A DNA stretch of 64,000 nucleotides from Rhodobacter sp. SY28-1 (lineage in GTDB: Bacteria; Pseudomonadota; Alphaproteobacteria; Rhodobacterales; Rhodobacteraceae). A model generated the notes under the pieces. That model was not told the origin of the DNA. It worked only from the letters and a program-made list of their open reading frames with translations, and ran no database searches. The stretch is from assembly GCF_005222785.1 (NCBI RefSeq), contig NZ_STGH01000004.1, positions 1 through 64,000 on the forward strand, written 5' to 3'. Positions 1 to 64,000 of this stretch are shown here, in pieces. The position numbers and the translations under genes are program-made. Within the stretch, counting starts at the first letter, position 1. Every line of letters begins with the position of its first letter.

Positions 1-3
1 ACC

Positions 4-705
4 ATGAACACCGCCCATATCGTTTCCGCCTTCGACCGCGACCTTGAGGCGGCGCAGGCCATGGTCATGCGGATGGGGGGGCTGGTCGAAACCGCCCTTC
101 TGGACGCGGCCGAGGCGTTGGACACCCGCGACGAGGATCTTGCCGCCCGCGTACGCTCTGGCGATGCGGCCATCGACGCGCTGGAGGAAGAGATCAACAC
201 CAAATGCGCGCTGCTACTTGCGCTGCGCGGACCAACGGCCAGCGACCTGCGCACCGTGCTGACAGTGATGAAGATCGCCGCGGCGCTGGAGCGGTCCGGC
301 GATTATGCCAAGAACCTGGCCAAGCGGACGGCCGTCCTGTCGCAGATGACGCCGGTGCCGGGGGCCTCAGGCTCGATCCGTCGGCTGGCGAAGGCGGTGG
401 TGCAGATGCTGACCGATGCGCTGGATGCCTATATCCGGCGCGACGTGAAGTTGGCCGAGGACGTGCGGACCCGGGACCGTGATGTCGACCAGATGTACAA
501 CTCGATCTTCCGCGAGTTCCTGACCCACATGATGGAGGACCCGCGCAACATCGGGCCCTGCATGCATCTGCATTTCATCGCCAAGAACATCGAACGGGTG
601 GGTGACCACGCCACCTCAGTGGCGGAACAGGTGATCTACCTCGTCACCGGAGCGTTGCCGGGGGACGAGCGGCCGAAGGTCGACAGCACCGGAACGGGGG
701 CCTGA
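4..705 (+). CDS. phoU: Phosphate transport system accessory protein PhoU
   Basis: This 233-aa all-helical cytoplasmic protein has the usual PhoU length. It shows two related halves, each with acidic helices of the E/DxxxD type: RSGDAAIDALEEEIN near residue 52 and RTRDRDVDQMYNSI near residue 153. PhoU links the PstSCAB transporter to the PhoR/PhoB two-component system and damps the Pho response when phosphate is plentiful. The start lies three bases from the window edge, so its ribosome site cannot be judged. phoB follows after a single base, which suggests the 3' end of a pst-phoU-phoB operon with pst genes upstream outside the window. Identification is by sequence character and gene neighbour. 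Confidence 0.93.
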   Translation: MNTAHIVSAFDRDLEAAQAMVMRMGGLVETALLDAAEALDTRDEDLAARVRSGDAAIDALEEEINTKCALLLALRGPTASDLRTVLTVMKIAAALERSGDYAKNLAKRTAVLSQMTPVPGASGSIRRLAKAVVQMLTDALDAYIRRDVKLAEDVRTRDRDVDQMYNSIFREFLTHMMEDPRNIGPCMHLHFIAKNIERVGDHATSVAEQVIYLVTGALPGDERPKVDSTGTGA

Positions 706-706
706 G

Positions 707-1399
707 ATGGCACGCAGCGGACAGCCAAGGGTGCTTTTGGTCGAGGACGAACCGGCGCAACGCACGGTCCTGGCCTACAACCTTGAAGCCGAGGGCTTTG
801 CGGTGACGCAGGCCGACAACGGCGAGGATGCGATGGTGCTGGTCGATGAAGAGGACCCGGACATCATCATTCTGGACTGGATGATGCCGAAGGTGTCGGG
901 GATCGAGGTTTGCCGCCGCCTGAAGATGCGGCCCGACACGCGGGGCATCCCGATCATCATGCTGTCGGCCCGGGCCGAGGAAGTGGACCGGATCCGGGGG
1001 CTTGAGACGGGCGCGGACGACTATGTGGTGAAGCCCTATTCGGTGCTGGAACTGATGGCGCGAGCGCGGGCGCAGTTGCGCCGCGTGCGGCCCTCGACCG
1101 CCGGGGTGGTGCTGGAGCACGAGGATATTCGCCTCGATCCGGAGAGCCATCGGGTTTACCGGGGGGACAAGGTGCTGAAGCTGGGGCCGACCGAGTTCAA
1201 GCTTCTGGTCACGCTGATGGAACGGCCGGGGCGGGTGTTTTCCCGCGAGCAGCTCTTGGACCTGGTCTGGGGGCGGGACATCTATGTCGACACCCGGACG
1301 GTGGACGTCCATGTGGGCCGGCTGCGGAAGAGCCTGATGAGCCACGGTGGTGGCGATCCGGTGCGGACGGTGCGCGGGGCGGGCTATTCGCTGGGCTGA
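707..1399 (+). CDS. phoB: Phosphate regulon response regulator PhoB (OmpR family)
   Basis: This 230-aa protein has an N-terminal receiver domain (about 1-125). The phospho-accepting aspartate is D57 in ILDWMMP and the conserved lysine is K109 in VVKPY. A C-terminal winged-helix DNA-binding domain follows, with the OmpR-type strings LGPTEFKLL and DTRTVDVHVGRLRKSL. PhoB activates genes for phosphate scavenging when phosphorylated by PhoR. Its ATG comes one base after the phoU stop, so the two are co-transcribed and probably translationally coupled. The gene ends 2 nt before a 15-bp palindrome. PhoB rather than another OmpR-family regulator is inferred mainly from the phoU context. Confidence 0.92.
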   Translation: MARSGQPRVLLVEDEPAQRTVLAYNLEAEGFAVTQADNGEDAMVLVDEEDPDIIILDWMMPKVSGIEVCRRLKMRPDTRGIPIIMLSARAEEVDRIRGLETGADDYVVKPYSVLELMARARAQLRRVRPSTAGVVLEHEDIRLDPESHRVYRGDKVLKLGPTEFKLLVTLMERPGRVFSREQLLDLVWGRDIYVDTRTVDVHVGRLRKSLMSHGGGDPVRTVRGAGYSLG

Positions 1400-1400
1400 G

Positions 1401-1415
1401 TGTCCACGGTGGACA
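1401..1415. repeat. 15-bp perfect palindrome after phoB stop
   Basis: TGTCCACGGTGGACA is a perfect 7+1+7 inverted repeat beginning two bases after the phoB stop codon. An identical copy begins two bases after the gph stop at 25591. As RNA it could fold into a 6-bp stem with a CGG loop, and here it is followed by TTTCT. It may act as a short terminator, a processing element or a protein-binding palindrome. Confidence 0.6.
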
Positions 1416-1497
1416 TTTCTGGATTGTCTATCTGAATCAGATGGTTGTGCGCGGGCGTTAGGGGTTTCTTAACCTGGCTGGCGGCGGGTTTCGAATT

Positions 1498-1605
1498 GAG
1501 CGCTGACGCGCAAGGCTTTCCTCTTGTCGTCGGCCTTCGCCTCCTCCTCGGCTGACGAGCGGCGCTGCCCCTCGAGTTCCCCGGAGCATTTGGGACGTGA
1601 GCAAG
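1498..1605 (+). repeat. Dispersed ~105-bp intergenic repeat, copy A
   Basis: This is one of four related intergenic elements in the window. It starts with GAGCGCTGACGCGC, continues through a pyrimidine-rich core (GCCTCCTCCTCGGCTGA) and ends near GCATTTGGGACGTGAGCAAG. It occupies the convergent gap between phoB and the aminotransferase gene. The related copies are at 6047 (same orientation), 29551 (inverted) and 11556 (diverged). The shared sequence was seen by direct comparison. A role as a bidirectional terminator or mRNA 3'-end element is inference from its position between converging genes. Confidence 0.75.
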
Positions 1606-1606
1606 A

Positions 1607-2920
1607 TCAGAGGGTTTTCAGGACCCCGTCCAGGGTTGTGAGAACCTGATCGACCTTGCCGAGGCTAAATGGGAGCGGCGGGCGGATCTTCAGGCTGTCG
1701 CCTTTCGGGCCGGTGGAACTGATCAGGATGTGGTTCTCGCGGAGGGCGTTCACGAGGCGCGCGGTGCGGGCAGGGTCGGGGGTGCCGTCGGTCAGGATCG
1801 TCTGGCCGATGAAGAGACCGGCGGCGCGGGTTTCGCCAAGCGAGTCATGGCGTTGCGCGAGGGTCTTCAGGCCTTGCGCGAAGGCTGCACCGACGGTTGC
1901 AGCATTTTCTTGCAGGCCCTCGTCCCGGAGCACGTCGAGGACGGCCAGGCCAACGGCGGCGGCGACGGCATTGCCGCCGAAGGTGTTGAAGTAGCGCGCC
2001 TGCTGCCCGAATTCGGCGATGGTGTCTGGTTTCAGGACCAGCCCCGCGAGCGGGTAGCCGTTGCCCATGGGTTTGCCCATGCTCACCATGTCGGGGATCA
2101 GGCCGTGGCGCTGGAAGCCCCAGAAGTGCGAGCCGGTGCGCCCGAAGCCGGGCTGGACCTCGTCGGCGAGGAAGAGGCCGCCGCGCGCCCGGATCGCGGC
2201 GGCGGCTGGCGCGAGGAAACCTGCGGGATCGGGGTAGACGCCGTCGGAGGAGAAGATCGTGTCGACGATCAGGAGCGCGGGCTTGATGCCTTGCGCCTGC
2301 ATCCGGTTGCAGGCTGCGATGACGGCTTGCGCGAAGCCTTCGGCGATGCCGTCTGGATAGTTTTCCGTGCTGGGCGCGGGAATCGGGAAGACCGTGGGGC
2401 CGGGGGCCACGGCGGGGCCGATGGACATCGACATCTCGGCGGTGGCGAGGGTGACGCCGTGGTAGGCGTTGTCGGTGACGATGACCCCGGTGCCACCCGT
2501 GGCAGCGCGGGCGATGCGGAGCGCGAGGTCGTTCGCCTCGGACCCGGTGCAGGTGAACATGACATGCGAGAGGTCGGGGGGGAAAAGGGCGAGGAGACGC
2601 TCGGCGTAGGCGAGGATGCCGTCGTGTAGGTAGCGGGTGTGGGTGGCGAGTTGGGCGGCCTGTCGGCTGAGGGCTTCGACGACGCGGGGGTGGCAGTGGC
2701 CGACCGAGGCCACGTTGTTGTAGCAGTCGAGATAGGCGGTGCCGTCGGGGGCGTAGAGGTGGACGCCCTGGCCGCGGGTCAGGTGGACGGGGGTTTCGTA
2801 GAACAGACGATAGGCCGGGCCGAGGGCCTTGGCGCGGCGTTGGGCGAGGGCCTCGTCTTCCGGGGACAGGTGCCCGGCGCCGGGGGTATAGGCGTTCAGC
2901 ATGGTGGTCTGACGGGTCAT
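1607..2920 (-). CDS. Class III PLP-dependent aminotransferase / phospholyase-like protein
   Basis: This is a 437-aa fold-type I PLP enzyme. Landmarks are CTGSEAND (phosphate-binding loop), the acidic switch LADEVQPGFGRTG, the Schiff-base lysine K283 in SMGKPMGNGYP, and the late FNTFGGN. The start overlaps the stop of the upstream kinase gene by four bases (ATGA), so the two are coupled. The sequence resembles the AGXT2/AGXT2L branch of class III enzymes, in which some members are phospho-lyases rather than transaminases. Pairing with an APH-fold kinase recalls the hydroxylysine kinase plus 5-phosphohydroxylysine phospho-lyase pair, or the ethanolamine-phosphate equivalent. That substrate is inference; an ordinary omega-transaminase remains possible. 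Confidence 0.8.
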   Translation of the reverse strand: MTRQTTMLNAYTPGAGHLSPEDEALAQRRAKALGPAYRLFYETPVHLTRGQGVHLYAPDGTAYLDCYNNVASVGHCHPRVVEALSRQAAQLATHTRYLHDGILAYAERLLALFPPDLSHVMFTCTGSEANDLALRIARAATGGTGVIVTDNAYHGVTLATAEMSMSIGPAVAPGPTVFPIPAPSTENYPDGIAEGFAQAVIAACNRMQAQGIKPALLIVDTIFSSDGVYPDPAGFLAPAAAAIRARGGLFLADEVQPGFGRTGSHFWGFQRHGLIPDMVSMGKPMGNGYPLAGLVLKPDTIAEFGQQARYFNTFGGNAVAAAVGLAVLDVLRDEGLQENAATVGAAFAQGLKTLAQRHDSLGETRAAGLFIGQTILTDGTPDPARTARLVNALRENHILISSTGPKGDSLKIRPPLPFSLGKVDQVLTTLDGVLKTL

Positions 2921-3939
2921 GGCGGGCTTTCGCAGGCGGTCAGGAGTTGCGGGAGGAGGGCGGACGGGTCGGTCAGGGCGTCGAGACCCGCGCGCGAGGT
3001 GGGGGCGTTGCGCAGGATGTAGGGGGCGTTGTCCGGGTAGCGGGCGGCGCGCCAGGCGCTGATCGTCAGGGTGGTCACAAGGCGGGCGGTGATGAGATCG
3101 GGGAGGAGGGTGATCTCTTGGCGCGTCAAGGAGTTGACCTGATGGTAGGCCTTGGTCAGCGGGATCAGGAGGGCGGCCGGATCGGCGGGGTCGATCAGGT
3201 AGGAGGCGGCGACGGCGAGGTCGCAGATGCGGTGCGACAGGGTCATGTCGCCGAAGTCGAGGATGCCGGTGAGGCGGGCAGGCTCGACGGGGTCGGCAAG
3301 CAGGTTGTGCGGGTTGAAATCGCCGTGGATGACCTGGCGCGGGAGTTGGGCGAGGGCAGGGGCGATGAGGCTGGTGAAGCGGGCGAGGAAGGCGGTGATC
3401 CTCGGCTTAAGATCGGTCGGGAGGGCGTCGGTCAGCGGGGCGAGGTCGGGGGTGTTCCGGATGTCCCACAGGAGGTGGTGGTCGGCGGCCGGGTGATGGA
3501 AGTCTGCGAGCGTCGCGTCGAGGCGGCCGAGGGCGGAGCCGATGGAGGTGGCGAGGGCCGGGGTGCGGGGCAGGTGGGCGATGGGCGTGCCGGAAAGCCA
3601 GGTGAGGACCCTCAGGGAGCCGTCCGGTGTCGTGACGATTGTGCGGCCGTCCCGGGTGGGGATCACGCGGGGGATGGGAAGGTCGGGCGCTGTGGCTGCG
3701 GTGTGGAGGAGGGCAAGGGTCTGGAATTCGGTCAGCGGGGCGGGCTCGGCCGGGTTGGCGAGTTTCAGGGTGAACTGGCCTTGCCGGGTGTCGAGGCGGT
3801 GGTTCTGGTCGCGTTCGGAGGTGAGGGGATGAAGCGAGCCGGTCAGGCCCCACTGCGTGGCAACAAGCGCGGCGAGGGCCTGTGTCGGCACTTGCGGCGG
3901 TGGGAGGGAGAGGAGCGTGCCTGCGGGGTCTTGGGTCAT
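2917..3939 (-). CDS. Aminoglycoside/homoserine-type (APH-fold) kinase
   Basis: This 340-aa cytoplasmic protein has an APH/choline-kinase fold. The catalytic loop is VIHGDFNPHNLL and the metal-binding motif is ILDFGD, both in the C-terminal half. An N-terminal lobe contains FTLKLANP as the likely ATP-lysine region. An upstream in-frame start at 4005 exists. I prefer the ATG at 3939, because the longer form would run into the divergent hemP promoter and would add only a proline-rich, non-conserved stretch. The stop overlaps the start of the downstream class III PLP enzyme. This kinase/PLP pairing is typical of hydroxylysine or phosphoethanolamine-type degradation, where the kinase makes the substrate of a phospho-lyase. 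The true substrate is not visible from sequence. Confidence 0.75.
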   Translation of the reverse strand: MTQDPAGTLLSLPPPQVPTQALAALVATQWGLTGSLHPLTSERDQNHRLDTRQGQFTLKLANPAEPAPLTEFQTLALLHTAATAPDLPIPRVIPTRDGRTIVTTPDGSLRVLTWLSGTPIAHLPRTPALATSIGSALGRLDATLADFHHPAADHHLLWDIRNTPDLAPLTDALPTDLKPRITAFLARFTSLIAPALAQLPRQVIHGDFNPHNLLADPVEPARLTGILDFGDMTLSHRICDLAVAASYLIDPADPAALLIPLTKAYHQVNSLTRQEITLLPDLITARLVTTLTISAWRAARYPDNAPYILRNAPTSRAGLDALTDPSALLPQLLTACESPP

Positions 3940-3998
3940 GGTCTTCTGGTCCGCGGGCAGGATAGCGGCTGGCGCGCGGGGGGCCAGCGGAATGTGCG

Positions 3999-4027
3999 TT
4001 GACAATGATGAGTGATTTAGTCAGGAT
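3999..4027 (+). promoter_or_regulatory. hemP-operon promoter with iron-rhodo (RirA/IscR-type) box
   Basis: A consensus -35 hexamer TTGACA (3999-4004) is separated by 17 bases from a weaker -10, CAGGAT (4022-4027). Between them lies TGA-GTGATTTAG-TCA (4009-4023), an exact match to the TGA-N9-TCA iron-rhodo box described for RirA/IscR-type regulators in alphaproteobacteria. The box spans the spacer and touches the -10, so bound repressor should block RNA polymerase under iron-replete conditions. It sits in the divergent gap between the kinase gene and the 40-aa ORF/hemP pair. The matches are seen directly; regulation by iron is inferred. Confidence 0.65.
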
Positions 4028-4093
4028 ATTCGGGCAAGCCTAGCCAGCCCTGTTGGGGCACGCCCGGTGTCAGTCAACTTGGCGGAGATCACC

Positions 4094-4216
4094 ATGTCCC
4101 AACACGAAGCGGCCCGAGGGGCCGGTTTTTTGGATCTGTTCAGCCAGGCGGTGACGGGGCTGTTCCCGGGGCCGGTCCTGGAGGCGCTGATCGCGCGGCT
4201 GGAGGATCGGCGATGA
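4094..4216 (+). CDS. 40-aa ORF translationally coupled to hemP
   Basis: This short reading frame starts with ATG at 4094 and stops with TGA at 4214-4216, overlapping the hemP start by four bases (ATGA). The predicted peptide is N-terminally charged (MSQHEAARGAG), then has an amphipathic or weakly hydrophobic stretch (LFSQAVTGLFPGPVLEALI) and a basic tail ending RLEDRR. It lies between an iron-box promoter and hemP. It could therefore be a leader peptide that couples translation, or a small membrane-associated partner of heme uptake. I do not recognise a family. Coding is supported by its position, the overlap and an unbroken frame, but not by homology. Confidence 0.55.
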   Translation: MSQHEAARGAGFLDLFSQAVTGLFPGPVLEALIARLEDRR

Positions 4217-4371
4217 ATGCGCATGTGGAAACTTGGCTGACCACGGATGCGACGCCGCTGCATGACGCGCGGGTGCTGACCGAAGGTGGCTCGCTGGCGC
4301 GGATCGTGCTGGACGGGCAGGTGTATTCGTTGCGCATCACTCGGGCGGGGAAGCTGATCCTGACGAAGTAG
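4213..4371 (+). CDS. hemP: Hemin uptake protein HemP/HmuP
   Basis: This 52-aa protein carries the signature C-terminus of the HemP family: a DGQVYSLRIT core and a final KLILTK. The ribosome site GGAGG (4201-4205) lies inside the upstream 40-aa ORF, and the start overlaps that ORF's stop. HemP/HmuP proteins are small cytoplasmic factors needed for expression of heme-uptake genes in several proteobacteria. No TonB receptor or hmu transport gene is in this window, so hemP stands apart from its usual partners here. An iron-rhodo box upstream agrees with iron-responsive expression. The C-terminal motif makes the family assignment strong; the exact mechanism in this organism is unknown. Confidence 0.85.
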   Translation: MNAHVETWLTTDATPLHDARVLTEGGSLARIVLDGQVYSLRITRAGKLILTK

Positions 4372-4394
4372 GGCTGTGGTGGTCGGGCCGGGGG

Positions 4395-4441
4395 AAATTT
4401 CTTGAGTAAGAAATTTGGCAAATTCCTTGCTTAAGGAATTT
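4395..4441. terminator. Tandem AT-rich perfect hairpins between hemP and moaA
   Basis: Two adjacent perfect inverted repeats lie in the convergent gap. The first pairs AAATTTCTT with AAGAAATTT around a GAGT loop (4395-4416). The second pairs AAATTCCTT with AAGGAATTT around a GCTT loop (4420-4441). They are strikingly AT-rich against the local GC-rich sequence. They probably act as a bidirectional terminator for hemP and moaA, although neither has a classical following U-run. A similar element occurs at 51560. Confidence 0.6.
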
Positions 4442-4448
4442 GGGGTCC

Positions 4449-5450
4449 TCAGCCGCCGGTGTGGCTCATGTGGCGGGTCATTTGCCCCGCGACCTTCTGG
4501 CGGGAGTAGTCGAAATCGTGGCCCTTGGGCTTGCGGGCGATGGCGGCGCGGATGGCTTGTTCCAGGACCGCGTCGTCGGGGCTGGCGCGCAGGGGGGCGC
4601 GGAGGTCGGCCATGTCTTCCTGGCCGAGGCACATGTAGAGCTCTCCGGTGCAGGTGAGCCGCACGCGGTTGCAGCTTTCGCAGAAGTTATGGGTCAGGGG
4701 CGTGATGAAGCCGACCTTCTGGCCGGTTTCCTCGATCCTGACATAACGGGCCGGGCCGCCGGTGCGTTCTGCAAGGTCGGTTAGCGTGAAGCGTTCGGCG
4801 AGGCGCGCGCGGAGGTCCTTCAGGGGCCAGTACTGGTCGAGGCGGAGGGGGGACATGTCCTCGCCCATCGGCATGACCTCGATGAAGGTGAGGTCGTGGT
4901 CGTTGGCCGCGCACCAGTCCAGAAGCGGGAAGAGCTCGTTCTCATTGAAGCCTTTCAGGGCAACTGCGTTGATCTTGACGCGGAGGCCTGCGGCGCGGGC
5001 GGCTTCGATCCCGTCGAGGACCTGTGGCAGGCGGCCCCAGCGGGTGATGTCCTGGAACTTTTTCGGGTCAAGGGTGTCGAGCGAGACGTTGATCCGGCGG
5101 ACGCCGAGGTCGGCGAGGGGTTGGGCGAATTTGGCGAGCTGGCTGCCGTTGGTGGTCAGTGTCAGTTCCTTCAAGGCGCCGGTCTGAAGGTGCCGCGACA
5201 TCGCTTCGAAGAAGGTGAGGATGCCCTTGCGGACGAGAGGCTCGCCGCCGGTAATGCGGAGTTTCTGCACGCCGAGGCGGACGAAGGTGGTGCAGAGGCG
5301 GTCAAGCTCCTCCAGCGACAGGAGGTCGGCCTTGGGCAGGAAGGTCATGTGTTCCGACATGCAATAGGTGCAGCGGAAATCGCAGCGGTCGGTGACCGAG
5401 ACGCGCAGGTAGCTGATGGCGCGGGCGAAGGGGTCGATGAGCTGCTGCAT
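4449..5450 (-). CDS. moaA: GTP 3',8-cyclase MoaA (molybdenum cofactor biosynthesis)
   Basis: This 333-aa radical SAM enzyme converts GTP to (8S)-3',8-cyclo-7,8-dihydroguanosine 5'-triphosphate, the first step of molybdopterin synthesis. The N-terminal cluster motif is CDFRCTYC, with the downstream radical-SAM string [13 protein letters not shown]. The second, substrate-binding [4Fe-4S] site is made by [11 protein letters not shown] and a third Cys in LYMCLGQ. The protein ends in Gly-Gly, as MoaA does. A longer frame begins with GTG at 5483, but the ATG at 5450 gives the family's usual length. The gene stands alone, converging on hemP and diverging from a lipoprotein gene. No other moa gene is visible. 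Confidence 0.95.
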
Positions 5451-5536
5451 GGAGGGAAGGTAGGCTTGCGCGGGCGGGCGCACAAGTGCGAGAGCGGCAA
5501 TTGCGGGGCGGGAAGCGGCGGGATAGGCTGACGGGC

Positions 5537-6013
5537 ATGAGACAGCTTGCTTTTGTTCCCGTCCTTGCCCTGGCCCTGTCGGGCTGTGCCCTGTTCCAGA
5601 AGGACGGGGCGGGACCGAGGTCGATCACCGGCCCGGCCGAGCCGCAGCCCGCGACCGAGTTTGCCCCGGCCGTCGCGACCACGACTTTGGGCGCGCGGGC
5701 GGTGAGTGCGGAAGCCCTGGACAAGACCACCGCCGAGGAGAAGGCGGCGGCACTGGCGGCACCGGCTGCGGGCGGCGAGCGGGAGTTGGGCCGAGTCGTC
5801 GTGGCGCTGGGCCCACCGGCAGAGCAGGGCATCTGGCTGTCATCGGCCCTGGTGAAGGAGAAGGCGCAGGGGCGGATCGTGACGGCGGCGGGCAAGTCGC
5901 TGGCGGTCGAACTGCGGCCGGGAACGGGCGGGGCGCTTTTGTCGCTGGCGGCCTTCCAGGCGCTGGGGCTGTCCCTGACCGAATTGCCTGAGGTCACGAT
6001 CTACGGGCCGTAG
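5537..6013 (+). CDS. Putative lipoprotein
   Basis: This 158-aa protein begins with a lipoprotein signal: a short basic start, a hydrophobic run and the lipobox LALSGC, giving a lipidated cysteine near residue 17. After an Ala/Thr-rich linker, the C-terminal half contains [19 protein letters not shown] and ends in a compact region with [18 protein letters not shown] recall this as a small family common in Rhodobacteraceae whose members are often labelled D-galactarate dehydratase in databases. Nothing here supports that enzyme activity. An earlier in-frame start at 5486 would place charged residues before the signal peptide, so ATG 5537 is preferred. Function is unknown; it is probably periplasm-facing. 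Confidence 0.75.
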
Positions 6014-6046
6014 GCGTCCTCGCGGTCGGGGCGCGGTTACTGAAAT

Positions 6047-6150
6047 GAGCGCTGGCGCGCGAGGCTTTTGTCTCGTCGTCGGCCTGCGCCTCCTCCTCGG
6101 TTGATGGGGGCTTTACCCCCATACCCCCAGAGTACTTGGCCATGGGCAAG
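6047..6150 (+). repeat. Dispersed ~105-bp intergenic repeat, copy B
   Basis: This copy is highly similar to copies A and C. It begins GAGCGCTGGCGCGCGAGGC and includes the core GCGCCTCCTCCTCGG. It contains a short hairpin (TGGGGG, CTTTA loop, CCCCCA; 6105-6121) and ends AGTACTTGGCCATGGGCAAG. It fills the convergent gap between the lipoprotein gene and the deacetylase gene. Confidence 0.75.
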
Positions 6151-6161
6151 ACGATTGCGTC

Positions 6162-7313
6162 TCAGGCTGGCTGGGGCGCGAGCGCCGCGGCGACGGTGGC
6201 GGTGACGTGCCAGTCGGGGCCGAGGAGAAGGAGGTCCGCCGTGTCGCGCTGTTCTGGTGTGGCGAGGTCGGGGCGATTCAGGACGCGCGCGGGGGCAGCC
6301 ACGGCCATGTCGAGCGCGGTTTCGGGTCCAATGCCGACGACCGTGATCAGGCGGCGGAGGCCTTCGGCCATCGTGACATGCGCCCCGGCTAGCGAGCCTT
6401 CGGCATTCACAAGGCGACCGTCCCGGAGCCAGATGTCCTGGCCGTAAAGGCGAAAGTGGTCGGAGCCGCCGACAGTGCACATGGCGTCGGAGACCAGGAA
6501 CATGCGGCCCGGGACGGGGCGCGCGCGGATGGCGAGGCCGACCATCTCGTCCGCGACATGGATGCCGTCGCAGATGATGCCGGCGAAGGCCGTGGAGTTG
6601 ATGCAGGCCCCGGTCACGCCGGGGGCGCGGTTCAGCATCGGCGACATGGCGTTGAAGAGGTGGGTGAAACAGGTGGCGCCCGCGTCGAGGAGGGCGCGGA
6701 CCTCTTCCGCCGTGGCGTCGGAGTGGCCGATGGAGACTGTGGCTCCGGTCCCGGCGAGGCGGGCCACGTCCTGGGGCGTGATGCTTTCCGGTGCGACGGT
6801 GATCTTGACGAAGATCCCTTCGGCGCGAAGGCGATGGACATGGGCGAGCGTGGTCGCGTCGAACGGGCGGACATGTTCGGCGGCATGGGTGCCGCGACGG
6901 GGGATCGACAGGTGCGGACCTTCGATGTGCAGGCCGAGGAGGCTGCGGTTGGGTTGCGGTTCGGCATTGGCGGCGAGGATGGCGTCCACGGCGCGGGCGA
7001 GGACTTCGGGCGCGTCGGTGATGACGGTGGGCAGGATGCCGACGGTGCCAAAGCGGCGGTGGGCGGCAGCCATGCGGTGGAGCGCCTGCGGCGACTGGTC
7101 GTTGTTCAGAAGCGCGTCGCCTCCGCCATTCACCTGCAGGTCGAGGAAGCCGGCGGTGAGCGTGCCCTTGACCCGATGGATGGGGGCGTCCGTTGGCGGC
7201 GTGCCTATCCGCAGGCTCCGGGTGCCTGCGATGCCGAGGGCCAAGCCGGGCCTCAGGCGGGTGCCGTCGTAGATCGCATCGGGGAGGAGCCAGAGGTCGG
7301 GTTTGGCGGTCAT
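6162..7313 (-). CDS. nagA: N-acetyl-hexosamine-6-phosphate deacetylase (NagA/AgaA family)
   Basis: This 383-aa amidohydrolase-superfamily enzyme removes the acetyl group from N-acetylglucosamine-6-phosphate or N-acetylgalactosamine-6-phosphate in the cytoplasm. Visible family motifs are LQVNGGGD near the N-terminus, LGLHIEGPHL, the metal-site strings IGHSDA and THLFNAMSPM, GIICDGIHV, and the catalytic aspartate in LVSDAM. The ATG overlaps the stop of the GatZ-family gene by four bases. The gene is last in the minus-strand amino-sugar cluster and is followed by repeat copy B. A galactosamine specificity (AgaA) is inferred from the AgaS-like and GatZ-like neighbours; sequence alone does not separate NagA from AgaA. 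Confidence 0.9.
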   Translation of the reverse strand: MTAKPDLWLLPDAIYDGTRLRPGLALGIAGTRSLRIGTPPTDAPIHRVKGTLTAGFLDLQVNGGGDALLNNDQSPQALHRMAAAHRRFGTVGILPTVITDAPEVLARAVDAILAANAEPQPNRSLLGLHIEGPHLSIPRRGTHAAEHVRPFDATTLAHVHRLRAEGIFVKITVAPESITPQDVARLAGTGATVSIGHSDATAEEVRALLDAGATCFTHLFNAMSPMLNRAPGVTGACINSTAFAGIICDGIHVADEMVGLAIRARPVPGRMFLVSDAMCTVGGSDHFRLYGQDIWLRDGRLVNAEGSLAGAHVTMAEGLRRLITVVGIGPETALDMAVAAPARVLNRPDLATPEQRDTADLLLLGPDWHVTATVAAALAPQPA

Positions 7314-8569
7314 GGCCTTGGTCCCGTGAAGAAATAGGGGCGAAGCGCGGTTTGCACCCGGGCAAGGGCCAGCGCGCGCGGCAGGGGATGGCGGCTTTTG
7401 CGGGCGATTGCAATCTCGGACGGGCGGAAATGCGCGGCGAGGAGAGGATCGGGAAGGTGTTTGTCGGCGAGATCGGTCAGTAGGCGCTGAACGGCCGCCT
7501 GCGCCTTGGCGTCCGGCCAGTAGTAGCGGATGCGGTCGGCGAGGCCGAAGTGGCGTTGCAGGCGCTGCTCGGGGCCGTGGATATGGGCCTTCCAGTGACC
7601 GGGGTTCGCCAGCATCACCTCCTCCATCGCGTCGGGAAGGCTTGGGCCGGTCGACCAGCCGGTCTGGGCGCGCATCGTGTCGAGGGCGTAGAGCGCCTCG
7701 CGCCAGGCGAAGGTGAGGGCGGGGCCGACCTTCTGGAAGGCAAAGCCGAGTTGGGCGAGGCGGGGGTAGGCTTCCGGGTGCTGGTAGTCGGTCGAATGGG
7801 CCTCGAGGCAGACGCCGGGCCAGTCGGTCAGGGCGCCCAGGAGTCCGGGGTCGCGGGCGAGGGGGAGGTGGTGGACCTCCATCGGCGAGAACTCGACGCC
7901 GGGCTGGACGACGAGGCCGCCGATCTGGTCGAGGGGGATCTGGGCGGCATTGAAGGCGTCGCGGTGGGCTTCGAGGGTGGACTTTGCGCTGTCGGGGGTC
8001 GTGGGCGGGATGTCGCCGTGGTCGTCGGTCCGGGCGCCGCCGGGGGGCGGGACCTCGGTGCCGATGACGAAGAGGAGTTTGGTGGCGTCCGGTGCGTGCT
8101 TCAGGGCGGTGGCAGCAAGGGCGGCGGAGCGGGTGGCGGTGGTTTCGTCGGGGAGTTGGGCGGTCTCGCCCAAGCAGCCCTCGGAGCAGTCGAGGTGGAT
8201 CTTGGTGAAGCCTGCGGCGGCGTAGTCGGCGACCATCCGGTGCGCCTTTTGCATGGCGTCTTCGGCGGGGAGTTTGCGCCAGGCCTGAGGGCCGAGGTGG
8301 TCGCCCCCGAAGAGGATTCGTTCACGTGCTACATGAGATTTCGTGGCTATAGCACGAACGAAGCTTAGGAAATTGGCGGGTCTCAGGCCGGTGTAGCCGC
8401 CGTCCTGGTTCACCTGGTTCGAGGTGGCTTCGACCACGATGGGCTGGTCGAGGGTTTCGGCGAGGGTGAGGGAGGCCTCCAGCGCGTCGGGATGGGCGGT
8501 GCAGACGGAGGGGATCGCGATGGCTTCCCCGGCGCGGTTGCGGGCGATGATCTGGCGCAGGTCAGGCAT
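7310..8569 (-). CDS. gatZ: GatZ/KbaZ-family protein (tagatose-6-phosphate metabolism)
   Basis: This 419-aa protein belongs to the GatZ/KbaZ/AgaZ family. Characteristic strings are IPSVCTAHP, VVEATSNQVNQDGGYTG, LFGGDHLGP, HLDCSEG, FVIGTEVPPPGG and VQPGVEF. In enterobacteria these proteins are described as the non-catalytic subunit of tagatose-1,6-bisphosphate aldolase, with GatY/KbaY as catalytic partner. No GatY-like gene or tagatose-6-phosphate kinase is in this cluster. I recall that a GatZ-family enzyme of Agrobacterium was reported as a D-tagatose-6-phosphate 4-epimerase. That activity would let this locus finish at fructose-6-phosphate. The start lies 8 bases inside the upstream ROK gene, so translation is coupled. 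Family assignment is firm; the reaction is inferred. Confidence 0.85.
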   Translation of the reverse strand: MPDLRQIIARNRAGEAIAIPSVCTAHPDALEASLTLAETLDQPIVVEATSNQVNQDGGYTGLRPANFLSFVRAIATKSHVARERILFGGDHLGPQAWRKLPAEDAMQKAHRMVADYAAAGFTKIHLDCSEGCLGETAQLPDETTATRSAALAATALKHAPDATKLLFVIGTEVPPPGGARTDDHGDIPPTTPDSAKSTLEAHRDAFNAAQIPLDQIGGLVVQPGVEFSPMEVHHLPLARDPGLLGALTDWPGVCLEAHSTDYQHPEAYPRLAQLGFAFQKVGPALTFAWREALYALDTMRAQTGWSTGPSLPDAMEEVMLANPGHWKAHIHGPEQRLQRHFGLADRIRYYWPDAKAQAAVQRLLTDLADKHLPDPLLAAHFRPSEIAIARKSRHPLPRALALARVQTALRPYFFTGPRP

Positions 8570-9470
8570 GGGCGACCTCGTTCAGGGCGTGGAGCGCGGC
8601 CCCGCGGGCGCCGGATGCGTCGCCGCCTTCCGCGAGGCGGATGGCGGGGATCGGGAAACCCTTCAGGGTGGCCTGGGTCAGGCGATGGGTCAGGTCGGTG
8701 GACAGGCCCGGGGCGCGGGAGAGGCCGCCGCCGATCACGATGACCTGAGGGTCGATGGTGAGGCAGAGGGTGATGAGAAACTCGGTCGCGAGGTCGAGCC
8801 AGATGTCCCAGGCCATCTGGAAGGCGGGGGTGGTGGCGCGGGCGGCGACGATGGTTTCGGGCGTGTGCGTCTGGCCGGTCAGGTGGGCGGCGATGCGCGA
8901 CAGGCCCGGGGCGGAGAGATAGGTCTCGGCGCAGCCTTCGCGGCCGCAGCCGCAGGTCAGGATGGGCAGGTTGTGCGCAACGATTGGCGCGGCGGAGAGG
9001 GGGAAGTGGCCGAACTCGCCCCCCGTTGCGGCAGGGGACGGCAAGAGGTGGCCGCCGGTGACGACGCCACCCGCGACGCCGGTGCCGAGGATGAGGCCGA
9101 CGGCGGGGTCGGCCCCTTTGGCGGCGCCGAGGGTGGCTTCGGAGAGGGTGAGGGCGCGGCAGTCGTTGATCCAGGCGATCGGGCGGCCTGCGGCGGTGGC
9201 GATGTCCTGCGCGAAGGGCCTGCCGGTGGCGGGTAGGTTGGAGGTGAGGGCGAGGCCGGTGTGCGGGTGGATGAGGCCTGCGGCGGAGATGCCGATGGGC
9301 AGGCCGGGGGCGTGGGCATCGCACCAGTGGATGGCCTCGGCCATGGCGGTGACGAGAGCGGGGTACTCCTTCGGCGTCGGCCAGCGATGGCGGGCCTGCA
9401 GGCTCCAGTCGGCGGCGAAGACCTGCGCCTCGATCTTGGTGCCGCCGAGGTCGATGCCCGCGGCGATCAT
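8562..9470 (-). CDS. ROK-family amino-sugar kinase
   Basis: This 302-aa ROK-family kinase has an N-terminal ATP-binding GIDLGGTKIEA motif. The catalytic-Asp region is AWINDCRAL, the glycine loop is GTGVAGGVV, the substrate glutamate is in GGEFGH, and the zinc site is CGCGREGCAE. It probably phosphorylates N-acetylgalactosamine or N-acetylglucosamine at C6 after import by the ABC transporter, supplying the deacetylase encoded two genes downstream. Its ends overlap both neighbours (ATGA with the AgaS-like gene, 8 nt with the GatZ-like gene). The sugar specificity is inferred from context only. Confidence 0.87.
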   Translation of the reverse strand: MIAAGIDLGGTKIEAQVFAADWSLQARHRWPTPKEYPALVTAMAEAIHWCDAHAPGLPIGISAAGLIHPHTGLALTSNLPATGRPFAQDIATAAGRPIAWINDCRALTLSEATLGAAKGADPAVGLILGTGVAGGVVTGGHLLPSPAATGGEFGHFPLSAAPIVAHNLPILTCGCGREGCAETYLSAPGLSRIAAHLTGQTHTPETIVAARATTPAFQMAWDIWLDLATEFLITLCLTIDPQVIVIGGGLSRAPGLSTDLTHRLTQATLKGFPIPAIRLAEGGDASGARGAALHALNEVAHA

Positions 9471-10525
9471 GGCGTCACCGGGTGGAGGCGCACGCCCGAG
9501 ACGACGCGGGTCAAGGTGCCTTGGCCTGCGAAGGGGTCGTCGACGTTCAGGCCAAGCGCGTCGGACCAGTGGACGGCGAGAAGTTGCGCGAGGGCGACGT
9601 AGAGAGGGGTGGACCAGAGGTCTCCGTGCGGTTGCGGGATGTCGGGGGCAGAGATGATGCTGTGCGGGAATTGGGCGCGGAGTTCGGCGAGGAGGTCGTC
9701 GTCATAGGCGCGGGTGTGGGGGTCGGCGGAGCGGAAGAGCCAAAGGTCGGTTTCGCCCACGGTGAAGCTTTTTGGGCCGTGGCGGAAGCCGAGGGTCGAG
9801 TCCCAGAGAGCGGGGACCTTTCCGGCGGCGAGTTCCATGACCTTGAGCGCGGCCTCGCGGGCGGCGAAGGCGAGCGGGCCGGAGCCGATGAAAACGGCGC
9901 GCTGGGGGCGGCGGGCAGTTCGGGCGGCTTCGATGAAGGTGGGGAGGAGGGTTTGCAGGCCGTCGGCGAGGGTGGCGAAGCGGTTGGGCGTGTCGTGAGT
10001 CGCAAGGGCGGTGTCGAAAAGGGCGGCGGCGGTCAGGAGCATGGTCGAGAAGCTGGAGGTCATCGCGAACCCCAGGTCGTGGGTAGCTTCGGGCAGGGCG
10101 ATGACTTTGGCTCCTGGCCTTGTCGCGAGAATGGATGTGCCGTTGCAGGTGATGTTCAGGCGCGGCCAGGTGGGGGCGAGGGCGTCAAGTGCGTCGAGGA
10201 GGCCGATGGATTCGGTGGAGTTGCCGGAGCGGCCAAAGCTGACGATCAGTTTCGGCCGCCCCCGGAGATAGGTGTTTGGGCGGGCGACGATGTCGGTGGT
10301 GGGGACCGAACGGAAGCGGGGGCCTTCCTGGCCCTCAAGCCCGGCGGCGAGGATGTCGCCGATATAGGCGGAGGTGCCTGCGCCGCAGAACCAGACCTGG
10401 TCGGTGCCTGTGCCGGAGATCCAGTGGCGGAGGTCGGAAACAGGCAGTTGCGCGCCCCACGCGGCCCAGATCGCGGGCTGGGCGAGGATTTCCCGGAAGG
10501 TGGCGTGGCGGGTCAGGTCGGTCAT
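9467..10525 (-). CDS. agaS: AgaS-like SIS-domain aldose/ketose isomerase or deaminase
   Basis: This 352-aa protein contains two SIS (sugar isomerase) domains. The first includes VWFCGAGTSAYIGDIL and IVSFGRSGNSTES, the second VFIGSGPLAFAAREAALKVMELAAGKVPALW. The layout and the phrase STLGFRHGPKS match AgaS-type galactosamine-6-phosphate deaminase/isomerases, which yield tagatose-6-phosphate plus ammonia. In-frame sequence extends upstream, but it would lie entirely within the upstream SIS gene. The ATG at 10525 overlaps that gene's stop (ATGA) and is the natural start. It sits between a ROK kinase and a second SIS protein. Reaction assignment follows the AgaS family and is not proven for this member. 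Confidence 0.82.
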   Translation of the reverse strand: MTDLTRHATFREILAQPAIWAAWGAQLPVSDLRHWISGTGTDQVWFCGAGTSAYIGDILAAGLEGQEGPRFRSVPTTDIVARPNTYLRGRPKLIVSFGRSGNSTESIGLLDALDALAPTWPRLNITCNGTSILATRPGAKVIALPEATHDLGFAMTSSFSTMLLTAAALFDTALATHDTPNRFATLADGLQTLLPTFIEAARTARRPQRAVFIGSGPLAFAAREAALKVMELAAGKVPALWDSTLGFRHGPKSFTVGETDLWLFRSADPHTRAYDDDLLAELRAQFPHSIISAPDIPQPHGDLWSTPLYVALAQLLAVHWSDALGLNVDDPFAGQGTLTRVVSGVRLHPVTP

Positions 10526-11529
10526 CGCGTCTGGGTAACTTTGGAGAGCGTGGCAGGGCGGTCGGGGTCGTGGCCGAGGGCGAGGGCGGTTTGCAGGGCC
10601 AAAGGGTAGGTGAGGATCAGGAGGGCAGCCGCGGCGGCGGCGGGGGTAAGGTTTGTGGCACCCGCGTCCGAGGGGCGGAGGCGGAAGACGGTGCCGCCGG
10701 CGGCCTTGAAGCGGGCCTCGGCGGTGTCGAGGCTGGGCTGGACGTCCGGTTGTTCGGTGTCGAGGATCAGGATCAGGAGGGGGTTCGTCACCAGTTGCAG
10801 GGGGCCGTGCAGGACTTCGGAGGAGGAATAGGCCTCGGCGTGGAGGGCACAGCATTCCTTGAGCTTGAGAGCGAGTTCCTGGGCGGCGCCGAAGCCGGTG
10901 TCGCGGCCGATGACGTAGACGTGGCTGGCGCGGAGGAGGGCGGCGAGGAGGGCTCTCTGTTGCGGGAGCTGCTTGCCCTGAAGGGCGGCGATGGCCTGGG
11001 CGGAGGCTTTGGCGCGGGGGGCGTAGGCGGGGGTGAGGGCAGAGAGGAGGGCCATGCCTCCGGCGATGGCGCCGACGACGGATTTGGTGGCGGGGACGGC
11101 AAGTTCAGGTCCGGCGCCGATTGTCAGGGTCGTCTGCGCTTCGGTTTCCACCGGGCTGCCGGGGGCGTTGGTGAGCGCGAGGACGGTCGCACCCATCGCC
11201 TTGGCGCCGCGGGCAGAGCGGACGAGGTCGTCTGATGCGCCGGACTGGCTGACGACAAGGACGGCGCTGTCCTGCAGGCGGACGCCGTGGCCAAGGGAGA
11301 AGATCGAGGGGGGGAGCGAGGTAACGGGGAGGTGGGTTTCCCGCATGATTTCATAGGCAAGGATGTTGGCGGCAGCGTCGGAGGAGCCGCGCGCGACGGT
11401 GTAGATCGCGCGGAGGTGGGAGAGATCGGGCAGCGTCACGGGTTGCGCGACGGCGGTGGCGAAGACGCCGGGGGCCTCGGCGATCTCGTGCGACATATGC
11501 TGTCCGGCATCGGGGGAGAGGTCGGTCAT
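10522..11529 (-). CDS. SIS-domain protein, GlmS isomerase-like
   Basis: This 335-aa protein with two SIS domains resembles the isomerase half of GlmS without the glutaminase domain. Visible motifs are TVARGSSDAAANI, LVVSQSGASDDLVRSARG, YVIGRDTGFGAAQELALKLKE and YSSSEVLHGPLQL. Such stand-alone proteins are usually aminosugar-6-phosphate deaminases that work in the catabolic direction, releasing ammonia from glucosamine-6-phosphate. A longer frame to 11607 crosses an intergenic repeat, so the ATG at 11529 is chosen. Together with the AgaS-like protein encoded next, the locus may handle both gluco- and galacto-configured substrates. This protein is distinct from the biosynthetic GlmS at 21663. 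Confidence 0.8.
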   Translation of the reverse strand: MTDLSPDAGQHMSHEIAEAPGVFATAVAQPVTLPDLSHLRAIYTVARGSSDAAANILAYEIMRETHLPVTSLPPSIFSLGHGVRLQDSAVLVVSQSGASDDLVRSARGAKAMGATVLALTNAPGSPVETEAQTTLTIGAGPELAVPATKSVVGAIAGGMALLSALTPAYAPRAKASAQAIAALQGKQLPQQRALLAALLRASHVYVIGRDTGFGAAQELALKLKECCALHAEAYSSSEVLHGPLQLVTNPLLILILDTEQPDVQPSLDTAEARFKAAGGTVFRLRPSDAGATNLTPAAAAAALLILTYPLALQTALALGHDPDRPATLSKVTQTR

Positions 11530-11555
11530 GGTTGGGACTGGGCGTCTATTGAATT

Positions 11556-11653
11556 GAGCGCGTTCCGTGCGTTCCTTTTGTCTCGCCCCTTTGCGTGAAG
11601 GACGCAAAGCGGCTCGGGCGGCCTCCGGCGGGGATATTTGGGAACAGGTGAAG
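11556..11653 (+). repeat. Diverged copy D of the dispersed intergenic repeat
   Basis: This gap element shares the GAATTGAGCGCG start and a GTCTCG segment with copies A-C. It ends GGCCTCCGGCGGGGATATTTGG, matching the far end of copies B and C (AGTAYTTGG). It also carries a perfect 8-bp hairpin, CTTTGCGT/ACGCAAAG with a 5-nt loop (11589-11609). Unlike the other copies it lies between two co-directional minus-strand genes, the Gfo/Idh gene and the SIS gene. Confidence 0.5.
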
Positions 11654-11665
11654 GGGTGAGGTCCG

Positions 11666-12808
11666 TCATGTCCTGAGGCCGTGTTTGTCGAGTTCGGCCC
11701 AGGTTTCCGTCAGGTCGACGACCTGGCCGGTGGTGCGGGCCTGATCGAGAGCGATGGCGGCGATGCCGGCCTCCATCGCGTCGAGGATCGAGACGGGGAG
11801 GCTGTCGGACTGGCCGCGCAGGTAGGCGGTCATGTCGCGGCACATCAGTTGGTCGGCGCCGTAATGCGCGCCCTTCATGGCGGTGCCTTGGGTGTAGTCG
11901 TGGTCGGCAAGGCGGCGGCCGTCGCGGGCGGTGACCTTCAGGAAGCCGCGCACGAAGTCGCCTTCGGCCATGCCGTGAGTGCCGATCACGCAGAAGCGGC
12001 GGTGTTCGTCGGGGACGTTCAGGTTAGTGTGGAAGGCGAGGCTCGCGCCGGTCTCATACTGCAGGATCGCGGTCTGGTAGTCGATGATGTCGCCGTCGGA
12101 GTTGAACGGGTCGTCGGTCGATTCCCAGACGGATTTCTTGACGTGGAAGATTTCGGCCTCGGCGTTCGACTTCGGCGCGTTCTGCGGGACGAAGGACTTG
12201 CGGCCGCCGAAGCTGGCGACCCGTTGGGGCCGGGAGCCGGTGACCATGTTGTAGATGTCGAGGTCGTGGCAGCATTTTTCCAGCATGAAGCCGCCGGCAA
12301 GGCCGGTCTTCCGCCGCCAGTCGCGCATGAAGAAGGCGCCGTGGTAGGGGCCGATGTGTTCGTTGGCCTCAAGCGAGGTGATGTCGCCGAGCCAGCCTTG
12401 CGCCATGGCCGCGCGGAGGTCGACCATGTGCTGCGAATAGCGCAGAACAAGGCCAACCATTGCGCGGTTGACCCCGCCGTGTTGGGCGAGGAGGCGGGCG
12501 AGTTCGAGGGTTTCTTCGATCGAGACGACGACGGGTTTTTCGGTGAAGACCTGGACGCCCGCCTCAAGCCCCAGACGGATCTGGTCGAGGTGGAAGACGT
12601 TGGGCGAGAAGACACAGTAGAGGTCGGGCTTGGCGTCAGAGAGCATCGCCTCGACCGACGGATAGCGGGGGGTGTCCGTTCCGATCATCTCAAGATGCGT
12701 GGGCTGGGGGTCGTAGAAGCCGACCACTTCCGCTTCCGGCATTTCCTGTTTGAGCGTGGTCAAGACGTGACCGGCCCGCAGGCCGATGCCTGAGGTGACG
12801 ATGCGCAT
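11666..12808 (-). CDS. Gfo/Idh/MocA-family NAD(P)-dependent oxidoreductase
   Basis: This 380-aa protein has an N-terminal Rossmann domain and a C-terminal alpha/beta domain. The conserved catalytic-region string EKPVVVS is present, as is GGFMLEKCCHDLDIYNMV, typical of the family's substrate domain. The dinucleotide loop reads SGIGLRAGHV rather than the more common GxGxxG, so cofactor handling may be slightly different. It lies 16 bases downstream of the importer ATPase gene in the amino-sugar cluster. It could oxidise the sugar moiety of an imported glycoside, or act as an NAD-dependent glycosidase as GH109 relatives do. The sequence does not decide between these. Confidence 0.82.
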   Translation of the reverse strand: MRIVTSGIGLRAGHVLTTLKQEMPEAEVVGFYDPQPTHLEMIGTDTPRYPSVEAMLSDAKPDLYCVFSPNVFHLDQIRLGLEAGVQVFTEKPVVVSIEETLELARLLAQHGGVNRAMVGLVLRYSQHMVDLRAAMAQGWLGDITSLEANEHIGPYHGAFFMRDWRRKTGLAGGFMLEKCCHDLDIYNMVTGSRPQRVASFGGRKSFVPQNAPKSNAEAEIFHVKKSVWESTDDPFNSDGDIIDYQTAILQYETGASLAFHTNLNVPDEHRRFCVIGTHGMAEGDFVRGFLKVTARDGRRLADHDYTQGTAMKGAHYGADQLMCRDMTAYLRGQSDSLPVSILDAMEAGIAAIALDQARTTGQVVDLTETWAELDKHGLRT

Positions 12809-12824
12809 CGGTAGTCTCCTTTAT

Positions 12825-13922
12825 TCAGGCAGCGAGGGCCGGGGCCTGCCGCCGCCGCATTACGCGGCCTTGGGTGTCGAAAACATGAGCGTCGGCGGGG
12901 GCGAAGGTCAGGCCGATCTCCTCGCCTTCATGGACGGTGGTGTCGCCCGGGAGGGCGGCGCAGATCTTCAGGTCGTCGGCCATCTGGCCATAGGCGATGG
13001 CGGTGCCGCCGAGGCGTTCGAGAACGCGGAGGTGCATGGCGAAGCCTTGGCCGAGACGGAGGTTTTCGGGGCGGATGCCGACTTCGACCATGTCGCCCGG
13101 CTTCGCGGTGGCGGTGTCGACCGGCAGGGTCATCCGAGTGCCGCCGTGGAATTCGACGGTGAGGCCCTCGGCCCTGGTGCCGAGGACCTTGGCGGGCAGA
13201 AGGTTCATGTTGGGCTGGCCGATGAAGGTGGCCACGAAGCGGGTGGCGGGGTGGTGGTAAAGCTCCATCGGGGTGCCGAACTGCTCGATCCGGCCCTTGT
13301 TCAGGACGACGATGCGGTGGGCCATGGTCATCGCCTCGACCTGGTCGTGGGTGACGTAGACCATGGTGGCGTCGAGGTCGCGTTGCAGGGCGCTGAGTTC
13401 GACGCGCATCTCGCCGCGAAGGGCGGCGTCGAGGTTCGAGAGCGGTTCGTCAAAGAGAAAGACCTTGGGGTTGCGGACGATGCTGCGGCCGATGGCGACG
13501 CGCTGGCGCTGGCCACCGGAGAGCTGGCCCGGTTTGAGGTTCAGCTTTTCGGTCAGTTGCAGGATCTCGGCGGCGCGGCCGACCTTTTGCTTGACCTCGG
13601 CTTCGGGCAGGCGGGCGACGCGGAGGGGGAAGGCGATGTTCTCGAAGACGGAAAGGTGCGGGTAGAGGGCGTAGGACTGGAAGACCATGGAGATGCCGCG
13701 ATCCACCGGGGCGGCGGCGGAGACGTCGACGCCGTCGATCAGAATGTGGCCCGATGTGGCGGCCTCCAATCCTGCGATGATGCGCAGAAGGGTGGACTTG
13801 CCGCAGCCCGAGGGGCCGACGAAGACGACGAACTCCTTGTCGCGGATGGCAAGGTCGATCCCGGTCAGCACCTGGGCGGTGCCAAAGCTCTTCGTGATGC
13901 CTTGAAGGTCGAGCGTGGCCAT
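12825..13922 (-). CDS. Sugar ABC transporter ATP-binding protein (UgpC/MsmK-like)
   Basis: This 365-aa ATPase of the CUT1 carbohydrate importer class energises import by the two permeases encoded upstream. It has Walker A GPSGCGKST, Q-loop VFQSYALYPH, signature LSGGQRQRVAIGRS, Walker B VFLFDEPLSNLD and switch histidine in VTHDQVEAMT. The C-terminal third is an OB-fold regulatory domain with VEVGIRPENLRL. It follows the binding-protein gene after a 56-nt gap that holds a strong hairpin, so its level may be set lower than that of the binding protein. The substrate is inferred from the cluster to be an amino-sugar oligosaccharide or glycoside. Confidence 0.93.
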   Translation of the reverse strand: MATLDLQGITKSFGTAQVLTGIDLAIRDKEFVVFVGPSGCGKSTLLRIIAGLEAATSGHILIDGVDVSAAAPVDRGISMVFQSYALYPHLSVFENIAFPLRVARLPEAEVKQKVGRAAEILQLTEKLNLKPGQLSGGQRQRVAIGRSIVRNPKVFLFDEPLSNLDAALRGEMRVELSALQRDLDATMVYVTHDQVEAMTMAHRIVVLNKGRIEQFGTPMELYHHPATRFVATFIGQPNMNLLPAKVLGTRAEGLTVEFHGGTRMTLPVDTATAKPGDMVEVGIRPENLRLGQGFAMHLRVLERLGGTAIAYGQMADDLKICAALPGDTTVHEGEEIGLTFAPADAHVFDTQGRVMRRRQAPALAA

Positions 13923-13947
13923 GTGGGGCAGTCCTTTGCAGAGAGGT

Positions 13948-13971
13948 GGGGGCGCGGGTGGCCGCGCCCCC
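13948..13971 (-). terminator. Intercistronic hairpin between binding-protein and ATPase genes
   Basis: GGGGGCGCGG and CCGCGCCCCC form a perfect 10-bp GC-only stem around a 4-nt loop, directly after the binding-protein stop. There is no U-run on the transcribed strand. It is therefore more likely an mRNA-stabilising or partial-attenuation structure that keeps binding-protein mRNA in excess over the downstream ATPase mRNA. That function is inferred from similar arrangements in other ABC operons. Confidence 0.6.
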
Positions 13972-13978
13972 GTTGGGA

Positions 13979-15187
13979 TCAGCGAACCGCAGCCAGCTCG
14001 ACGCCAGCCTGGGTCACCAGTTCATCGACGGTGCCTTCTTCCAGCATGATCCCCTGGATCATGTTGGTGAAGACGGCCTGCAGCGCCTTGAAGTCTTCGA
14101 CCATCGGCTCGGGTCCGCCGGTCGAGATCCCGGCCACGAAGATCGGCCAGTTGCCCTGCTTATAGTAGACGTCGGTCTTGCCCAGCTTTTCGTAGTCGAG
14201 GATCGGCGTCAGCCCCCAGGAGGAGTCGAGGTCATACTGCGCGTCGCCCGAGGTGAGCGCCTTGGCGAGCTTGATCGCCAGTTCCTCGTTGCCGGTGCCC
14301 TTGAAGACCGCCAGCGAGTCGGTGATCAGGATGGTGCCCGAGGGACCCGAGGGGCCGGCCGGGATCGGGGCGACGATCTGGTTCGGGACCTTTTCCTTGT
14401 GCTGGCCTTCGCCCCACGGGCCCGAGACATACATCGCGATCTGGCCGTCGTTGAAGAGGTCCTTCATCTGGTCGCGTTCCCATTCGGTCGGGCCGGACTG
14501 CATGTAGGGCAGAAGGTCTGCGTAAAGCTGCAGGGTCTCGCGGGTCTGCTGGCTGTCGAGCGCCGGGGTGCCGTCGTCGTTGTAGACCTTCCCGCCGTTC
14601 GAATAGAGGAAGTCGAGGAACATGTGCATCGTGTTGTCGAAGTCCTTGCCCGCGATGCCGATGCCTGCGGCGTCGGTGTTGTCGGTCACGGTCTTCGACA
14701 GGGCGACGAGGTCAGCCCAGGTGGCGGGTGCCTTGCACTCGGCCCCGGCAGCCTCAACCACGGTGCAGTTGATGTAGAGAGCCTTGGTCGAGAAGGCGTG
14801 CGGGATGCCCCAGTACTGGCCGCCGTTGGTCACGGTCTTCAGGACGCCGGGCTGGTAGGCGGCCTCTTCCTCGGGCGTGAAGGTGACGGGGACGATCAGG
14901 TCGTTGTTGGCAAGCTGGCGCAGCGTGCGCGAGCCCATGTAGGCCACGTCCGGCGGGTCACCGGCGGCGGCAAGCTGCATCGACTTGTCCTGGCAGGTGC
15001 CCCATTCCACCGCTTCCATCTTGACGGTCACGCCGGGGTTGTCGGCCTGGAACTTGTCGATCACGACCTGGTCGGCCGGGCGCACTTCGCCGCCGCACAT
15101 GATGAAGTGCAGCTCTTGTGCCTGGGCCGACAGGGCCGTTCCGGCCATCAGGCCAGCGGCGACCGTCAGGGTCTTGAAGTGGGTCAT
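13979..15187 (-). CDS. Extracellular sugar-binding protein of ABC importer
   Basis: This 402-aa family 1 solute-binding protein is exported to the periplasm. A Sec signal peptide (MTHFKTLTVAAGLMAGTALS, cleavage likely after AQA near residue 23) precedes the mature domain. The mature part has EVRPADQVVIDKFQADNPGV near its start and typical CUT1 strings such as GIPHAFSTKALYIN and MYVSGPWGEG. An upstream in-frame start at 15223 would add a charged stretch before the signal and lies in the gap after the permease gene. ATG 15187 has GGGAGA at good spacing. It works with the two permeases and the ATPase. Ligand specificity is inferred from the surrounding amino-sugar genes. Confidence 0.92.
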   Translation of the reverse strand: MTHFKTLTVAAGLMAGTALSAQAQELHFIMCGGEVRPADQVVIDKFQADNPGVTVKMEAVEWGTCQDKSMQLAAAGDPPDVAYMGSRTLRQLANNDLIVPVTFTPEEEAAYQPGVLKTVTNGGQYWGIPHAFSTKALYINCTVVEAAGAECKAPATWADLVALSKTVTDNTDAAGIGIAGKDFDNTMHMFLDFLYSNGGKVYNDDGTPALDSQQTRETLQLYADLLPYMQSGPTEWERDQMKDLFNDGQIAMYVSGPWGEGQHKEKVPNQIVAPIPAGPSGPSGTILITDSLAVFKGTGNEELAIKLAKALTSGDAQYDLDSSWGLTPILDYEKLGKTDVYYKQGNWPIFVAGISTGGPEPMVEDFKALQAVFTNMIQGIMLEEGTVDELVTQAGVELAAVR

Positions 15188-15219
15188 TGGTAGTCTCCCT
15201 TGTTGGTGGTCTTGGTTGG

Positions 15220-16062
15220 TCATTCTTTCACCGCGCCCGCGGTCAGGCCCGCGACGAGGTATTTCTGCAGGAACAGGAACACGAGCATCACCGGCAGGAC
15301 GCCCGTGAGGGCCGCAGCCATCAGCTCGTTCCAGGTGGTGTCCTGATAGCCGACGAACTCGAAAAGGCCCGCCGGCAGCGGCTGGATCTCGCGGACGTTG
15401 TTGAAGGTGATCGCGAACAGGAACTGCTGGGCATAGGCGCCGATGAAGACGGCAGTGCCGACGACGATCAGGCCGGGGATCGCCAGCGGGATCACGACGC
15501 GGCGGAGGGTGTAGAGGCGCGAGGCGCCGTCGACATAGGCGGCTTCTTCCAACTCCTTGGGGATTTTCTCCAGGTAGGAGCGCAGGAGCCAGATGCCCGT
15601 GGGGATCAGGAAGGCGACGCCCGGGATCATCATCGCCCAGTAGGTGTTGAGCATCCCGAGGCTACGGAGCACGCGGTAAAGCGGTATCAGAAGGACCGCG
15701 CCGGTGAACATGTTCACCGCAAGAAATCCGCCCAAGGACAGGGACTTGAACGGGAATTCGAGGCGGGCGTAGGCGTAGGCGGCGGGGATGACGACGATCA
15801 TCGTGACCAGGGTCACCGAGGCGGCGATGAAAATCGAGTTGAAGATGTAGCGGCCCAACAGCGGCACGGTGTTCCACATGTCGCGGTAGGCCTGCAGGCT
15901 GAAATCCTCGGACCACCAGGTGAAGTCGGCGGTCATCAGGTGGCTCATGGGGCGCAAGGAGACGCGGATCATCTCGATGAAGGGCATCAGGATGAAGAGG
16001 AGGAAGACGAAGGTGGCGAAGTAGACGCCGATCTTCTGCAGAAGGGTCAGACGGTCGATCAT
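15220..16062 (-). CDS. Sugar ABC transporter permease (MalG/UgpE-like)
   Basis: This 280-aa inner-membrane protein has about six hydrophobic segments, beginning with VYFATFVFLLFILMPFIEM. The cytoplasmic EAA loop reads EEAAYVDGASRLYTLRRVVI, the docking site for the ATPase. It begins one base after the stop of the first permease gene, so the two are co-translated. It forms the translocation pore with that partner. Family length and motif agree with the CUT1 MalG group. Confidence 0.93.
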   Translation of the reverse strand: MIDRLTLLQKIGVYFATFVFLLFILMPFIEMIRVSLRPMSHLMTADFTWWSEDFSLQAYRDMWNTVPLLGRYIFNSIFIAASVTLVTMIVVIPAAYAYARLEFPFKSLSLGGFLAVNMFTGAVLLIPLYRVLRSLGMLNTYWAMMIPGVAFLIPTGIWLLRSYLEKIPKELEEAAYVDGASRLYTLRRVVIPLAIPGLIVVGTAVFIGAYAQQFLFAITFNNVREIQPLPAGLFEFVGYQDTTWNELMAAALTGVLPVMLVFLFLQKYLVAGLTAGAVKE

Positions 16063-16063
16063 G

Positions 16064-16990
16064 TCATTTCGCCCCGTAATGCCGGTTCACGCGGTTCAGG
16101 AACCACAGGTAGAAGAGCGAGAAGGTCGCAAGTAGCACCACGATCACCACCGCCCGCGCCGCCCCTTCGCCGAAGCGCTGGGAAGAGATCGCGACCTTGT
16201 AGGTGTCGATGATGAGGGTGGTCGTCGCCCCGCGCGGGCCGCCTTCGGTGAGGATCCAGATGATTTCGAAGCTGTTGAAGGTCCAGATTGCAGAGAGGAG
16301 CGCCATCGAGACAATCACCGGCATGATCTGGGGAATGGTGATGCGGCGGAAACGATACCAGCGGCTCGCGCCGTCGACCCAGGCGGCCTCGTAGAGGTCC
16401 TTGCTGACCCCCTGCATGGCGGCGAGGAAGAAGAGGGTCACCATCGGCGTGCCGACCCAGACGTCGGTTACGATGGCGGAATAGAAGGCAGAGGTCTTAG
16501 TGGCCAGAAGCGCCACGCGGTCCTGCACGAGGCCGAATTCCTGCAACAGGCCGGAGATCAGGCCGAAGTAACCGTTGTACATCCACTTCCAGCCAATGAC
16601 GCCGATGGCCACCGGGATCACCCAGGGCGGCATGACGAGGACGCGGAAGAGGGCCTTGCCGGGGATCGCGGCGTTCAGAAGCGTGGCACCGATCAAGCCG
16701 ACGATCAGCTTCAGGCTGACAGCGAGGACCATCCAGTAGAAGGTCCGCCCCACGGTCTGCCAGAACTTCGGATCGCCAAAAAGCGCAGCATAGTTGGCGA
16801 TGCCGACGAAGTTTTCCCCGCCGAGCGTGGCGTCGGTGAAGGAAAGCCGGATCGTCTCCACCAGCGGCCAGACGACGATGACCAGAATGAACAGAAGGGC
16901 GGGCGAGATCAGGAGCCAGGCAAAGGCGCGGTCCGACAGCTCGCGCCGCTGCATCCGTTCCAGTGCGGCCCCTTCGGCGACAAGCGTCAT
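16064..16990 (-). CDS. Sugar ABC transporter permease (MalF/UgpA-like)
   Basis: This 308-aa inner-membrane protein starts with a cytoplasmic N-terminus, then the first membrane span FAWLLISPALLFILVIVVWP, and has about six spans overall. The EAA loop is YEAAWVDGASRWYRFRRITI. It is the first gene of the long minus-strand cluster and is read divergently from the GntR regulator gene across a 233-bp gap with repeated ATACCAA sites. It pairs with the second permease to import the cluster's substrate. No large MalF-type periplasmic loop is present, which is usual for this subclass. Confidence 0.93.
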   Translation of the reverse strand: MTLVAEGAALERMQRRELSDRAFAWLLISPALLFILVIVVWPLVETIRLSFTDATLGGENFVGIANYAALFGDPKFWQTVGRTFYWMVLAVSLKLIVGLIGATLLNAAIPGKALFRVLVMPPWVIPVAIGVIGWKWMYNGYFGLISGLLQEFGLVQDRVALLATKTSAFYSAIVTDVWVGTPMVTLFFLAAMQGVSKDLYEAAWVDGASRWYRFRRITIPQIMPVIVSMALLSAIWTFNSFEIIWILTEGGPRGATTTLIIDTYKVAISSQRFGEGAARAVVIVVLLATFSLFYLWFLNRVNRHYGAK

Positions 16991-17223
16991 GCGGTTCCCC
17001 CTGTTCAGCCTTGGGCCACCCTGGCAGGGGCGGCGCGGGTCGAATCATCGTGTTGGGCCAACGATACCAAAAAAGTGCGACAACGCTACCATCATAATAC
17101 CAATATCGTGAAAAAAGCGGACCATCTGCCGATTCCCCTTGTTTTCCGCAGGCTTCATGGTCCATCTTGCGAGTAGCCGTGCGGCTTGGTCTCATGGAAA
17201 CAATACCAATTCGGGGGCTTCCG
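16991..17223. promoter_or_regulatory. Divergent control region with three ATACCAA half-sites
   Basis: This gap separates the importer operon from the GntR/GH20 operon. ATACCAA occurs at 17064-17070, 17097-17103 and 17203-17209. The last two sit in a shared 9-mer AATACCAAT followed closely by TCG. On the minus strand these read TTGGTAT, which resembles half of known HutC/NagR-type operators. The third site lies 14 bases before the preferred gntR start, suggesting autoregulation. A GGGGG ribosome site (17213-17217) precedes ATG 17224. I could not pick a convincing -35/-10 pair. Confidence 0.5.
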
Positions 17224-17985
17224 ATGGAAGACGATCTGGCGCTGTACCGCCCCGACGCCTGGTTCCGCGCCGCGCGCGGGCCACGCTATGAACAGCTGTA
17301 CCGCCATCTTTCGGCGGCTATCGCGGCGGGGGAACTGCCGCCCGAGGCGCAGCTGCCGCCCGAGCGCGAACTGGCGCTGATTGCCGATGTCAGCCGGGTG
17401 ACCGTTCGCAAGGCCGTCAGCCAACTGGTCGAGGATGGGGTGCTGGAACAGCGCCGCGGGGCGGGGACCTTCGTGCGCCCGCCCAAGTCGAAGATGGAAC
17501 ATTCACTCTCGGCGCTCCTGTCCTTCACCGAATACATGCGGCAGCGGGGCAAGACCTCCTCCAGCCGCATCCTGCGCCGGGGGCTGTTCCTGCCCAGCCC
17601 TGACGAGATGATGGCGCTGGGCCTGCCGCAGGGTGATCGCGTCGCACGGGTGGAACGCCTGCGCTTTGCCGACGACACGCCGCTGGCGCTGGAATGGTCG
17701 TCGCTGCCCACGGACGTGCTGCCGGACCCGGAGGCGGTGGAGACCTCGCTTTACGATGTCCTGCGAGCGGCGGGACGGGCGCCCACGCGGGCGGTGCAGC
17801 GGATCACGGCGGTGAACCTGACGGCGGCGGATGCGAAGCTGCTGCTGTTACCCGAGGGGGCGGCGGTGCTGCGGATCGACCGGACGGCCTATCTGCCCTC
17901 GGGCCGACCAATCGAGTTCACCCGCGGTCTCTACCGCAGCGACATCTATGATTTCATTGCCGAATTGAGGCTGGACGCGCCATGA
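17224..17985 (+). CDS. GntR/HutC-family transcriptional regulator
   Basis: This 253-aa repressor-type regulator has an N-terminal winged helix (about 17-83; PRYEQLYRHLSAAI, LPPERELA, VSRVTVRKAVSQLVEDG, QRRGAGTFV). A C-terminal UTRA ligand-binding domain of the HutC subfamily follows, with GDRVARVERLRFADDTPLALEWSS split across it. It probably senses an amino-sugar phosphate and controls both arms of the divergent locus. Longer in-frame starts exist (TTG 17167, ATG 17194), but only ATG 17224 has a clear purine-rich site at good spacing. The stop overlaps the GH20 start by four bases. Confidence 0.88.
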   Translation: MEDDLALYRPDAWFRAARGPRYEQLYRHLSAAIAAGELPPEAQLPPERELALIADVSRVTVRKAVSQLVEDGVLEQRRGAGTFVRPPKSKMEHSLSALLSFTEYMRQRGKTSSSRILRRGLFLPSPDEMMALGLPQGDRVARVERLRFADDTPLALEWSSLPTDVLPDPEAVETSLYDVLRAAGRAPTRAVQRITAVNLTAADAKLLLLPEGAAVLRIDRTAYLPSGRPIEFTRGLYRSDIYDFIAELRLDAP

Positions 17986-19817
17986 CCCTGACCTTCGTCT
18001 CCCGCATCGACGGGAACCAGATCCGCTGCCTGATCGGCTCGGATCGCCCTTTGGCCGCGCCGACCCTCTGCTTCTCGCTGATGGCCGCGCCGAAGGTGAT
18101 CTCGGGCGGCACGCTGGTGCGGCGCGTGGCGGGCTATGCCGAAGTGGCGCTGCCGGATCTTGTGCCGGGGGCGGAGCATGAAGTGGTGCTGGAACACGCG
18201 CACAAGGAGTTCGGGCCGAGGAACCGGGCCTGGTTGCCGCTGGGGGCCTACCTGCGGGTGGGGAAGGACTGCCTGCCGCTGCCGCCGGGGAATGATCTGG
18301 GGCTGCGGGCGAATGATGGCCCGCCAGCGCCTGCGTTGTCCTCCGACCGTCTGCCGCTGGTGCCGCAGCCGACCGACTGGCGGCCGTCGGGCGGAACGCT
18401 GGAGTTTGCGGCGCTTGCCTTGGCACCAGGGCTGGAGGGCGTGTCGGACCTTGCCCTGCGTCTGGGCCTCGCACCACTGGTCGCAGTCGGAGGGGTTGCC
18501 CTTTCGGTCAGCCAGGACGCGGGCTTGGGACCGGAAGGCTACTGTCTGACCATTTCGTCCACCGGCCTGACAGTCGTGGTCGGGGGGGCAGTGGGCCTGC
18601 ACTACGCCGGGATAACCCTTCTGACCCTGCGCGAAACCTGCGGCGGGCGGCTTCCCTGCGGGACGATCACCGACAAGCCCCGCTTTGGCTATCGCGGCCA
18701 ACACCTTGATTGCGCGCGGCATTTCTTCGGGGTCGACTTCATTCTGCGGCTTCTGGACCTGATGGCGCTTCTGAAGCTGAACCGTTTCCACTGGCACTTC
18801 GCCGATGACGAGGCCTTCCGGCTGGAGGTCGACACGCAACCGCTCCTCTGGCAGCGCACCGGCTTCCGGGGTGAGGGCGAGCTGGTCCCTGGCGTCTTCG
18901 GTGGCGGCATAAGGGCGGGGGGCAGCTATTCCAAGGCCGACGTCGCCAAGGTGGTGGAGCGGGCGAAGGCGCTGCAGATTGAGGTCTTGCCAGAGATCGA
19001 GGTTCCCGCCCATTCCCACGCGATGGTCAAGGCTGTTCCCGGCCTGCGCGACCCCGGCGACAACGGGGAGGAGGTGTCGGTTCAAGGTTATCTCGACAAC
19101 ATCGTCAACCCGGCCGTCCCGGCGACCTGGGACCTCTTGGTGCCGTTGGCGAAGGAGGTGGCGGGCCTTTTTCCACTGGGCATCCTGCACCTTGGTGCGG
19201 ACGAGGCGCCGCATGGGGCCTGGGGCGGCTCGCCCGCCGTGGCGGCGCTGAAGGCGCGGGAGGGGCTGGAGACATCGGACGACGTGCAGGGCTGGATGCT
19301 GGCAAAACTGGCAGCGGAGCTTGGAGCGTCGGGTATCCGAGTGGCGGCCTGGGAAGAGGCTGCGAAGGGGTGTCAGGGCGGCATCGGCAATGGGGCGTTG
19401 CTGTTCAGCTGGACGGGGCAGGGCCCGGGGATCGAGGCGGCGCGGCGCGGGCATGATGTGGTGATGTGCCCGGCCCAGCACGCCTATTTCGACCTGGCGC
19501 ATTCGCCCGACCCGGACGACTGGGGTGCTGCCTGGGCCGGGTTCGTGCCTTTGGAGAAGACCGTGGCCTGGGACCCGATTCCGAAAGGCGCCGAGGACAT
19601 CGCGCCGCGCATCGCCGGGGTCGAGGCCTGTTTCTGGGGCGAGTTCACCACCGAGGACGGCCAGGCCGAGGGAATGATCGCCCCACGCATCTTGGGGATT
19701 GCGACGAAGGGGTGGGAGCCTGCTGGGCACACGGACGGCGCGGGCTTGCGCGCGCTGGCAGGGGTTTATGCGCTGCTTTTCGACCGAATTCGTTGGAAGC
19801 GGTATCGGGGTGCCTGA
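17982..19817 (+). CDS. Family GH20 beta-N-acetylhexosaminidase, predicted cytoplasmic
   Basis: This 611-aa glycoside hydrolase hydrolyses terminal beta-linked GlcNAc or GalNAc. An N-terminal extension and a GH20b-like domain (to about residue 225) precede the catalytic barrel, which opens at KPRFGYRGQHLDCARHF. The catalytic pair D407-E408 is in LGADEAP, and a substrate tryptophan lies in NRFHWHFADDE. There is no signal peptide, so I predict it acts inside the cell on imported oligosaccharides. Its start overlaps the gntR stop (ATGA). Released GalNAc/GlcNAc would feed the ROK kinase and deacetylase encoded by the divergent arm. GC content and codon use look like the neighbours. Confidence 0.9.
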   Translation: MTLTFVSRIDGNQIRCLIGSDRPLAAPTLCFSLMAAPKVISGGTLVRRVAGYAEVALPDLVPGAEHEVVLEHAHKEFGPRNRAWLPLGAYLRVGKDCLPLPPGNDLGLRANDGPPAPALSSDRLPLVPQPTDWRPSGGTLEFAALALAPGLEGVSDLALRLGLAPLVAVGGVALSVSQDAGLGPEGYCLTISSTGLTVVVGGAVGLHYAGITLLTLRETCGGRLPCGTITDKPRFGYRGQHLDCARHFFGVDFILRLLDLMALLKLNRFHWHFADDEAFRLEVDTQPLLWQRTGFRGEGELVPGVFGGGIRAGGSYSKADVAKVVERAKALQIEVLPEIEVPAHSHAMVKAVPGLRDPGDNGEEVSVQGYLDNIVNPAVPATWDLLVPLAKEVAGLFPLGILHLGADEAPHGAWGGSPAVAALKAREGLETSDDVQGWMLAKLAAELGASGIRVAAWEEAAKGCQGGIGNGALLFSWTGQGPGIEAARRGHDVVMCPAQHAYFDLAHSPDPDDWGAAWAGFVPLEKTVAWDPIPKGAEDIAPRIAGVEACFWGEFTTEDGQAEGMIAPRILGIATKGWEPAGHTDGAGLRALAGVYALLFDRIRWKRYRGA

Positions 19818-19933
19818 GAACCGGACAGCAGGGCGCATCAAAAATTCAGCCGCGATCTGGGCGGCAATGCGGCAAGAACTTGGTCAACTGCATGTTTGGA
19901 CGGAACAATCAACCGAGAATTGCAGAATCAATG

Positions 19934-19949
19934 TTAATTCTGGGTTAAT
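19934..19949 (+). promoter_or_regulatory. Putative CtrA-binding box
   Basis: TTAATTCTGGGTTAAT matches the CtrA consensus TTAA-N7-TTAAC except for its last base. It lies about 55 bases upstream of the small secreted protein gene, in an AT-rich stretch that is a plausible promoter. CtrA control is inferred from the motif alone. Confidence 0.45.
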
Positions 19950-20001
19950 CGCAGTGTTTGTACGCTTTCCGTACCAATCAATTAGGGAGGGAAATGCGAC
20001 A

Positions 20002-20217
20002 ATGAAGAAATTGACTGTAGCTTCGTCTGTTCTTGCGATCACCATGAGCCTTGGCTCGGCGGCTTTTGCCTGTGGCGACGGCAGTTGCGATCCCGTAAAG
20101 GGCAACAACGGCTGGGGAAATGGCGCGGACACCACCAACAACGGAAGCGACGACGGCAAGACGTCCGTGACCAAGTCCGTGAACGGGCCAGCGAACGACA
20201 AGTTCAGCGGACGCTGA
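20002..20217 (+). CDS. Small secreted Asn/Gly-rich protein
   Basis: This 71-aa protein has a Sec signal peptide (MKKLTVASSVLAITMSLGSA, cleavage after AFA near residue 23). The mature part is a short polar chain with two cysteines (ACGDGSCDP) and the low-complexity string GNNGWGNGADTTNNGSDDG, ending NDKFSGR. A strong ribosome site, AGGGAGGG, precedes the ATG by about ten bases, and a clear intrinsic terminator follows. The gene is thus monocistronic, with its own CtrA-like box upstream. No function is recognised. The Gly/Asn-rich tail resembles calcium-binding or surface-exposed tails of secreted proteins, but this is only a resemblance. Confidence 0.75.
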   Translation: MKKLTVASSVLAITMSLGSAAFACGDGSCDPVKGNNGWGNGADTTNNGSDDGKTSVTKSVNGPANDKFSGR

Positions 20218-20249
20218 TCCGGGACGGGACCAGCGGACAATGCTTTTAC

Positions 20250-20279
20250 GGGGCGGCCTATTGCGGCCGCCCCCTTTTT
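20250..20279 (+). terminator. Rho-independent terminator overlapping the AlkD-like gene end
   Basis: GGGGCGGCC and GGCCGCCCC form a 9-bp stem around TATTGC, followed by C and a run of five T. It terminates the small secreted gene. Its second arm overlaps the last codons of the convergent AlkD-like gene, so one sequence serves as both terminator and coding region. Confidence 0.88.
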
Positions 20280-20956
20280 AATTGTGTCTCGGACAAGTGC
20301 CGGGCCGCCTCTTTTCGCGCAAAGGGCTTCATTCTGCCGCCATGCTGATCAAGAAAGGCCCTTGCCGCCTCGGCATCATGCTTCGACAGATCGCGCACCC
20401 ACCAGGCCACGGCCTTCTGGATGAACCAGTCGCGGTCGGGGGCCAGCGTCGCACACCAGCCAAGCACCCGGGCACGAATCGCAAGATCCTGTTCCTTGGG
20501 GAAATTCTGCTTGGTCCAGGGTAGCGTCATCACCAGGGCCGCCCGGCGGGTCCACATGTGCGGGCTGGTCACCCAACCCTCGACCATCTCCAGCCGAGAC
20601 GGGTCGGCCACCAGCCGCTTCTGCCCGGCGATGCTGGCATGATCCGCCAGCGCCCAGCCATCGAAGTCCGGGACCCAGGAGACGATCAGCTCCCACGCCG
20701 TCTGATCGGGCCGGATGCGGGCCTGGGTCAGAAGCTTCGCCGCTGCCACCCGCGCCTCGTGGATGTTGGTGCGCCAGAGGTCTGCCGCCAGCGCGAACCG
20801 CTCGTCAAGCGACAGTTCGGCCCGCCAGCGGTCGGTCAGGTCCTCGATCTGCGGGACGGTCACGCCCAGATAGGGCCGGGTGGCCTTGTGGTAGGCGGCC
20901 ATCTCGGTGGCCTTTGCGGAGTCGGCCAGGGCCTGCAGTTCCTGAAGCGGGGTCAT
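20258..20956 (-). CDS. AlkD-like DNA alkylation repair protein
   Basis: This 232-aa protein is built from HEAT-like helical repeats and matches the AlkD family of DNA glycosylases, which excise bulky or cationic alkylated bases without base flipping. Visible family strings include YHKATRPYLGVTVPQI near the N-terminus, LWRTNIHEARVAAAKLL, SWVPDFDGWALADH, FIQKAVAWWVRDLSKHD and FARKEAARHLSE at the end. An upstream ATG at 20968 carries the GGAGG ribosome site within its own codons, so the second ATG (20956), five bases after that site, is the likelier start. The 3' end runs into the terminator stem of the convergent small secreted gene. It stands alone on the minus strand. Confidence 0.85.
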   Translation of the reverse strand: MTPLQELQALADSAKATEMAAYHKATRPYLGVTVPQIEDLTDRWRAELSLDERFALAADLWRTNIHEARVAAAKLLTQARIRPDQTAWELIVSWVPDFDGWALADHASIAGQKRLVADPSRLEMVEGWVTSPHMWTRRAALVMTLPWTKQNFPKEQDLAIRARVLGWCATLAPDRDWFIQKAVAWWVRDLSKHDAEAARAFLDQHGGRMKPFARKEAARHLSETQLKRGRPQ

Positions 20957-21006
20957 CGGGGCCTCCATTCCGGCCCTAACTGCCAGCGCCAGGGGCGAAG
21001 GGCAAG

Positions 21007-21540
21007 TCAGCGCCGGATCAGGAAGCGAACCGAGGCGACGGCGATCCCGGCGCGGGTGACCACGGCGTCGTTGACGGTGGTGCCGTCGGACCGGGCGTAG
21101 AGGATGTCCTCGAACCCCAGCCGGTTGACGCCCGACGGCGATCTGAAGTCGGCGGTGTAGGACAGGCGGATCAGGCCATCCTCCTCGACCACCGTCGCCT
21201 CGCCCACGGTATCCTCGCGCCTTCCGGTCCAGCGCCCGGGGCCCTGTTCGCGGAAGACCCAGGTGAGGCGGTCCTGCTGACCGTCATCGTAAAGAAAATC
21301 CTCGACCACGGTGAGCGTCCGCGCGCCTTCGGGGCCCTTCACGGTCCCGTTCAGCCGGGCAGTGAAGCGGCGTTCGTCGCCCGTCACCCAGACACGGAAA
21401 TGCCCGCGCCCCGAGGTGCGGCCCTGGAAGGCAGAGACCAGCGTGATCGGCGGGCCGGTGTCGGCAGGCGGGGCAGGTGTGTCAGCGCAACCAGCCAGCG
21501 GAAGGGCGGCCAGGCCGAGAAGAAGGGTTCTGCGCTGCAT
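21007..21540 (-). CDS. DUF3833-type lipoprotein
   Basis: This 177-aa protein has a lipoprotein signal (MQRRTLLLGLAALPLAGC, lipidated Cys18). The remainder is a predicted beta-rich domain with FRVWVTGDERRFTARLNGTV, VVEDFLYDDGQQDRLTWVFRE and a late DILYARSDGTTVNDAVVTRAGIAV (split here as one family-like region). This matches the DUF3833 family, whose function is unknown and whose members are often near fatty-acid or cell-envelope genes. Here it lies between an AlkD-like gene and glmS. It is probably anchored in the inner or outer membrane, facing the periplasm. Confidence 0.8.
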   Translation of the reverse strand: MQRRTLLLGLAALPLAGCADTPAPPADTGPPITLVSAFQGRTSGRGHFRVWVTGDERRFTARLNGTVKGPEGARTLTVVEDFLYDDGQQDRLTWVFREQGPGRWTGRREDTVGEATVVEEDGLIRLSYTADFRSPSGVNRLGFEDILYARSDGTTVNDAVVTRAGIAVASVRFLIRR

Positions 21541-21662
21541 CTGGATCTCCGCTTTATCAGGATACGGAGGGGAGGCGCGGCTGGATCAAGGACGCACAAT
21601 CTTCGACGGAAGTTCATCGGAGCCTTTGAAGGCTCAGTTGTTCCTTCAAAGAAATCGGCGCC

Positions 21663-23480
21663 TTACTCGACGGTCACCGATTTCGCGAGGTTGCGGGGCT
21701 GGTCCACGTCCGTCCCCTTGGCGATGGCCGTGTGATAGGCCAGAAGCTGCGCCGGGACCGCGTAAAGGATAGGTGCCCAGTGCGGATCGACCGTCGGCAG
21801 GGTCAGTGTCTTCCAGGTGCCCTGACCAGCCGTTTCCACCCCGCCCGCGTCGGACAGGAGGAGCACCTTGCCGTTGCGCGCCATGACCTCCTGCATGTTC
21901 GAAACGGTCTTGTCGAACAGCGCATCCTTGGGGGCCAGGACGATCACCGGGACGGCAGCGTCGATCAGCGCGATGGGGCCGTGCTTCAGTTCACCCGATG
22001 CATAACCTTCGGCGTGGATGTAGCTGATTTCCTTCAGTTTCAGCGCGCCTTCCAGCGCCAGAGGGAACATCGGGCCTCGGCCCAGGAACAGGATGTCCTG
22101 CGCCTTGCCCAGGTCCTCGGCGATCCTGGCAATCGGGTCGGACAGGGCGAGGGCCGCGTTCATCAGGCCCGGCACCGCACGGAGCGAGTCCAGCCGGGCG
22201 CGGAGTCCGACGGCATCGATCCGGCCACGGTCGAAGGCCGCCTTCAATGCCATGAGCGCGAGGACCGTCAGTTGGCAGGTGAAGGCCTTGGTCGAGGCCA
22301 CCCCCACCTCGACCCCGGCGTGGATGGGCAGGGCCAGATCACTTTCGCGGGCGATCGAGGAGGTCGGTACGTTCACCACCGAGACGATCTTGGCAACCTT
22401 GCCTTCGGCATAGCGCAGCGCCGCCAGCGTATCCGCGGTTTCGCCAGACTGGCTGACGAAGACCGCCCAGGAGGCGGGCGAGAGCGGCGGTTCGCGGTAG
22501 CGGAATTCCGATGCGATATCGATGTCGACCGGGAGGCCAGCGATCTGCTCGAACCAGTATTTCGCGACGTGGCAGGCGTAAGAGGCCGTGCCGCAAGCGA
22601 CGAGCGTGAGGCGCGTCACGCCCTTGAAGTCGACGCCCTTGGGCAGGTGCAATTCGCCCTCGGCTGAGGTGTAGTGCTTCAGCGCGTCGGCGATGACCAC
22701 CGGCTGCTCGGCGATTTCCTTGGCCATGAAGTGCTTGTAGCCGGCCTTTTCGATCCGGGTCGCGTCCAGCTGGATCCGCGTCTCGGCCCGGTTGGCACGG
22801 CGGTTCTGCGCATCGTAGATTTCGGCCCCCGCGCGGGTCACGACGGCCCAGTCGCCTTCCTCCAGATAGGTGATCCGGTCGGTCATCGGCGCCAGAGCGA
22901 TGGCGTCCGAGCCCACGAACATCTCGCCCTCGCCCCAGCCGATGGCCAGCGGGCTGCCCTTGCGGGCGGCGATCATCAGGTCGTCCTGGCCGTCGAACAG
23001 GAAGCAAAGCGCGAAGGCGCCGTGCAGGCGTGCGAGCGTGTCCTTCGCGGCCTCGACGGGTGAGGCGCCACGGTCCATTGCGCGGCTCACCAGAAGGACA
23101 ATGGTCTCGGTATCGGTCTCGGATTCCTGGGTGTATCCGTCGGCGGCCAGTTCGGTGCGCAGCTCGCGGAAGTTCTCGATGATGCCGTTGTGCACGACAG
23201 CCACCCCGCCCGCACGGTGCGGGTGGGCGTTCTTGACGGTGGCCGCACCATGGGTCGCCCAGCGGGTATGGCCGATCCCGGCCTTTCCGGCCAAGGGGTT
23301 ATGGACCAGAAGGTCCGAAAGGTTCACGAGCTTGCCCACCGCCCGACGGCGGTCAAGCTTGCCGGCGTTGACCGTGGCGATCCCGGCGCTGTCATAGCCG
23401 CGATATTCCAGCCGTTTCAGCGCCTCGACCAGCAACGGGGCCGCCTCATGGTTCCCCAATACCCCTACAATACCGCACAT
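21663..23480 (-). CDS. glmS: Glutamine-fructose-6-phosphate aminotransferase GlmS
   Basis: This 605-aa enzyme makes glucosamine-6-phosphate from fructose-6-phosphate and glutamine, the entry to peptidoglycan and LPS amino sugars. The N-terminal glutaminase domain starts MCGIVG with catalytic Cys2 and contains HTRWATHG. Two SIS domains follow, with VACGTASYACHVAKYW, FVSQSGETADT, EVGVASTKAFTCQL and HAEGYASGELKHGPI. The C-terminus is the family-typical NLAKSVTVE. It follows glmU after two bases, so the two biosynthetic genes form an operon. It is separate from the catabolic amino-sugar cluster upstream. Confidence 0.97.
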   Translation of the reverse strand: MCGIVGVLGNHEAAPLLVEALKRLEYRGYDSAGIATVNAGKLDRRRAVGKLVNLSDLLVHNPLAGKAGIGHTRWATHGAATVKNAHPHRAGGVAVVHNGIIENFRELRTELAADGYTQESETDTETIVLLVSRAMDRGASPVEAAKDTLARLHGAFALCFLFDGQDDLMIAARKGSPLAIGWGEGEMFVGSDAIALAPMTDRITYLEEGDWAVVTRAGAEIYDAQNRRANRAETRIQLDATRIEKAGYKHFMAKEIAEQPVVIADALKHYTSAEGELHLPKGVDFKGVTRLTLVACGTASYACHVAKYWFEQIAGLPVDIDIASEFRYREPPLSPASWAVFVSQSGETADTLAALRYAEGKVAKIVSVVNVPTSSIARESDLALPIHAGVEVGVASTKAFTCQLTVLALMALKAAFDRGRIDAVGLRARLDSLRAVPGLMNAALALSDPIARIAEDLGKAQDILFLGRGPMFPLALEGALKLKEISYIHAEGYASGELKHGPIALIDAAVPVIVLAPKDALFDKTVSNMQEVMARNGKVLLLSDAGGVETAGQGTWKTLTLPTVDPHWAPILYAVPAQLLAYHTAIAKGTDVDQPRNLAKSVTVE

Positions 23481-23482
23481 TT

Positions 23483-24835
23483 CTAATGCCCCTTCGCCTT
23501 CGTAGCCTTAATTGCTTTTAACTTTTCGAACATCCTGGTCGCGAGGCCTGCCTTTGTGACCTGCCGTGCCCGGCCGATGGCCACGGCTTCTGCTGGCACA
23601 TCCTCGGTGATGACCGACCCCGACGCCGTCAGCGCCCCGTCTCCGACGGTGACCGGGGCCACCAGCATGGTGTCCGACCCGATGAAAGCGCGTTTGCCGA
23701 TTGTGGTGCGATGCTTCATCACGCCGTCGTAGTTGCAGGTGACGGTGCCTGCGCCGATGTTGGTGTGTTCGCCGATGGAGGCGTCGCCGATGTAGGTCAG
23801 GTGGCCAACCTTCACGCCTTCGTCGAGGATGGCGTTCTTGATTTCCACGAAGTTTCCGACGTGGACGTCTTCGGCCAGTTCCGCACCGGGGCGCAGGCGG
23901 GCGAAGGGGCCAACCGTGGCACCCCGGCTGACGTGGCAGCCTTCGAGATGGCAGAAGCCCTTGATCTCGGCCCCGGATTCCACGGTGACGCCGGGACCGA
24001 ACAGGACGTTCGGGCCAATGATCGCGTCGCGGCCGATGTGGGTGTCGAGCGCGAAGAATACGGTGTCCGGCGCGGTGAGGGTGACGCCGTTCTCCAGAGC
24101 TTCGGCCCGGGCTCGCGCCTGGAAGGCGGTCTCGGCCTCGGCCAGCTGCGCGCGGGTGTTGACGCCCAGCGTCTCGGCCTCGGGGCAGAGAACGACGCCG
24201 GCAGAAAGGCCGCGCTTGCGGGCAAGCTCGACGATGTCGGTCAGGTAGTATTCCTGCGCGGCGTTGTCGTTCTTTACCTCGGAAATCAGGGAGAAGAGCG
24301 TCTTCGCCTCGGCGCAGACGACGCCGGAGTTGCAGAGGGTGATGGCGCGTTCTTCCGGCGTGGCATCCTTGAATTCGCGGATCGCCAGGAGCTCTTCACC
24401 TTGGGTCAGCAGGCGGCCGTAGCGGCCAGGGTCCTTGGCATGGAAGCCCAGGATGACGACGGCGTGCCTGGCCCGGGCGTCGAGCACTGCGCGGAGGGTT
24501 TCCTCGCGGATGAGGGGCGTGTCGGCGTAGAGGACGATGGCCTCTCCCGCTTCGTCCGCCAGCAGGGGCGCGGCCTGGGCGACGGCATGGGCGGTGCCAA
24601 GCTGGGGGTCCTGGACGACGGTCTCGACCATCTCGGAATAGCTGGTGGCGGAGGTTGCGACCGCCTCGCCGCCGTGGCCGGTGACGACGACGATCCGCGA
24701 GGGTTCCAGGTGATGGGCGGTGGCAAGCGCGTGGTGCAGAAGGGGGGCGGCGGCGACATGGTGCAGGACCTTGGGCGTGTCGGAATTCATCCGCGTGCCT
24801 TGCCCTGCGGCCAAAACGATGACTGAAACCTGCAT
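23483..24835 (-). CDS. glmU: Bifunctional UDP-GlcNAc pyrophosphorylase/glucosamine-1-P acetyltransferase GlmU
   Basis: This 450-aa enzyme acetylates glucosamine-1-phosphate and then uridylylates it to UDP-GlcNAc. The N-terminal nucleotidyltransferase domain has VIVLAAGQGTRM and LYADTPLI. The C-terminal half is a left-handed beta-helix of hexapeptide repeats (IGRDAIIGPNVLFGPG onwards) ending in the acetyltransferase site region HLTYIGDASIGEHTNIGAG and NYDGVMKHRT. It is the first gene of glmU-glmS on the minus strand, diverging from gph across about 100 bases. Confidence 0.97.
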   Translation of the reverse strand: MQVSVIVLAAGQGTRMNSDTPKVLHHVAAAPLLHHALATAHHLEPSRIVVVTGHGGEAVATSATSYSEMVETVVQDPQLGTAHAVAQAAPLLADEAGEAIVLYADTPLIREETLRAVLDARARHAVVILGFHAKDPGRYGRLLTQGEELLAIREFKDATPEERAITLCNSGVVCAEAKTLFSLISEVKNDNAAQEYYLTDIVELARKRGLSAGVVLCPEAETLGVNTRAQLAEAETAFQARARAEALENGVTLTAPDTVFFALDTHIGRDAIIGPNVLFGPGVTVESGAEIKGFCHLEGCHVSRGATVGPFARLRPGAELAEDVHVGNFVEIKNAILDEGVKVGHLTYIGDASIGEHTNIGAGTVTCNYDGVMKHRTTIGKRAFIGSDTMLVAPVTVGDGALTASGSVITEDVPAEAVAIGRARQVTKAGLATRMFEKLKAIKATKAKGH

Positions 24836-24938
24836 TCTTGCCCTTCCAAACTGTCGGCGCCCGTTTTACCCCCGTGGCGAAGGACGGCAAGGGGCCGCGC
24901 TTCACATGAGGTTACAGGCCCGACATGAGGGACCCGCG

Positions 24939-25589
24939 ATGCGTTGTGTAGTGTTCGATCTGGACGGAACTTTGGCGGATACCTCGGCAGATTTGCTGGC
25001 AGCGGCGAATGCCTGTTTTCCGCGCGCAGTGCTGGGGCCCGAGGATGCCTTGACGGCGTTCCATGGCGGCCGGGCGATGCTTCGGCTGGGGTTTCAGCGG
25101 CTGGGGCTGGATTGGTCGGAGGCGGACGTGGACGCGGCCTATCCACTGCTGCTGGAGGCCTACCGGCAGGGGATCGCGACCCATACGCGCCTCTATCCGG
25201 GGGCGATGGATGCGGTGGAGGCGCTGAAATCGGGCGGGTTCGCGGTGTCGGTCTGCACGAACAAGCCGGAGGGGCTGGCGGAGATGCTGCTGACCGCGCT
25301 GGGGGTGCGGGGGGCCTTCGGGGCGCTGGTGGGGGCCGATACCTTTCCCGTCCGGAAGCCGGACCCGACCCCCTACCGGGCGGCGGTGGAGCGGGCGGGC
25401 GGGGTGGTCGGGCGGTCGATGCTGGTGGGGGACACCGAGACCGACGCGAAGACCGGGGTGGCCGCAGGAGTTCCGGTCGCGCTGGTCACCTTCGGGCCGG
25501 AGGGGGCGGGGGTCAGCCGGTTCAATCCGGCAGCGCTGCTGGACCGGTTCGAGGACCTGCCGTGGCTGGCCGGGCGGCTGATCGGGTGA
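24939..25589 (+). CDS. gph: HAD-family phosphatase, probable phosphoglycolate phosphatase
   Basis: This 216-aa HAD hydrolase has the nucleophile motif VFDLDGTLADT at its N-terminus. Motif II is SVCTNKP, the motif III lysine is in PVRKPDP, and motif IV is MLVGDTETDAKTGVAAG. Phosphoglycolate phosphatase clears 2-phosphoglycolate formed by Rubisco oxygenation or DNA repair. Close HAD relatives act on other sugar phosphates, so the substrate is probable only. Longer in-frame sequence upstream overlaps the start of divergent glmU. ATG 24939 has GAGGGA six bases ahead and is preferred. A 15-bp palindrome starts two bases after the stop. Confidence 0.82.
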   Translation: MRCVVFDLDGTLADTSADLLAAANACFPRAVLGPEDALTAFHGGRAMLRLGFQRLGLDWSEADVDAAYPLLLEAYRQGIATHTRLYPGAMDAVEALKSGGFAVSVCTNKPEGLAEMLLTALGVRGAFGALVGADTFPVRKPDPTPYRAAVERAGGVVGRSMLVGDTETDAKTGVAAGVPVALVTFGPEGAGVSRFNPAALLDRFEDLPWLAGRLIG

Positions 25590-25590
25590 C

Positions 25591-25605
25591 TGTCCACGGT
25601 GGACA
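25591..25605. repeat. 15-bp perfect palindrome after gph stop
   Basis: This TGTCCACGGTGGACA is identical to the sequence at 1401-1415 and sits at the same distance (two bases) after a plus-strand stop codon. The following bases (ATCCC) lack a T-run, so termination by itself is doubtful. The downstream MFS promoter is more than 100 bases away. Confidence 0.6.
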
Positions 25606-25722
25606 ATCCCGGCTTGCCAAGTAAAAACAGATACTTGTCCGAGGGCGTTCAGGAAAATTTAACATTTGCCAGGGGGGCGTGCGGCGACCTGCCGCTGGCC
25701 CTTCGAGATCCCGCTCTCCCCT

Positions 25723-25751
25723 TTGACAGTCGACCCGCCGACCCATAGGGT
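25723..25751 (+). promoter_or_regulatory. Strong promoter for the MFS operon, possibly leaderless
   Basis: A perfect -35 TTGACA (25723-25728), a 17-bp spacer and a -10 TAGGGT (25746-25751) lie directly before the MFS start at 25760. Transcription would begin about seven bases after the -10, that is at or next to the ATG. No ribosome site fits between them. The mRNA may therefore be leaderless. Confidence 0.6.
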
Positions 25752-25759
25752 CGCGGCCC

Positions 25760-27007
25760 ATGAGCCAGGTCCCCGATACCTCTGTCCCGGTCCCTCCGGT
25801 GGCCAACCGCCATGCGGTCACTTTTGTCCTGATTACGGTCTTCCTGGACATGGTGGGCTTTGGCCTGATCATGCCGGTCCTGCCCAAGCTGATCGAGGAC
25901 GTGGGCCACGTCGACATCGCCCAGGCCGCGGTGATCGGCGGCTGGATGTTCGCGGCCTTCTCGCTGGCCCAGTTCGTCTTTGCGCCGCTGATGGGCAACC
26001 TTGCCGACCGGTTCGGACGCCGTCCGCTGCTGTTGCTGGCAATCTTTGGCCTCGGGATGGACTTTATCCTGATGGCACTGGCACCGACGCTGGAGTGGCT
26101 GTTCGTCGGGCGGATCATTGCTGGGGTCTGTGGTGCAAGCTGGATCATCGCCAGCGCCTTCATCGCCGATGTCACGACACCGGACGACCGCGCCAAGGCC
26201 TATGGCTACATGGGTGCGGCGTTTGGTGTGGGTTTCGTGATCGGCCCGGCCATCGGCGGGCTTCTGGGCGAGCTTGGGCCGCGCGTGCCGTTCTGGGTGG
26301 CGGCGGGGATATCGCTGTTGAACTTCGTCTACGGCTGGTTCGTGCTGCCCGAATCCCTTGCCCCCGAGAACCGCCGCAAGTTCGAGCTGTGGCGGGCCAA
26401 TCCGTTCGGCGCCTTCCGGGTCTTCGCCACCTATCGCGGTGTCTTGCCGATGGTGCTGGTGATGGGGCTGTTCTTCTTCTCGACCTCGGTCTACCCGGCG
26501 ATCTGGACCTTCTGGGGCATCGCCAAGTTCGGTTGGTCCGAGGCGATGGTCGGCGCGACGCTTGCGGTCTTCGGGCTGATCGCGGGCGGTTTTCAGGGGT
26601 TCCTGACCGGCCCCGCGACCAAGCGGTTCGGCGAGTGGAATGTGGCCCTCTTCGGTCTGGTCTGCGCGACGCTGGTGGTGCTGGGCTATGGCTTTGTCGG
26701 TGCGCTGTGGGGCGTCATCGCGCTGATGATCCTGCATGGGCCCGAGGGTTTTGTGCATCCCTTGATGACGACGCTGCTGACCAAGCGCGTGCCCGAGGAT
26801 GCGCAGGGCGAGTTGCAGGGCGGGATCTCTGCCGTGACCAATGTGGCCATGCTGTTCGGAACGGTATTCTTCGCCTTCATCTTCGGCCATTTCTGGGCCG
26901 AGGACCGGGTCTGGCGGTCGACCGACGTGGCGTTCTGGGTGGCGGCGGGGTTCCTTGCGCTGACGACAGTCCTGTTCCTGATGCTGAAGAGGTCCGAAAA
27001 GGAATGA
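25760..27007 (+). CDS. MFS transporter, TetA/DHA1-like drug:H+ antiporter family
   Basis: This 415-aa inner-membrane protein has 12 predicted spans. It has the TetA-like opening [18 protein letters not shown], the motif A loop [14 protein letters not shown] between spans 2 and 3, and a motif C-like [12 protein letters not shown] in span 5. Such proteins export drugs or metabolites in exchange for protons. It heads a four-gene overlapped operon, and its stop overlaps the start of the DegT-family gene (ATGA). That context suggests export of a small molecule made or modified by the neighbours, rather than a classical resistance role. The substrate is unknown. Confidence 0.87.
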
Positions 27008-28236
27008 CCGAGCGGTTCACCGGAAGCTTCACCCAGCAAGAGCCGATCCCCGAGGCCGGGATCGACGCGGCGATGGCGGTGCTGCGGCATGGGCGGCTGC
27101 ACCGCTATAACACCGTGGCCGGTGAAGTGGCCGAGACGGCGCTGCTGGAGGAGGAATTCGCCGCTTATGTGGGCGCGAAGTATTGCCTCGCGCTCGCCTC
27201 GGGCGGGGCGGCGATGGCCTGCGCCCTGCGCGCCTTGCAGGTCAAGCCCGGGGAGCCGGTGCTGTCGAACGCCTTTACACTGGCACCGGTGCCGGGGGCG
27301 ATCGCGTCCATCGGTGCAAGGCCGGTCTTCGTCGAGGTGACCGAGGATCTGACCATCGACCTTGCCCATCTGGAGGCGCAGGCCAAGGCCTCGGGCGCGA
27401 AGGTGCTGTTGCTGTCGCATATGCGCGGCCATGTCTGTGACATGGAGGCGTTGATGGCGCTGTGCGACCGGCTCCAGGTGCGGGTGATCGAGGATTGCGC
27501 GCATACGATGGGGGCAAAGTGGAAGGGGGTTCCTTCCGGGCGGCACGGGGCCATCGGCTGCTATTCGACGCAAACCTACAAGCACATGAATTCCGGCGAG
27601 GGCGGGTTTCTGGTGACCGACGATGCCGAGTTGGCGGCGCGGGCAGTGCTGCTGTCGGGGTCCTACATGCTGTTCGCCCGGCACCGGGCAGCGCCCCCGC
27701 CCGAGGTGTTCGAGGCGCTGAAGCTGGATGTCCCGAACGTCTCCTCGCGCATGGACAACCTGCGCGCGGCGATCCTGCGACCGCAGATCGGCATGCTGGA
27801 TGACCGGCGGGCGCGCTGGCGGGCCTTGTATCAGGGGATGGAGCGGGGGCTGGCCAGTGCGCCAGGGATCAAGCTGATCCCGCGGCCGCAGCATGAGGAT
27901 TATGTCGGGTCCAGCTTCCAGTTCCTGCTGCCGGGCTGGGAACCGGCGCGAGTGGCGGGCTTCGTCGCCGGGGCCGCGGCGCGGGGGGTTGAGTTAAAGT
28001 GGTTCGGGGCGGCCGACCCGCAGGGGTTCACCAGCCGCTATGCGCATTGGCAGTATGCGCAGCCGGAACCGTTGCCACAGACCGACCGGGTGCTGGCGGG
28101 GTTGATCGACATGCGGCTGCCGCTGACCTTCGGGGTGGATGACGTGGACCAGATCGCCCGGATACTGACCGAGGAGGCGGCTGTCGCGGCGGGGGCCAAG
28201 GCGCTGGGCCCGGTGGTCCGCGTGGCGGCGGACTGA
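27004..28236 (+). CDS. DegT/DnrJ/EryC1/StrS-family PLP aminotransferase
   Basis: This 410-aa fold-type I PLP enzyme is usually a sugar aminotransferase that acts on nucleotide-linked keto-sugars. Key strings are LASGGAAMACALRAL (cofactor-binding loop), VIEDCAHTMGAKW and the Schiff-base lysine K193 in STQTYKHMNSGEGG. It begins within the MFS stop codon and overlaps the next gene by one base. No nucleotide-sugar epimerase or dehydratase lies nearby, so the substrate may not be a sugar nucleotide. The same frame continues open upstream through the MFS gene, but that part is non-coding shadow. Confidence 0.87.
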   Translation: MTERFTGSFTQQEPIPEAGIDAAMAVLRHGRLHRYNTVAGEVAETALLEEEFAAYVGAKYCLALASGGAAMACALRALQVKPGEPVLSNAFTLAPVPGAIASIGARPVFVEVTEDLTIDLAHLEAQAKASGAKVLLLSHMRGHVCDMEALMALCDRLQVRVIEDCAHTMGAKWKGVPSGRHGAIGCYSTQTYKHMNSGEGGFLVTDDAELAARAVLLSGSYMLFARHRAAPPPEVFEALKLDVPNVSSRMDNLRAAILRPQIGMLDDRRARWRALYQGMERGLASAPGIKLIPRPQHEDYVGSSFQFLLPGWEPARVAGFVAGAAARGVELKWFGAADPQGFTSRYAHWQYAQPEPLPQTDRVLAGLIDMRLPLTFGVDDVDQIARILTEEAAVAAGAKALGPVVRVAAD

Positions 28237-28754
28237 TGGGCTGGCTGTTCCGCCCGGCGCGGCCGGCGGGCGCGGTGACGCGGGGCCTGCGGCGGCTGGT
28301 CGATCCACGCTTTTACCTCAAGGCGGTGCTTGGGCTGGCGGTGACGGGGCTGATCCTGGTGCCGACCATCGCCGATCTGGTCAACGCCGGAATGAAGCCG
28401 GTCGACAGCGATCAGGGCTCGTGCAGGATCATCCGGGTGGTGGACGGGGATACGGTGTCGCTGATCTGCCCGGAGGACGGGATGGTCAGTGCGCGGCTTC
28501 TGGGGTTCGACACGCCGGAGAAATACGCGCCGAAGTGTGTGGATGAGTTCGTGGCGGCAGAAAAGGCCAGCTGGGCGCTGCGGACGCTGATCCAGAAGGC
28601 GGACCGGCTGGTGCTGACGCATGATGGCACCGACCAGTATGGCCGGGCGCTGGTGCGGCTTGAACTGGACGGGGTCGACGTGGCGCGGCTGATGGTCCGG
28701 GCGGGCCACGCGCGGCAATACAGTGGCGGTCTGCGCGGGAGCTGGTGCGGATGA
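28236..28754 (+). CDS. Membrane-anchored thermonuclease (SNase)-like protein
   Basis: This 172-aa protein has one N-terminal membrane helix (about residues 30-45, LKAVLGLAVTGLILVPTI). A staphylococcal-nuclease-like OB fold follows, with RVVDGDTVSL, ARLLGFDTPEKY and DQYGRALVRLEL. These carry the calcium-binding Asp and the catalytic Arg/Glu region of the family in shortened form. It overlaps the DegT stop by one base and the MBL start by four. The topology places the nuclease domain on the periplasmic side. Whether it cleaves nucleic acid cannot be settled from the motif set. Confidence 0.78.
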   Translation: MGWLFRPARPAGAVTRGLRRLVDPRFYLKAVLGLAVTGLILVPTIADLVNAGMKPVDSDQGSCRIIRVVDGDTVSLICPEDGMVSARLLGFDTPEKYAPKCVDEFVAAEKASWALRTLIQKADRLVLTHDGTDQYGRALVRLELDGVDVARLMVRAGHARQYSGGLRGSWCG

Positions 28755-29545
28755 GAGTGGTACGGGAAACCGAGCGGAGCCTGACGGTCGAGTTGGACGA
28801 CCTGTCGGTCACCATGCTTCTGGACGGCGAGACGACGATGGGGCCGGACTGCCTGCGCGGGCCGGACGGGGCGTATCGCGGCTACGCGCCGGGGGATCTG
28901 GTGGACGGCCGGTTGCCCTTACCGGTGCGGGCGTTCCTGGTGCAGGGGCCGGACGGGTGCCTGCTGATCGACGCGGGCGCCGGGCAGGCCTGGCACAAGG
29001 GTCTAGGACAACTGGGCGCGGCGCTGGCCGAGGCCGGATCGGGGCCGCAGGAGGTGACGGTGGTGGCGCTGACCCATACCCACATCGATCACCTGTCGGG
29101 GCTGGTGGACGGGGACGGGGGCCTGGCTTTCCCGAACGCCGAGCGGGTCTTTGTCGCGACCGAGGAGTTGATGGCCTTTCGCGCCGAGCCGCGGATGATC
29201 CCGGTCCTGCCGCGTCTTGTTCCGCTGGAGCAGGGGGATGGACCCATGCCCGGGGTGATGGCAGTGAACGCGCCGGGCCATTCGCCGGGGCACATGGCGT
29301 ATCTGGTCGAGGCGCGGCTGCTGATCTGGGGCGATCTGGTGCACCATCCGCTACAGCTCGCCCAGCCCGGGCTGACGTGGAAATACGACGAGAACCCGGA
29401 CCAGGCGCGGGCGACGCGGGCGGGCCTGTTCGACCGGGTGCTGGATGAAGGCTGGATGGTGGCCGGGTCGCACCTGCCGCATCCGGGCATCGGGCGGCTG
29501 GAGCGTGACGGCAACGCTTACGTCTTCCACCCGGTGATGCGCTGA
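28751..29545 (+). CDS. Metallo-beta-lactamase-fold hydrolase
   Basis: This 264-aa MBL-fold protein carries the metal-binding motif LTHTHIDHLSGL, a later histidine in NAPGHSPGHMAYL, and the aspartate in LIWGDLVHHP. This is the lactonase/glyoxalase-II-like arrangement. There is no signal peptide, so it is probably cytoplasmic. ATG 28751 overlaps the SNase stop (ATGA); the GTG six bases earlier is less likely. It is the last of four coupled genes and is followed by an inverted copy of the dispersed repeat. Possible substrates include lactones and thioesters; nothing here decides. Confidence 0.85.
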   Translation: MRVVRETERSLTVELDDLSVTMLLDGETTMGPDCLRGPDGAYRGYAPGDLVDGRLPLPVRAFLVQGPDGCLLIDAGAGQAWHKGLGQLGAALAEAGSGPQEVTVVALTHTHIDHLSGLVDGDGGLAFPNAERVFVATEELMAFRAEPRMIPVLPRLVPLEQGDGPMPGVMAVNAPGHSPGHMAYLVEARLLIWGDLVHHPLQLAQPGLTWKYDENPDQARATRAGLFDRVLDEGWMVAGSHLPHPGIGRLERDGNAYVFHPVMR

Positions 29546-29550
29546 CCTTC

Positions 29551-29657
29551 ATTTTGCCCTTTGCCAAATACTCACGGGGGTTTGGGGGGGAAACCCCCAT
29601 CAGCCGAGGAGGAGGCGAAGGCCGACGACGAGAGGAAAGCCTCGCGCGTCAGCGCTC
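29551..29657 (-). repeat. Dispersed ~105-bp intergenic repeat, copy C (inverted)
   Basis: Read on the minus strand, this copy has the same order as copies A and B: GAGCGCTGACGCGCGAGGC, the core TTCGCCTCCTCCTCGGCTGA, a G-run/C-run hairpin, then GAGTATTTGGCAAAGGGCAA. It fills the convergent gap between the MBL gene and a secreted-protein gene. Confidence 0.75.
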
Positions 29658-29674
29658 CGTCTGAAAGCCGCCCA

Positions 29675-30094
29675 TCACTGCGGATAGGGCGAGGTGCCGC
29701 CGAGGCTGTCGTTGGTGTGCTGGATCAGCACCTCACACAGGCAGGCTTCGTCGGTGCAGGCGTCGCGGCGGGCCAGGAAATCGGCGTCGCGCGGCGGGTT
29801 CGTCTCGTCCACATCCTGCCCGGTCGCGTTTTCCACCGCGTAGATCCAGGCCAGGTCGTCCAGTCGTCCCATGCGCCACAGCGACCAGTCGGGGCTGTTC
29901 GCCGCATCGCACATCAGGATATGCGCGGGGTTGGTGGGGGCATCACAGCTGATGTCCGACAGGACCATTCCGTGGTTCGGTTCAAGCTCGGCAATCCGGG
30001 CCTCGACCGCAGCGCCGTCGATGCTGCAGCTCTGTGCCTGGGCGGTGGCGGCCGTAACGGCAATCATGAGGGCGGGGAGAATGGCAGCGCGCAT
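29675..30094 (-). CDS. Small secreted Cys-containing protein
   Basis: This 139-aa protein has a Sec signal peptide (MRAAILPALMIAVTAATAQA, cleavage after AQA at residue 20). The mature part holds six cysteines. It ends with RRDACTDEACLCEVLIQHTNDSLGG, which recalls the short C-terminal motif of LprI/DUF1311 proteins (R-x-ACxxDxxCL). That resemblance is weak and the rest of the sequence is not recognised. It is probably periplasmic with disulphides. It is transcribed away from nuo and converges on the MBL gene across repeat copy C. Confidence 0.65.
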   Translation of the reverse strand: MRAAILPALMIAVTAATAQAQSCSIDGAAVEARIAELEPNHGMVLSDISCDAPTNPAHILMCDAANSPDWSLWRMGRLDDLAWIYAVENATGQDVDETNPPRDADFLARRDACTDEACLCEVLIQHTNDSLGGTSPYPQ

Positions 30095-30366
30095 GGGCAG
30101 GTCCTTTCAGCTTTGGCGGCAGAAAAGGCCGGATCGGGCAGGGGGTCAAGGTAAGGGGAACCGGCCCCGGCCTGCCCGCCGCGCACCCGCCATGATGCCT
30201 GAGAGAAACGCTTGGTGTCTGTGCATTTTCTGCACCTGCATCCCCCGGAATCTGCCCTGCCTTCGGTTGACCCCGGGAAGGGCGCAGAGTAAACGGGCGG
30301 GAAGACAAGCGGGCGCCTGATCGCGTCCGCACGCACGCGCGCCGCCAGCAGTCAAGGAGCCTCCTC
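30095..30366 (+). promoter_or_regulatory. nuo operon upstream region
   Basis: No gene is supported in this 272-bp gap between the divergent secreted-protein gene and nuoA. It contains a short inverted repeat, GTGCA-TTTTC-TGCAC (30221-30235). A candidate promoter, TTGACC (30267-30272), has a 17-bp spacer and TAAACG (30290-30295). The leader to nuoA would then be about 65 bases, with AGGAG (30354-30358) as ribosome site before the GTG start. The promoter call is tentative because the -10 match is poor. Confidence 0.4.
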
Positions 30367-31256
<890 letters not shown>

Positions 31257-31258
31257 TC

Positions 31259-31861
31259 ATGTCCGAAGCCCTGAACGAACTGGCCGGCTATATCGAGCTG
31301 AAGCAGCCCGAGGCGGTGGTTTCCACCGCCGTGGCCTTTGGCGAACTGACGGTTGTTGCGAACCTTGCGAACCTGGAAGCGCTGGTGGAATTCCTGCGCG
31401 ATGATGCGTCCTGCCGGTTCTCGACCCTGGTCGACATCACCGCCGTCGACCATCCCGAACGCGCGCAGCGGTTCGACATGGTCTATCACTTCCTGTCGAT
31501 GTACCGGAACCAGCGCATCCGGGTGAAGGTCGCCGTGCGCGAGGAGGAAATGGTTCCCTCGCTGGTCGACCTGCACCCTGCCGCCAACTGGTTCGAGCGC
31601 GAAGTGTTCGACATGTTCGGCATCCTGTTCAGTGGTCACCCGGACCTGCGGCGCATCCTGACCGACTATGGCTTCCGGGGCTATCCGCTGCGCAAGGACT
31701 TCCCGACCACGGGCTATACCGAGGTCCGCTACGATGAGGCGCTGAAGCGCGTCGTGTACGAGCCGGTCAAGCTGGTGCAGGAATACCGTCAGTTCGATTT
31801 CATGTCCCCCTGGGAAGGTGCCGAATACATCCTTCCGGGCGATCAGAAGGCCGCAAAATGA
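31259..31861 (+). CDS. nuoC: NADH-quinone oxidoreductase subunit C
   Basis: This 200-aa peripheral subunit (30-kDa type) packs against NuoD and NuoB. Family strings include [39 protein letters not shown] and the late [19 protein letters not shown] (each within the conserved C-terminal half). NuoC and NuoD are separate proteins here, unlike the fused NuoCD of enterobacteria. The stop overlaps the nuoD start by four bases. Confidence 0.96.
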
Positions 31862-33102
31862 TGGACGGCGATATCCGCGTGAACACCTATGACGACGGCT
31901 CGAAGGATTTCGAGACCGGCGAACAGCGCATTCGCAACTTCAACATCAACTTTGGCCCGCAGCACCCGGCAGCGCATGGTGTGCTGCGGCTGGTGCTGGA
32001 GCTGGACGGCGAGATCGTCGAACGCTGCGACCCGCATATCGGCCTGCTGCACCGCGGGACCGAGAAGCTGATGGAGAGCAGGACCTACCTGCAGAACCTG
32101 CCGTATTTCGACCGCCTCGACTATGTGGCGCCGATGAACCAGGAACATGCCTGGTGTCTGGCGATTGAAAAGCTGACCGGGACGGTCGTGCCGCGTCGCG
32201 CCAGCCTGATCCGGGTTCTGTTCAGCGAAATCGGGCGGGTGCTGAACCACCTTCTGAACGTGACCACGCAAGCCATGGACGTGGGGGCGCTGACGCCTCC
32301 GCTCTGGGGCTTCGAGGAACGCGAAAAGCTGATGGTCTTCTATGAGCGGGCCTGCGGGGCGCGGCTTCACGCGGCCTATTTCCGGCCCGGTGGCGTGCAC
32401 CAGGACCTGACGCCGCAGCTTCTGGACGACATCGACGCCTGGGCCGAGGCCTTCCCCAAGGTGCTGGACGATATCGACGGGCTTCTGACCGAGAACCGCA
32501 TCTTCAAGCAGCGCAATGCCGATATCGGGATTGTCACCGAAAAGGACATCCTGGAATGGGGCTATTCCGGCGTGATGGTCCGTGGCTCGGGCCTTGCCTG
32601 GGACCTGCGGCGCAGCCAGCCCTACGAATGCTACGACGAGTTCGACTTCAAGATTCCGGTCGGCAAGAACGGCGACTGCTATGACCGCTATCTTTGCCGC
32701 ATGGCCGAGATGCGCGAGTCGACCAGCATCATCCGGCAGGCGGTGGCCAAGCTGAAGGCCCCCGACGGTCAGGGCGACATCCTGGCGCGCGGCAAGATCA
32801 CGCCGCCGAAGCGGGCGGAGATGAAGACCTCGATGGAGGCCTTGATCCACCACTTCAAACTGTACACCGAAGGCTTCCACGTCCCGGCGGGCGAGGTTTA
32901 TGCGGCCGTCGAGGCGCCGAAGGGCGAATTCGGGGTCTATCTGGTGGCGGACGGCACCAACAAACCCTACCGCGCCAAGATCCGCGCCCCGGGCTATCTG
33001 CACCTGCAGTCGATGGACTGGATCTGCAAGGGCCACCAGCTGGCCGACGTCAGCGCCATCATCGGGACCATGGACGTGGTCTTCGGGGAGATCGACCGGT
33101 GA
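31858..33102 (+). CDS. nuoD: NADH-quinone oxidoreductase subunit D
   Basis: This 414-aa peripheral subunit (49-kDa type) forms the quinone cavity with NuoB. The quinone-site histidine is in [14 protein letters not shown]. Other landmarks are [28 protein letters not shown] and the C-terminal [12 protein letters not shown]. Two adjacent in-frame ATGs (31858 and 31861) could serve as start. The stop shares bases with the GTG start of an AT-rich gene that separates nuoD from nuoE in this genome. Confidence 0.96.
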
Positions 33103-33593
33103 ATGAAAAGCCAATTGATAGAGCTGCAAACAGCGCGAAGAGTGCCACGGCGATTGTGGCGCTTGTTTCGGTTATCGCCGGAGCTGTTGGTGGATTCTTG
33201 TCTGCATTTCTATTGGTAAACCAACAGTTGGGTATTTGGGACCAGATCAAGAACTCTCATGTTGCTCTTGACCCTGTGTCTAAGGGAACCGTCTACAATC
33301 ACAGCAAGCTAGGCAAAGAAGACATCGCGGCGATACGCGCGTCTTTAGACCTACCAAACTTTGAAGAATTCGCGCTTAAATCTGATCTTTGGAATAATGA
33401 GCAACTCAGCGAAGAATTGGTTTCTCTTGGGTTTGTCAGGTTCGGTGACCCACTTAGCATTCGAGATAATGCACAGCCGCCAGTTGTCTTGATGAGGCAC
33501 GAAACAAATTTTGTGAGCCCGTACAATGAAAAGGACGTCAGTTTGAACGCAACTAGAACATACGTCTGGACGCTCAGGAAAGAAGATAAGTGA
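33099..33593 (+). CDS. AT-rich single-span membrane protein inserted between nuoD and nuoE
   Basis: This 164-aa protein is unlike its surroundings. The gene is far less GC-rich than its neighbours: 28 of 60 bases in 33241-33300 and 23 of 60 in 33361-33420 are G or C by my count. It also uses AT-rich codons freely. It has one N-terminal membrane helix (about residues 17-43, [20 protein letters not shown]) and then a soluble domain that I do not recognise. The GTG start overlaps the nuoD stop and has GGGGAG eight bases ahead; its stop overlaps the nuoE start (TGATG). So it is foreign-looking yet translationally fitted into the operon. A role in complex I is possible but unsupported. Confidence 0.72.
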
Positions 33594-34771
33594 TGCTGCG
33601 TCGTCTTCACAAGGACCAACCCGCCTCTTTCGCCTTCACTCCGGCGAACGAAGCCTGGGCGAAGGGCCAGATTTCCAAGTATCCGGCCGGACGTCAGGCA
33701 TCGGCGATCATCCCGCTTCTGTGGCGCGCGCAAGAGCAGGAGGGGTGGCTGTCCCGTCCCGCCATCGAGCACGTCGCGGATATGCTGGGGATGGCCTATA
33801 TCCGGGCGCTGGAAGTGGCGACCTTCTACTTCATGTTCCAGCTTCAGCCGGTGGGTTCCGTGGCCCATGTCCAGATCTGCGGCACGACCTCCTGCATGAT
33901 CTGCGGGGCCGAGGATCTGGTGGCGGTGGCCAAGGAACTGATCGCACCGACGCCCCATACCCTTTCCGCGGACGGCAAGTTCAGCTGGGAAGAAGTCGAG
34001 TGCATGGGGGCCTGCGCCAACGCGCCCATGGCCCAGATCGGCAAGGATTACTACGAGGACCTGACCGGGGAAAAACTGCGTGAGCTGATCGGGCGGTTCT
34101 CCAAGGGCGAGGTCCCGGTGCCCGGCCCCCAGAACGGGCGATATGCGGCGGAACCGGCCGGCGGGCTGACCAGTCTCAAGGAATTCGTCTCGGGCCGGAA
34201 GCAGTACAACGCCAGCGCACAGGCGGCGGTGGACCTGAAGGATACCGTCAAGCGGATCGACGGGACCGAAGTGCCGCTGACGACGCCCTGGCTGGGTGTG
34301 GCCGCCCCGGTGAAACCGGCGAAGGCCAAGGCGGTGGAGCCGAAGCCCTCCGCCGGTGTTCCGGCGGACGCGACCGGTGCAACGGTGCAAGAGGCAAAGG
34401 CGACCTCCAAAGGCAAGCCGCAGTCCGACGGCAACGCGCCGAACGCGACTCCGCTGGCTACGCCCAAGGCGAAGGCTTCCGGTCAGGCGGGGGGCGCGAA
34501 GCCCGCAGGCCTTTCGGCACCCAAGGGGGGCAAGGCTGATGACCTGAAGCTGATCCTCGGGATCGGGCCCAAGCTTGAGGTGCTGTGCCACAAACTTGGC
34601 TTCTTCCACTTTGACCAGATCGCCGCATGGACCGAGGCGGAGATCGCCTGGGTCGACGAGAATCTGGAAGGCTTCAAGGGTCGGGTGACCCGCGACAAGT
34701 GGGTGGTTCAGGCAAAGGTCCTGGCGGCGGGTGGTTCGGTCGCGGACGCCGAAGCGGCGGCGCGGGGCTAG
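33593..34771 (+). CDS. nuoE: NADH-quinone oxidoreductase subunit E with long C-terminal extension
   Basis: This 392-aa protein carries the [2Fe-2S] cluster N1a. Its ligands are C96 and C101 ([10 protein letters not shown]) and C137 and C141 (CMGACANAP). The normal 24-kDa subunit would end near residue 200-240. Here a Pro/Ala/Lys-rich linker (about 240-305) leads to a helix-hairpin-helix-like domain (about 307-380; [44 protein letters not shown]). The same domain ends each of the next two proteins. GTG 33590 precedes the ATG in frame; ATG 33593 is chosen because it overlaps the preceding stop. Confidence 0.94.
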
Positions 34772-34835
34772 GTTTGGTAAGCGGTGGGACCCGGTCGGTC
34801 CGGCAGGGCCGGACGGACGAAGGGAGTAGGGCTGG

Positions 34836-35915
34836 ATGAGCGACGAGATCAATGACACGACGATCGGCCGGGGTGGCTGGGCGCTGGTGCTGGCGTCGGC
34901 CGTCCTGTCGTTCGCGGTCCTGCACTTTCTCCTGAGCTACCTGCTGTTCCCGTCCGTGCTTTTCTCGGCAGCCATCGCGCTGATCGTCTATCTGATCCTG
35001 TACCGGCTGGCCGTCGCGGTGAACCGCCATGACGATGCCGAGTCAGAGCGGCAGGTGCGCAAGATCGTTCCGGCCTCGGCGGTGACCGATGGCACCATCC
35101 GCGTGCGCGGCGTCGAGGGGGCGCAGGGTTCGACCATCGTGGCCGTGCCGGTTCGGCCCGATCCGGCGGCGCAGGCATCGCAGCGGCCCGCATCCGTTGT
35201 CACGCCGCTGTCCCGCGTCGAGCCTGCCCCGCTGATCCCGCCGCAGCCTGTGGTGGCCGCACCCGCCGCGCCGGAACCGCCCGCGCCGCCCCCGGCTGCA
35301 AAGGCGCCCATCGACATCTTCGCCGACGAGACCGACGTCTGGGCCCGGCCCGCCCCGACCGCGACGCCGGCGCCTGCGGTCGCCCCTGCGCCGACGGACA
35401 AGCCGAAAGCCGCCTTCAAGTCGAAGGCCGAGCTTCAGGCCGAAGCGGCTGCTGCCAAGTCCGAGGCGAAGGCCGAACCGAAGGTCAAGCCGGCGGCCAA
35501 GGCCAAGGCCGAGCCCAAGGCGAAAGCCGCAGCGAAACCCAAGGCCGAGCCGAAACCCAAGGCCGAACCCAAGGCGAAGGCTGCCGCGAAGCCGAAGGCC
35601 GCGCCCAAGCCGAAGGCGGAAAAGGCTGTGCCTGCCGGACTTCAGCGCCTGTCGGCCCCGCGCGATGGGGTGGCGGACGACCTGAAGGAGATCGAAGGCA
35701 TCGGCCCGGCCATCGAAAAGCTGGTCAACGGGTTGGGCTTCTATCACTTCGACCAGATCGCCGCCTGGACCGACGAGGATGTCGCGCTGGTCGATGCCGA
35801 GCTGCGGACCTTCAAGGGCCGGATCGCGCGCGACAAATGGGTGGCGCAGGCCAGGATCATCGTGACCGAGGGGCTGATGGCGTTCCGCGAACGCGCCAAG
35901 ACGAACGACTATTGA
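34836..35915 (+). CDS. Membrane-anchored protein with Lys/Ala/Pro repeats and HhH-like C-terminal domain
   Basis: This 359-aa protein begins with two membrane spans (about residues 14-58, WALVLASAVLSFAVLHFLL and LFSAAIALIVYLILYRLAV). A Pro/Ala-rich region follows, then a strongly basic segment of PKA/EPKAKAA repeats (about 188-268). It ends with the helix-hairpin-helix-like domain (272-340; VADDLKEIEGIGPAIEKLVN) and the tail FRERAKTNDY. The end domain is a close paralogue of the one in NuoE and in the next protein. Eukaryotic-like basic repeats plus an HhH domain could bind nucleic acid, or could mediate assembly between the three proteins. No function is known to me. Confidence 0.8.
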   Translation: MSDEINDTTIGRGGWALVLASAVLSFAVLHFLLSYLLFPSVLFSAAIALIVYLILYRLAVAVNRHDDAESERQVRKIVPASAVTDGTIRVRGVEGAQGSTIVAVPVRPDPAAQASQRPASVVTPLSRVEPAPLIPPQPVVAAPAAPEPPAPPPAAKAPIDIFADETDVWARPAPTATPAPAVAPAPTDKPKAAFKSKAELQAEAAAAKSEAKAEPKVKPAAKAKAEPKAKAAAKPKAEPKPKAEPKAKAAAKPKAAPKPKAEKAVPAGLQRLSAPRDGVADDLKEIEGIGPAIEKLVNGLGFYHFDQIAAWTDEDVALVDAELRTFKGRIARDKWVAQARIIVTEGLMAFRERAKTNDY

Positions 35916-35922
35916 GAGACGC

Positions 35923-35947
35923 GTGATGCAGACTTGCCCTGCATCAC
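35923..35947 (+). promoter_or_regulatory. Intercistronic hairpin downstream of the 359-aa ORF
   Basis: GTGATGCAG and CTGCATCAC form a perfect 9-bp stem around a 7-nt loop, starting eight bases after the stop codon. There is no U-run, so it is more likely a processing or stabilising structure than a terminator within this long operon. Confidence 0.5.
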
Positions 35948-36001
35948 CAGACCTGCAACGCGCCTGAGGCAAGCGGGCCGCTACGACGGGAGAGACAGGG
36001 A

Positions 36002-36583
36002 ATGCGTACTGCAGAGAACGTGAATGCCCCTTGGTTGGGCGGCTGGCTGATCGGCGCGGCGGCGGGGCTGGTGGCCTTCGGCGCGCTGGTCGCGGTGGGC
36101 AAGTTCGACCTCTTTCCCGCGGCGGCCATCGGCTCGGTCGTGGCGCTGGTCGTGGGGCTGATCCTTGGCATGCCCTGGGGTGCGGGGGCGCGTCCCGCTG
36201 CTGCTGCGATGCCCGCGCCGGTGCGCGCAGCAGAAGCCGCGCCCGTGGTGACGCCTGCCGCCTTCGTGTCTGCCCCGGCTGCCCCCGTGGCTGCCAGCGC
36301 GGATGGGCCGGAACGCCTGTCCGCCCCGCGTGGCGGCAAGGCGGATGATCTGAAGGAAATCGAAGGCATCGGCCCGGCAATGGAGAAGCTGGTGAACGAA
36401 ATGGGCTTCTACCACTTCGCCCAGATCGCCAACTGGTCGGACGCCGACGTGGCCTGGGTCGACGCGAACATGAAGAATTTCAAGGGCCGCATCACCCGCG
36501 ACCGCTGGGTGGCGCAGGCGAAGATCATCGTTGCAGAAGGCCTTGAGGCATTCCGCGAACGCGCCAAGACAAACAACTACTGA
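36002..36583 (+). CDS. Membrane-anchored protein with HhH-like C-terminal domain
   Basis: This 193-aa protein is a shorter relative of the preceding one. It has two N-terminal membrane spans (about 14-60, WLIGAAAGLVAFGALVAV and AAIGSVVALVVGLILGM), an Ala/Pro-rich linker, and the domain starting [20 protein letters not shown] at residue 106. It ends FRERAKTNNY, nearly identical to the previous protein's FRERAKTNDY. It lacks the long basic repeat region. The GIGP turn and flanking helices fit a helix-hairpin-helix fold. Its place between nuoE and nuoF suggests a link to the NADH-oxidising module, but that is inference. Confidence 0.8.
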   Translation: MRTAENVNAPWLGGWLIGAAAGLVAFGALVAVGKFDLFPAAAIGSVVALVVGLILGMPWGAGARPAAAAMPAPVRAAEAAPVVTPAAFVSAPAAPVAASADGPERLSAPRGGKADDLKEIEGIGPAMEKLVNEMGFYHFAQIANWSDADVAWVDANMKNFKGRITRDRWVAQAKIIVAEGLEAFRERAKTNNY

Positions 36584-36589
36584 CATCCG

Positions 36590-36817
36590 ATGACCGCGCA
36601 CCGCCCCGATCCCGCCGACCTTCACCGCGCCCGCCAGGCGCGGCTGGTCGGCATCGTGCTGGCGGTGACGATCATCCTGTGGATGGGGGCCCAGCTTGTG
36701 GGCGGACAATTGGGGTTGGAGGCGCGCTATGCGTTCCTCTTCGACCTTGCAGCCATCGCGGCCTTCGTCTGGGCCCTGGTGGTGACGTATCAGATCTGGC
36801 GCGGACGCCGGGGTTAG
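36590..36817 (+). CDS. DUF5337-type small membrane protein
   Basis: This 75-aa protein has a basic N-terminus (ADLHRARQARLVG) and two membrane spans (IVLAVTIILWMGAQLVGG and FDLAAIAAFVWALVVTY), ending in a basic tail. It matches my recollection of DUF5337, a family found inside nuo operons of Rhodobacteraceae. It follows the HhH-like membrane protein after six bases and precedes nuoF by nine. Function is unknown; an assembly or accessory role for complex I is a guess from location. Confidence 0.7.
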   Translation: MTAHRPDPADLHRARQARLVGIVLAVTIILWMGAQLVGGQLGLEARYAFLFDLAAIAAFVWALVVTYQIWRGRRG

Positions 36818-36826
36818 GAAGACAAG

Positions 36827-38122
36827 ATGCTCAAGGATCAGGACCGCATTTTCACCAACCTCTACGGGATGCATGACCGCAGCCTGAAGGGTGCGATGAA
36901 GCGCGGGCATTGGAACGGCACCGCCGACATCATCAAGCGCGGGCGCGACACGATCATCGAGCAGGTCAAGGCCTCGGGATTGCGCGGTCGGGGTGGCGCG
37001 GGCTTTCCGACGGGTCTGAAGTGGTCGTTCATGCCGAAGCAGTCCGATGGGCGGCCGTCCTATCTGGTGGTGAACGCCGACGAATCCGAACCCGGGACCT
37101 GCAAGGACCGGGAAATCATGCGCCACGATCCGCACACGCTGATCGAGGGCTGCCTGATCGCGTCGTTCGCGATGAACGCCAACACCTGCTACATCTACAT
37201 CCGCGGCGAATACATTCGTGAGCGCGAGGCGCTGCAGGCCGCGATTGACGAATGCTATGACGCGGGTCTGCTGGGCAAGAACGCCGCGAAGTCCGGCTGG
37301 GACTTCGACCTGTATCTGCATCACGGTGCCGGGGCCTATATCTGCGGCGAAGAGACGGCCCTGCTGGAGAGCCTTGAAGGCAAGAAGGGCATGCCCCGGA
37401 TGAAACCGCCGTTCCCGGCGGGCTCGGGCCTGTATGGTTGCCCGACCACGGTGAACAACGTGGAGTCGATTGCGGTTGTACCGACGATCCTGCGCCGGGG
37501 GTCCGACTGGTTCGCGTCCTTTGGTCGCCCGAACAACACCGGGACCAAGCTCTTCGGCATCTCGGGCCATGTCATGCAGCCCTGCGTCGTCGAAGAAGCG
37601 ATGTCGATCCCGCTGAAGGAACTGCTGGACCGCCATTGTGGCGGCGTGCGGGGCGGGTGGAAGAACCTGAAGGCAGTCATTCCGGGCGGGTCTTCGGTGC
37701 CGCTGCTGACCCAGGCGCAATGCGACGACGCGATCATGGATTTCGACTGGCTGCGCGAGCAGCGCTCGGGCCTTGGCACCGCGGCGGTCATCGTGATGGA
37801 CCAGTCGACCGACGTCATCAAGGCGATCTGGCGGCTGTCGAAGTTCTACAAGCACGAGTCCTGCGGCCAGTGCACCCCCTGCCGCGAAGGCACGGGCTGG
37901 ATGATGCGCGTGATGGACCGTCTGGTCCGCGGCGAGGCAGAGGTCGAGGAGATCGACATGCTTCTGTCGGTCACCAAGCAGGTCGAGGGTCATACCATTT
38001 GCGCTTTGGGTGACGCGGCCGCCTGGCCGATCCAGGGCCTGATCCGCGCCTTCCGGGACGAGATCGAGGACCGGATCAAGGCCAAGAAAACCGGCCGCAT
38101 CTCGGCGGTCGCGGCGGAGTGA
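36827..38122 (+). CDS. nuoF: NADH-quinone oxidoreductase subunit F
   Basis: This 431-aa subunit oxidises NADH. It holds FMN and cluster N3. The nucleotide-binding loop is [19 protein letters not shown], followed by the FMN-site region [17 protein letters not shown]. The [4Fe-4S] ligands are in [16 protein letters not shown] plus a later Cys in [14 protein letters not shown]. It is separated from nuoE by three other genes. The stop overlaps the start of the next small gene. Confidence 0.97.
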
Positions 38123-38367
38123 TGCGGATGGCGCTGGCCCTTTCGGTGACCCTGGCGCAGGCCGCTTGCGTGGGAACGGCAGCGACCGTGCCCGCGTCGC
38201 GTGAGCCTGTGCGGGTGTCGAACGGGGGCCAGCCCTTCGCGATGTGGGACGGGGCGGCAGCGCGAAAGGCGGCGGATGCGGCTTGCGGCGGCCGCGTCAA
38301 CGTCTCGATCTATGACCGCTTCGACCGGGCGACGGGTGAGTGGGTCTATCCGGAGGGCTGCGCATGA
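38122..38367 (+). CDS. Small exported hypothetical protein between nuoF and nuoG
   Basis: This 81-aa protein starts at ATG 38122, overlapping the nuoF stop. It has a short signal-like N-terminus ([18 protein letters not shown]). The cysteine at residue 16 follows QAA, which is not a good lipobox, so lipidation is uncertain. The rest has one further pair of cysteines (ACGGR and a C-terminal Cys-Ala) and the string NVSIYDRFDRATGEWVYPEG. I do not recognise a family. The frame is maintained and coupled to nuoF, which supports coding. Confidence 0.6.
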   Translation: MRMALALSVTLAQAACVGTAATVPASREPVRVSNGGQPFAMWDGAAARKAADAACGGRVNVSIYDRFDRATGEWVYPEGCA

Positions 38368-38389
38368 CGAATGCTGTCACCCTCGGTCA

Positions 38390-38413
38390 CAAACCGCTGA
38401 GAACCCCGGTTTG
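38390..38413 (+). promoter_or_regulatory. Hairpin in gap before the DUF5333-type gene
   Basis: CAAACCG and CGGTTTG form a 7-bp stem around a 10-nt loop in the 107-bp gap between two small nuo-operon genes. It may be an mRNA-processing or stabilising structure. No promoter is obvious here. Confidence 0.35.
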
Positions 38414-38474
38414 TCATGGCATATCAAGGGGGTTTGGCCCCATCTCCGGCGCACGAGCAGCCAAGGAGGCCAAC

Positions 38475-38876
38475 ATGCTTCGCACTTTGACCATTGCACT
38501 GACCCTTGCCGTGACCGCCCCGGCTTACGCGCTGGTACCGATCAACGAGAACCCGGAAATCCGCGAAAAGCTTCTTCAGGGCTTCATCGGCGATGCCATT
38601 GCCGACAATTGCCCCACCATCAAGGCGCGCACGATGAAGGCGTTGGGCGAGTTGAACAACCTTCGCGACTATGCGCTGAGCCAGGGTTATGAGGCCGACG
38701 TCGTGCGCGCCTTCGTCACCTCGAAAGACGAGAAGGCCAAGTTCAAGGCCGAGGCTGCCGAATGGCTGAAGGCCAAAGGGGCGGAGCCGGGCAACACGGA
38801 GGCCTACTGCACCATCGGCGAGGAAGAGATCGCCAAGGGCACGCTGGCCGGATCGCTGTTGAGGTCGACGAAATGA
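38475..38876 (+). CDS. DUF5333-type secreted protein
   Basis: This 133-aa protein has a Sec signal peptide (MLRTLTIALTLAVTAPAYA, cleavage after AYA at residue 19). The helical mature part has two cysteines (DNCPTIKARTMKAL and AYCTIGEEEIAKGT). It fits my recollection of DUF5333, a family found in nuo operons of this bacterial group. AAGGAGG (38463-38469) lies five bases before ATG 38475. Longer in-frame starts would place the signal peptide internally and are rejected. Its stop overlaps the start of the DUF3291-type gene. Predicted periplasmic; function unknown. Confidence 0.75.
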   Translation: MLRTLTIALTLAVTAPAYALVPINENPEIREKLLQGFIGDAIADNCPTIKARTMKALGELNNLRDYALSQGYEADVVRAFVTSKDEKAKFKAEAAEWLKAKGAEPGNTEAYCTIGEEEIAKGTLAGSLLRSTK

Positions 38877-39370
38877 CCGAAGCCCGCCACCTGGCCGAGT
38901 TGAACGTGGGGCGCCTTCTGGCCCCCACCGACGACCCGCGCGTGGCCGAATTCATGGCGGCGCTGGACCGGGTGAACGGGATGGGCAAACGGACGCCCGG
39001 GTTCGTCTGGATGATGGAAGGCTCGGGCGAGCCCGGCACCGGGAATACGGAAGCCAAGATCGAGGGCGACCCGCAATTCGTGTCGAACCTGACGGTCTGG
39101 GAAAGCGTCGAGACGCTGGAGCATTTCGTTTTCAACACCGTCCACCGGGCGTTTTACGAACGTCGGCAGGAGTGGTTCGAAGTGCTGGGCCGGATGCATT
39201 TCGTCATGTGGTGGGTGCCTGCGGGGCATAAGCCCACGCTCGACGAGGCGCTGGAGCGGTTGAAGCATCTGGAAGCGCATGGCGACAGCGACCATGCCTT
39301 TGGGTGGACATATCTGAAAGAAGCGCAGGCGTGGAAGACCCACGGATGCGCGCAAGTGGCGGCGGAGTAA
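38873..39370 (+). CDS. DUF3291-type protein (monooxygenase-like fold)
   Basis: This 165-aa cytoplasmic protein resembles DUF3291, an alpha/beta-barrel family related to antibiotic-biosynthesis-monooxygenase folds. Visible strings are [20 protein letters not shown] at the N-terminus, [19 protein letters not shown], and [20 protein letters not shown], with an FGW motif near the end. It overlaps the DUF5333-type stop (ATGA) and ends four bases before nuoG. No catalytic residues can be assigned. Its constant company with nuoG here suggests co-expression with complex I, not necessarily a role in it. Confidence 0.78.
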
Positions 39371-39374
39371 GGCC

Positions 39375-41396
39375 ATGACCAACCTCAAGAAAATCAACAT
39401 CGACGGGATCGAGGTCGAGGTCGATGGCGCGATGACCATTATCCAGGCGGCGGAAGTCGCCGGGGTGGAAATCCCGCGCTTCTGCTATCACGAACGGCTG
39501 ACCATCGCGGGCAACTGCCGGATGTGTCTGGTCGAGGTGGTCGGTGGCCCGCCGAAGCCCGCCGCCTCCTGCGCGATGCAGGTCCGCGACTTGCGGCCGG
39601 GGCCGGAGGGTCAGGCTCCGGTCGTGAAGACCAAGTCGCCGATGGTGAAGAAGGCGCGTGAGGGGGTGATGGAGTTCCTGCTCATCAACCACCCGCTCGA
39701 CTGCCCGATCTGCGACCAGGGCGGCGAGTGCGACCTGCAGGACCAGGCGATGGCCTATGGCGTCGACTTCTCGCGCTATCGGGAACCCAAGCGCGCGTCG
39801 GAAGACCTGAACCTTGGTCCGCTGGTCGAAACCAAGATGACGCGCTGCATTTCCTGCACTCGCTGCGTGCGCTTCACCACCGAGGTCGCCGGGATCACCC
39901 AGATGGGCCAGACGGGTCGCGGCGAAGACAGCGAGATCACCAGCTATCTGAACGAGACGCTGGCCTCGAACCTGCAGGGCAACATCATCGACCTGTGCCC
40001 GGTGGGGGCGCTGACCTCGAAGCCCTATGCCTTCACGGCCCGCCCGTGGGAGCTGACCAAGACCGAAAGCATCGACGTGATGGATGCGCTTGGGTCGAAC
40101 ATCCGGATCGACACCAAGGGCCGCGAAGTGATGCGCTTCCTGCCGCGCAACCATGATGGCGTGAACGAGGAGTGGATTTCCGACAAGACCCGTTTCGTCT
40201 GGGACGGCCTCCGTCGCCAGCGTCTGGACACCCCTTACGTCCGTGAGAACGGGAAGCTGCGGAAAGCCTCTTGGGGCGAGGCGCTGGAGAAGGCCGCTGC
40301 CGCGATGAAGGGCAAGAAGGTGGCCGGTCTCGTCGGTGATCTGGCCCCGGTCGAGGCGGCTTACAGCTTGAAAACGCTGGTCGAATCGCTGGGCGGCCAT
40401 GTCGAGTGCCGGACGGATGGGGCGAAGCTGCCCGCTGGCAACCGCTCGGCCTATGTCGGCACCGCGAAGATCGAGGACATCGACAGCGCCAAGGTGATCC
40501 TCCTCATCGGGACCAACCCGCGCGTCGAGGCCCCCGTCCTGAACGCCCGCATCCGCAAGGCCTGGACCAACGGCGCGATGGTGGGGCTGTTCGGCGAGAA
40601 GGTCGACCTGACCTATGACTACAAGCACATGGGGTCCGACCGCGCCGCGCTGGTGGAGCTGGTGGGTCGGGTGACCCAGAAGGACAACACGCTGGTCATC
40701 ATCGGCCAGGGCGCGATCAACGAGGCGGATGGCGAGGCAGTCCTGAGCCAGGCCATGGCCTATGCCACCGGCGCGGGCGCGAAGTTCATGGTCCTGCACA
40801 CGGCGGCCTCGCGCGTGGGCGCGATGGACGTGGGTGCGGTGACCGAAGGGGGCCTCGCGATGGCAACCCAAGGCGCGCAGGTGATCTACAACCTCGGCGC
40901 CGACGAGGTCGAGATCAGCCGCGACGGGGTGAACGCGCCCTTCGTGATCTATCAGGGCAGCCACGGCGACCGTGGCGCGAACCGGGCGGACATCATCCTG
41001 CCGGGGGCGGCCTACACGGAGGAGAACGGGCTGTTCGTCAACACGGAGGGGCGGCCCCAGCTGGCCTTCCGCGCCGGGTTCGCACCGGGTGAGGCGAAGG
41101 AGAACTGGGCGATCCTGCGGGCGCTTTCGGCCGAAGTGGGCGCGCAGCTGCCGTGGGATTCGCTGGCGGGTCTGCGGGCCGCGCTGGTCAAGGCGCATCC
41201 GCATCTGGGCCGCATCGACGAGGTGCCGGAGAACGACTGGCAGCCGCTGCCGGTGAAGGCCCCGGCCAAGGCGACCTTCCGCAATGCGATCAAGGACTTC
41301 TACCTGACGAACCCGATCGCGCGGGCGTCCGCGGTGATGGCGGAACTTTCCGCCATGGCCAAGGCCCGGGCATCGACCCCGATTGCGGCGGAATAA
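39375..41396 (+). CDS. nuoG: NADH-quinone oxidoreductase subunit G
   Basis: This 673-aa peripheral subunit (75-kDa type) carries several iron-sulfur clusters. The N-terminal [2Fe-2S] domain has [19 protein letters not shown]. The His/Cys [4Fe-4S] site is in [21 protein letters not shown] further [4Fe-4S] site is [10 protein letters not shown] with a late Cys in [10 protein letters not shown]. The remaining two-thirds is a molybdopterin-oxidoreductase-like fold with no cofactor. Four bases separate it from the DUF3291-type gene, and a lipoprotein gene follows after one base. Confidence 0.96.
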
Positions 41397-41397
41397 C

Positions 41398-41805
41398 ATG
41401 GCGCAGCGCCTCTCTCTTGTGGCCACCCTTGGCACCGCGACAGCGGCGCTTGGGGCTTGCACGCCCGCCGGAGAGGTGCCAGAGGAGCGCGGGCAGACGG
41501 CGGTCTATCAGGGGGTCAGTACGATCCTTCTCGACGACGATCTGGTCAGCTTCAGCGTCGCGATGACGGGCGCGAAGGACCGGGCGGAGGTCGAGGCCTA
41601 TGGCCGCTGCGCTGCCGCGCAATATGCGCTGGATCAAGGGTTTGGCTTCGCACGTCAGGTGCGGACCATCGTGAAGAAGGAAGGGCAGACGTGGTACGGG
41701 GATGCGGTCTACGTGATCTCGGCCAGCCTGCCGCAGGGCCTGCGGACCATCGACGCCGAAGTGGTGGCGGTGGAATGCGCCGAGCTTGGAATACCAAGCC
41801 AGTAA
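41398..41805 (+). CDS. Putative lipoprotein between nuoG and nuoH
   Basis: This 135-aa protein has a lipoprotein signal (LSLVATLGTATAALGAC, lipidated Cys21 after ALGA). The mature domain is predicted alpha/beta with VYQGVSTILLDDDLVSFSV, an amphipathic helix, and FARQVRTIVKKEGQTWYGD, ending with a short cysteine-containing tail. No family is recognised. It starts one base after the nuoG stop. If lipidated, it would sit at the periplasmic face of the inner or outer membrane, near the membrane arm of complex I. That location is predicted, and any link to complex I is inference. Confidence 0.68.
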   Translation: MAQRLSLVATLGTATAALGACTPAGEVPEERGQTAVYQGVSTILLDDDLVSFSVAMTGAKDRAEVEAYGRCAAAQYALDQGFGFARQVRTIVKKEGQTWYGDAVYVISASLPQGLRTIDAEVVAVECAELGIPSQ

Positions 41806-41834
41806 AACTGGCGGATTGAGGATGAGGGACTGAC

Positions 41835-43369
<1,535 letters not shown>

Positions 43370-43375
43370 GGCCCC

Positions 43376-43789
43376 ATGACCGACGACTTCGCCAAGATGT
43401 TTTCCGCCTGGATGGAGCAGGGCCAGAAGATGGCCCAGGCCTTCATGCCAGGCATGGAGAATTTCGACGCGAAGGCGATGGAGAAGTTCTTTCCGGCGAT
43501 GCCGAAGGAACTTCTGGAGATGTGGTTCGGCAAGACCTTCAACCCGGAAGGCCTGGATGCGCGGACGCGGTTTCTGGTCACCATCGCGGCGCTGACCGTG
43601 CTGGGCCCGGTGGGTGAGCCGCAGTTGCGGATGACGATCAAGAACGGGCTGGCCGCCGGGGCCACCAAGCGCGAGGTCGCGGAAGTGATCTGGCAGATGT
43701 CCATGTTCGGCGGCGTCCCCGCCATGCAGAAGGCGCTGGAAATTGCCCAGTCCGTCTTCGCTGAGACCCCTGAGGAGAAAGACGCATGA
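43376..43789 (+). CDS. Carboxymuconolactone decarboxylase (CMD)-family protein
   Basis: This 137-aa helical protein belongs to the CMD/AhpD-like family. The conserved region is [17 protein letters not shown], followed by [22 protein letters not shown]. It lacks the CxxC of AhpD, so it is unlikely to be a peroxidase-type disulphide enzyme. The first 40 residues are acidic with many Met. It sits six bases after nuoI and overlaps nuoJ (ATGA). A CMD protein inside a nuo operon is unexpected. A role in decarboxylation is not supported by context. Confidence 0.82.
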
Positions 43790-44394
43790 CCGTCTTCAGT
43801 TTCGCCTTCTACATGTTCGCCGTGATCACGGTGCTGTCGGGCCTGATGGTCACCCTGTCGCGCAACCCGGTGCATTCGGTGCTGTGGCTGATCCTCGCGT
43901 TCCTGTCGACCTCGGGCCTCTTCGTGCTTCTGGGGGCCGAGTTCGTGGCGATGCTGCTGGTGATCGTCTACGTCGGTGCCGTGGCGGTGCTGTTCCTGTT
44001 CGTGGTCATGATGCTCGACATCGACTTTGCCGCGCTCAAGGGGGAACTGGCGCGCTACATGCCGCTGGGCCTGCTGATCGGTGTGGTCCTTCTGATGCAG
44101 GTCGCCATCGGTGTGGGCGTCTGGCAAGTGGCCGACGGGGCAGAGGGGCTGCGTCAGGCGGTTGCTCCGGCGGAGATCGAGAACACCCGGGCCCTGGGCC
44201 TCTTGATGTACGACAAGTATTTCCTGCTGTTCCAGCTGGCGGGCCTGATCCTGCTGGTTGCGATGATCGGGGCAATCCTGCTGACCCTGCGCCATCGCAA
44301 GGACGTCAAGCGGCAGAACGTGCTGCAGCAGATGTGGCGTGATCCGGCCAAGGCGATGGAGCTGAAGGACGTGAAACCGGGGCAGGGGCTGTAA
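43786..44394 (+). CDS. nuoJ: NADH-quinone oxidoreductase subunit J
   Basis: This 202-aa membrane subunit has five predicted spans. The conserved third span with a pi-bulge is [19 protein letters not shown]. Family string [20 protein letters not shown] is near the N-terminus. A late span ([20 protein letters not shown]) and a charged tail with [12 protein letters not shown] complete it. The start overlaps the CMD gene stop by four bases. Confidence 0.95.
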
Positions 44395-44398
44395 GCGC

Positions 44399-44938
44399 AT
44401 GATCCGCGCGGCGATCATCCTTTCGATGCTGACCGGCACGGCGGCGCAGGCGTTGACGCCCCTGCCGCCCTGCGTCGGCATGGAAGCCGGGATGAACACC
44501 TATGACCTTTACCCGCTGGACCCTGATACCAATGCCAGCGGCGTGACGATTGAGGCGTATCAGGTGGACAGCAAGCCCGACGATACGCCGGAAGGGGTCT
44601 ACCGCGACCAACCGGCGCCTGTCGCGGCGCTGAACGGCTTTTACGGTATCCGTGTTGTGCATTGTGCCAGCGGGACCTTCCACGCCATCGACACGCGGAA
44701 CGGCCCGAGTGAAGTGGCGGCGGCTTTGGCGGCGACCGAGTTCCTGCGGGCATCGGTGAAGGCTGGAAAGCCGGTCAGCCGGGCGGACCTCGCTTCGGCC
44801 ATCCGCGCCGTCTACGGCAAGCAGCTGCGACTGAAAGAGACGGAAGAGACCTGCGGCTGCAGCTTCTACTTCCCGGACCTGAAACCAAAGGGCATGACGC
44901 CCTTCGAAGACCGGACCGATACGGTCAGCACTTACTGA
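44399..44938 (+). CDS. Secreted Cys-containing hypothetical protein between nuoJ and nuoK
   Basis: This 179-aa protein has a Sec signal peptide ([18 protein letters not shown], cleavage after AQA at residue 18). The mature part carries four cysteines, including CVGMEAGM near the new N-terminus, HCASGTFHA, and a CGC pair in [12 protein letters not shown]. The pattern suggests disulphides in the periplasm. It is not a family I can name. It follows nuoJ after four bases and precedes nuoK by about 34 bases, with no promoter evident between. Confidence 0.7.
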
Positions 44939-44972
44939 ATACGGGCCGCGAGAGCCCAAGAGGGAACGAGAG

Positions 44973-45278
44973 ATGGTGGGACTTGAACATTACCTGACGG
45001 TGGCCGCGGCGCTGTTCGTCATCGGGATCTTCGGGATCTTCCTGAACCGGAAGAACGTGATCGTCATCCTGATGTCGATCGAACTGATGCTTCTGGCGGT
45101 CAACATCAACCTCGTCGCCTTCTCGTCCTTCTCGGGGGACCTCGTGGGCCAGATCTTCACCATGTTCGTCCTGACCGTCGCGGCGGCAGAGGCCGCCATC
45201 GGCCTTGCCATTCTCGTCGTCTTCTTCCGCAACCGCGGCACCATCGAGGTGGAAGACGTCAACGTGATGAAGGGCTGA
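44973..45278 (+). CDS. nuoK: NADH-quinone oxidoreductase subunit K
   Basis: This 101-aa membrane subunit has three spans and is part of the proton channel. The two key glutamates are in [17 protein letters not shown] and in [20 protein letters not shown]. The length is typical. It precedes a 57-aa ORF that separates it from nuoL. Confidence 0.97.
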
Positions 45279-45280
45279 CC

Positions 45281-45454
45281 ATGCAGGTCGGAGAGAAGAA
45301 CGTGTTCGAGATGCGGATCACCGCCCTACGGGGCCGGATGGTCGATCTGGAATGCGAGACATGCCACACCGCTGGGGCCGCCCCAGTGCAGGAATTCCCA
45401 TCGACCCGCTGCGGATCGACCCGCTGCGGTGCTACCCAAGGCAGGACCGAGTAA
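45281..45454 (+). CDS. 57-aa ORF with CxxC and a 15-bp tandem duplication, between nuoK and nuoL
   Basis: This short frame begins with ATG two bases after the nuoK stop and ends directly before the nuoL ATG, so it exactly fills the gap. The peptide has an acidic/basic N-terminal half (VFEMRITALRGRMVDLECET), a CETC motif, and the tandem pair STRCG-STRCG near the end. At DNA level TCGACCCGCTGCGG is repeated at a 15-base period (45411-45440). The four cysteines could bind metal. No family is recognised. The perfect fit between two nuo genes supports coding, but small size keeps the call cautious. Confidence 0.5.
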   Translation: MQVGEKNVFEMRITALRGRMVDLECETCHTAGAAPVQEFPSTRCGSTRCGATQGRTE

Positions 45455-47818
45455 ATGGCAACGATCATCCTCTTCGCTCCCCTGATCGGGGCCCTGATCT
45501 GCGGCTTCGGCTGGCGCCTGATCGGCGAGAAGGCGGGGCAGGTCATCACCACGGCGATGGTCTTCCTGGCGGCGGCCCTGTCCTGGTACATCTTCCTGAC
45601 CTTCGATGGCGAAACGCAGCAGATCGTCCTGATGCGCTGGATCGAAAGCGGCACGCTGGGGTCCGAATGGGCGATCCGGCTGGACCGGCTGACCGCGATC
45701 ATGCTGGTCGTGGTGAACTCGGTCTCGGCCTTGGTGCATCTCTATAGCTTCGGCTACATGGCGCATGACGAGAACTGGGGCGAGCATGAGCCCTATCGGG
45801 CCCGCTTCTTTGCGTACCTGTCGTTCTTCACCTTTGCCATGCTGATGCTGGTGACCAGCGACAACCTCGTGCAGATGTTCTTCGGCTGGGAAGGCGTGGG
45901 CGTCGCGTCCTACCTCCTCATCGGGTTCTACTACCGCAAGCCCTCGGCCAATGCCGCCGCGATCAAGGCGTTTGTTGTGAACCGGGTCGGCGACTTCGGC
46001 TTCGCGCTGGGGATTTTCGCGCTTTATTACCTGACCGACAGCATCCGCTTTGACGATGTCTTTGCCGCCGCCCCGGCGCTGGCCGAGACGAACCTGACCT
46101 TCCTCTGGGCGGACTGGAATGCGGCGAACCTGATCGGGGTGCTGCTGTTCATCGGCGCGATGGGGAAATCGGCGCAGCTGATCCTGCACACCTGGCTGCC
46201 GGACGCGATGGAGGGCCCGACGCCCGTCTCCGCGCTGATCCACGCGGCAACCATGGTCACCGCAGGCGTGTTCCTCGTCTGCCGGATGTCGCCGCTGTAC
46301 GAATACGCGCCCGAGGCCTCGGCCTTCATCACCGTCCTTGGCGCGACGACGGCCTTTTTCGCCGCGACAGTGGGTCTGGTGCAGAACGACATCAAGCGCG
46401 TGATCGCCTATTCGACCTGCTCACAGCTGGGCTACATGTTCGTGGCCGCCGGGGTGGGGGTCTATTCGGTGGCGATGTTCCACCTGTTCACCCACGCCTT
46501 CTTCAAGGCGATGCTGTTCCTTGGCGCAGGCTCGGTCATCACCGCGACGCATCACGAACAGGACATGCGGAACTACGGCGGGCTCCGGAAGAAGATCCCG
46601 CTGACCTTCTGGGCGATGATGATCGGGACACTGGCAATCACCGGGGTTGGTATCCCGCTGACGCATTACGGTTTCGCCGGGTTCCTGTCCAAGGACGCGG
46701 TGATTGAAAGCGCCTGGGTCGGGTCAAGCTATGCCTTCTGGCTGCTGGTCGTCGCGGCCTGCATGACCAGCTTCTATTCCTGGCGGCTGATGTTCATGAC
46801 CTTCTACGGTGAGAGCCGCGCGCATGCGAACGGTCATGGCCACGACGACCACCATGGCGCGGTGCATGATGCGCATGGCCACGACGACCACCACCACGAG
46901 CCGCACGAAAGCCCGATGGTCATGCTGATCCCGCTGGGGGTCCTGGCGCTGGGTGCGGTCTTCTCTGGCATGCTGTGGTACAAGGTCTTCTTCGGTGAGG
47001 AAGCCGCTGTCCGCGACTGGTTCGGCATGGAAGCCGCCGCCCATGGTGACGCGCATGGCGAGACCGCCGCCGATCATGGCACCGAGGCCGCGACCGAAGC
47101 CCACAGCGAGACTGCGGCAACCGAGACTACGCCTGCAGAGGGCACGGTTGTGGATACTGAAGCCGCTCCGGCTGAAGGCACGGCAGTCGCAACCGAAGCC
47201 GCTCCGGCGGAACCCGTTGCGACCGAGGCTGCACCGGCCGAAGATCACGCTGCTGTCGAACCCGCTGCCGAGGGTCATGCCCCGGGCGTCGCCCCGAAAG
47301 GCGCAATCCTGATGCTGCCCTTCACGCCGGAAGAGCAGGCCGTGGTCGACACCCGTCTGGATGCCGAAAAGGCCGCCAAGGCCGAACATGCGCCGACGAC
47401 GATGATCAACGCGGCGCATGTCGTGCCGTCCTGGGTCAAGGTCTCGCCCTTCATAGCGATGCTGATCGGCTTTGCGATTGCCTGGCTGTTCTACATCAAG
47501 GACCCCAGCCTGCCGCGCCGTCTGGCGGTGCAGCAGCGGCCGCTCTACCTGTTCCTTCTGAACAAGTGGTACTTCGACGAGCTGTATGACGTGATCTTCG
47601 TCCGTCCCGCCAAGTGGCTGGGCAACTTCCTGTGGAAGAAGGGCGACGGCAACGTCATCGACGGCTCGCTCAACGGGGTGGCGATGGGGGTCATCCCCAT
47701 GCTCACCCGCCTCGCAGGCCGCGCGCAGTCCGGCTACCTGTTCCACTACGCCTTCGCGATGGTGCTGGGAATTGTTGCCCTGGTCACCTGGATGACGCTT
47801 TTCGGCGGCGCGAAGTAA
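45455..47818 (+). CDS. nuoL: NADH-quinone oxidoreductase subunit L with His- and Ala/Glu-rich insertions
   Basis: This 787-aa antiporter-like membrane subunit pumps protons at the distal end of complex I. Family motifs include [42 protein letters not shown] (split around the conserved Lys/His channel residues) and [17 protein letters not shown]. It is about 100-150 residues longer than usual. A His-rich loop (452-488, about a dozen His) and an Ala/Glu/Pro-rich segment (530-616) with repeated TEAAPAE units flank one span. The C-terminal lateral helix and last span resume after this. Confidence 0.95.
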
Positions 47819-47830
47819 GGGGCGCGCACA

Positions 47831-49369
47831 ATGGAAAACCAGCTTCTCTCGATCATCACCTTCCTGCCGCTGGTCGCGGCGCTGATCCTCGCGCTGTTCA
47901 TGCGCGGGGACGATGCGGCGGCGCGGCAGGGGGCGAAGTGGCTTGCGCTGTTCACCACCAGCGCGACCTTCGTCATCTCCTTGTTCATCCTGTTCCGGTT
48001 CGACCCGTCGAACACCGGCTTCCAGTTCGTGGAAGAGCGTCAGTGGATCCTGGGCCTGACCTACAAGATGGGCGTCGACGGGATCTCGATCCTGTTCGTG
48101 ATGCTGACGACGTTCCTGATGCCAATCACGATCTATTCCTGCTGGGGCGTGGAGACGCGCGTCAAGGAATACATGATCGCCTTCCTGGTCCTGGAAACGC
48201 TGATGCTGGGCGTGTTCTGTGCCTTGGACCTTGTGCTCTTCTACCTCTTTTTCGAGGCAGGCCTGATCCCGATGTTCCTGATCATCGGCATCTGGGGCGG
48301 CAAGGACCGGATCTACGCGGCGTTCAAGTTCTTCCTCTACACCTTCCTCGGCTCGGTCCTGATGCTGGTCGCGATGATCGCGATGTATCTGGATGCGGGG
48401 ACGACGGATATCGTCAAGCTTCTGGCGCATGACTTCGGGCATGAGACGTTCAGCGTCCTCGGCTTCCAAGTCGTCGGCGGCTTGCAGACCATGCTGTTCC
48501 TCGCCTTCTTCGCGTCGTTTGCGGTGAAGATGCCGATGTGGCCGGTCCACACCTGGCTGCCGGATGCGCACGTTCAGGCCCCAACGGCGGGGTCGGTGGT
48601 GCTGGCCGCGATCCTGCTGAAGATGGGCGGCTACGGCTTCCTGCGCTTCAGCCTGCCGATGTTCCCGGTGGGGTCCGACGTGATGGCCCCGCTGGTCCTG
48701 TGGATGTCTGCGATTGCCATCGTCTACACCAGCCTTGTCGCGCTGGCGCAGACCGACATGAAGAAGCTGATCGCTTATTCCTCGGTCGCCCACATGGGCT
48801 ATGTGACGATGGGTATCTTCGCCGCCAATCAGCAGGGCGTCGACGGCGCGATCTTCCAGATGCTGTCGCACGGCTTCATCTCCGGTGCGCTCTTCCTTTG
48901 CGTGGGCGTCATCTACGACCGGATGCACACGCGTGAGATCGACGCCTATGGCGGGTTGGTGAACCGGATGCCGGCCTATGCGCTGGTGTTCATGTTCTTC
49001 ACCATGGCGAACGTGGGCCTGCCGGGCACCAGCGGGTTCGTCGGCGAATTCCTGACGCTGATGGGCATCTTCCAGGTCAACACCTGGGTTGCTGCCGTGG
49101 CAACCTCGGGCGTGATCCTGTCGGCGGCCTATGCGCTGTGGCTGTACCGCCGCGTCGTCTTTGGCGACCTGATCAAAGAGGCGCTGAAGTCGATCACCGA
49201 CATGGACCGGCGTGAGAAGGCGATCTTCGCGCCGCTCATCGCCATGACCCTGATCCTGGGCGTCTATCCGAGCCTGGTGACCGACATCATCGGCCCCTCG
49301 GTTGCCGCCCTCGTCACCGACTATCACGCCGCTCTGCCCGCTGACGGGGCCGAGCTGGCCATGCACTAA
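47831..49369 (+). CDS. nuoM: NADH-quinone oxidoreductase subunit M
   Basis: This 512-aa antiporter-like membrane subunit has about 14 spans. Channel residues sit in [18 protein letters not shown] (Glu of span 5), [19 protein letters not shown] (Lys/His region) and [17 protein letters not shown]. It lies 12 bases after nuoL and 11 before nuoN. Length and motifs are typical. Confidence 0.97.
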
Positions 49370-49380
49370 GGACGCCCAAG

Positions 49381-50817
49381 ATGACCTCTGCAGATTTTCA
49401 GACCCTTCTGCCCGAGATCCTGCTGGCGGGTTATGCCATGGCCGCGCTGATGGTGGCAGTCTACACGACCAAGGACAAACTGGCGCCGATGCTGGTCTGG
49501 GCGACGGCGGGCCTGTTCGTGGCGCTCGCACTCTATATCGGCGGCACGGGCGAGGGCGAGCGGACCGTGTTCAATGGCCTGTTCACCGACGACCCCTTCG
49601 CGCGCTTTGCCAAGGTGACGATCCTTCTGTCGGCGGCGGCGGTGCTGGTGATGAGCCAGGACTACATGACCCGCCGCGACCTGCTGCGGTTCGAATACCC
49701 GCTCCTCGTCACCCTGTCGGTGGTGGGGATGATGGTGATGGTGTCGTCGGCCGACCTCATCACGCTTTACATGGGTCTCGAACTGCAATCGCTGGCGCTT
49801 TACGTAATCGCCTCGATCCGCCGAGACAGCGCGAAATCCTCGGAAGCGGGGCTGAAGTATTTCGTCCTCGGCGCGCTGTCCTCGGGCCTGCTCCTCTATG
49901 GCGCGTCGCTGGTCTACGGCTATGCCGGGACGACCCAGTTCGCGGGCATCTTGTCCACGGTGCAGGACGGCGTGCCGCTGGGCCTCCTCTTCGGCCTCGT
50001 GTTCATGCTGGCGGGGCTGGCGTTCAAGGTCTCAGCCGCGCCCTTCCACATGTGGACACCTGACGTCTACGAAGGCTCGCCCACGCCGGTCACCGCCTTC
50101 TTTGCGACCGCCCCGAAGGTCGCCGCGATGGCGCTGATCGCCCGGCTGGTGCAGGACGCCTTCGGTGGCATCCCGGGCCAATGGGGCCAGGTGCTGGCCG
50201 CTCTGGCAGTGGCTTCGATGTTCCTGGGCGCTGTGGCCGCAATCGGTCAGCGCGACATCAAGCGGCTGATGGCCTATTCCTCGATCGCCCACATGGGCTA
50301 TGCGCTGATCGGGCTGTGCGTCGGCACGGCCTATGGCGTGCAGGCGACGATGATCTACATGGCGATCTACGTCACGATGAACGTCGGCACCTTCGCCTTC
50401 ATCCTGTCGATGGAGCGTGACGGCCGTCCCGTGTCGGACATCGCCGGACTGAACCAGTTCGCGAAGAAGGAGCCGTTGAAGGCGCTGGCCATGCTGGTCC
50501 TGCTGTTCTCCCTTGCGGGCGTCCCGCCGATGGTCGGCTTCTTCGGCAAGTTCTATGTCCTGAAAGCTGCCGTCGATGCGGGCTGGGTCTGGCTGGCTGT
50601 CGCCGGGGCCGTCGCCTCGGTGATCGGCGCCTTCTACTACCTGCGCCTCGTCTACTTCATGTACTTCGGCGCCGAGCAGGAACCCGTCGACAGCCGCATG
50701 GCCCCGGTGCAGTGGGGCATGCTGGTGGCCGTGGCGGCGATCATGCTTCTGGGGATCGTGAACCTCTTCGGGATCGAAGCCCCCGCGGCGCTGGCCGCCG
50801 AAGCGCTTGTCCGCTGA
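49381..50817 (+). CDS. nuoN: NADH-quinone oxidoreductase subunit N
   Basis: This 478-aa antiporter-like membrane subunit completes the proton-pumping arm. Typical strings are [50 protein letters not shown] and [18 protein letters not shown]. The stop overlaps the TTG start of birA, joining that gene to the nuo operon. Confidence 0.97.
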
Positions 50818-51553
50818 CGGCAGGGCAGGGCGCATCACCCTGCCCGAAATCGACAGCACCAACGCCGAGGGTTTCCGGCGGGCATCCGCCCTGCCGGGCC
50901 CGACTTGGATCCTCGCCGGGGTGCAGACTGCGGGCAGGGGCCGCCGGGCCCGCCCCTGGTCAAGTCCTTTGGGCAATTTCCACGGCACGCTGGTCCTGAA
51001 ACCGACCGAGCCGCCCGAGACCGTGGCGCTGCGCTCCTTTGCCGCTGCACTTGCCCTGCGCGATGCCTTCGTGCAGGTCACCGGCCTGCCGCAAAGCTTT
51101 GCCCTGAAATGGCCGAACGACGTCCTCTGCAACGGCGGCAAGATTGCGGGTATCCTGCTGGAGTCCCAGGGCCTGAATACCGCCGACGCGACCCTCTGCA
51201 TCGGCATCGGTGTCAACCTCATCGCCGCGCCGGATGCCGCAATGGTCGAACCCGGTGCCGTTCCGCCGGTCTCACTTCTCCAGGAAACCGGCCTTCGCCT
51301 CAGCCCCGAGGCCTTCCTCGACGCCCTCGCCCCCGCCTATGACCGCTGGGAGGCGCGGTTCACCACCGAAGGCTTCGCCCCCCTCCGCGCCGCCTGGCTT
51401 GAACACGCCGCACGTCTTGGCCAGAGGGTCGTTGCCCGCACTGGGGCCGAGACGCGCGAGGGCACGTTTGAGACGATCGACGCCCAGGGCAACCTGATCC
51501 TGCGCATGGCGGATGGCACGCTTGCCATCCCCGCCGCCGAGGTGTTCTTTTGA
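50807..51553 (+). CDS. birA: Biotin-[acetyl-CoA-carboxylase] ligase BirA (no HTH domain)
   Basis: This 248-aa enzyme attaches biotin to carboxylase carrier domains. The family strings are [35 protein letters not shown] (biotin/ATP loop) and [18 protein letters not shown], with a small C-terminal domain. There is no N-terminal DNA-binding domain, so it is a class I ligase that does not repress biotin genes. The start is a TTG at 50807 within the last codons of nuoN. No ATG or GTG in frame precedes the conserved region closely enough. Translation is therefore likely coupled to nuoN. Confidence 0.9.
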
Positions 51554-51559
51554 CCGACG

Positions 51560-51588
51560 CCCAAAATTTTTCGGCGAAAAATTTTGGG
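51560..51588. terminator. Perfect 13-bp AT-rich hairpin between birA and coaX
   Basis: CCCAAAATTTTTC and GAAAAATTTTGGG pair perfectly around GGC. It starts seven bases after the birA stop and ends 25 bases before the coaX start. The structure is very strong and has long A/T runs. It may terminate or attenuate transcription between birA and coaX on either strand. It resembles the paired hairpins at 4395. Confidence 0.6.
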
Positions 51589-51613
51589 CCCCGTTCCGGA
51601 CTGGGGGCCTGAG

Positions 51614-52387
51614 ATGCTTCTCGCCATCGACTGCGGCAACACCAATACCGTCTTCTCGATCTGGGACGGCGCCCGTTTCATCGCCACCTGGCGCATCGCG
51701 ACCGACCACAAGCGCACGGCGGACGAATACTTCGTCTGGCTGTCCTCCCTCATGTCCCTGACGAAGACCGAGGCGACAGTGACCGAGGCAATCATCTCCT
51801 CGACGGTCCCGCGCGTCGTCTTCAACCTGCGTGTCCTCTGCGACCGCTATTTCGGTTGCCGCCCGCTGGTGGTGGGCAAGCCTGACTGCAAGCTGCCCGT
51901 TCCGCCAAGGGTCGACCAGGGCACCACGGTCGGTCCCGACCGGCTGGTCAACACCGTCGCCGGGCATGACCGGCATGGCGGCGACCTGATTGTCGTGGAC
52001 TTCGGCACCGCCACCACCTTCGACGTGGTCGACACTGACGGCGCCTATATCGGCGGGGTGATCGCGCCCGGGGTGAACCTGTCGCTGGAGGCGCTGCACA
52101 TGGCCGCCGCTGCCCTGCCGCATGTCGACGTGGCCAAACCCGCGAAGGCCATCGGGACGAATACGGTGGCCTGCATGCAGTCGGGCGTGTATTGGGGCTA
52201 TGTGGGGCTGGTCGAGGGCATCGTGCGCGAAGTGCGCCGCGAACGCGACCGGCCGATGAAAGTGATCGCGACCGGGGGCCTCGCTTCCCTTTTCGCGCAA
52301 GGAACCGAGCTATTTCATTCCATCGAGGACGATCTGACCATGCATGGCCTCGTCCTGATCAACGACTTCAACAAGGACCAGCCATGA
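51614..52387 (+). CDS. coaX: Type III pantothenate kinase CoaX
   Basis: This 257-aa enzyme catalyses the first step of coenzyme A synthesis. It is of the type III (ASKHA-fold) class, with LAIDCGNTNTVFSIW (phosphate loop), GPDRLVNTVAGH, VVDFGTATTFDVVD and GGVIAPGVNLSLEAL. An in-frame start at 51584 would lie in the hairpin region; ATG 51614 directly precedes the conserved start. The stop overlaps the RNase J start (ATGA). The birA-coaX-rnj order after nuoN is shared, as I recall, by many alphaproteobacteria. Confidence 0.95.
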   Translation: MLLAIDCGNTNTVFSIWDGARFIATWRIATDHKRTADEYFVWLSSLMSLTKTEATVTEAIISSTVPRVVFNLRVLCDRYFGCRPLVVGKPDCKLPVPPRVDQGTTVGPDRLVNTVAGHDRHGGDLIVVDFGTATTFDVVDTDGAYIGGVIAPGVNLSLEALHMAAAALPHVDVAKPAKAIGTNTVACMQSGVYWGYVGLVEGIVREVRRERDRPMKVIATGGLASLFAQGTELFHSIEDDLTMHGLVLINDFNKDQP

Positions 52388-54054
52388 ACCGCCTCATCTA
52401 TCTTCCCCTCGGCGGCGCCGGCGAGATCGGCATGAATTCCTACGTCTACGGCTATGGTCCGAAGGGGAAGGAGCGCCTGATCCTCGTCGATCTGGGCGTG
52501 GCGTTTCCCGACATGGACACCTCGCCCGGGGTGGACCTGATCCTGCCCGATGTCAGCTGGCTGCACGACAAGCTGGACCGGCTGGAAGCGATCTTCATCA
52601 CTCACGCGCACGAGGATCACATCGGCGCCCTCGCCCCCCTGTGGCCGCAGCTGGAAAAAAAGGTCTACTGCCGCCGCTTTACCGCCACCATCGGGCGGCT
52701 GAAGTTCGAGGAGGCGGGCCTTCCGGTCGACCAGATCGTCACCGTGGAACCGCGTCCGGCGACCGTGGAGGTCGGGCCGTTCAAGGTGCAGTTCGTGCCG
52801 GTGTCTCACTCCATTCCGGAAAGCTCGGCTCTGGTGATCGACACGCCTGCGGGGCGCATCTTCCACTCCGCCGACTTCAAGATCGACCATACGCCCGTGG
52901 TGGGTGAGGGCTGGGACGATGCCCGGATCACCGAGATCGTCGCCGAACGCCCGGTCAAGGCGATGACCTGCGATTCCACCAACGTCTTTTCCACACATGC
53001 CGGCCGGTCCGAGGCGACGCTGGCCGAACCCCTGACCGAACTGATCCGCAGCCGGACCGGCATGGTGGTGGCGACGACCTTTGGCTCGAACGTCGCGCGG
53101 TTGAAGACGCTGGCATTGGCGGCGCGTGCCGCAGACCGCACGATCTGTGTCCTGGGGCGGTCGATGAAGCGGATGCTCTCGGCTTCGGAAGAGGCGGCGG
53201 TGCTGTCGGGGTTCCCCAAGACCGTGACGCCGGAAGAGGCGCTGGAAGTGCCGCGCCGCAACCTTATGCTACTGGTCACAGGCTCCCAGGGTGAACGCCG
53301 GGCGGCTTCCGCGCAGCTGTCTCGCGGCAAGTATCTGGGGATCGAGATGAAGGAGGGGGATACGTTCCTGTTCTCCTCGAAGACCATCCCCGGGAACGAG
53401 CGCGACGTGTTGCGCGTCTGGAATGCGTTTTCCGAAATGGGCGTCCAGGTGATCGACGATCAGGGCGGGAAGTACCACGTTTCGGGCCACGCGAACCGGC
53501 CGGATCTGGAGCATGTCCACCGCCTTGTCCTGCCCGACATGCTGATCCCGATGCATGGCGAACACCGGCATCTTTCGGAACATGCTCGCATCGCCACCGA
53601 AAGCGGGATCGCGGCGGCCGTCGCTCCGAACGGGACGATGCTGGACCTGACGGGCGATGTGCCGGAAGTGGCGGAGTATGTGGAAACCGGGCGGCTTTAC
53701 CTGGACGGCACGGCGATCATCGGGGCGCTGGATGGTGTGGTCCGCGACCGCATCCGGATGGCGCTGAACGGCGTCGTCACCGTCACGCTGATTCTGGACG
53801 AAACCGACACGCCGATGGGCGAGCCCTGGGTCGAACTGATGGGCCTGCCGCCAACGGGGCGGGGCGAACGGCCCCTGTCCGAAACGCTGGAGTCCGACCT
53901 AGACGAGGTCATCGGGCGGCTGGGCCGCAAGGTGATGGCCGACGACGGCAAGCTTGAGGAAGAGATCCGCAAGGTCGTCCGCCAGGTCGCGATGGAAGAG
54001 ATCGGCAAAAAGCCCGAGGTGACGGTGGTCATCAGCCGGCTGGTGGCGGAATGA
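52384..54054 (+). CDS. rnj: Ribonuclease J
   Basis: This 556-aa metallo-beta-lactamase/beta-CASP exo- and endoribonuclease degrades and processes mRNA and rRNA from the 5' end. The catalytic metal site is HAHEDH (residues 74-79). A histidine follows in PVSHSIPESSALV, and the C-terminal beta-CASP part includes HVSGHANRPDLEHVH and PMHGEHRHLSEHA. The length is normal for the family. It overlaps coaX by four bases. A large inverted repeat follows the stop. Confidence 0.95.
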   Translation: MNRLIYLPLGGAGEIGMNSYVYGYGPKGKERLILVDLGVAFPDMDTSPGVDLILPDVSWLHDKLDRLEAIFITHAHEDHIGALAPLWPQLEKKVYCRRFTATIGRLKFEEAGLPVDQIVTVEPRPATVEVGPFKVQFVPVSHSIPESSALVIDTPAGRIFHSADFKIDHTPVVGEGWDDARITEIVAERPVKAMTCDSTNVFSTHAGRSEATLAEPLTELIRSRTGMVVATTFGSNVARLKTLALAARAADRTICVLGRSMKRMLSASEEAAVLSGFPKTVTPEEALEVPRRNLMLLVTGSQGERRAASAQLSRGKYLGIEMKEGDTFLFSSKTIPGNERDVLRVWNAFSEMGVQVIDDQGGKYHVSGHANRPDLEHVHRLVLPDMLIPMHGEHRHLSEHARIATESGIAAAVAPNGTMLDLTGDVPEVAEYVETGRLYLDGTAIIGALDGVVRDRIRMALNGVVTVTLILDETDTPMGEPWVELMGLPPTGRGERPLSETLESDLDEVIGRLGRKVMADDGKLEEEIRKVVRQVAMEEIGKKPEVTVVISRLVAE

Positions 54055-54055
54055 C

Positions 54056-54123
54056 GGCTCCTCGCTTTCCTTCGGTTGCTCTTCGCTGAGGGTTGCGAAG
54101 ACCGACCGAAGGAAGGGATGAGC
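54056..54123. terminator. Large imperfect inverted repeat between converging rnj and helicase genes
   Basis: Two arms of about 22 bases, GGCTCCTCGCTTTCCTTCGG and CCGAAGGAAGGGATGAGCC (nearly complementary), lie in the convergent gap, with a smaller stem in the loop. It begins two bases after the rnj stop and ends seven bases before the helicase stop. It is well placed to terminate transcription from both sides. Confidence 0.65.
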
Positions 54124-54129
54124 CGCCCG

Positions 54130-55764
54130 TCAGCCTTCGGTGCCGGTGGCGGGAACTTCCTCGACCTCTTCGACTGGGGCCGCCTTCAGGGCAAAGCTGC
54201 GCAGGATGAAGTCGGGCACATGGTCGCCCATGCCGATGACCGAGGGCCCAAGGTCGCGATCGCGACGATAGTCGCGGCGTTCGTCCCGGTGGTCTTCGCG
54301 GGGTTCGCGCGGCTCGCGCCGGTCCTCTCGCGGCTCGCGGCGTTCGCCACGATCCCCACGGTCTTCACGGCGACGGTCGCCACCACGATCCCCACGGTCG
54401 GCCCGCGGTTCACGGCGTTCTTCCCGGCGTTCCTCGCGCGGGGCCTCCTCTGCCACCTCGGCCCGGGGCGCTGCGACCAGCGGCTCCATCGCCGCCACCT
54501 CGTCATGCGCCTTCACCGGACGTTCGCGGTCGCGGCTACGACCACCCCGTTCGCGGCCCTTGCGGTCGTCGCGCGGCGCACGGTCGGGCTTGCCTTCGCG
54601 CGTGTCGGGTTCGAAGCCTTCCGGCAGGGACCCACGCGGGATCTCGGTCTTGATGAGGCTCTCGATGGCCTTCAGATACTTGTCATCCGACGGCACCGCG
54701 ATGGTGAAGGCCTTGCCCAGCCGCCCGGCGCGACCAGTGCGGCCGATGCGGTGGACGTAATCCTCGGGGTGGGATGGCACGTCGAAGTTGAAAACATGGC
54801 TGACCGCCGGGATGTCCAGTCCGCGCGCCGCCACGTCCGACGCGACCAACAGGTGCAGGGTCCCGTCGCGGAAGGCATCCAGCGTCTTCATCCGTTCGGA
54901 CTGCGCCAGGTCACCATGGATCGGCGCTGCGTTGAAACCGTGCGATTTCAGCGACTTCGCTACCACGTCCACGTCCATCTTCCGGTTGCAGAAGATGATC
55001 GCGTTGGTGCAAGCCTCGCCCTCGGCCTTGATCAGCCCGCGCAACACGGCGCGCTTGTCGCCAAAGCTGCGGTCCTTGCGGACTGGCTTCACCTCGATGA
55101 GGGACTGCGTGATCGTCAGCGACGCCGTCGCCTGACGGGCCACTTCGATCTTGGCGGGGTCCTTCAGGAAGGTCTTGGTGATCCGCTCGATCTCCGGCGC
55201 CATGGTGGCGCTGTAGAACATCGTCTGCCGCTTGGGCGGGGTCAGCTGGAAGATGCGTTCGATATCCGGGATGAAGCCCATGTCGAGCATCCGGTCAGCC
55301 TCATCCACCACCATGATCTGGACGCCGGTCAGAAGAAGCTTGCCGCGTTCGAAATGGTCCAGAAGGCGGCCCGGGGTGGCGATCAGCACGTCCACGCCAC
55401 GGTCGATCAGCTTGTCCTGCTCGCCAAAGGCCACGCCGCCAATCAGCAGCGCCTTGGTCAGCTTGGTGTGCTTGGCGTAGATGTCGAAGTTTTCGGCCAC
55501 CTGGGCGGCGAGTTCCCGGGTCGGTGCCAGCACCAGTGACCGCGGCATCCGGGCGCGGGCGCGGCCCTGACCGAGAAGCGTGATCATTGGCAGCGTGAAG
55601 CTTGCCGTCTTGCCGGTGCCGGTCTGGGCGATCCCAAGAACGTCTCGGCCTTTCAGCGCTTCCGGAATGGCTTGGGCCTGGATCGGAGTGGGAGTCTCAT
55701 AGCCGGCTTCAGTGACGGCCTGCAGCACGCGCGGGTCCAGCGCGAGGTCGGAAAATTTGGTCAT
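54130..55764 (-). CDS. rhlE: DEAD-box RNA helicase, RhlE-like
   Basis: This 544-aa ATP-dependent RNA helicase has the two RecA-like domains of the DEAD-box family. Visible motifs are AQTGTGKTASF (I), PTRELA (Ia), VVDEADRMLDMGF (II), FYSATM (III) and HRIGRTGRAGR (VI). From about residue 380 the tail becomes a disordered Arg/Asp/Glu-rich region with RGDRGERREPRED-type repeats that probably binds RNA. Such helicases act in ribosome assembly and cold adaptation. A longer frame to 55842 is less likely, because AGGAC lies well placed before ATG 55764. Confidence 0.93.
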   Translation of the reverse strand: MTKFSDLALDPRVLQAVTEAGYETPTPIQAQAIPEALKGRDVLGIAQTGTGKTASFTLPMITLLGQGRARARMPRSLVLAPTRELAAQVAENFDIYAKHTKLTKALLIGGVAFGEQDKLIDRGVDVLIATPGRLLDHFERGKLLLTGVQIMVVDEADRMLDMGFIPDIERIFQLTPPKRQTMFYSATMAPEIERITKTFLKDPAKIEVARQATASLTITQSLIEVKPVRKDRSFGDKRAVLRGLIKAEGEACTNAIIFCNRKMDVDVVAKSLKSHGFNAAPIHGDLAQSERMKTLDAFRDGTLHLLVASDVAARGLDIPAVSHVFNFDVPSHPEDYVHRIGRTGRAGRLGKAFTIAVPSDDKYLKAIESLIKTEIPRGSLPEGFEPDTREGKPDRAPRDDRKGRERGGRSRDRERPVKAHDEVAAMEPLVAAPRAEVAEEAPREERREERREPRADRGDRGGDRRREDRGDRGERREPREDRREPREPREDHRDERRDYRRDRDLGPSVIGMGDHVPDFILRSFALKAAPVEEVEEVPATGTEG

Positions 55765-55778
55765 TAGCGTCCTAATAT

Positions 55779-55797
55779 ATGCGGTATCGGACCGCAT
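55779..55797 (-). promoter_or_regulatory. Hairpin just upstream of the DEAD-box helicase start
   Basis: ATGCGGT and ACCGCAT pair around a 5-nt loop, 15 bases before the helicase start codon on the minus strand, next to an AT-rich ATATATTAGG. It would lie in the 5' untranslated region and could modulate translation, for example with temperature. This is inference from position only. Confidence 0.4.
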
Positions 55798-55981
55798 GAA
55801 TGATGGGACGCATGTTTCCGGGCGCCCCGGCGTCTCGGCCACGTTGGCCGCCGGAGGCGCTTAGCGGAAAACGGTTGCAAGGTCAAGTCTGGGGCAATTG
55901 CGTGGACGTGAGGAGCCGAATCCACTAGCCTTCGCGCATTGCAGAGTCCCCATTTTCAACATCAATCCCATCAGGTGCATT

Positions 55982-56377
55982 ATGAAATTCCCTTTCGTCC
56001 TGGCAGGCTTCTTGCTGGCCACGCCCACCTTCGCCGATATCTCCAGCACCGATTGCGACGCCAAGGGCTGTCCCACGGTGGTTCCCTTCGCCTCGACTTC
56101 GGACAGCCGCAGCTATGGCCTTCTGGTCGCCGCGCCAGACAGTGGCTGTGCGCATGTGCGCTTTCGGGTGCACGGGACCGGCGCACGCCTTTTGGGCCAG
56201 TCGCCGCCGCTTGCGCCCGGAGAACTGGCCGTCGTCCGCATTGGTCGCGGCTTTCCGCAGGGTGAAAACCAGGTGACCATCGCCTCGGTCGGTTGCGATA
56301 CGCCCCCGGCCGCAGTCCGTCGGGTGATCCTGGCGAATGCGGGGCCGGACCACAGCTGGCGCGCGCAGAGGTTCTAG
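55982..56377 (+). CDS. Small secreted hypothetical protein
   Basis: This 131-aa protein has a Sec signal peptide (MKFPFVLAGFLLATPTFA, cleavage after FA at residue 18). Five cysteines in the mature part (TDCDAKGCP, SGCAHV, VGCDTPP) suggest disulphides. The rest is a small beta-rich domain with RVHGTGARLLGQSPPLAPGE and ending HSWRAQRF. No family is recognised. A longer in-frame start at 55898 lacks a signal and is rejected. Its last four bases overlap the convergent downstream gene. Confidence 0.65.
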   Translation: MKFPFVLAGFLLATPTFADISSTDCDAKGCPTVVPFASTSDSRSYGLLVAAPDSGCAHVRFRVHGTGARLLGQSPPLAPGELAVVRIGRGFPQGENQVTIASVGCDTPPAAVRRVILANAGPDHSWRAQRF

Positions 56378-57231
56378 CCGTCGGAAGGGCCGGGGGGGGT
56401 GTCCGCGGCCTCCGGAGCAGCCTCAAGCGCCCGGTCAAGCCGGGCCATGTGCTTGCCCGCCCGCATCATGCCGATGCGGCGGAAGATGCCGCCCGGGTCC
56501 TGGTTCAGCCGCTGCAACAGATGGCAGGCGAGGGGGCCCACGACAGGGGTTTTCTGCGCCTCGTTCCAGATCTGCGCCAGAAGGTTGATGTCCAGCCCCC
56601 CGTCGCCCAGGTTGAAATGCGGCATGTCCAGCGGCAGTCTGCGATTCCGGGTGCGGCGGGTCGGAAAGGGTGTCGCGGCATCATAGCCGGAGTGAAGCCG
56701 CTCGAACTCATAAAGCTTCATCAGCGAAAACAGCACGTTGATCGACAGGCCCACCCGGCGCTGCGCTTCGGTTTCGCCGTGGTCGCCGAAGGTGATGGCC
56801 GAGGAGATCAGCCAGCGCCCCGGCAGGTCCGGCATCAGCTGCGGCCCGGCCTCGGCCCAGATGCGGCGGAAGAGGGCCGGGGTATGGGCCGGAAAGCGTG
56901 CCTTGCGCAGGTGCGCGATCAGGATGGCGTTCACGGCGGCAAGCTCCGGCTTTCCCGCCAGTTCGACCCGCATCTGGTGCAGCTTTTTCGCATGCAGCGT
57001 CTGCGGACCGTCCAGCGGCGGAAGCGTCGCAGGGATGCGGGTGGCGAGAAGGGGGGCAAGGTCCAGATCAGCTGCCGGGAACCAGTCGCGTGCCGCCAGT
57101 TTCAGCCGCCGCCGCCGTTGGTTCCAGACGCCGATCAGGCTGTCGGGGGCATCGGGATAGGTCTCGATCGGACCCTCTGCTTCGGGCGCCGGGTCTGACG
57201 GCAGATCGGCCAGGGGGTCCGGCGTCGTCAT
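56374..57231 (-). CDS. Conserved-looking cytoplasmic hypothetical protein
   Basis: This 285-aa protein has an acidic, Pro-rich N-terminus. A mainly helical body follows, with RRRRLKLAARDWFPAADL, RWLISSAITFGDHGETEAQ, LDMPHFNLGDGGLDIN and PVVGPLACHLLQRLNQ. There is no signal peptide or membrane span. I do not recognise a domain. It follows prfC after 71 bases on the same strand and may share its transcript. Its 3' end overlaps the converging secreted-protein gene by four bases. Confidence 0.68.
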   Translation of the reverse strand: MTTPDPLADLPSDPAPEAEGPIETYPDAPDSLIGVWNQRRRRLKLAARDWFPAADLDLAPLLATRIPATLPPLDGPQTLHAKKLHQMRVELAGKPELAAVNAILIAHLRKARFPAHTPALFRRIWAEAGPQLMPDLPGRWLISSAITFGDHGETEAQRRVGLSINVLFSLMKLYEFERLHSGYDAATPFPTRRTRNRRLPLDMPHFNLGDGGLDINLLAQIWNEAQKTPVVGPLACHLLQRLNQDPGGIFRRIGMMRAGKHMARLDRALEAAPEAADTPPGPSDG

Positions 57232-57302
57232 GATGCTTTGGACCTCCGCCGTTGCCTCGGGGGCGCAGGCTAGGTCGTCGCCCCGGACCGGTCAAGCGAA
57301 CC

Positions 57303-58898
57303 TCAGACCATCATCTCCTTGGTCGCGGTGAGCTTCACGCCCGGATAGTCGCGCACCACCCGGTCGATGTCCCATTGCAGGCGGGTCAGGAACACCAGGT
57401 CCCCGTCGCTGTCATGCGCGATGTGGCCCTTGTTGACGTTGACCAGCTTTTCGATTTCCGCCTTGTCGCCGGAGATCCAGCGGGCGCTGGTGAAATTCGA
57501 CCCCTCGAAGCGGACGGGCAGCAAATATTCCTGCTCGATCCGGCTGGCCAGCACGTCGAACTGCAAGGCGCCCACGACGCCGACGATGTAGCCCGACCCG
57601 ATCATCGGCTTGAAGACCTTGGCGGCACCTTCCTCGGCGAACTGGGTCAGGGCCTTTTCCAGATGCTTGGCCTTCATCGGGTCCAGCGCGCGGATGGATT
57701 GCAGAAGCTCGGGCGCAAAGGAAGGGATGCCGGTGAAGCGGAGGTTTTCCCCTTCCGTCAGCGCATCGCCGATGCGCAGTTGCCCGTGGTTCGGGATGCC
57801 GATGATGTCGCCGGCCCAGGCTTCCTCGGCCAGTTCCCGGTCGGCGGCCAGGAACAGGACCGGGTTGGTGATCGACATCGGTTTCTTCGACCGGACGTGG
57901 TGCAGCTTCATGCCGCGCTCGAAATGCCCGCTGGCGAGGCGGACGAACGCCACCCGGTCGCGGTGTTTGGGGTCCATGTTGGCCTGGACCTTGAAGACAA
58001 AGCCGGTGACTGGGGTTTCGTCCGCGCTGACCTGACGCTCGGCCGCCTTCTGCGGCTGCGGCTCCGGCCCGTATTCGCCGATGCCGTCCATCAACTCCTT
58101 CACGCCGAAGGAGTTGATGGCGGACCCGAACCAGATCGGGGTCATCGAGCCGTTCAGGAAGGCCGTGCGGTCGAAGGCGGGAAGGAGCTCCCGCGCCATC
58201 TCCAGTTCCTCGTGGAACTTGGCCAGAAGGTCCGCCGGGATATGTTCGGCCAGTTTCGGGTCGTCGACGCCGGAAATCTGGATCGATTCCGCCACCTTGT
58301 TGCGGTCGGCGCGGTCCATGATCTCCAGCCGGTCGTGCAAGAGGTCATAGGCGCCCACGAAATCGCGCCCCGACCCGATGGGCCAGGAGGCGGGGGTCAC
58401 GTCGATCGCCAGATTCTCCTGGATCTCGTCGATGATCGAAAAGGTGTCGCGGCTTTCGCGGTCCATCTTGTTGCAGAAGGTCAGGATCGGCAGGTCGCGC
58501 ATCCGGCAGACCTCGAACAGCTTGCGGGTCTGGCTTTCGACTCCCTTCGCCCCGTCGATCACCATGATGGCCGCGTCGACGGCGGTCAGGGTCCGGTAGG
58601 TGTCCTCGGAAAAATCGCTGTGGCCGGGGGTGTCGACCAGATTGAAGCGATACTGCCGGAAGTCGAAGGACATTGCCGAGGCAGAAACCGAGATGCCCCG
58701 GTCCTGTTCCAGCTTCAGGAAGTCCGACCGCGTGCGCCGCGCTTCGCCCTTGGCGCGGACCTGGCCCGCCATCTGGATCGCGCCGCCGAACAGCAGGAAC
58801 TTTTCGGTCAGCGTGGTTTTCCCGGCGTCCGGGTGCGCGATGATCGCGAAGGTCCGGCGGCGGGCGATTTCGGGCGGAAGGGGGGCGCGGTTCGACAT
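57303..58898 (-). CDS. prfC: Peptide chain release factor 3
   Basis: This 531-aa translational GTPase removes RF1/RF2 from the ribosome after termination. G-domain motifs are AHPDAGKTTLTE (G1), the G2 region in EQDRGISVSASA, LVDTPGHSDFSED (G3) and FCNKMDRE (G4). The remaining domains match RF3, for example VRFEGSNFTSARWIS and FLTRLQWDIDRV. It lies between a secreted-protein gene upstream and a hypothetical gene downstream on the minus strand. Confidence 0.95.
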   Translation of the reverse strand: MSNRAPLPPEIARRRTFAIIAHPDAGKTTLTEKFLLFGGAIQMAGQVRAKGEARRTRSDFLKLEQDRGISVSASAMSFDFRQYRFNLVDTPGHSDFSEDTYRTLTAVDAAIMVIDGAKGVESQTRKLFEVCRMRDLPILTFCNKMDRESRDTFSIIDEIQENLAIDVTPASWPIGSGRDFVGAYDLLHDRLEIMDRADRNKVAESIQISGVDDPKLAEHIPADLLAKFHEELEMARELLPAFDRTAFLNGSMTPIWFGSAINSFGVKELMDGIGEYGPEPQPQKAAERQVSADETPVTGFVFKVQANMDPKHRDRVAFVRLASGHFERGMKLHHVRSKKPMSITNPVLFLAADRELAEEAWAGDIIGIPNHGQLRIGDALTEGENLRFTGIPSFAPELLQSIRALDPMKAKHLEKALTQFAEEGAAKVFKPMIGSGYIVGVVGALQFDVLASRIEQEYLLPVRFEGSNFTSARWISGDKAEIEKLVNVNKGHIAHDSDGDLVFLTRLQWDIDRVVRDYPGVKLTATKEMMV

Positions 58899-58948
58899 GG
58901 GCGCGACATATCCGCCGCGCCCGCATTGCGCAAGGATTTGAGCCCGCG

Positions 58949-59383
58949 TCAGTTCAGCGGCATGCGGACGACCTCAGTCCCCGACGGGCAGCAGCGGGGG
59001 TCATTGTCCAGATAGGTCGAGACAGTGATCACCAGGGCGTTGCCCTCGACCGCCGCCGAAATGATGCTGCCCGGAAGCTCGATGGGGAAGAACGACTCGA
59101 ACCGGTCCGGCGAGGCGATGAAGATCCAGTGCCGCGGATAGAAGGCATTTCCGCCGACGGGGGAAAAGGATGCCTCGACCAGATAATCCGGCGTTGCATC
59201 ACCAATTATATTGCCTTCCCAACGCCTAATGCCGTTCAGGGCCTCGTCCGGGTTCATGGTCGCCTCGACGCTTGCCGAAACCGCCTCCGGCATCGGCTCG
59301 GAGTCGGGAACGGCTCGTAGTTCCTGGGCAGAGGCCGTGGAAGTGGTGGTCAGGAACAAGGCAAGGCAATAGGCAAGGCGCAT
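58949..59383 (-). CDS. Small secreted hypothetical protein
   Basis: This 144-aa protein has a Sec signal peptide (MRLAYCLALFLTTTSTASA, cleavage after ASA at residue 19). The mature part is beta-rich, with WEGNIIGDATPDYLVEASFS and FIASPDRFESFFPIELPG, and one Cys-Cys pair in NDPRCCPSGTEV near the C-terminus. No family is recognised. Tandem ATGs lie at the start. ATG 59383 has GGAG six bases ahead and is preferred over 59386. It is upstream of prfC on the same strand, separated by 50 bases. Confidence 0.65.
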   Translation of the reverse strand: MRLAYCLALFLTTTSTASAQELRAVPDSEPMPEAVSASVEATMNPDEALNGIRRWEGNIIGDATPDYLVEASFSPVGGNAFYPRHWIFIASPDRFESFFPIELPGSIISAAVEGNALVITVSTYLDNDPRCCPSGTEVVRMPLN

Positions 59384-59561
59384 CATCAACTCCGGCTATG
59401 GCAAGGGGAAACTGAACTGGTTCGGCGATTGTGTCGGTCCGGTGCTTGCGGATCAATTGCCTAAAGTCGAGACAGTCGCCGGATTTGCCCTGCGGCTATG
59501 TTAACGCTAGATGAACGGAAGTTTGTGCATCATTGGCGCAGTAGGGCAGTCAAACGAGACC

Positions 59562-60620
59562 ATGAACACACTTTTCAACGCCGCAAAGTCAGTTGCCAAG
59601 GCCGCCCTGCGCAGACACTACGCACGGAACCACATCCTCGCTGCCCAGGCCAAGCTGGCCAAGCTGGAAGCAGCCTACGGTCCGCTGAACGCCACCGACC
59701 GTGCGCGCTGCGATGCCTATGCGGTCGAGGTGCTGGGCCACGCGAAGTTCGCCCACTGGCTTTACGTCTTTGCCCATGTTGCGGGCGAATACCGGGACGG
59801 CTGGATCCCCGACAACTTCTACGACGAATGTGTACTGCCGCATAACTCGGGCAATTACGGTGAATTGAGCAACCTGCGCGGCCTGAACTCTGTCCTTTTC
59901 GACGCGCCCGAATTTCCCGACATCGCCGCCTCCGTCAACGGGATGTACATGGGCCGCGACGGCAGGGTCATCCCGGAAAACCAGCTTGCTGAACGCCTGT
60001 TTCAGGACAGCGACCGGGTGATCTTCAAAAGCGACAGCTCGCAGTCCGGGGTCGGCGTCACCGTCCTGCGGCGCGAGGACTTCGATGCGGCCCGGGCACG
60101 GGCGCTCGGCCCGGGCCTATACCAGCGCTTCATCCGCCAGCATGAGCTGTTCGAGCGGCTTGGCAACTGCCCGGCCGTCGCGACGCTGCGGCTGACGACC
60201 GCGGCGAATGAGGCGGGTCAGGTCAGCTTGCGCGGCGCCTATCTGCGGTTCGGGCAGGGGACCGGCGACTATCTGCAATCCGCCGTCGAAGTGAACGCCG
60301 TCGTCGACCTTCAGACTGGCGAACTTGGCGCGACCGGCTACCTGCCCAGCTACCTGAAGATCGACCGGCATCCGCAGTCGGAGCTGCCCTTCGCCGGACA
60401 TTCGGTCCCGAACTTCCGGGGCTGCCTAGACGCCGCACTCCGCTGCCATGCCCGCATGCCTTACGTCCGCTGCATCGGCTGGGACATGACCGTGGACGAG
60501 GACGGCGGGGTGCAGATCCTGGAATGGAATGGCGGCCACAATGGCATCAAGTTCACCGAGGCGACGCAAGGGCCCTGCTTTGCCGACCTGGGCTGGAACA
60601 AACTGCGTCGACCTGCCTGA
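59562..60620 (+). CDS. ATP-grasp family protein, sugar-transfer-associated type (paralogue 1)
   Basis: This 352-aa protein matches the ATP-grasp family associated with sugar transfer. Visible strings are FKSDSSQSGVGVTVL (ATP-grasp lid), FIRQHELFERLGN (adenine-proximal), and a C-terminal metal/ATP core GWDMTVDEDGGVQILEWNG. Its closest relative in the window is the next gene, also 352 aa. A longer frame to 59511 is less likely than ATG 59562. ATP-grasp enzymes make amide or thioester bonds using acyl phosphates. Here the substrate is unknown, and no glycosyltransferase is adjacent. Confidence 0.8.
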   Translation: MNTLFNAAKSVAKAALRRHYARNHILAAQAKLAKLEAAYGPLNATDRARCDAYAVEVLGHAKFAHWLYVFAHVAGEYRDGWIPDNFYDECVLPHNSGNYGELSNLRGLNSVLFDAPEFPDIAASVNGMYMGRDGRVIPENQLAERLFQDSDRVIFKSDSSQSGVGVTVLRREDFDAARARALGPGLYQRFIRQHELFERLGNCPAVATLRLTTAANEAGQVSLRGAYLRFGQGTGDYLQSAVEVNAVVDLQTGELGATGYLPSYLKIDRHPQSELPFAGHSVPNFRGCLDAALRCHARMPYVRCIGWDMTVDEDGGVQILEWNGGHNGIKFTEATQGPCFADLGWNKLRRPA

Positions 60621-60658
60621 AGGCGGGATTGTTTCGAACGGAAATTAGGGACCAGGGT

Positions 60659-61717
60659 ATGAACAGTCTTCTTCATGTTACAAAGATCGCCGGAAAGGCA
60701 GTGTTGCGGCGCCATTACAGCCGGAACCATCTGAATGCCGCCCGCAGCACCCTGCAGAAAGTTGAAGCGCTTTACGGAGCGTTGAAACCCGCCGACCGCA
60801 GCCGCTGCGATGCCTATGCGCTGGACGAGCTTGGCCATGCGAAATTCGCGCCTTGGCTGTACGTCTACACAGTCGTGTTTGGCCAGTTCAGGGAAGGCTG
60901 GATCCCGGACAACTTCTTCGACGAATGCGTGCTGCCGCACAATTCTGGCCACCATGGCGAGCTTTCGCAATTCCGCAGCATGAATTCGATCCTGTTTGGA
61001 GCGCCCGAGTTTCCCGACCTCGCCGTGCAGATCAACGGGATGGTGATCGATCGCAGCGGCCGGGCCGTCCGTGCGCGGGACCTTGCCGATGTGCTTTTCG
61101 CCGAGACCGATCGCATCGTCTTCAAAAGCGACTCCACCCAGTCCGGTCTTGGGCTTGTGGTGCTTGACCGCGGGTCCTTCGATCCGACACGGGTGCGCGA
61201 GCTTGGGGCGGGCGTGTTCCAGCCCTTTGTCCATCAGCATGAAGCGTTCCAGCGCATCGGCAACAGCCCGGCGGTCACGACCCTGCGTCTGACGACAGCG
61301 ACGGATGACGATGGAAAGCCGGAAGTGCGGGCGGCCTTCCTGTGCATCGGTCGGGCGAAGGATCAGCATATCCGTGCGGGAACCGATGTCCTGGTGCCCG
61401 TCGATCCGGCCACGGGCACGTTGTCTCCGGTTGGCTACATCCCCGATTGGCAGCGCACCGACCGGCATCCGGATTCGAACTGCCTCTTTGCAGGCTTTGA
61501 GCTTCCGGAGTTCGAAGCCTGCCGCGCAGTGGCCTTGCGCAATCATGCCCGTTTTCCCTTCGTGCGCTGTATCGGCTGGGATGTGACCGTCGACAACCAC
61601 GGCGCGGTCCGGATCCTGGAATGGAATGGCGGTCATACCGGCATCAAGTTCACCGAGGCGACGCAAGGCCCCTGCTTTGCCGACCTCGGCTGGAACAAAC
61701 TCCGCCGCCCGTCTTGA
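60659..61717 (+). CDS. ATP-grasp family protein, sugar-transfer-associated type (paralogue 2)
   Basis: This 352-aa protein is a tandem paralogue of the previous gene product and co-linear with it throughout. Corresponding motifs are FKSDSTQSGLGLVVL, FVHQHEAFQRIGN and GWDVTVDNHGAVRILEWNG. The last 30 or so residues are almost identical in both (ending FADLGWNKLRRPS versus FADLGWNKLRRPA), more so than the rest, and the DNA is also nearly identical there. The gap between the genes is 38 bases, so both are probably one transcript. Duplication with recent gene conversion at the 3' end would explain this pattern. Confidence 0.8.
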   Translation: MNSLLHVTKIAGKAVLRRHYSRNHLNAARSTLQKVEALYGALKPADRSRCDAYALDELGHAKFAPWLYVYTVVFGQFREGWIPDNFFDECVLPHNSGHHGELSQFRSMNSILFGAPEFPDLAVQINGMVIDRSGRAVRARDLADVLFAETDRIVFKSDSTQSGLGLVVLDRGSFDPTRVRELGAGVFQPFVHQHEAFQRIGNSPAVTTLRLTTATDDDGKPEVRAAFLCIGRAKDQHIRAGTDVLVPVDPATGTLSPVGYIPDWQRTDRHPDSNCLFAGFELPEFEACRAVALRNHARFPFVRCIGWDVTVDNHGAVRILEWNGGHTGIKFTEATQGPCFADLGWNKLRRPS

Positions 61718-61772
61718 AATCTTCACTCCTCCAGTGCAAGGTGAGAACATAAATAGAACATTGGAGGATGAC

Positions 61773-62138
61773 ATGACACTACAACAGATTGCCGACGAAC
61801 TGGTCGCCGGGTGCCGGGAAAACCGCACGCGGGAAAATCTCGACAAGCTTTATGCCCCCGATGCCGTCTCGGTCGAGGCGATGGACATGGGCGGCGGGGC
61901 CACGACTTCGGGGCTTGCCGGGATCCATGGCAAGCACGACTGGTGGGACGGCGCCTTTGTCACGCATGCCTTGACAGTCGAAGGACCTTTCCTGCACGGC
62001 GACGACCGCTTTGCCGTGATCTTCGGGATGGACACCACGAACAAGGCCACTGGCGAACGGACACAGGGCCGCGAGGTGGGGGTCTACCACGTCAAGAACG
62101 GCAAGATCGTCCGGGAAGAGTTCTACTATTCCACCTGA
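61773..62138 (+). CDS. SnoaL/NTF2-like protein
   Basis: This 121-aa protein fits the cone-shaped NTF2/SnoaL fold. It has an N-terminal helix (LQQIADELVAGCRENRTREN), LDKLYAPDAVSVEAMD and the paired strands FLHGDDRFAVIFGMD and VGVYHVKNGKIVREEFYY. GGAGG (61763-61767) lies five bases before ATG 61773. Longer in-frame sequence upstream falls in the ATP-grasp gene and gap. Members bind small hydrophobic ligands or catalyse ring closure. No catalytic residue can be assigned here. It may be co-transcribed with the ATP-grasp pair 55 bases upstream. Confidence 0.8.
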   Translation: MTLQQIADELVAGCRENRTRENLDKLYAPDAVSVEAMDMGGGATTSGLAGIHGKHDWWDGAFVTHALTVEGPFLHGDDRFAVIFGMDTTNKATGERTQGREVGVYHVKNGKIVREEFYYST

Positions 62139-62284
62139 GGGCGCTTGCGGATGTTGCGGCGGGGTTCAACACGCCCCGTCGCCGCACAGCAATCGGAGTC
62201 GGGCATGCGCGGCGGCAAGGCCGTCTTGTGGTCTTGTCGCGGCGGTCCCGCCTGCTAGGCTTTGCCAAAAGCAGGAGTGCGGAA

Positions 62285-63061
62285 ATGGATCTTGGCATCA
62301 GAGGAAAAAGGGCGCTGGTCTGCGCGTCGTCAAAGGGTCTGGGCAGGGGCTGCGCCGAGGCGCTGGCCGAAGCCGGTGTGGACCTGGTGATGAACGCCCG
62401 CGGGGCCGAGGCGCTGGAGGCCGCCGCCGTCGAGATCAGGGCGCGGCATCAGGTCAATGTCGTCACCGTCGCGGGCGACATCACCTCTGAAGCCGGTCGT
62501 GCGGCGGTGCTGGCACATGGTCCGTTCGACATCCTGGTCACCAATGCGGGCGGACCGCCGCCGGGCCTCTGGTCGGACTGGAGCCGTGAGGACTTCATCA
62601 AGGCGCTCGACGCCAACATGCTGACCCCCATCGCGCTGATGCAGGCCGTCCTGCCGGGCATGATCACCAAGGGCTGGGGCCGGGTGGTCAACATCACCAG
62701 CGTCTCGGTCAAGGCGCCGGTGCCGGTCCTGGGCCTGTCGAACTCGGCGCGCGCCGGGCTGACCGGCTTTGTCGCGGGCACGTCGCGGCAGGTGGCGGGC
62801 AAAGGGGTGACGATCAACAATCTTCTGCCCGGCATCCACGCCACCGACCGGGCCATCGCGCTGGACGGGGCGGTGGTCAAGGCGCGCGGGATCAGCATGG
62901 AGGACGCCATCGCCGAACGCGCCGCGACCATTCCGGCCGGGCGCTACGGCACCGCGGCCGAGTTCGGGGCGACCTGCGCTTTCCTCTGTTCCCAGCACGC
63001 GGGCTTTATCGTCGGGCAGAACGTCCTTTTGGACGGCGGGGCGACCAACGCAACGCTTTAG
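62285..63061 (+). CDS. Short-chain dehydrogenase-like protein lacking the Tyr-x3-Lys motif
   Basis: This 258-aa protein has an SDR fold. The dinucleotide loop is CASSKGLGRGCAEALAEAG, the NAG motif is LVTNAGGPPPG, and ITSVSVKAP supplies the serine region. Where a classical SDR has YxxxK, this protein has LSNSARAGLTGF, so the catalytic Tyr and Lys are replaced. It may therefore be an atypical SDR with an altered mechanism or a non-enzymatic role. I recall a subgroup of 3-oxoacyl-ACP reductase homologues with this change. The last four bases overlap the converging membrane-protein gene. Confidence 0.83.
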   Translation: MDLGIRGKRALVCASSKGLGRGCAEALAEAGVDLVMNARGAEALEAAAVEIRARHQVNVVTVAGDITSEAGRAAVLAHGPFDILVTNAGGPPPGLWSDWSREDFIKALDANMLTPIALMQAVLPGMITKGWGRVVNITSVSVKAPVPVLGLSNSARAGLTGFVAGTSRQVAGKGVTINNLLPGIHATDRAIALDGAVVKARGISMEDAIAERAATIPAGRYGTAAEFGATCAFLCSQHAGFIVGQNVLLDGGATNATL

Positions 63062-63522
63062 GCGTAGCGCACCGGGCGGCGCCCCGGATCGACGACACCC
63101 AGCGTGGCCAGCGTGCTGGCACCCAGAACCCAGGCCCAGGCCCCGGCCCCCAGCATCCGGGTGGTCACACCGCTGGTGTCCGATCCGGAGAAGGACAGGC
63201 TTCCGTCCGGCTGTCGCAGAAGCAGGAACAGTGCCCAGGCCACAAGGGCTACGGGCAGCACGCCGGTCAGGAAGGCCAAGAGGCGCGACTCGCGACCGAT
63301 GAGGGCGAAAAGTATAAACATCGCGGCCAGCACGAAGGAACAGCCATAGGCGATCGTCTCGGGCCTTGCATCGGCAAGGATCGCCTGCGCCCCTTCGGCA
63401 TCCAGCGCGCGCAGCACGGTCCAGGGCACGACGTTCTCGCCAAAGGGCGAGGACAGCCAGGGCAGGAAGAGGCTGGTCAGAATGGCAATGGCCGCAACAA
63501 TCGCAAGAGGACGGGACAGCAT
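63058..63522 (-). CDS. Four-span membrane protein of unknown function
   Basis: This 154-aa protein has four predicted spans: AIVAAIAILTSLFLPWL near the N-terminus, AYGCSFVLAAMFILFALIG, LLAFLTGVLPVALVAWALF, and LGAGAWAWVLGASTLATLGV near the end. The loop between spans 1 and 2 carries a short acidic stretch, and the tail is basic (DPGRRPVRYA). No family is recognised. It converges on the SDR gene with a four-base overlap and diverges from the ABC ATPase gene at the window end. Confidence 0.7.
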   Translation of the reverse strand: MLSRPLAIVAAIAILTSLFLPWLSSPFGENVVPWTVLRALDAEGAQAILADARPETIAYGCSFVLAAMFILFALIGRESRLLAFLTGVLPVALVAWALFLLLRQPDGSLSFSGSDTSGVTTRMLGAGAWAWVLGASTLATLGVVDPGRRPVRYA

Positions 63523-63752
63523 CGCAGCACCTGTCGGTTAACCAATTCTGCAAGGCAAGCACCAGAGGTGATTCCCGTCAAATTTCCCAACAAATATGGG
63601 TCGAATTGGATCGGACCCCGCATCAATCCCCGATTGCGTTCCGGCTTTGATGCGGCCTGATCCCTAGTTGTCGGTCTCGGGTCCCGGCTCTGGTATTGCC
63701 CGTCAGGACCAGCGCTGCTAGGGGAAAGCCTGACCGATTTCGTTGAGTATCC
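63523..63752. promoter_or_regulatory. Divergent gap before terminal ABC ATPase gene
   Basis: This 230-bp region lies between the membrane-protein gene (minus) and the ABC ATPase gene (plus). The left half is comparatively AT-rich (AAATTTCCCAACAAATATGG near 63580) and probably holds promoters. I see no clear repeat, RNA gene or regulator site that I can name, and no convincing ribosome site beyond GGGGAAAG about 30 bases before the ATG. Confidence 0.3.
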
Positions 63753-64000
63753 ATGCCCGACCGTCCCCCTCTTCGTCTGGAAGTGTCGAACCTCAGCCGG
63801 TCCTTCGGCGGACGGATGGTGGTCGACCAGGTGTCGCTGGCGGTGGCCGCAGGGCAGGTGACTTGCCTTCTGGGGCCTTCGGGCTGCGGCAAGTCCACCA
63901 CGCTGCGGATCATCGCCGGGGTCGAACGCGCCGATGCGGGCGAGGTGCGGCTGGACGGGCAGACTGTAGCCGGTCCGGGTGTGCATGTCCCGCCCGAGGT
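63753..64000 (+). CDS. ABC transporter ATP-binding protein, N-terminal part (cut by window end)
   Basis: Only the first 82 codons are in the window. They show the start of an ABC ATPase: LEVSNLSRSFGGRMVVDQVS, Walker A LLGPSGCGKSTTLRIIAG and a following GEVRLDGQTVAGPGVHVPPE. The VHVPPE string is typical of the iron(III)/thiamine/polyamine importer class (FbpC/PotA-like). No partner gene lies upstream in the window, so the substrate cannot be judged. The gene continues beyond the right edge. Confidence 0.85.
   Translation, partial: MPDRPPLRLEVSNLSRSFGGRMVVDQVSLAVAAGQVTCLLGPSGCGKSTTLRIIAGVERADAGEVRLDGQTVAGPGVHVPPE

Follow-up and report, generated by a model that had tools for sequence, protein, structure and literature searches.

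A protein-O-like membrane protein and a shared NuoE-type C-terminal domain in the nuo operon of Rhodobacter sp. SY28-1

The nuo operon of Rhodobacter sp. SY28-1 encodes two small membrane proteins, here called O1 and O2, which carry the same C-terminal domain as the NuoE protein encoded beside them. We propose that O2 is an accessory subunit of the reaction centre (RC)-LH1 complex, of the type represented by protein-O of Dinoroseobacter shibae, that O1 is its paralogue, and that the shared domain is an interchangeable docking module and not a DNA-binding one; to this combined reading we give a probability of roughly 0.62. The assignment of O2 draws on homology, architecture, gene distribution and one gene located in a puf cluster, while the putative docking role of the domain is suggested by its conservation and its exchange between genes, both read from sequences.

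In the window, by which we mean the whole 64,000-nucleotide stretch analysed, the genes of this part of the nuo operon lie on the forward strand in the order nuoE (33590..34771), O1 (34836..35915), O2 (36002..36583), a DUF5337 gene (36590..36817) and nuoF (36827..38122), which closes the nuoE-nuoF interval. NuoE (393 aa) consists of a thioredoxin-like [2Fe-2S] core matched by Pfam PF01257, a linker of about 70 residues and a C-terminal domain of the helix-hairpin-helix (HhH) type (residues 308-393, 34511..34768). It is a full member of NCBIfam PRK12373 (584 bits, cut-off 514), whereas O1 and O2 match that family in its C-terminal part only (112 and 123 bits). O1 (359 aa) has a transmembrane hairpin at about residues 7-66 (34854..35033), located by profile comparison with hhalign, followed by a long Ala/Lys/Pro-rich linker and the domain (residues 272-359, 35649..35912), whose last residues are FRERAKTNDY. 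O2 (193 aa), recognised as protein-O-like from AF2, Foldseek and its domain match, was predicted by AF2 to form a two-helix transmembrane hairpin (helices 10-31 and 37-56, 36029..36169), a low-confidence and probably disordered linker (residues 57-105, 36170..36316; pLDDT block means of 53-63 over residues 61-100) and a folded domain (residues 106-193, 36317..36580; pLDDT 84.7) ending in FRERAKTNNY. Prediction of the NuoE domain (pLDDT 93.7) and of O2 singly, a check suggested by the initial annotation, thus gave a folded C-terminal domain in both. The DUF5337 product is a two-helix protein (Pfam PF17272, 105.5 bits) without the domain. The nearest named relatives of the genome belong to Tabrizicola (Rhodobacteraceae), and the genome encodes pufL and pufM (two Photo_RC genes).

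That NuoE, O1 and O2 have a common C-terminal helical domain, as the initial annotation had noticed, holds far beyond chance. The domain comprises about 80 residues; the copy in NuoE shares 56% and 58% identity with those of O1 and O2, and 42 of 88 columns are invariant among the three. Of the domain positions given earlier, the start of the NuoE copy is corrected from 307 to 308, and of the motifs GFxHFxQIAxW, FKGR-x2-RDxW and FRERAKTNxY were correct, the spacing ADDLK-x3-GIGP replacing one that had been given as x4. Searched against the entire genome with a threshold of E <= 1, a model of the three domains hit these three sites and no other. Because the model was built from the same domains, the E-values (all <= 1e-48) give no measure of significance, and the search shows uniqueness. 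An 89-row model returned the same three places only (E <= 0.01), and with neither model did the genome contain a copy outside nuo.

The most informative relative, overlooked in the initial annotation, is protein-O (ABV93056.1; PDB 8yy9, 8yz2 and 9jpb), a subunit of the D. shibae RC-LH1 complex. According to the accessible text of PMC12079452, its gene is flanked by nuoE and nuoF and its hairpin has RC-L on one side and LH1 alpha subunits 11 and 12 on the other, while its C-terminal domain was unseen in the structure. The authors likened this domain to C-termini found in NuoE and in further proteins of obscure function, and in the same text they left open both what protein-O does and how its gene came to lie in a respiratory operon. 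Since a NuoE-like domain is reported there for protein-O, the resemblance of the two is already known and the core of the earlier observation is in print for another species; a literature search for protein-O together with RC-LH1 or nuoE returned this paper only. What is new here is that hairpins of the family are common in genomes without RC genes, that O2-like hairpins track the RC, that in one phototroph the sole gene of this kind comes after pufLM-dxs, and that domains have been exchanged between nuoE and O genes.

Protein-O shares with O1 and O2 the transmembrane hairpin, the linker, the same C-terminal domain and a gene position between nuoE and nuoF. It differs in possessing Cys10 and Cys59, which have no equivalents in O1 and O2, whose hairpins are devoid of Cys; we did not take the Cys pair as defining protein-O-type subunits. 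The window also has two such genes, and the O2-type hairpin forms a distant subgroup relative to that of protein-O, O2 being known from its sequence and a model. The domain of O2 matched 8yy9_O with an E-value of 3.6e-29. A Foldseek search of the PDB with the O2 model returned 8yy9_O (probability 1.00, TMt 0.84, rmsd 1.5, 26% identity over 50 columns) and 9wqv_a (probability 0.80); the E-value for 8yy9_O was weak (0.67), no Foldseek search gave a match at E <= 0.001, and hairpins of two helices are widespread as a shape, 5mlz for instance superposing on 49 columns with an rmsd of 1.2. Chain a of 9wqv was deposited as 'NADH:ubiquinone oxidoreductase 41 kd complex i subunit' in an entry entitled LH1-RC from Rhodovulum sulfidophilum. 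It carries the same domain (E 2e-28) and is thus a second solved relative in such a complex, known to us from its sequence, entry title and fold match, as a literature search found no paper on 9wqv.

The relationship of the hairpins was examined with profiles, for which the classes (O1, O2 and protein-O type, hairpin-only and phasin-like) were first assigned by eye. A hairpin model of 35 rows (A6), built without protein-O and 9wqv, scored the protein-O hairpin at 27.9 bits and that of 9wqv, a weak match, at 14.2 bits, whereas protein-O scored -2.1 bits with the narrow O2-type model alone. The O1-type, O2-type, protein-O-type and short hairpin-only profiles matched one another with hhalign probabilities of 95-98, apart from the O1-type/hairpin-only pair (64.5), and the O1 hairpin reached 95.8 to the O2-type and 96.2 to the protein-O-type hairpins. 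As a control, 43 DUF5337-like hairpins from the same loci gave probabilities below 1 against the family. O2 thus combines what would be expected of a protein-O-type subunit, namely a hairpin homologous by the A6 model, a homologous domain after a low-confidence linker, and RC genes in the same genome. If O2 behaves as protein-O does in D. shibae, its hairpin would occupy the corresponding membrane slot, with the RC L subunit on one side and the LH1 ring on the other, where it might help assembly or the quinone route, and a flexible linker would tether its domain in the cytoplasm.

The distribution of the hairpins was surveyed across 256 Rhodobacteraceae genomes from 255 genera, each genus contributing a single genome except that of the window, which contributed two. 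Of these genomes 99 were RC-positive, RC-negative meaning no PF00124 match at E <= 0.001. The broad hairpin model matched 168 genomes, comprising 76 of the 99 RC-positive and 92 of the 157 RC-negative ones (OR 2.3, p 0.003), and at E <= 0.001 hairpins were absent from the other 23 RC-positive genomes. Because so many RC-negative genomes carry them, the hairpin family is not dedicated to photosynthesis and RC binding is not its sole role. The O2-type model, in contrast, matched 46 genomes, 38 of them RC-positive, as against 61 of the 210 non-matching genomes (OR 11.6, p 2.8e-11); its rows come from RC-positive genomes (one row's genome unsearched). Two of the eight O2-like matches in RC-negative genomes are hairpin-only frames. 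Setting aside three hairpin-only frames among all the matches left 37 RC-positive and 6 RC-negative genomes, and remote matches alone gave 33 and 6. Similarity of the NuoE core was no predictor of the RC, with 20 of the 46 nearest genomes RC-positive (p 0.5), and stratification by NuoE rank gave an OR of 11.2 (with the best 150 NuoE matches listed and the other 106 genomes treated as one stratum); relatedness is controlled only roughly in these comparisons, since genus sampling and NuoE similarity stand in for a species tree.

The O2 type proper was RC-positive in six of six genomes (window, L008, L010, L011, L020 and L037; L024 left out), and the four strongest O2-type survey matches, the window included, were all RC-positive. 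The O1 type occurred in five RC-positive genomes and in two RC-negative ones (L009 and L012, both MAGs), a split between O1 and O2 drawn from few genomes; many of the named genomes are MAGs, so that missing pufLM can be an assembly gap. Since these two relatives have O1 although no RC genes were detected in them, O1 may act in a different membrane complex, for which complex I would be the obvious candidate. What emerges is a testable split, with a widespread nuo-linked hairpin family of which one part tracks the RC, and one genome in which the gene stands beside pufLM-dxs.

In that genome (G237), three NifH/nitrogenase-type genes, which from their position we take to be bchXYZ, are followed by two Photo_RC genes (pufLM), dxs and then a gene for a 205-aa protein with hairpin and domain, the sole hairpin match found in the genome. 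Its nuo locus consists of nuoE, which keeps the domain, a DUF5337-like frame (by eye) and nuoF, and the nuoE-nuoF interval contains no hairpin and domain gene.

The number of domain genes at nuo was followed in the 80 best NuoE loci, a survey that the initial annotation had recommended. NuoE carries the domain in 80 of 80 named loci, a figure that gives no estimate of frequency because the query NuoE had the domain. Counting downstream of nuoE, up to nuoF where it was on the contig, we found that 23 loci lack any further domain gene, 49 have one and eight have two; two of the 23 zero-copy loci (L038 and L039) end at NuoE, and seven encode at this place a small hairpin protein whose tail is rich in His. 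The second domain gene is of the O2 type in L008, L010 and L011 and has a phasin-like start (by eye) in L042, L050, L080, L083 and L085, and all eight of these genomes are RC-positive. RC genes were found in 34 of 78 named genomes (22/49 and 12/29; L061 on a 53-residue fragment, L024 and L063 left out). Copy number alone was rejected as a marker of phototrophy, as at least one further domain gene is present in 27 of the 34 RC-positive and 29 of the 44 RC-negative named genomes. Five named Pseudotabrizicola genomes are RC-positive and have no O gene at the nuo locus.

It could also be envisaged, although we think it rather unlikely, that O1 and O2 serve complex I, as accessory subunits or in its assembly, docking with the NuoE domain or at the same site, and that membership of RC-LH1 in D. 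shibae is a secondary recruitment. The location of both genes in the nuo operon, between nuoE and nuoF, is what would be expected of complex I accessory proteins, nuoE and/or nuoF lies within 3 kb in 28 of the 30 O2-like hairpin loci examined (of 46 genomes matched), the hairpin family is present in the 92 genomes without RC genes, and the NuoE domain is constant in the 80 loci, chosen as best NuoE matches. Yet O2-like hairpins track the RC and not NuoE nearness, and the G237 gene lies in a puf cluster and is absent at nuo. Furthermore, NuoE of the solved Paracoccus complex I (chain 8qby_E, 239 aa), with which the window NuoE aligns over residues 2-237 only, is without the C-terminal domain, and the accessory subunits named for Paracoccus in the accessible part of PMC11522691 are NDUFS4, NDUFS6, NDUFA12 and a methyltransferase, O1 and O2 not being among them.

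A further proposal, which we regard as improbable, would make the domain a docking tag that couples RC-LH1, through protein-O or O2, to complex I, through NuoE, in a light-driven quinone-linked supercomplex of phototrophic Rhodobacteraceae, with O1 linking complex I to a second membrane complex. In Rhodobacter sphaeroides, according to the portion of PMC4859585 available, photoheterotrophic growth without an external electron acceptor needs complex I activity, and complex I has been proposed to balance the quinone and NADH pools; a physical or assembly link between RC-LH1 and complex I would therefore be of real interest. Two small membrane proteins of a complex I operon that are protein-O-like and end in a NuoE-type tail hint at such a link between both energy machines. 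NuoE and O domains were more alike within than between genomes (identity 0.694 vs 0.676, 48 pairs; none of 5000 permutations as high), but this excess was rejected as evidence of contact, being confounded by relatedness and conversion, and the same permutation test gave nothing for the O1 and O2 types (3110/5000 and 646/5000). Co-variation across 47 genomes showed no specific signal and was likewise set aside, as the partial correlation of the NuoE domain with the O domain (0.41) was barely above that with the O hairpin (0.38).

The description of the domain as copied three times within one operon calls for care, since a recent local triplication was rejected on the basis of a domain tree (150 rows, 75 columns, with many forks open and a bootstrap that had not settled). 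In this tree the NuoE domain of the window sits beside those of NuoE from eight near relatives, on a branch separate from the one that holds the O1 and O2 copies. In 16 named NuoE proteins, by contrast, the domain falls into a cluster of 31 rows (support 100/89) together with domains of the O1 and O2 types, and each of these 16 proteins terminates in RA(K/R)-x3-Y, as do O1 and O2; their cores make up no single group but are dispersed through a branch of 29 (support 98) that also holds nine Tabrizicola-type and four ordinary NuoE. The tail of O1 in L011 is NuoE-like, L056 has NuoE and O domains with 99% identity, and both domains of G264 (L148) resemble by eye the version found on ribosomal L21. 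It seems, then, that domains together with their tails have replaced one another between nuoE and the O genes, and because of these apparent moves they look interchangeable, which makes a common partner of one kind plausible.

Such exchange, the near-identical copies of L056, the L21-like pair of G264, the unrelated carriers and the missing co-variation would also suit a domain without any special partner, a module spreading as a solubility aid or spacer, its similar and closely placed copies being homogenised by recombination. This we consider very improbable, as L12, G17, G30, Q36, A38, G57 and W64 are invariant across 89 domain sequences and domain dN/dS was 0.08-0.17 in seven of eight comparisons (0.09-0.14 in the three for O2), the exception of 0.55 being O1 of L011; domain dN was 0.04-0.29, as against 0.23-0.49 for the linker.

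Least probable of all is a nucleic-acid-binding HhH module that would anchor complex I and the membrane proteins to DNA or RNA, for instance close to nucleoid or ribosomes, since the net charge averages below zero in every one of five domain classes (-0.6 to -2.6, single sequences reaching +5), Pfam HhH models stayed below cut-off (HHH_5 15.1 of 27 bits for O2; NuoE and O1 not matched at E <= 1), the NusA AR2 domain in 6ib8 was solved with a protein partner, SuhB, and the window genome has no copy outside nuo. Among the closest known domains we count the N-terminal HhH domain of RadA and NusA AR2, for which Foldseek gave no match at E <= 0.001. The name FEN-1-like 5' nuclease, used by some sources, was discarded, since Pfam, scanned at E <= 1 with O1 and O2, showed no nuclease family.

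In relatives, the 89-row model detected 29 copies outside nuo in 24 of 34 genomes (E <= 0.01; G021 only at 0.0013). Random placement of such copies, named in the initial annotation as grounds against a common partner, was not what we saw: among the 20 examined, by eye, 16 were on ribosomal L21 and four on small membrane proteins, of which three have a single helix plus a charged stretch and one has two helices. Two of the L21 copies were confirmed with NCBIfam, where L21 with a C-terminal extension (PRK12278) has a homologous C-terminal domain on a different carrier; a literature search found no paper on L21 with this domain. Across 143 alphaproteobacterial genomes the domain was present in 16 (E <= 1e-6), three of them from Rhodobacteraceae. 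The HhH-type fold, together with a ribosomal protein as the carrier of 16 of the 20 examined copies, speaks against dismissing nucleic acid outright.

The C-terminal HhH-type domain common to NuoE and the membrane proteins O1 and O2 was found in a second gene 3' of nuoE, with an N-terminus that appeared phasin-like by eye, in the relatives' loci L042 (8481-9293), L050 (8067-8837), L080 (8115-8855), L083 (7306-8292) and L085 (8384-9364), and all five genomes (5/5) carried reaction-centre genes. The genes from L042 and L050 matched NCBIfam PhaH with scores below its cut-off.

The nuoE-nuoF gaps of L022, L025, L035, L036, L041, L045 and L055 encoded short hairpin-only proteins of ~80-90 aa that matched the O2 hairpin, lacked the domain and bore His-rich tails; two of these seven genomes were reaction-centre-positive. 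A 76-aa hairpin-only frame was matched weakly (E 1.7e-5) at L136, from the reaction-centre-positive genome G118, and both nuoE and nuoF were absent from the 3 kb fetched around it.

Outside nuo, the domain was present on one-helix membrane proteins at L089, L091 and L093, with E-values of 7e-40 to 2e-41; it was near the type seen in NuoE and the O proteins and was accompanied by a charged, possibly coiled-coil stretch. At L148 (genome G264), both the NuoE and O-type domains resembled, by eye, the related domain on ribosomal L21 with a C-terminal extension, and this likeness suggests that domain exchange reaches beyond the operon.

Inverted repeats were seen by eye in the window in the nuoE-O1 gap (34798-34814, GTCCGGC/GCCGGAC) and the O1-O2 gap (35923-35947, GTGATGCAG/CTGCATCAC); neither was reported by the terminator scan, and both are possible RNA processing sites. 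Between nuoD and nuoE (~33100-33593), an additional open frame containing a single hydrophobic stretch was also noted by eye; it corresponded to the C-terminal part of the 32694-33593 frame.
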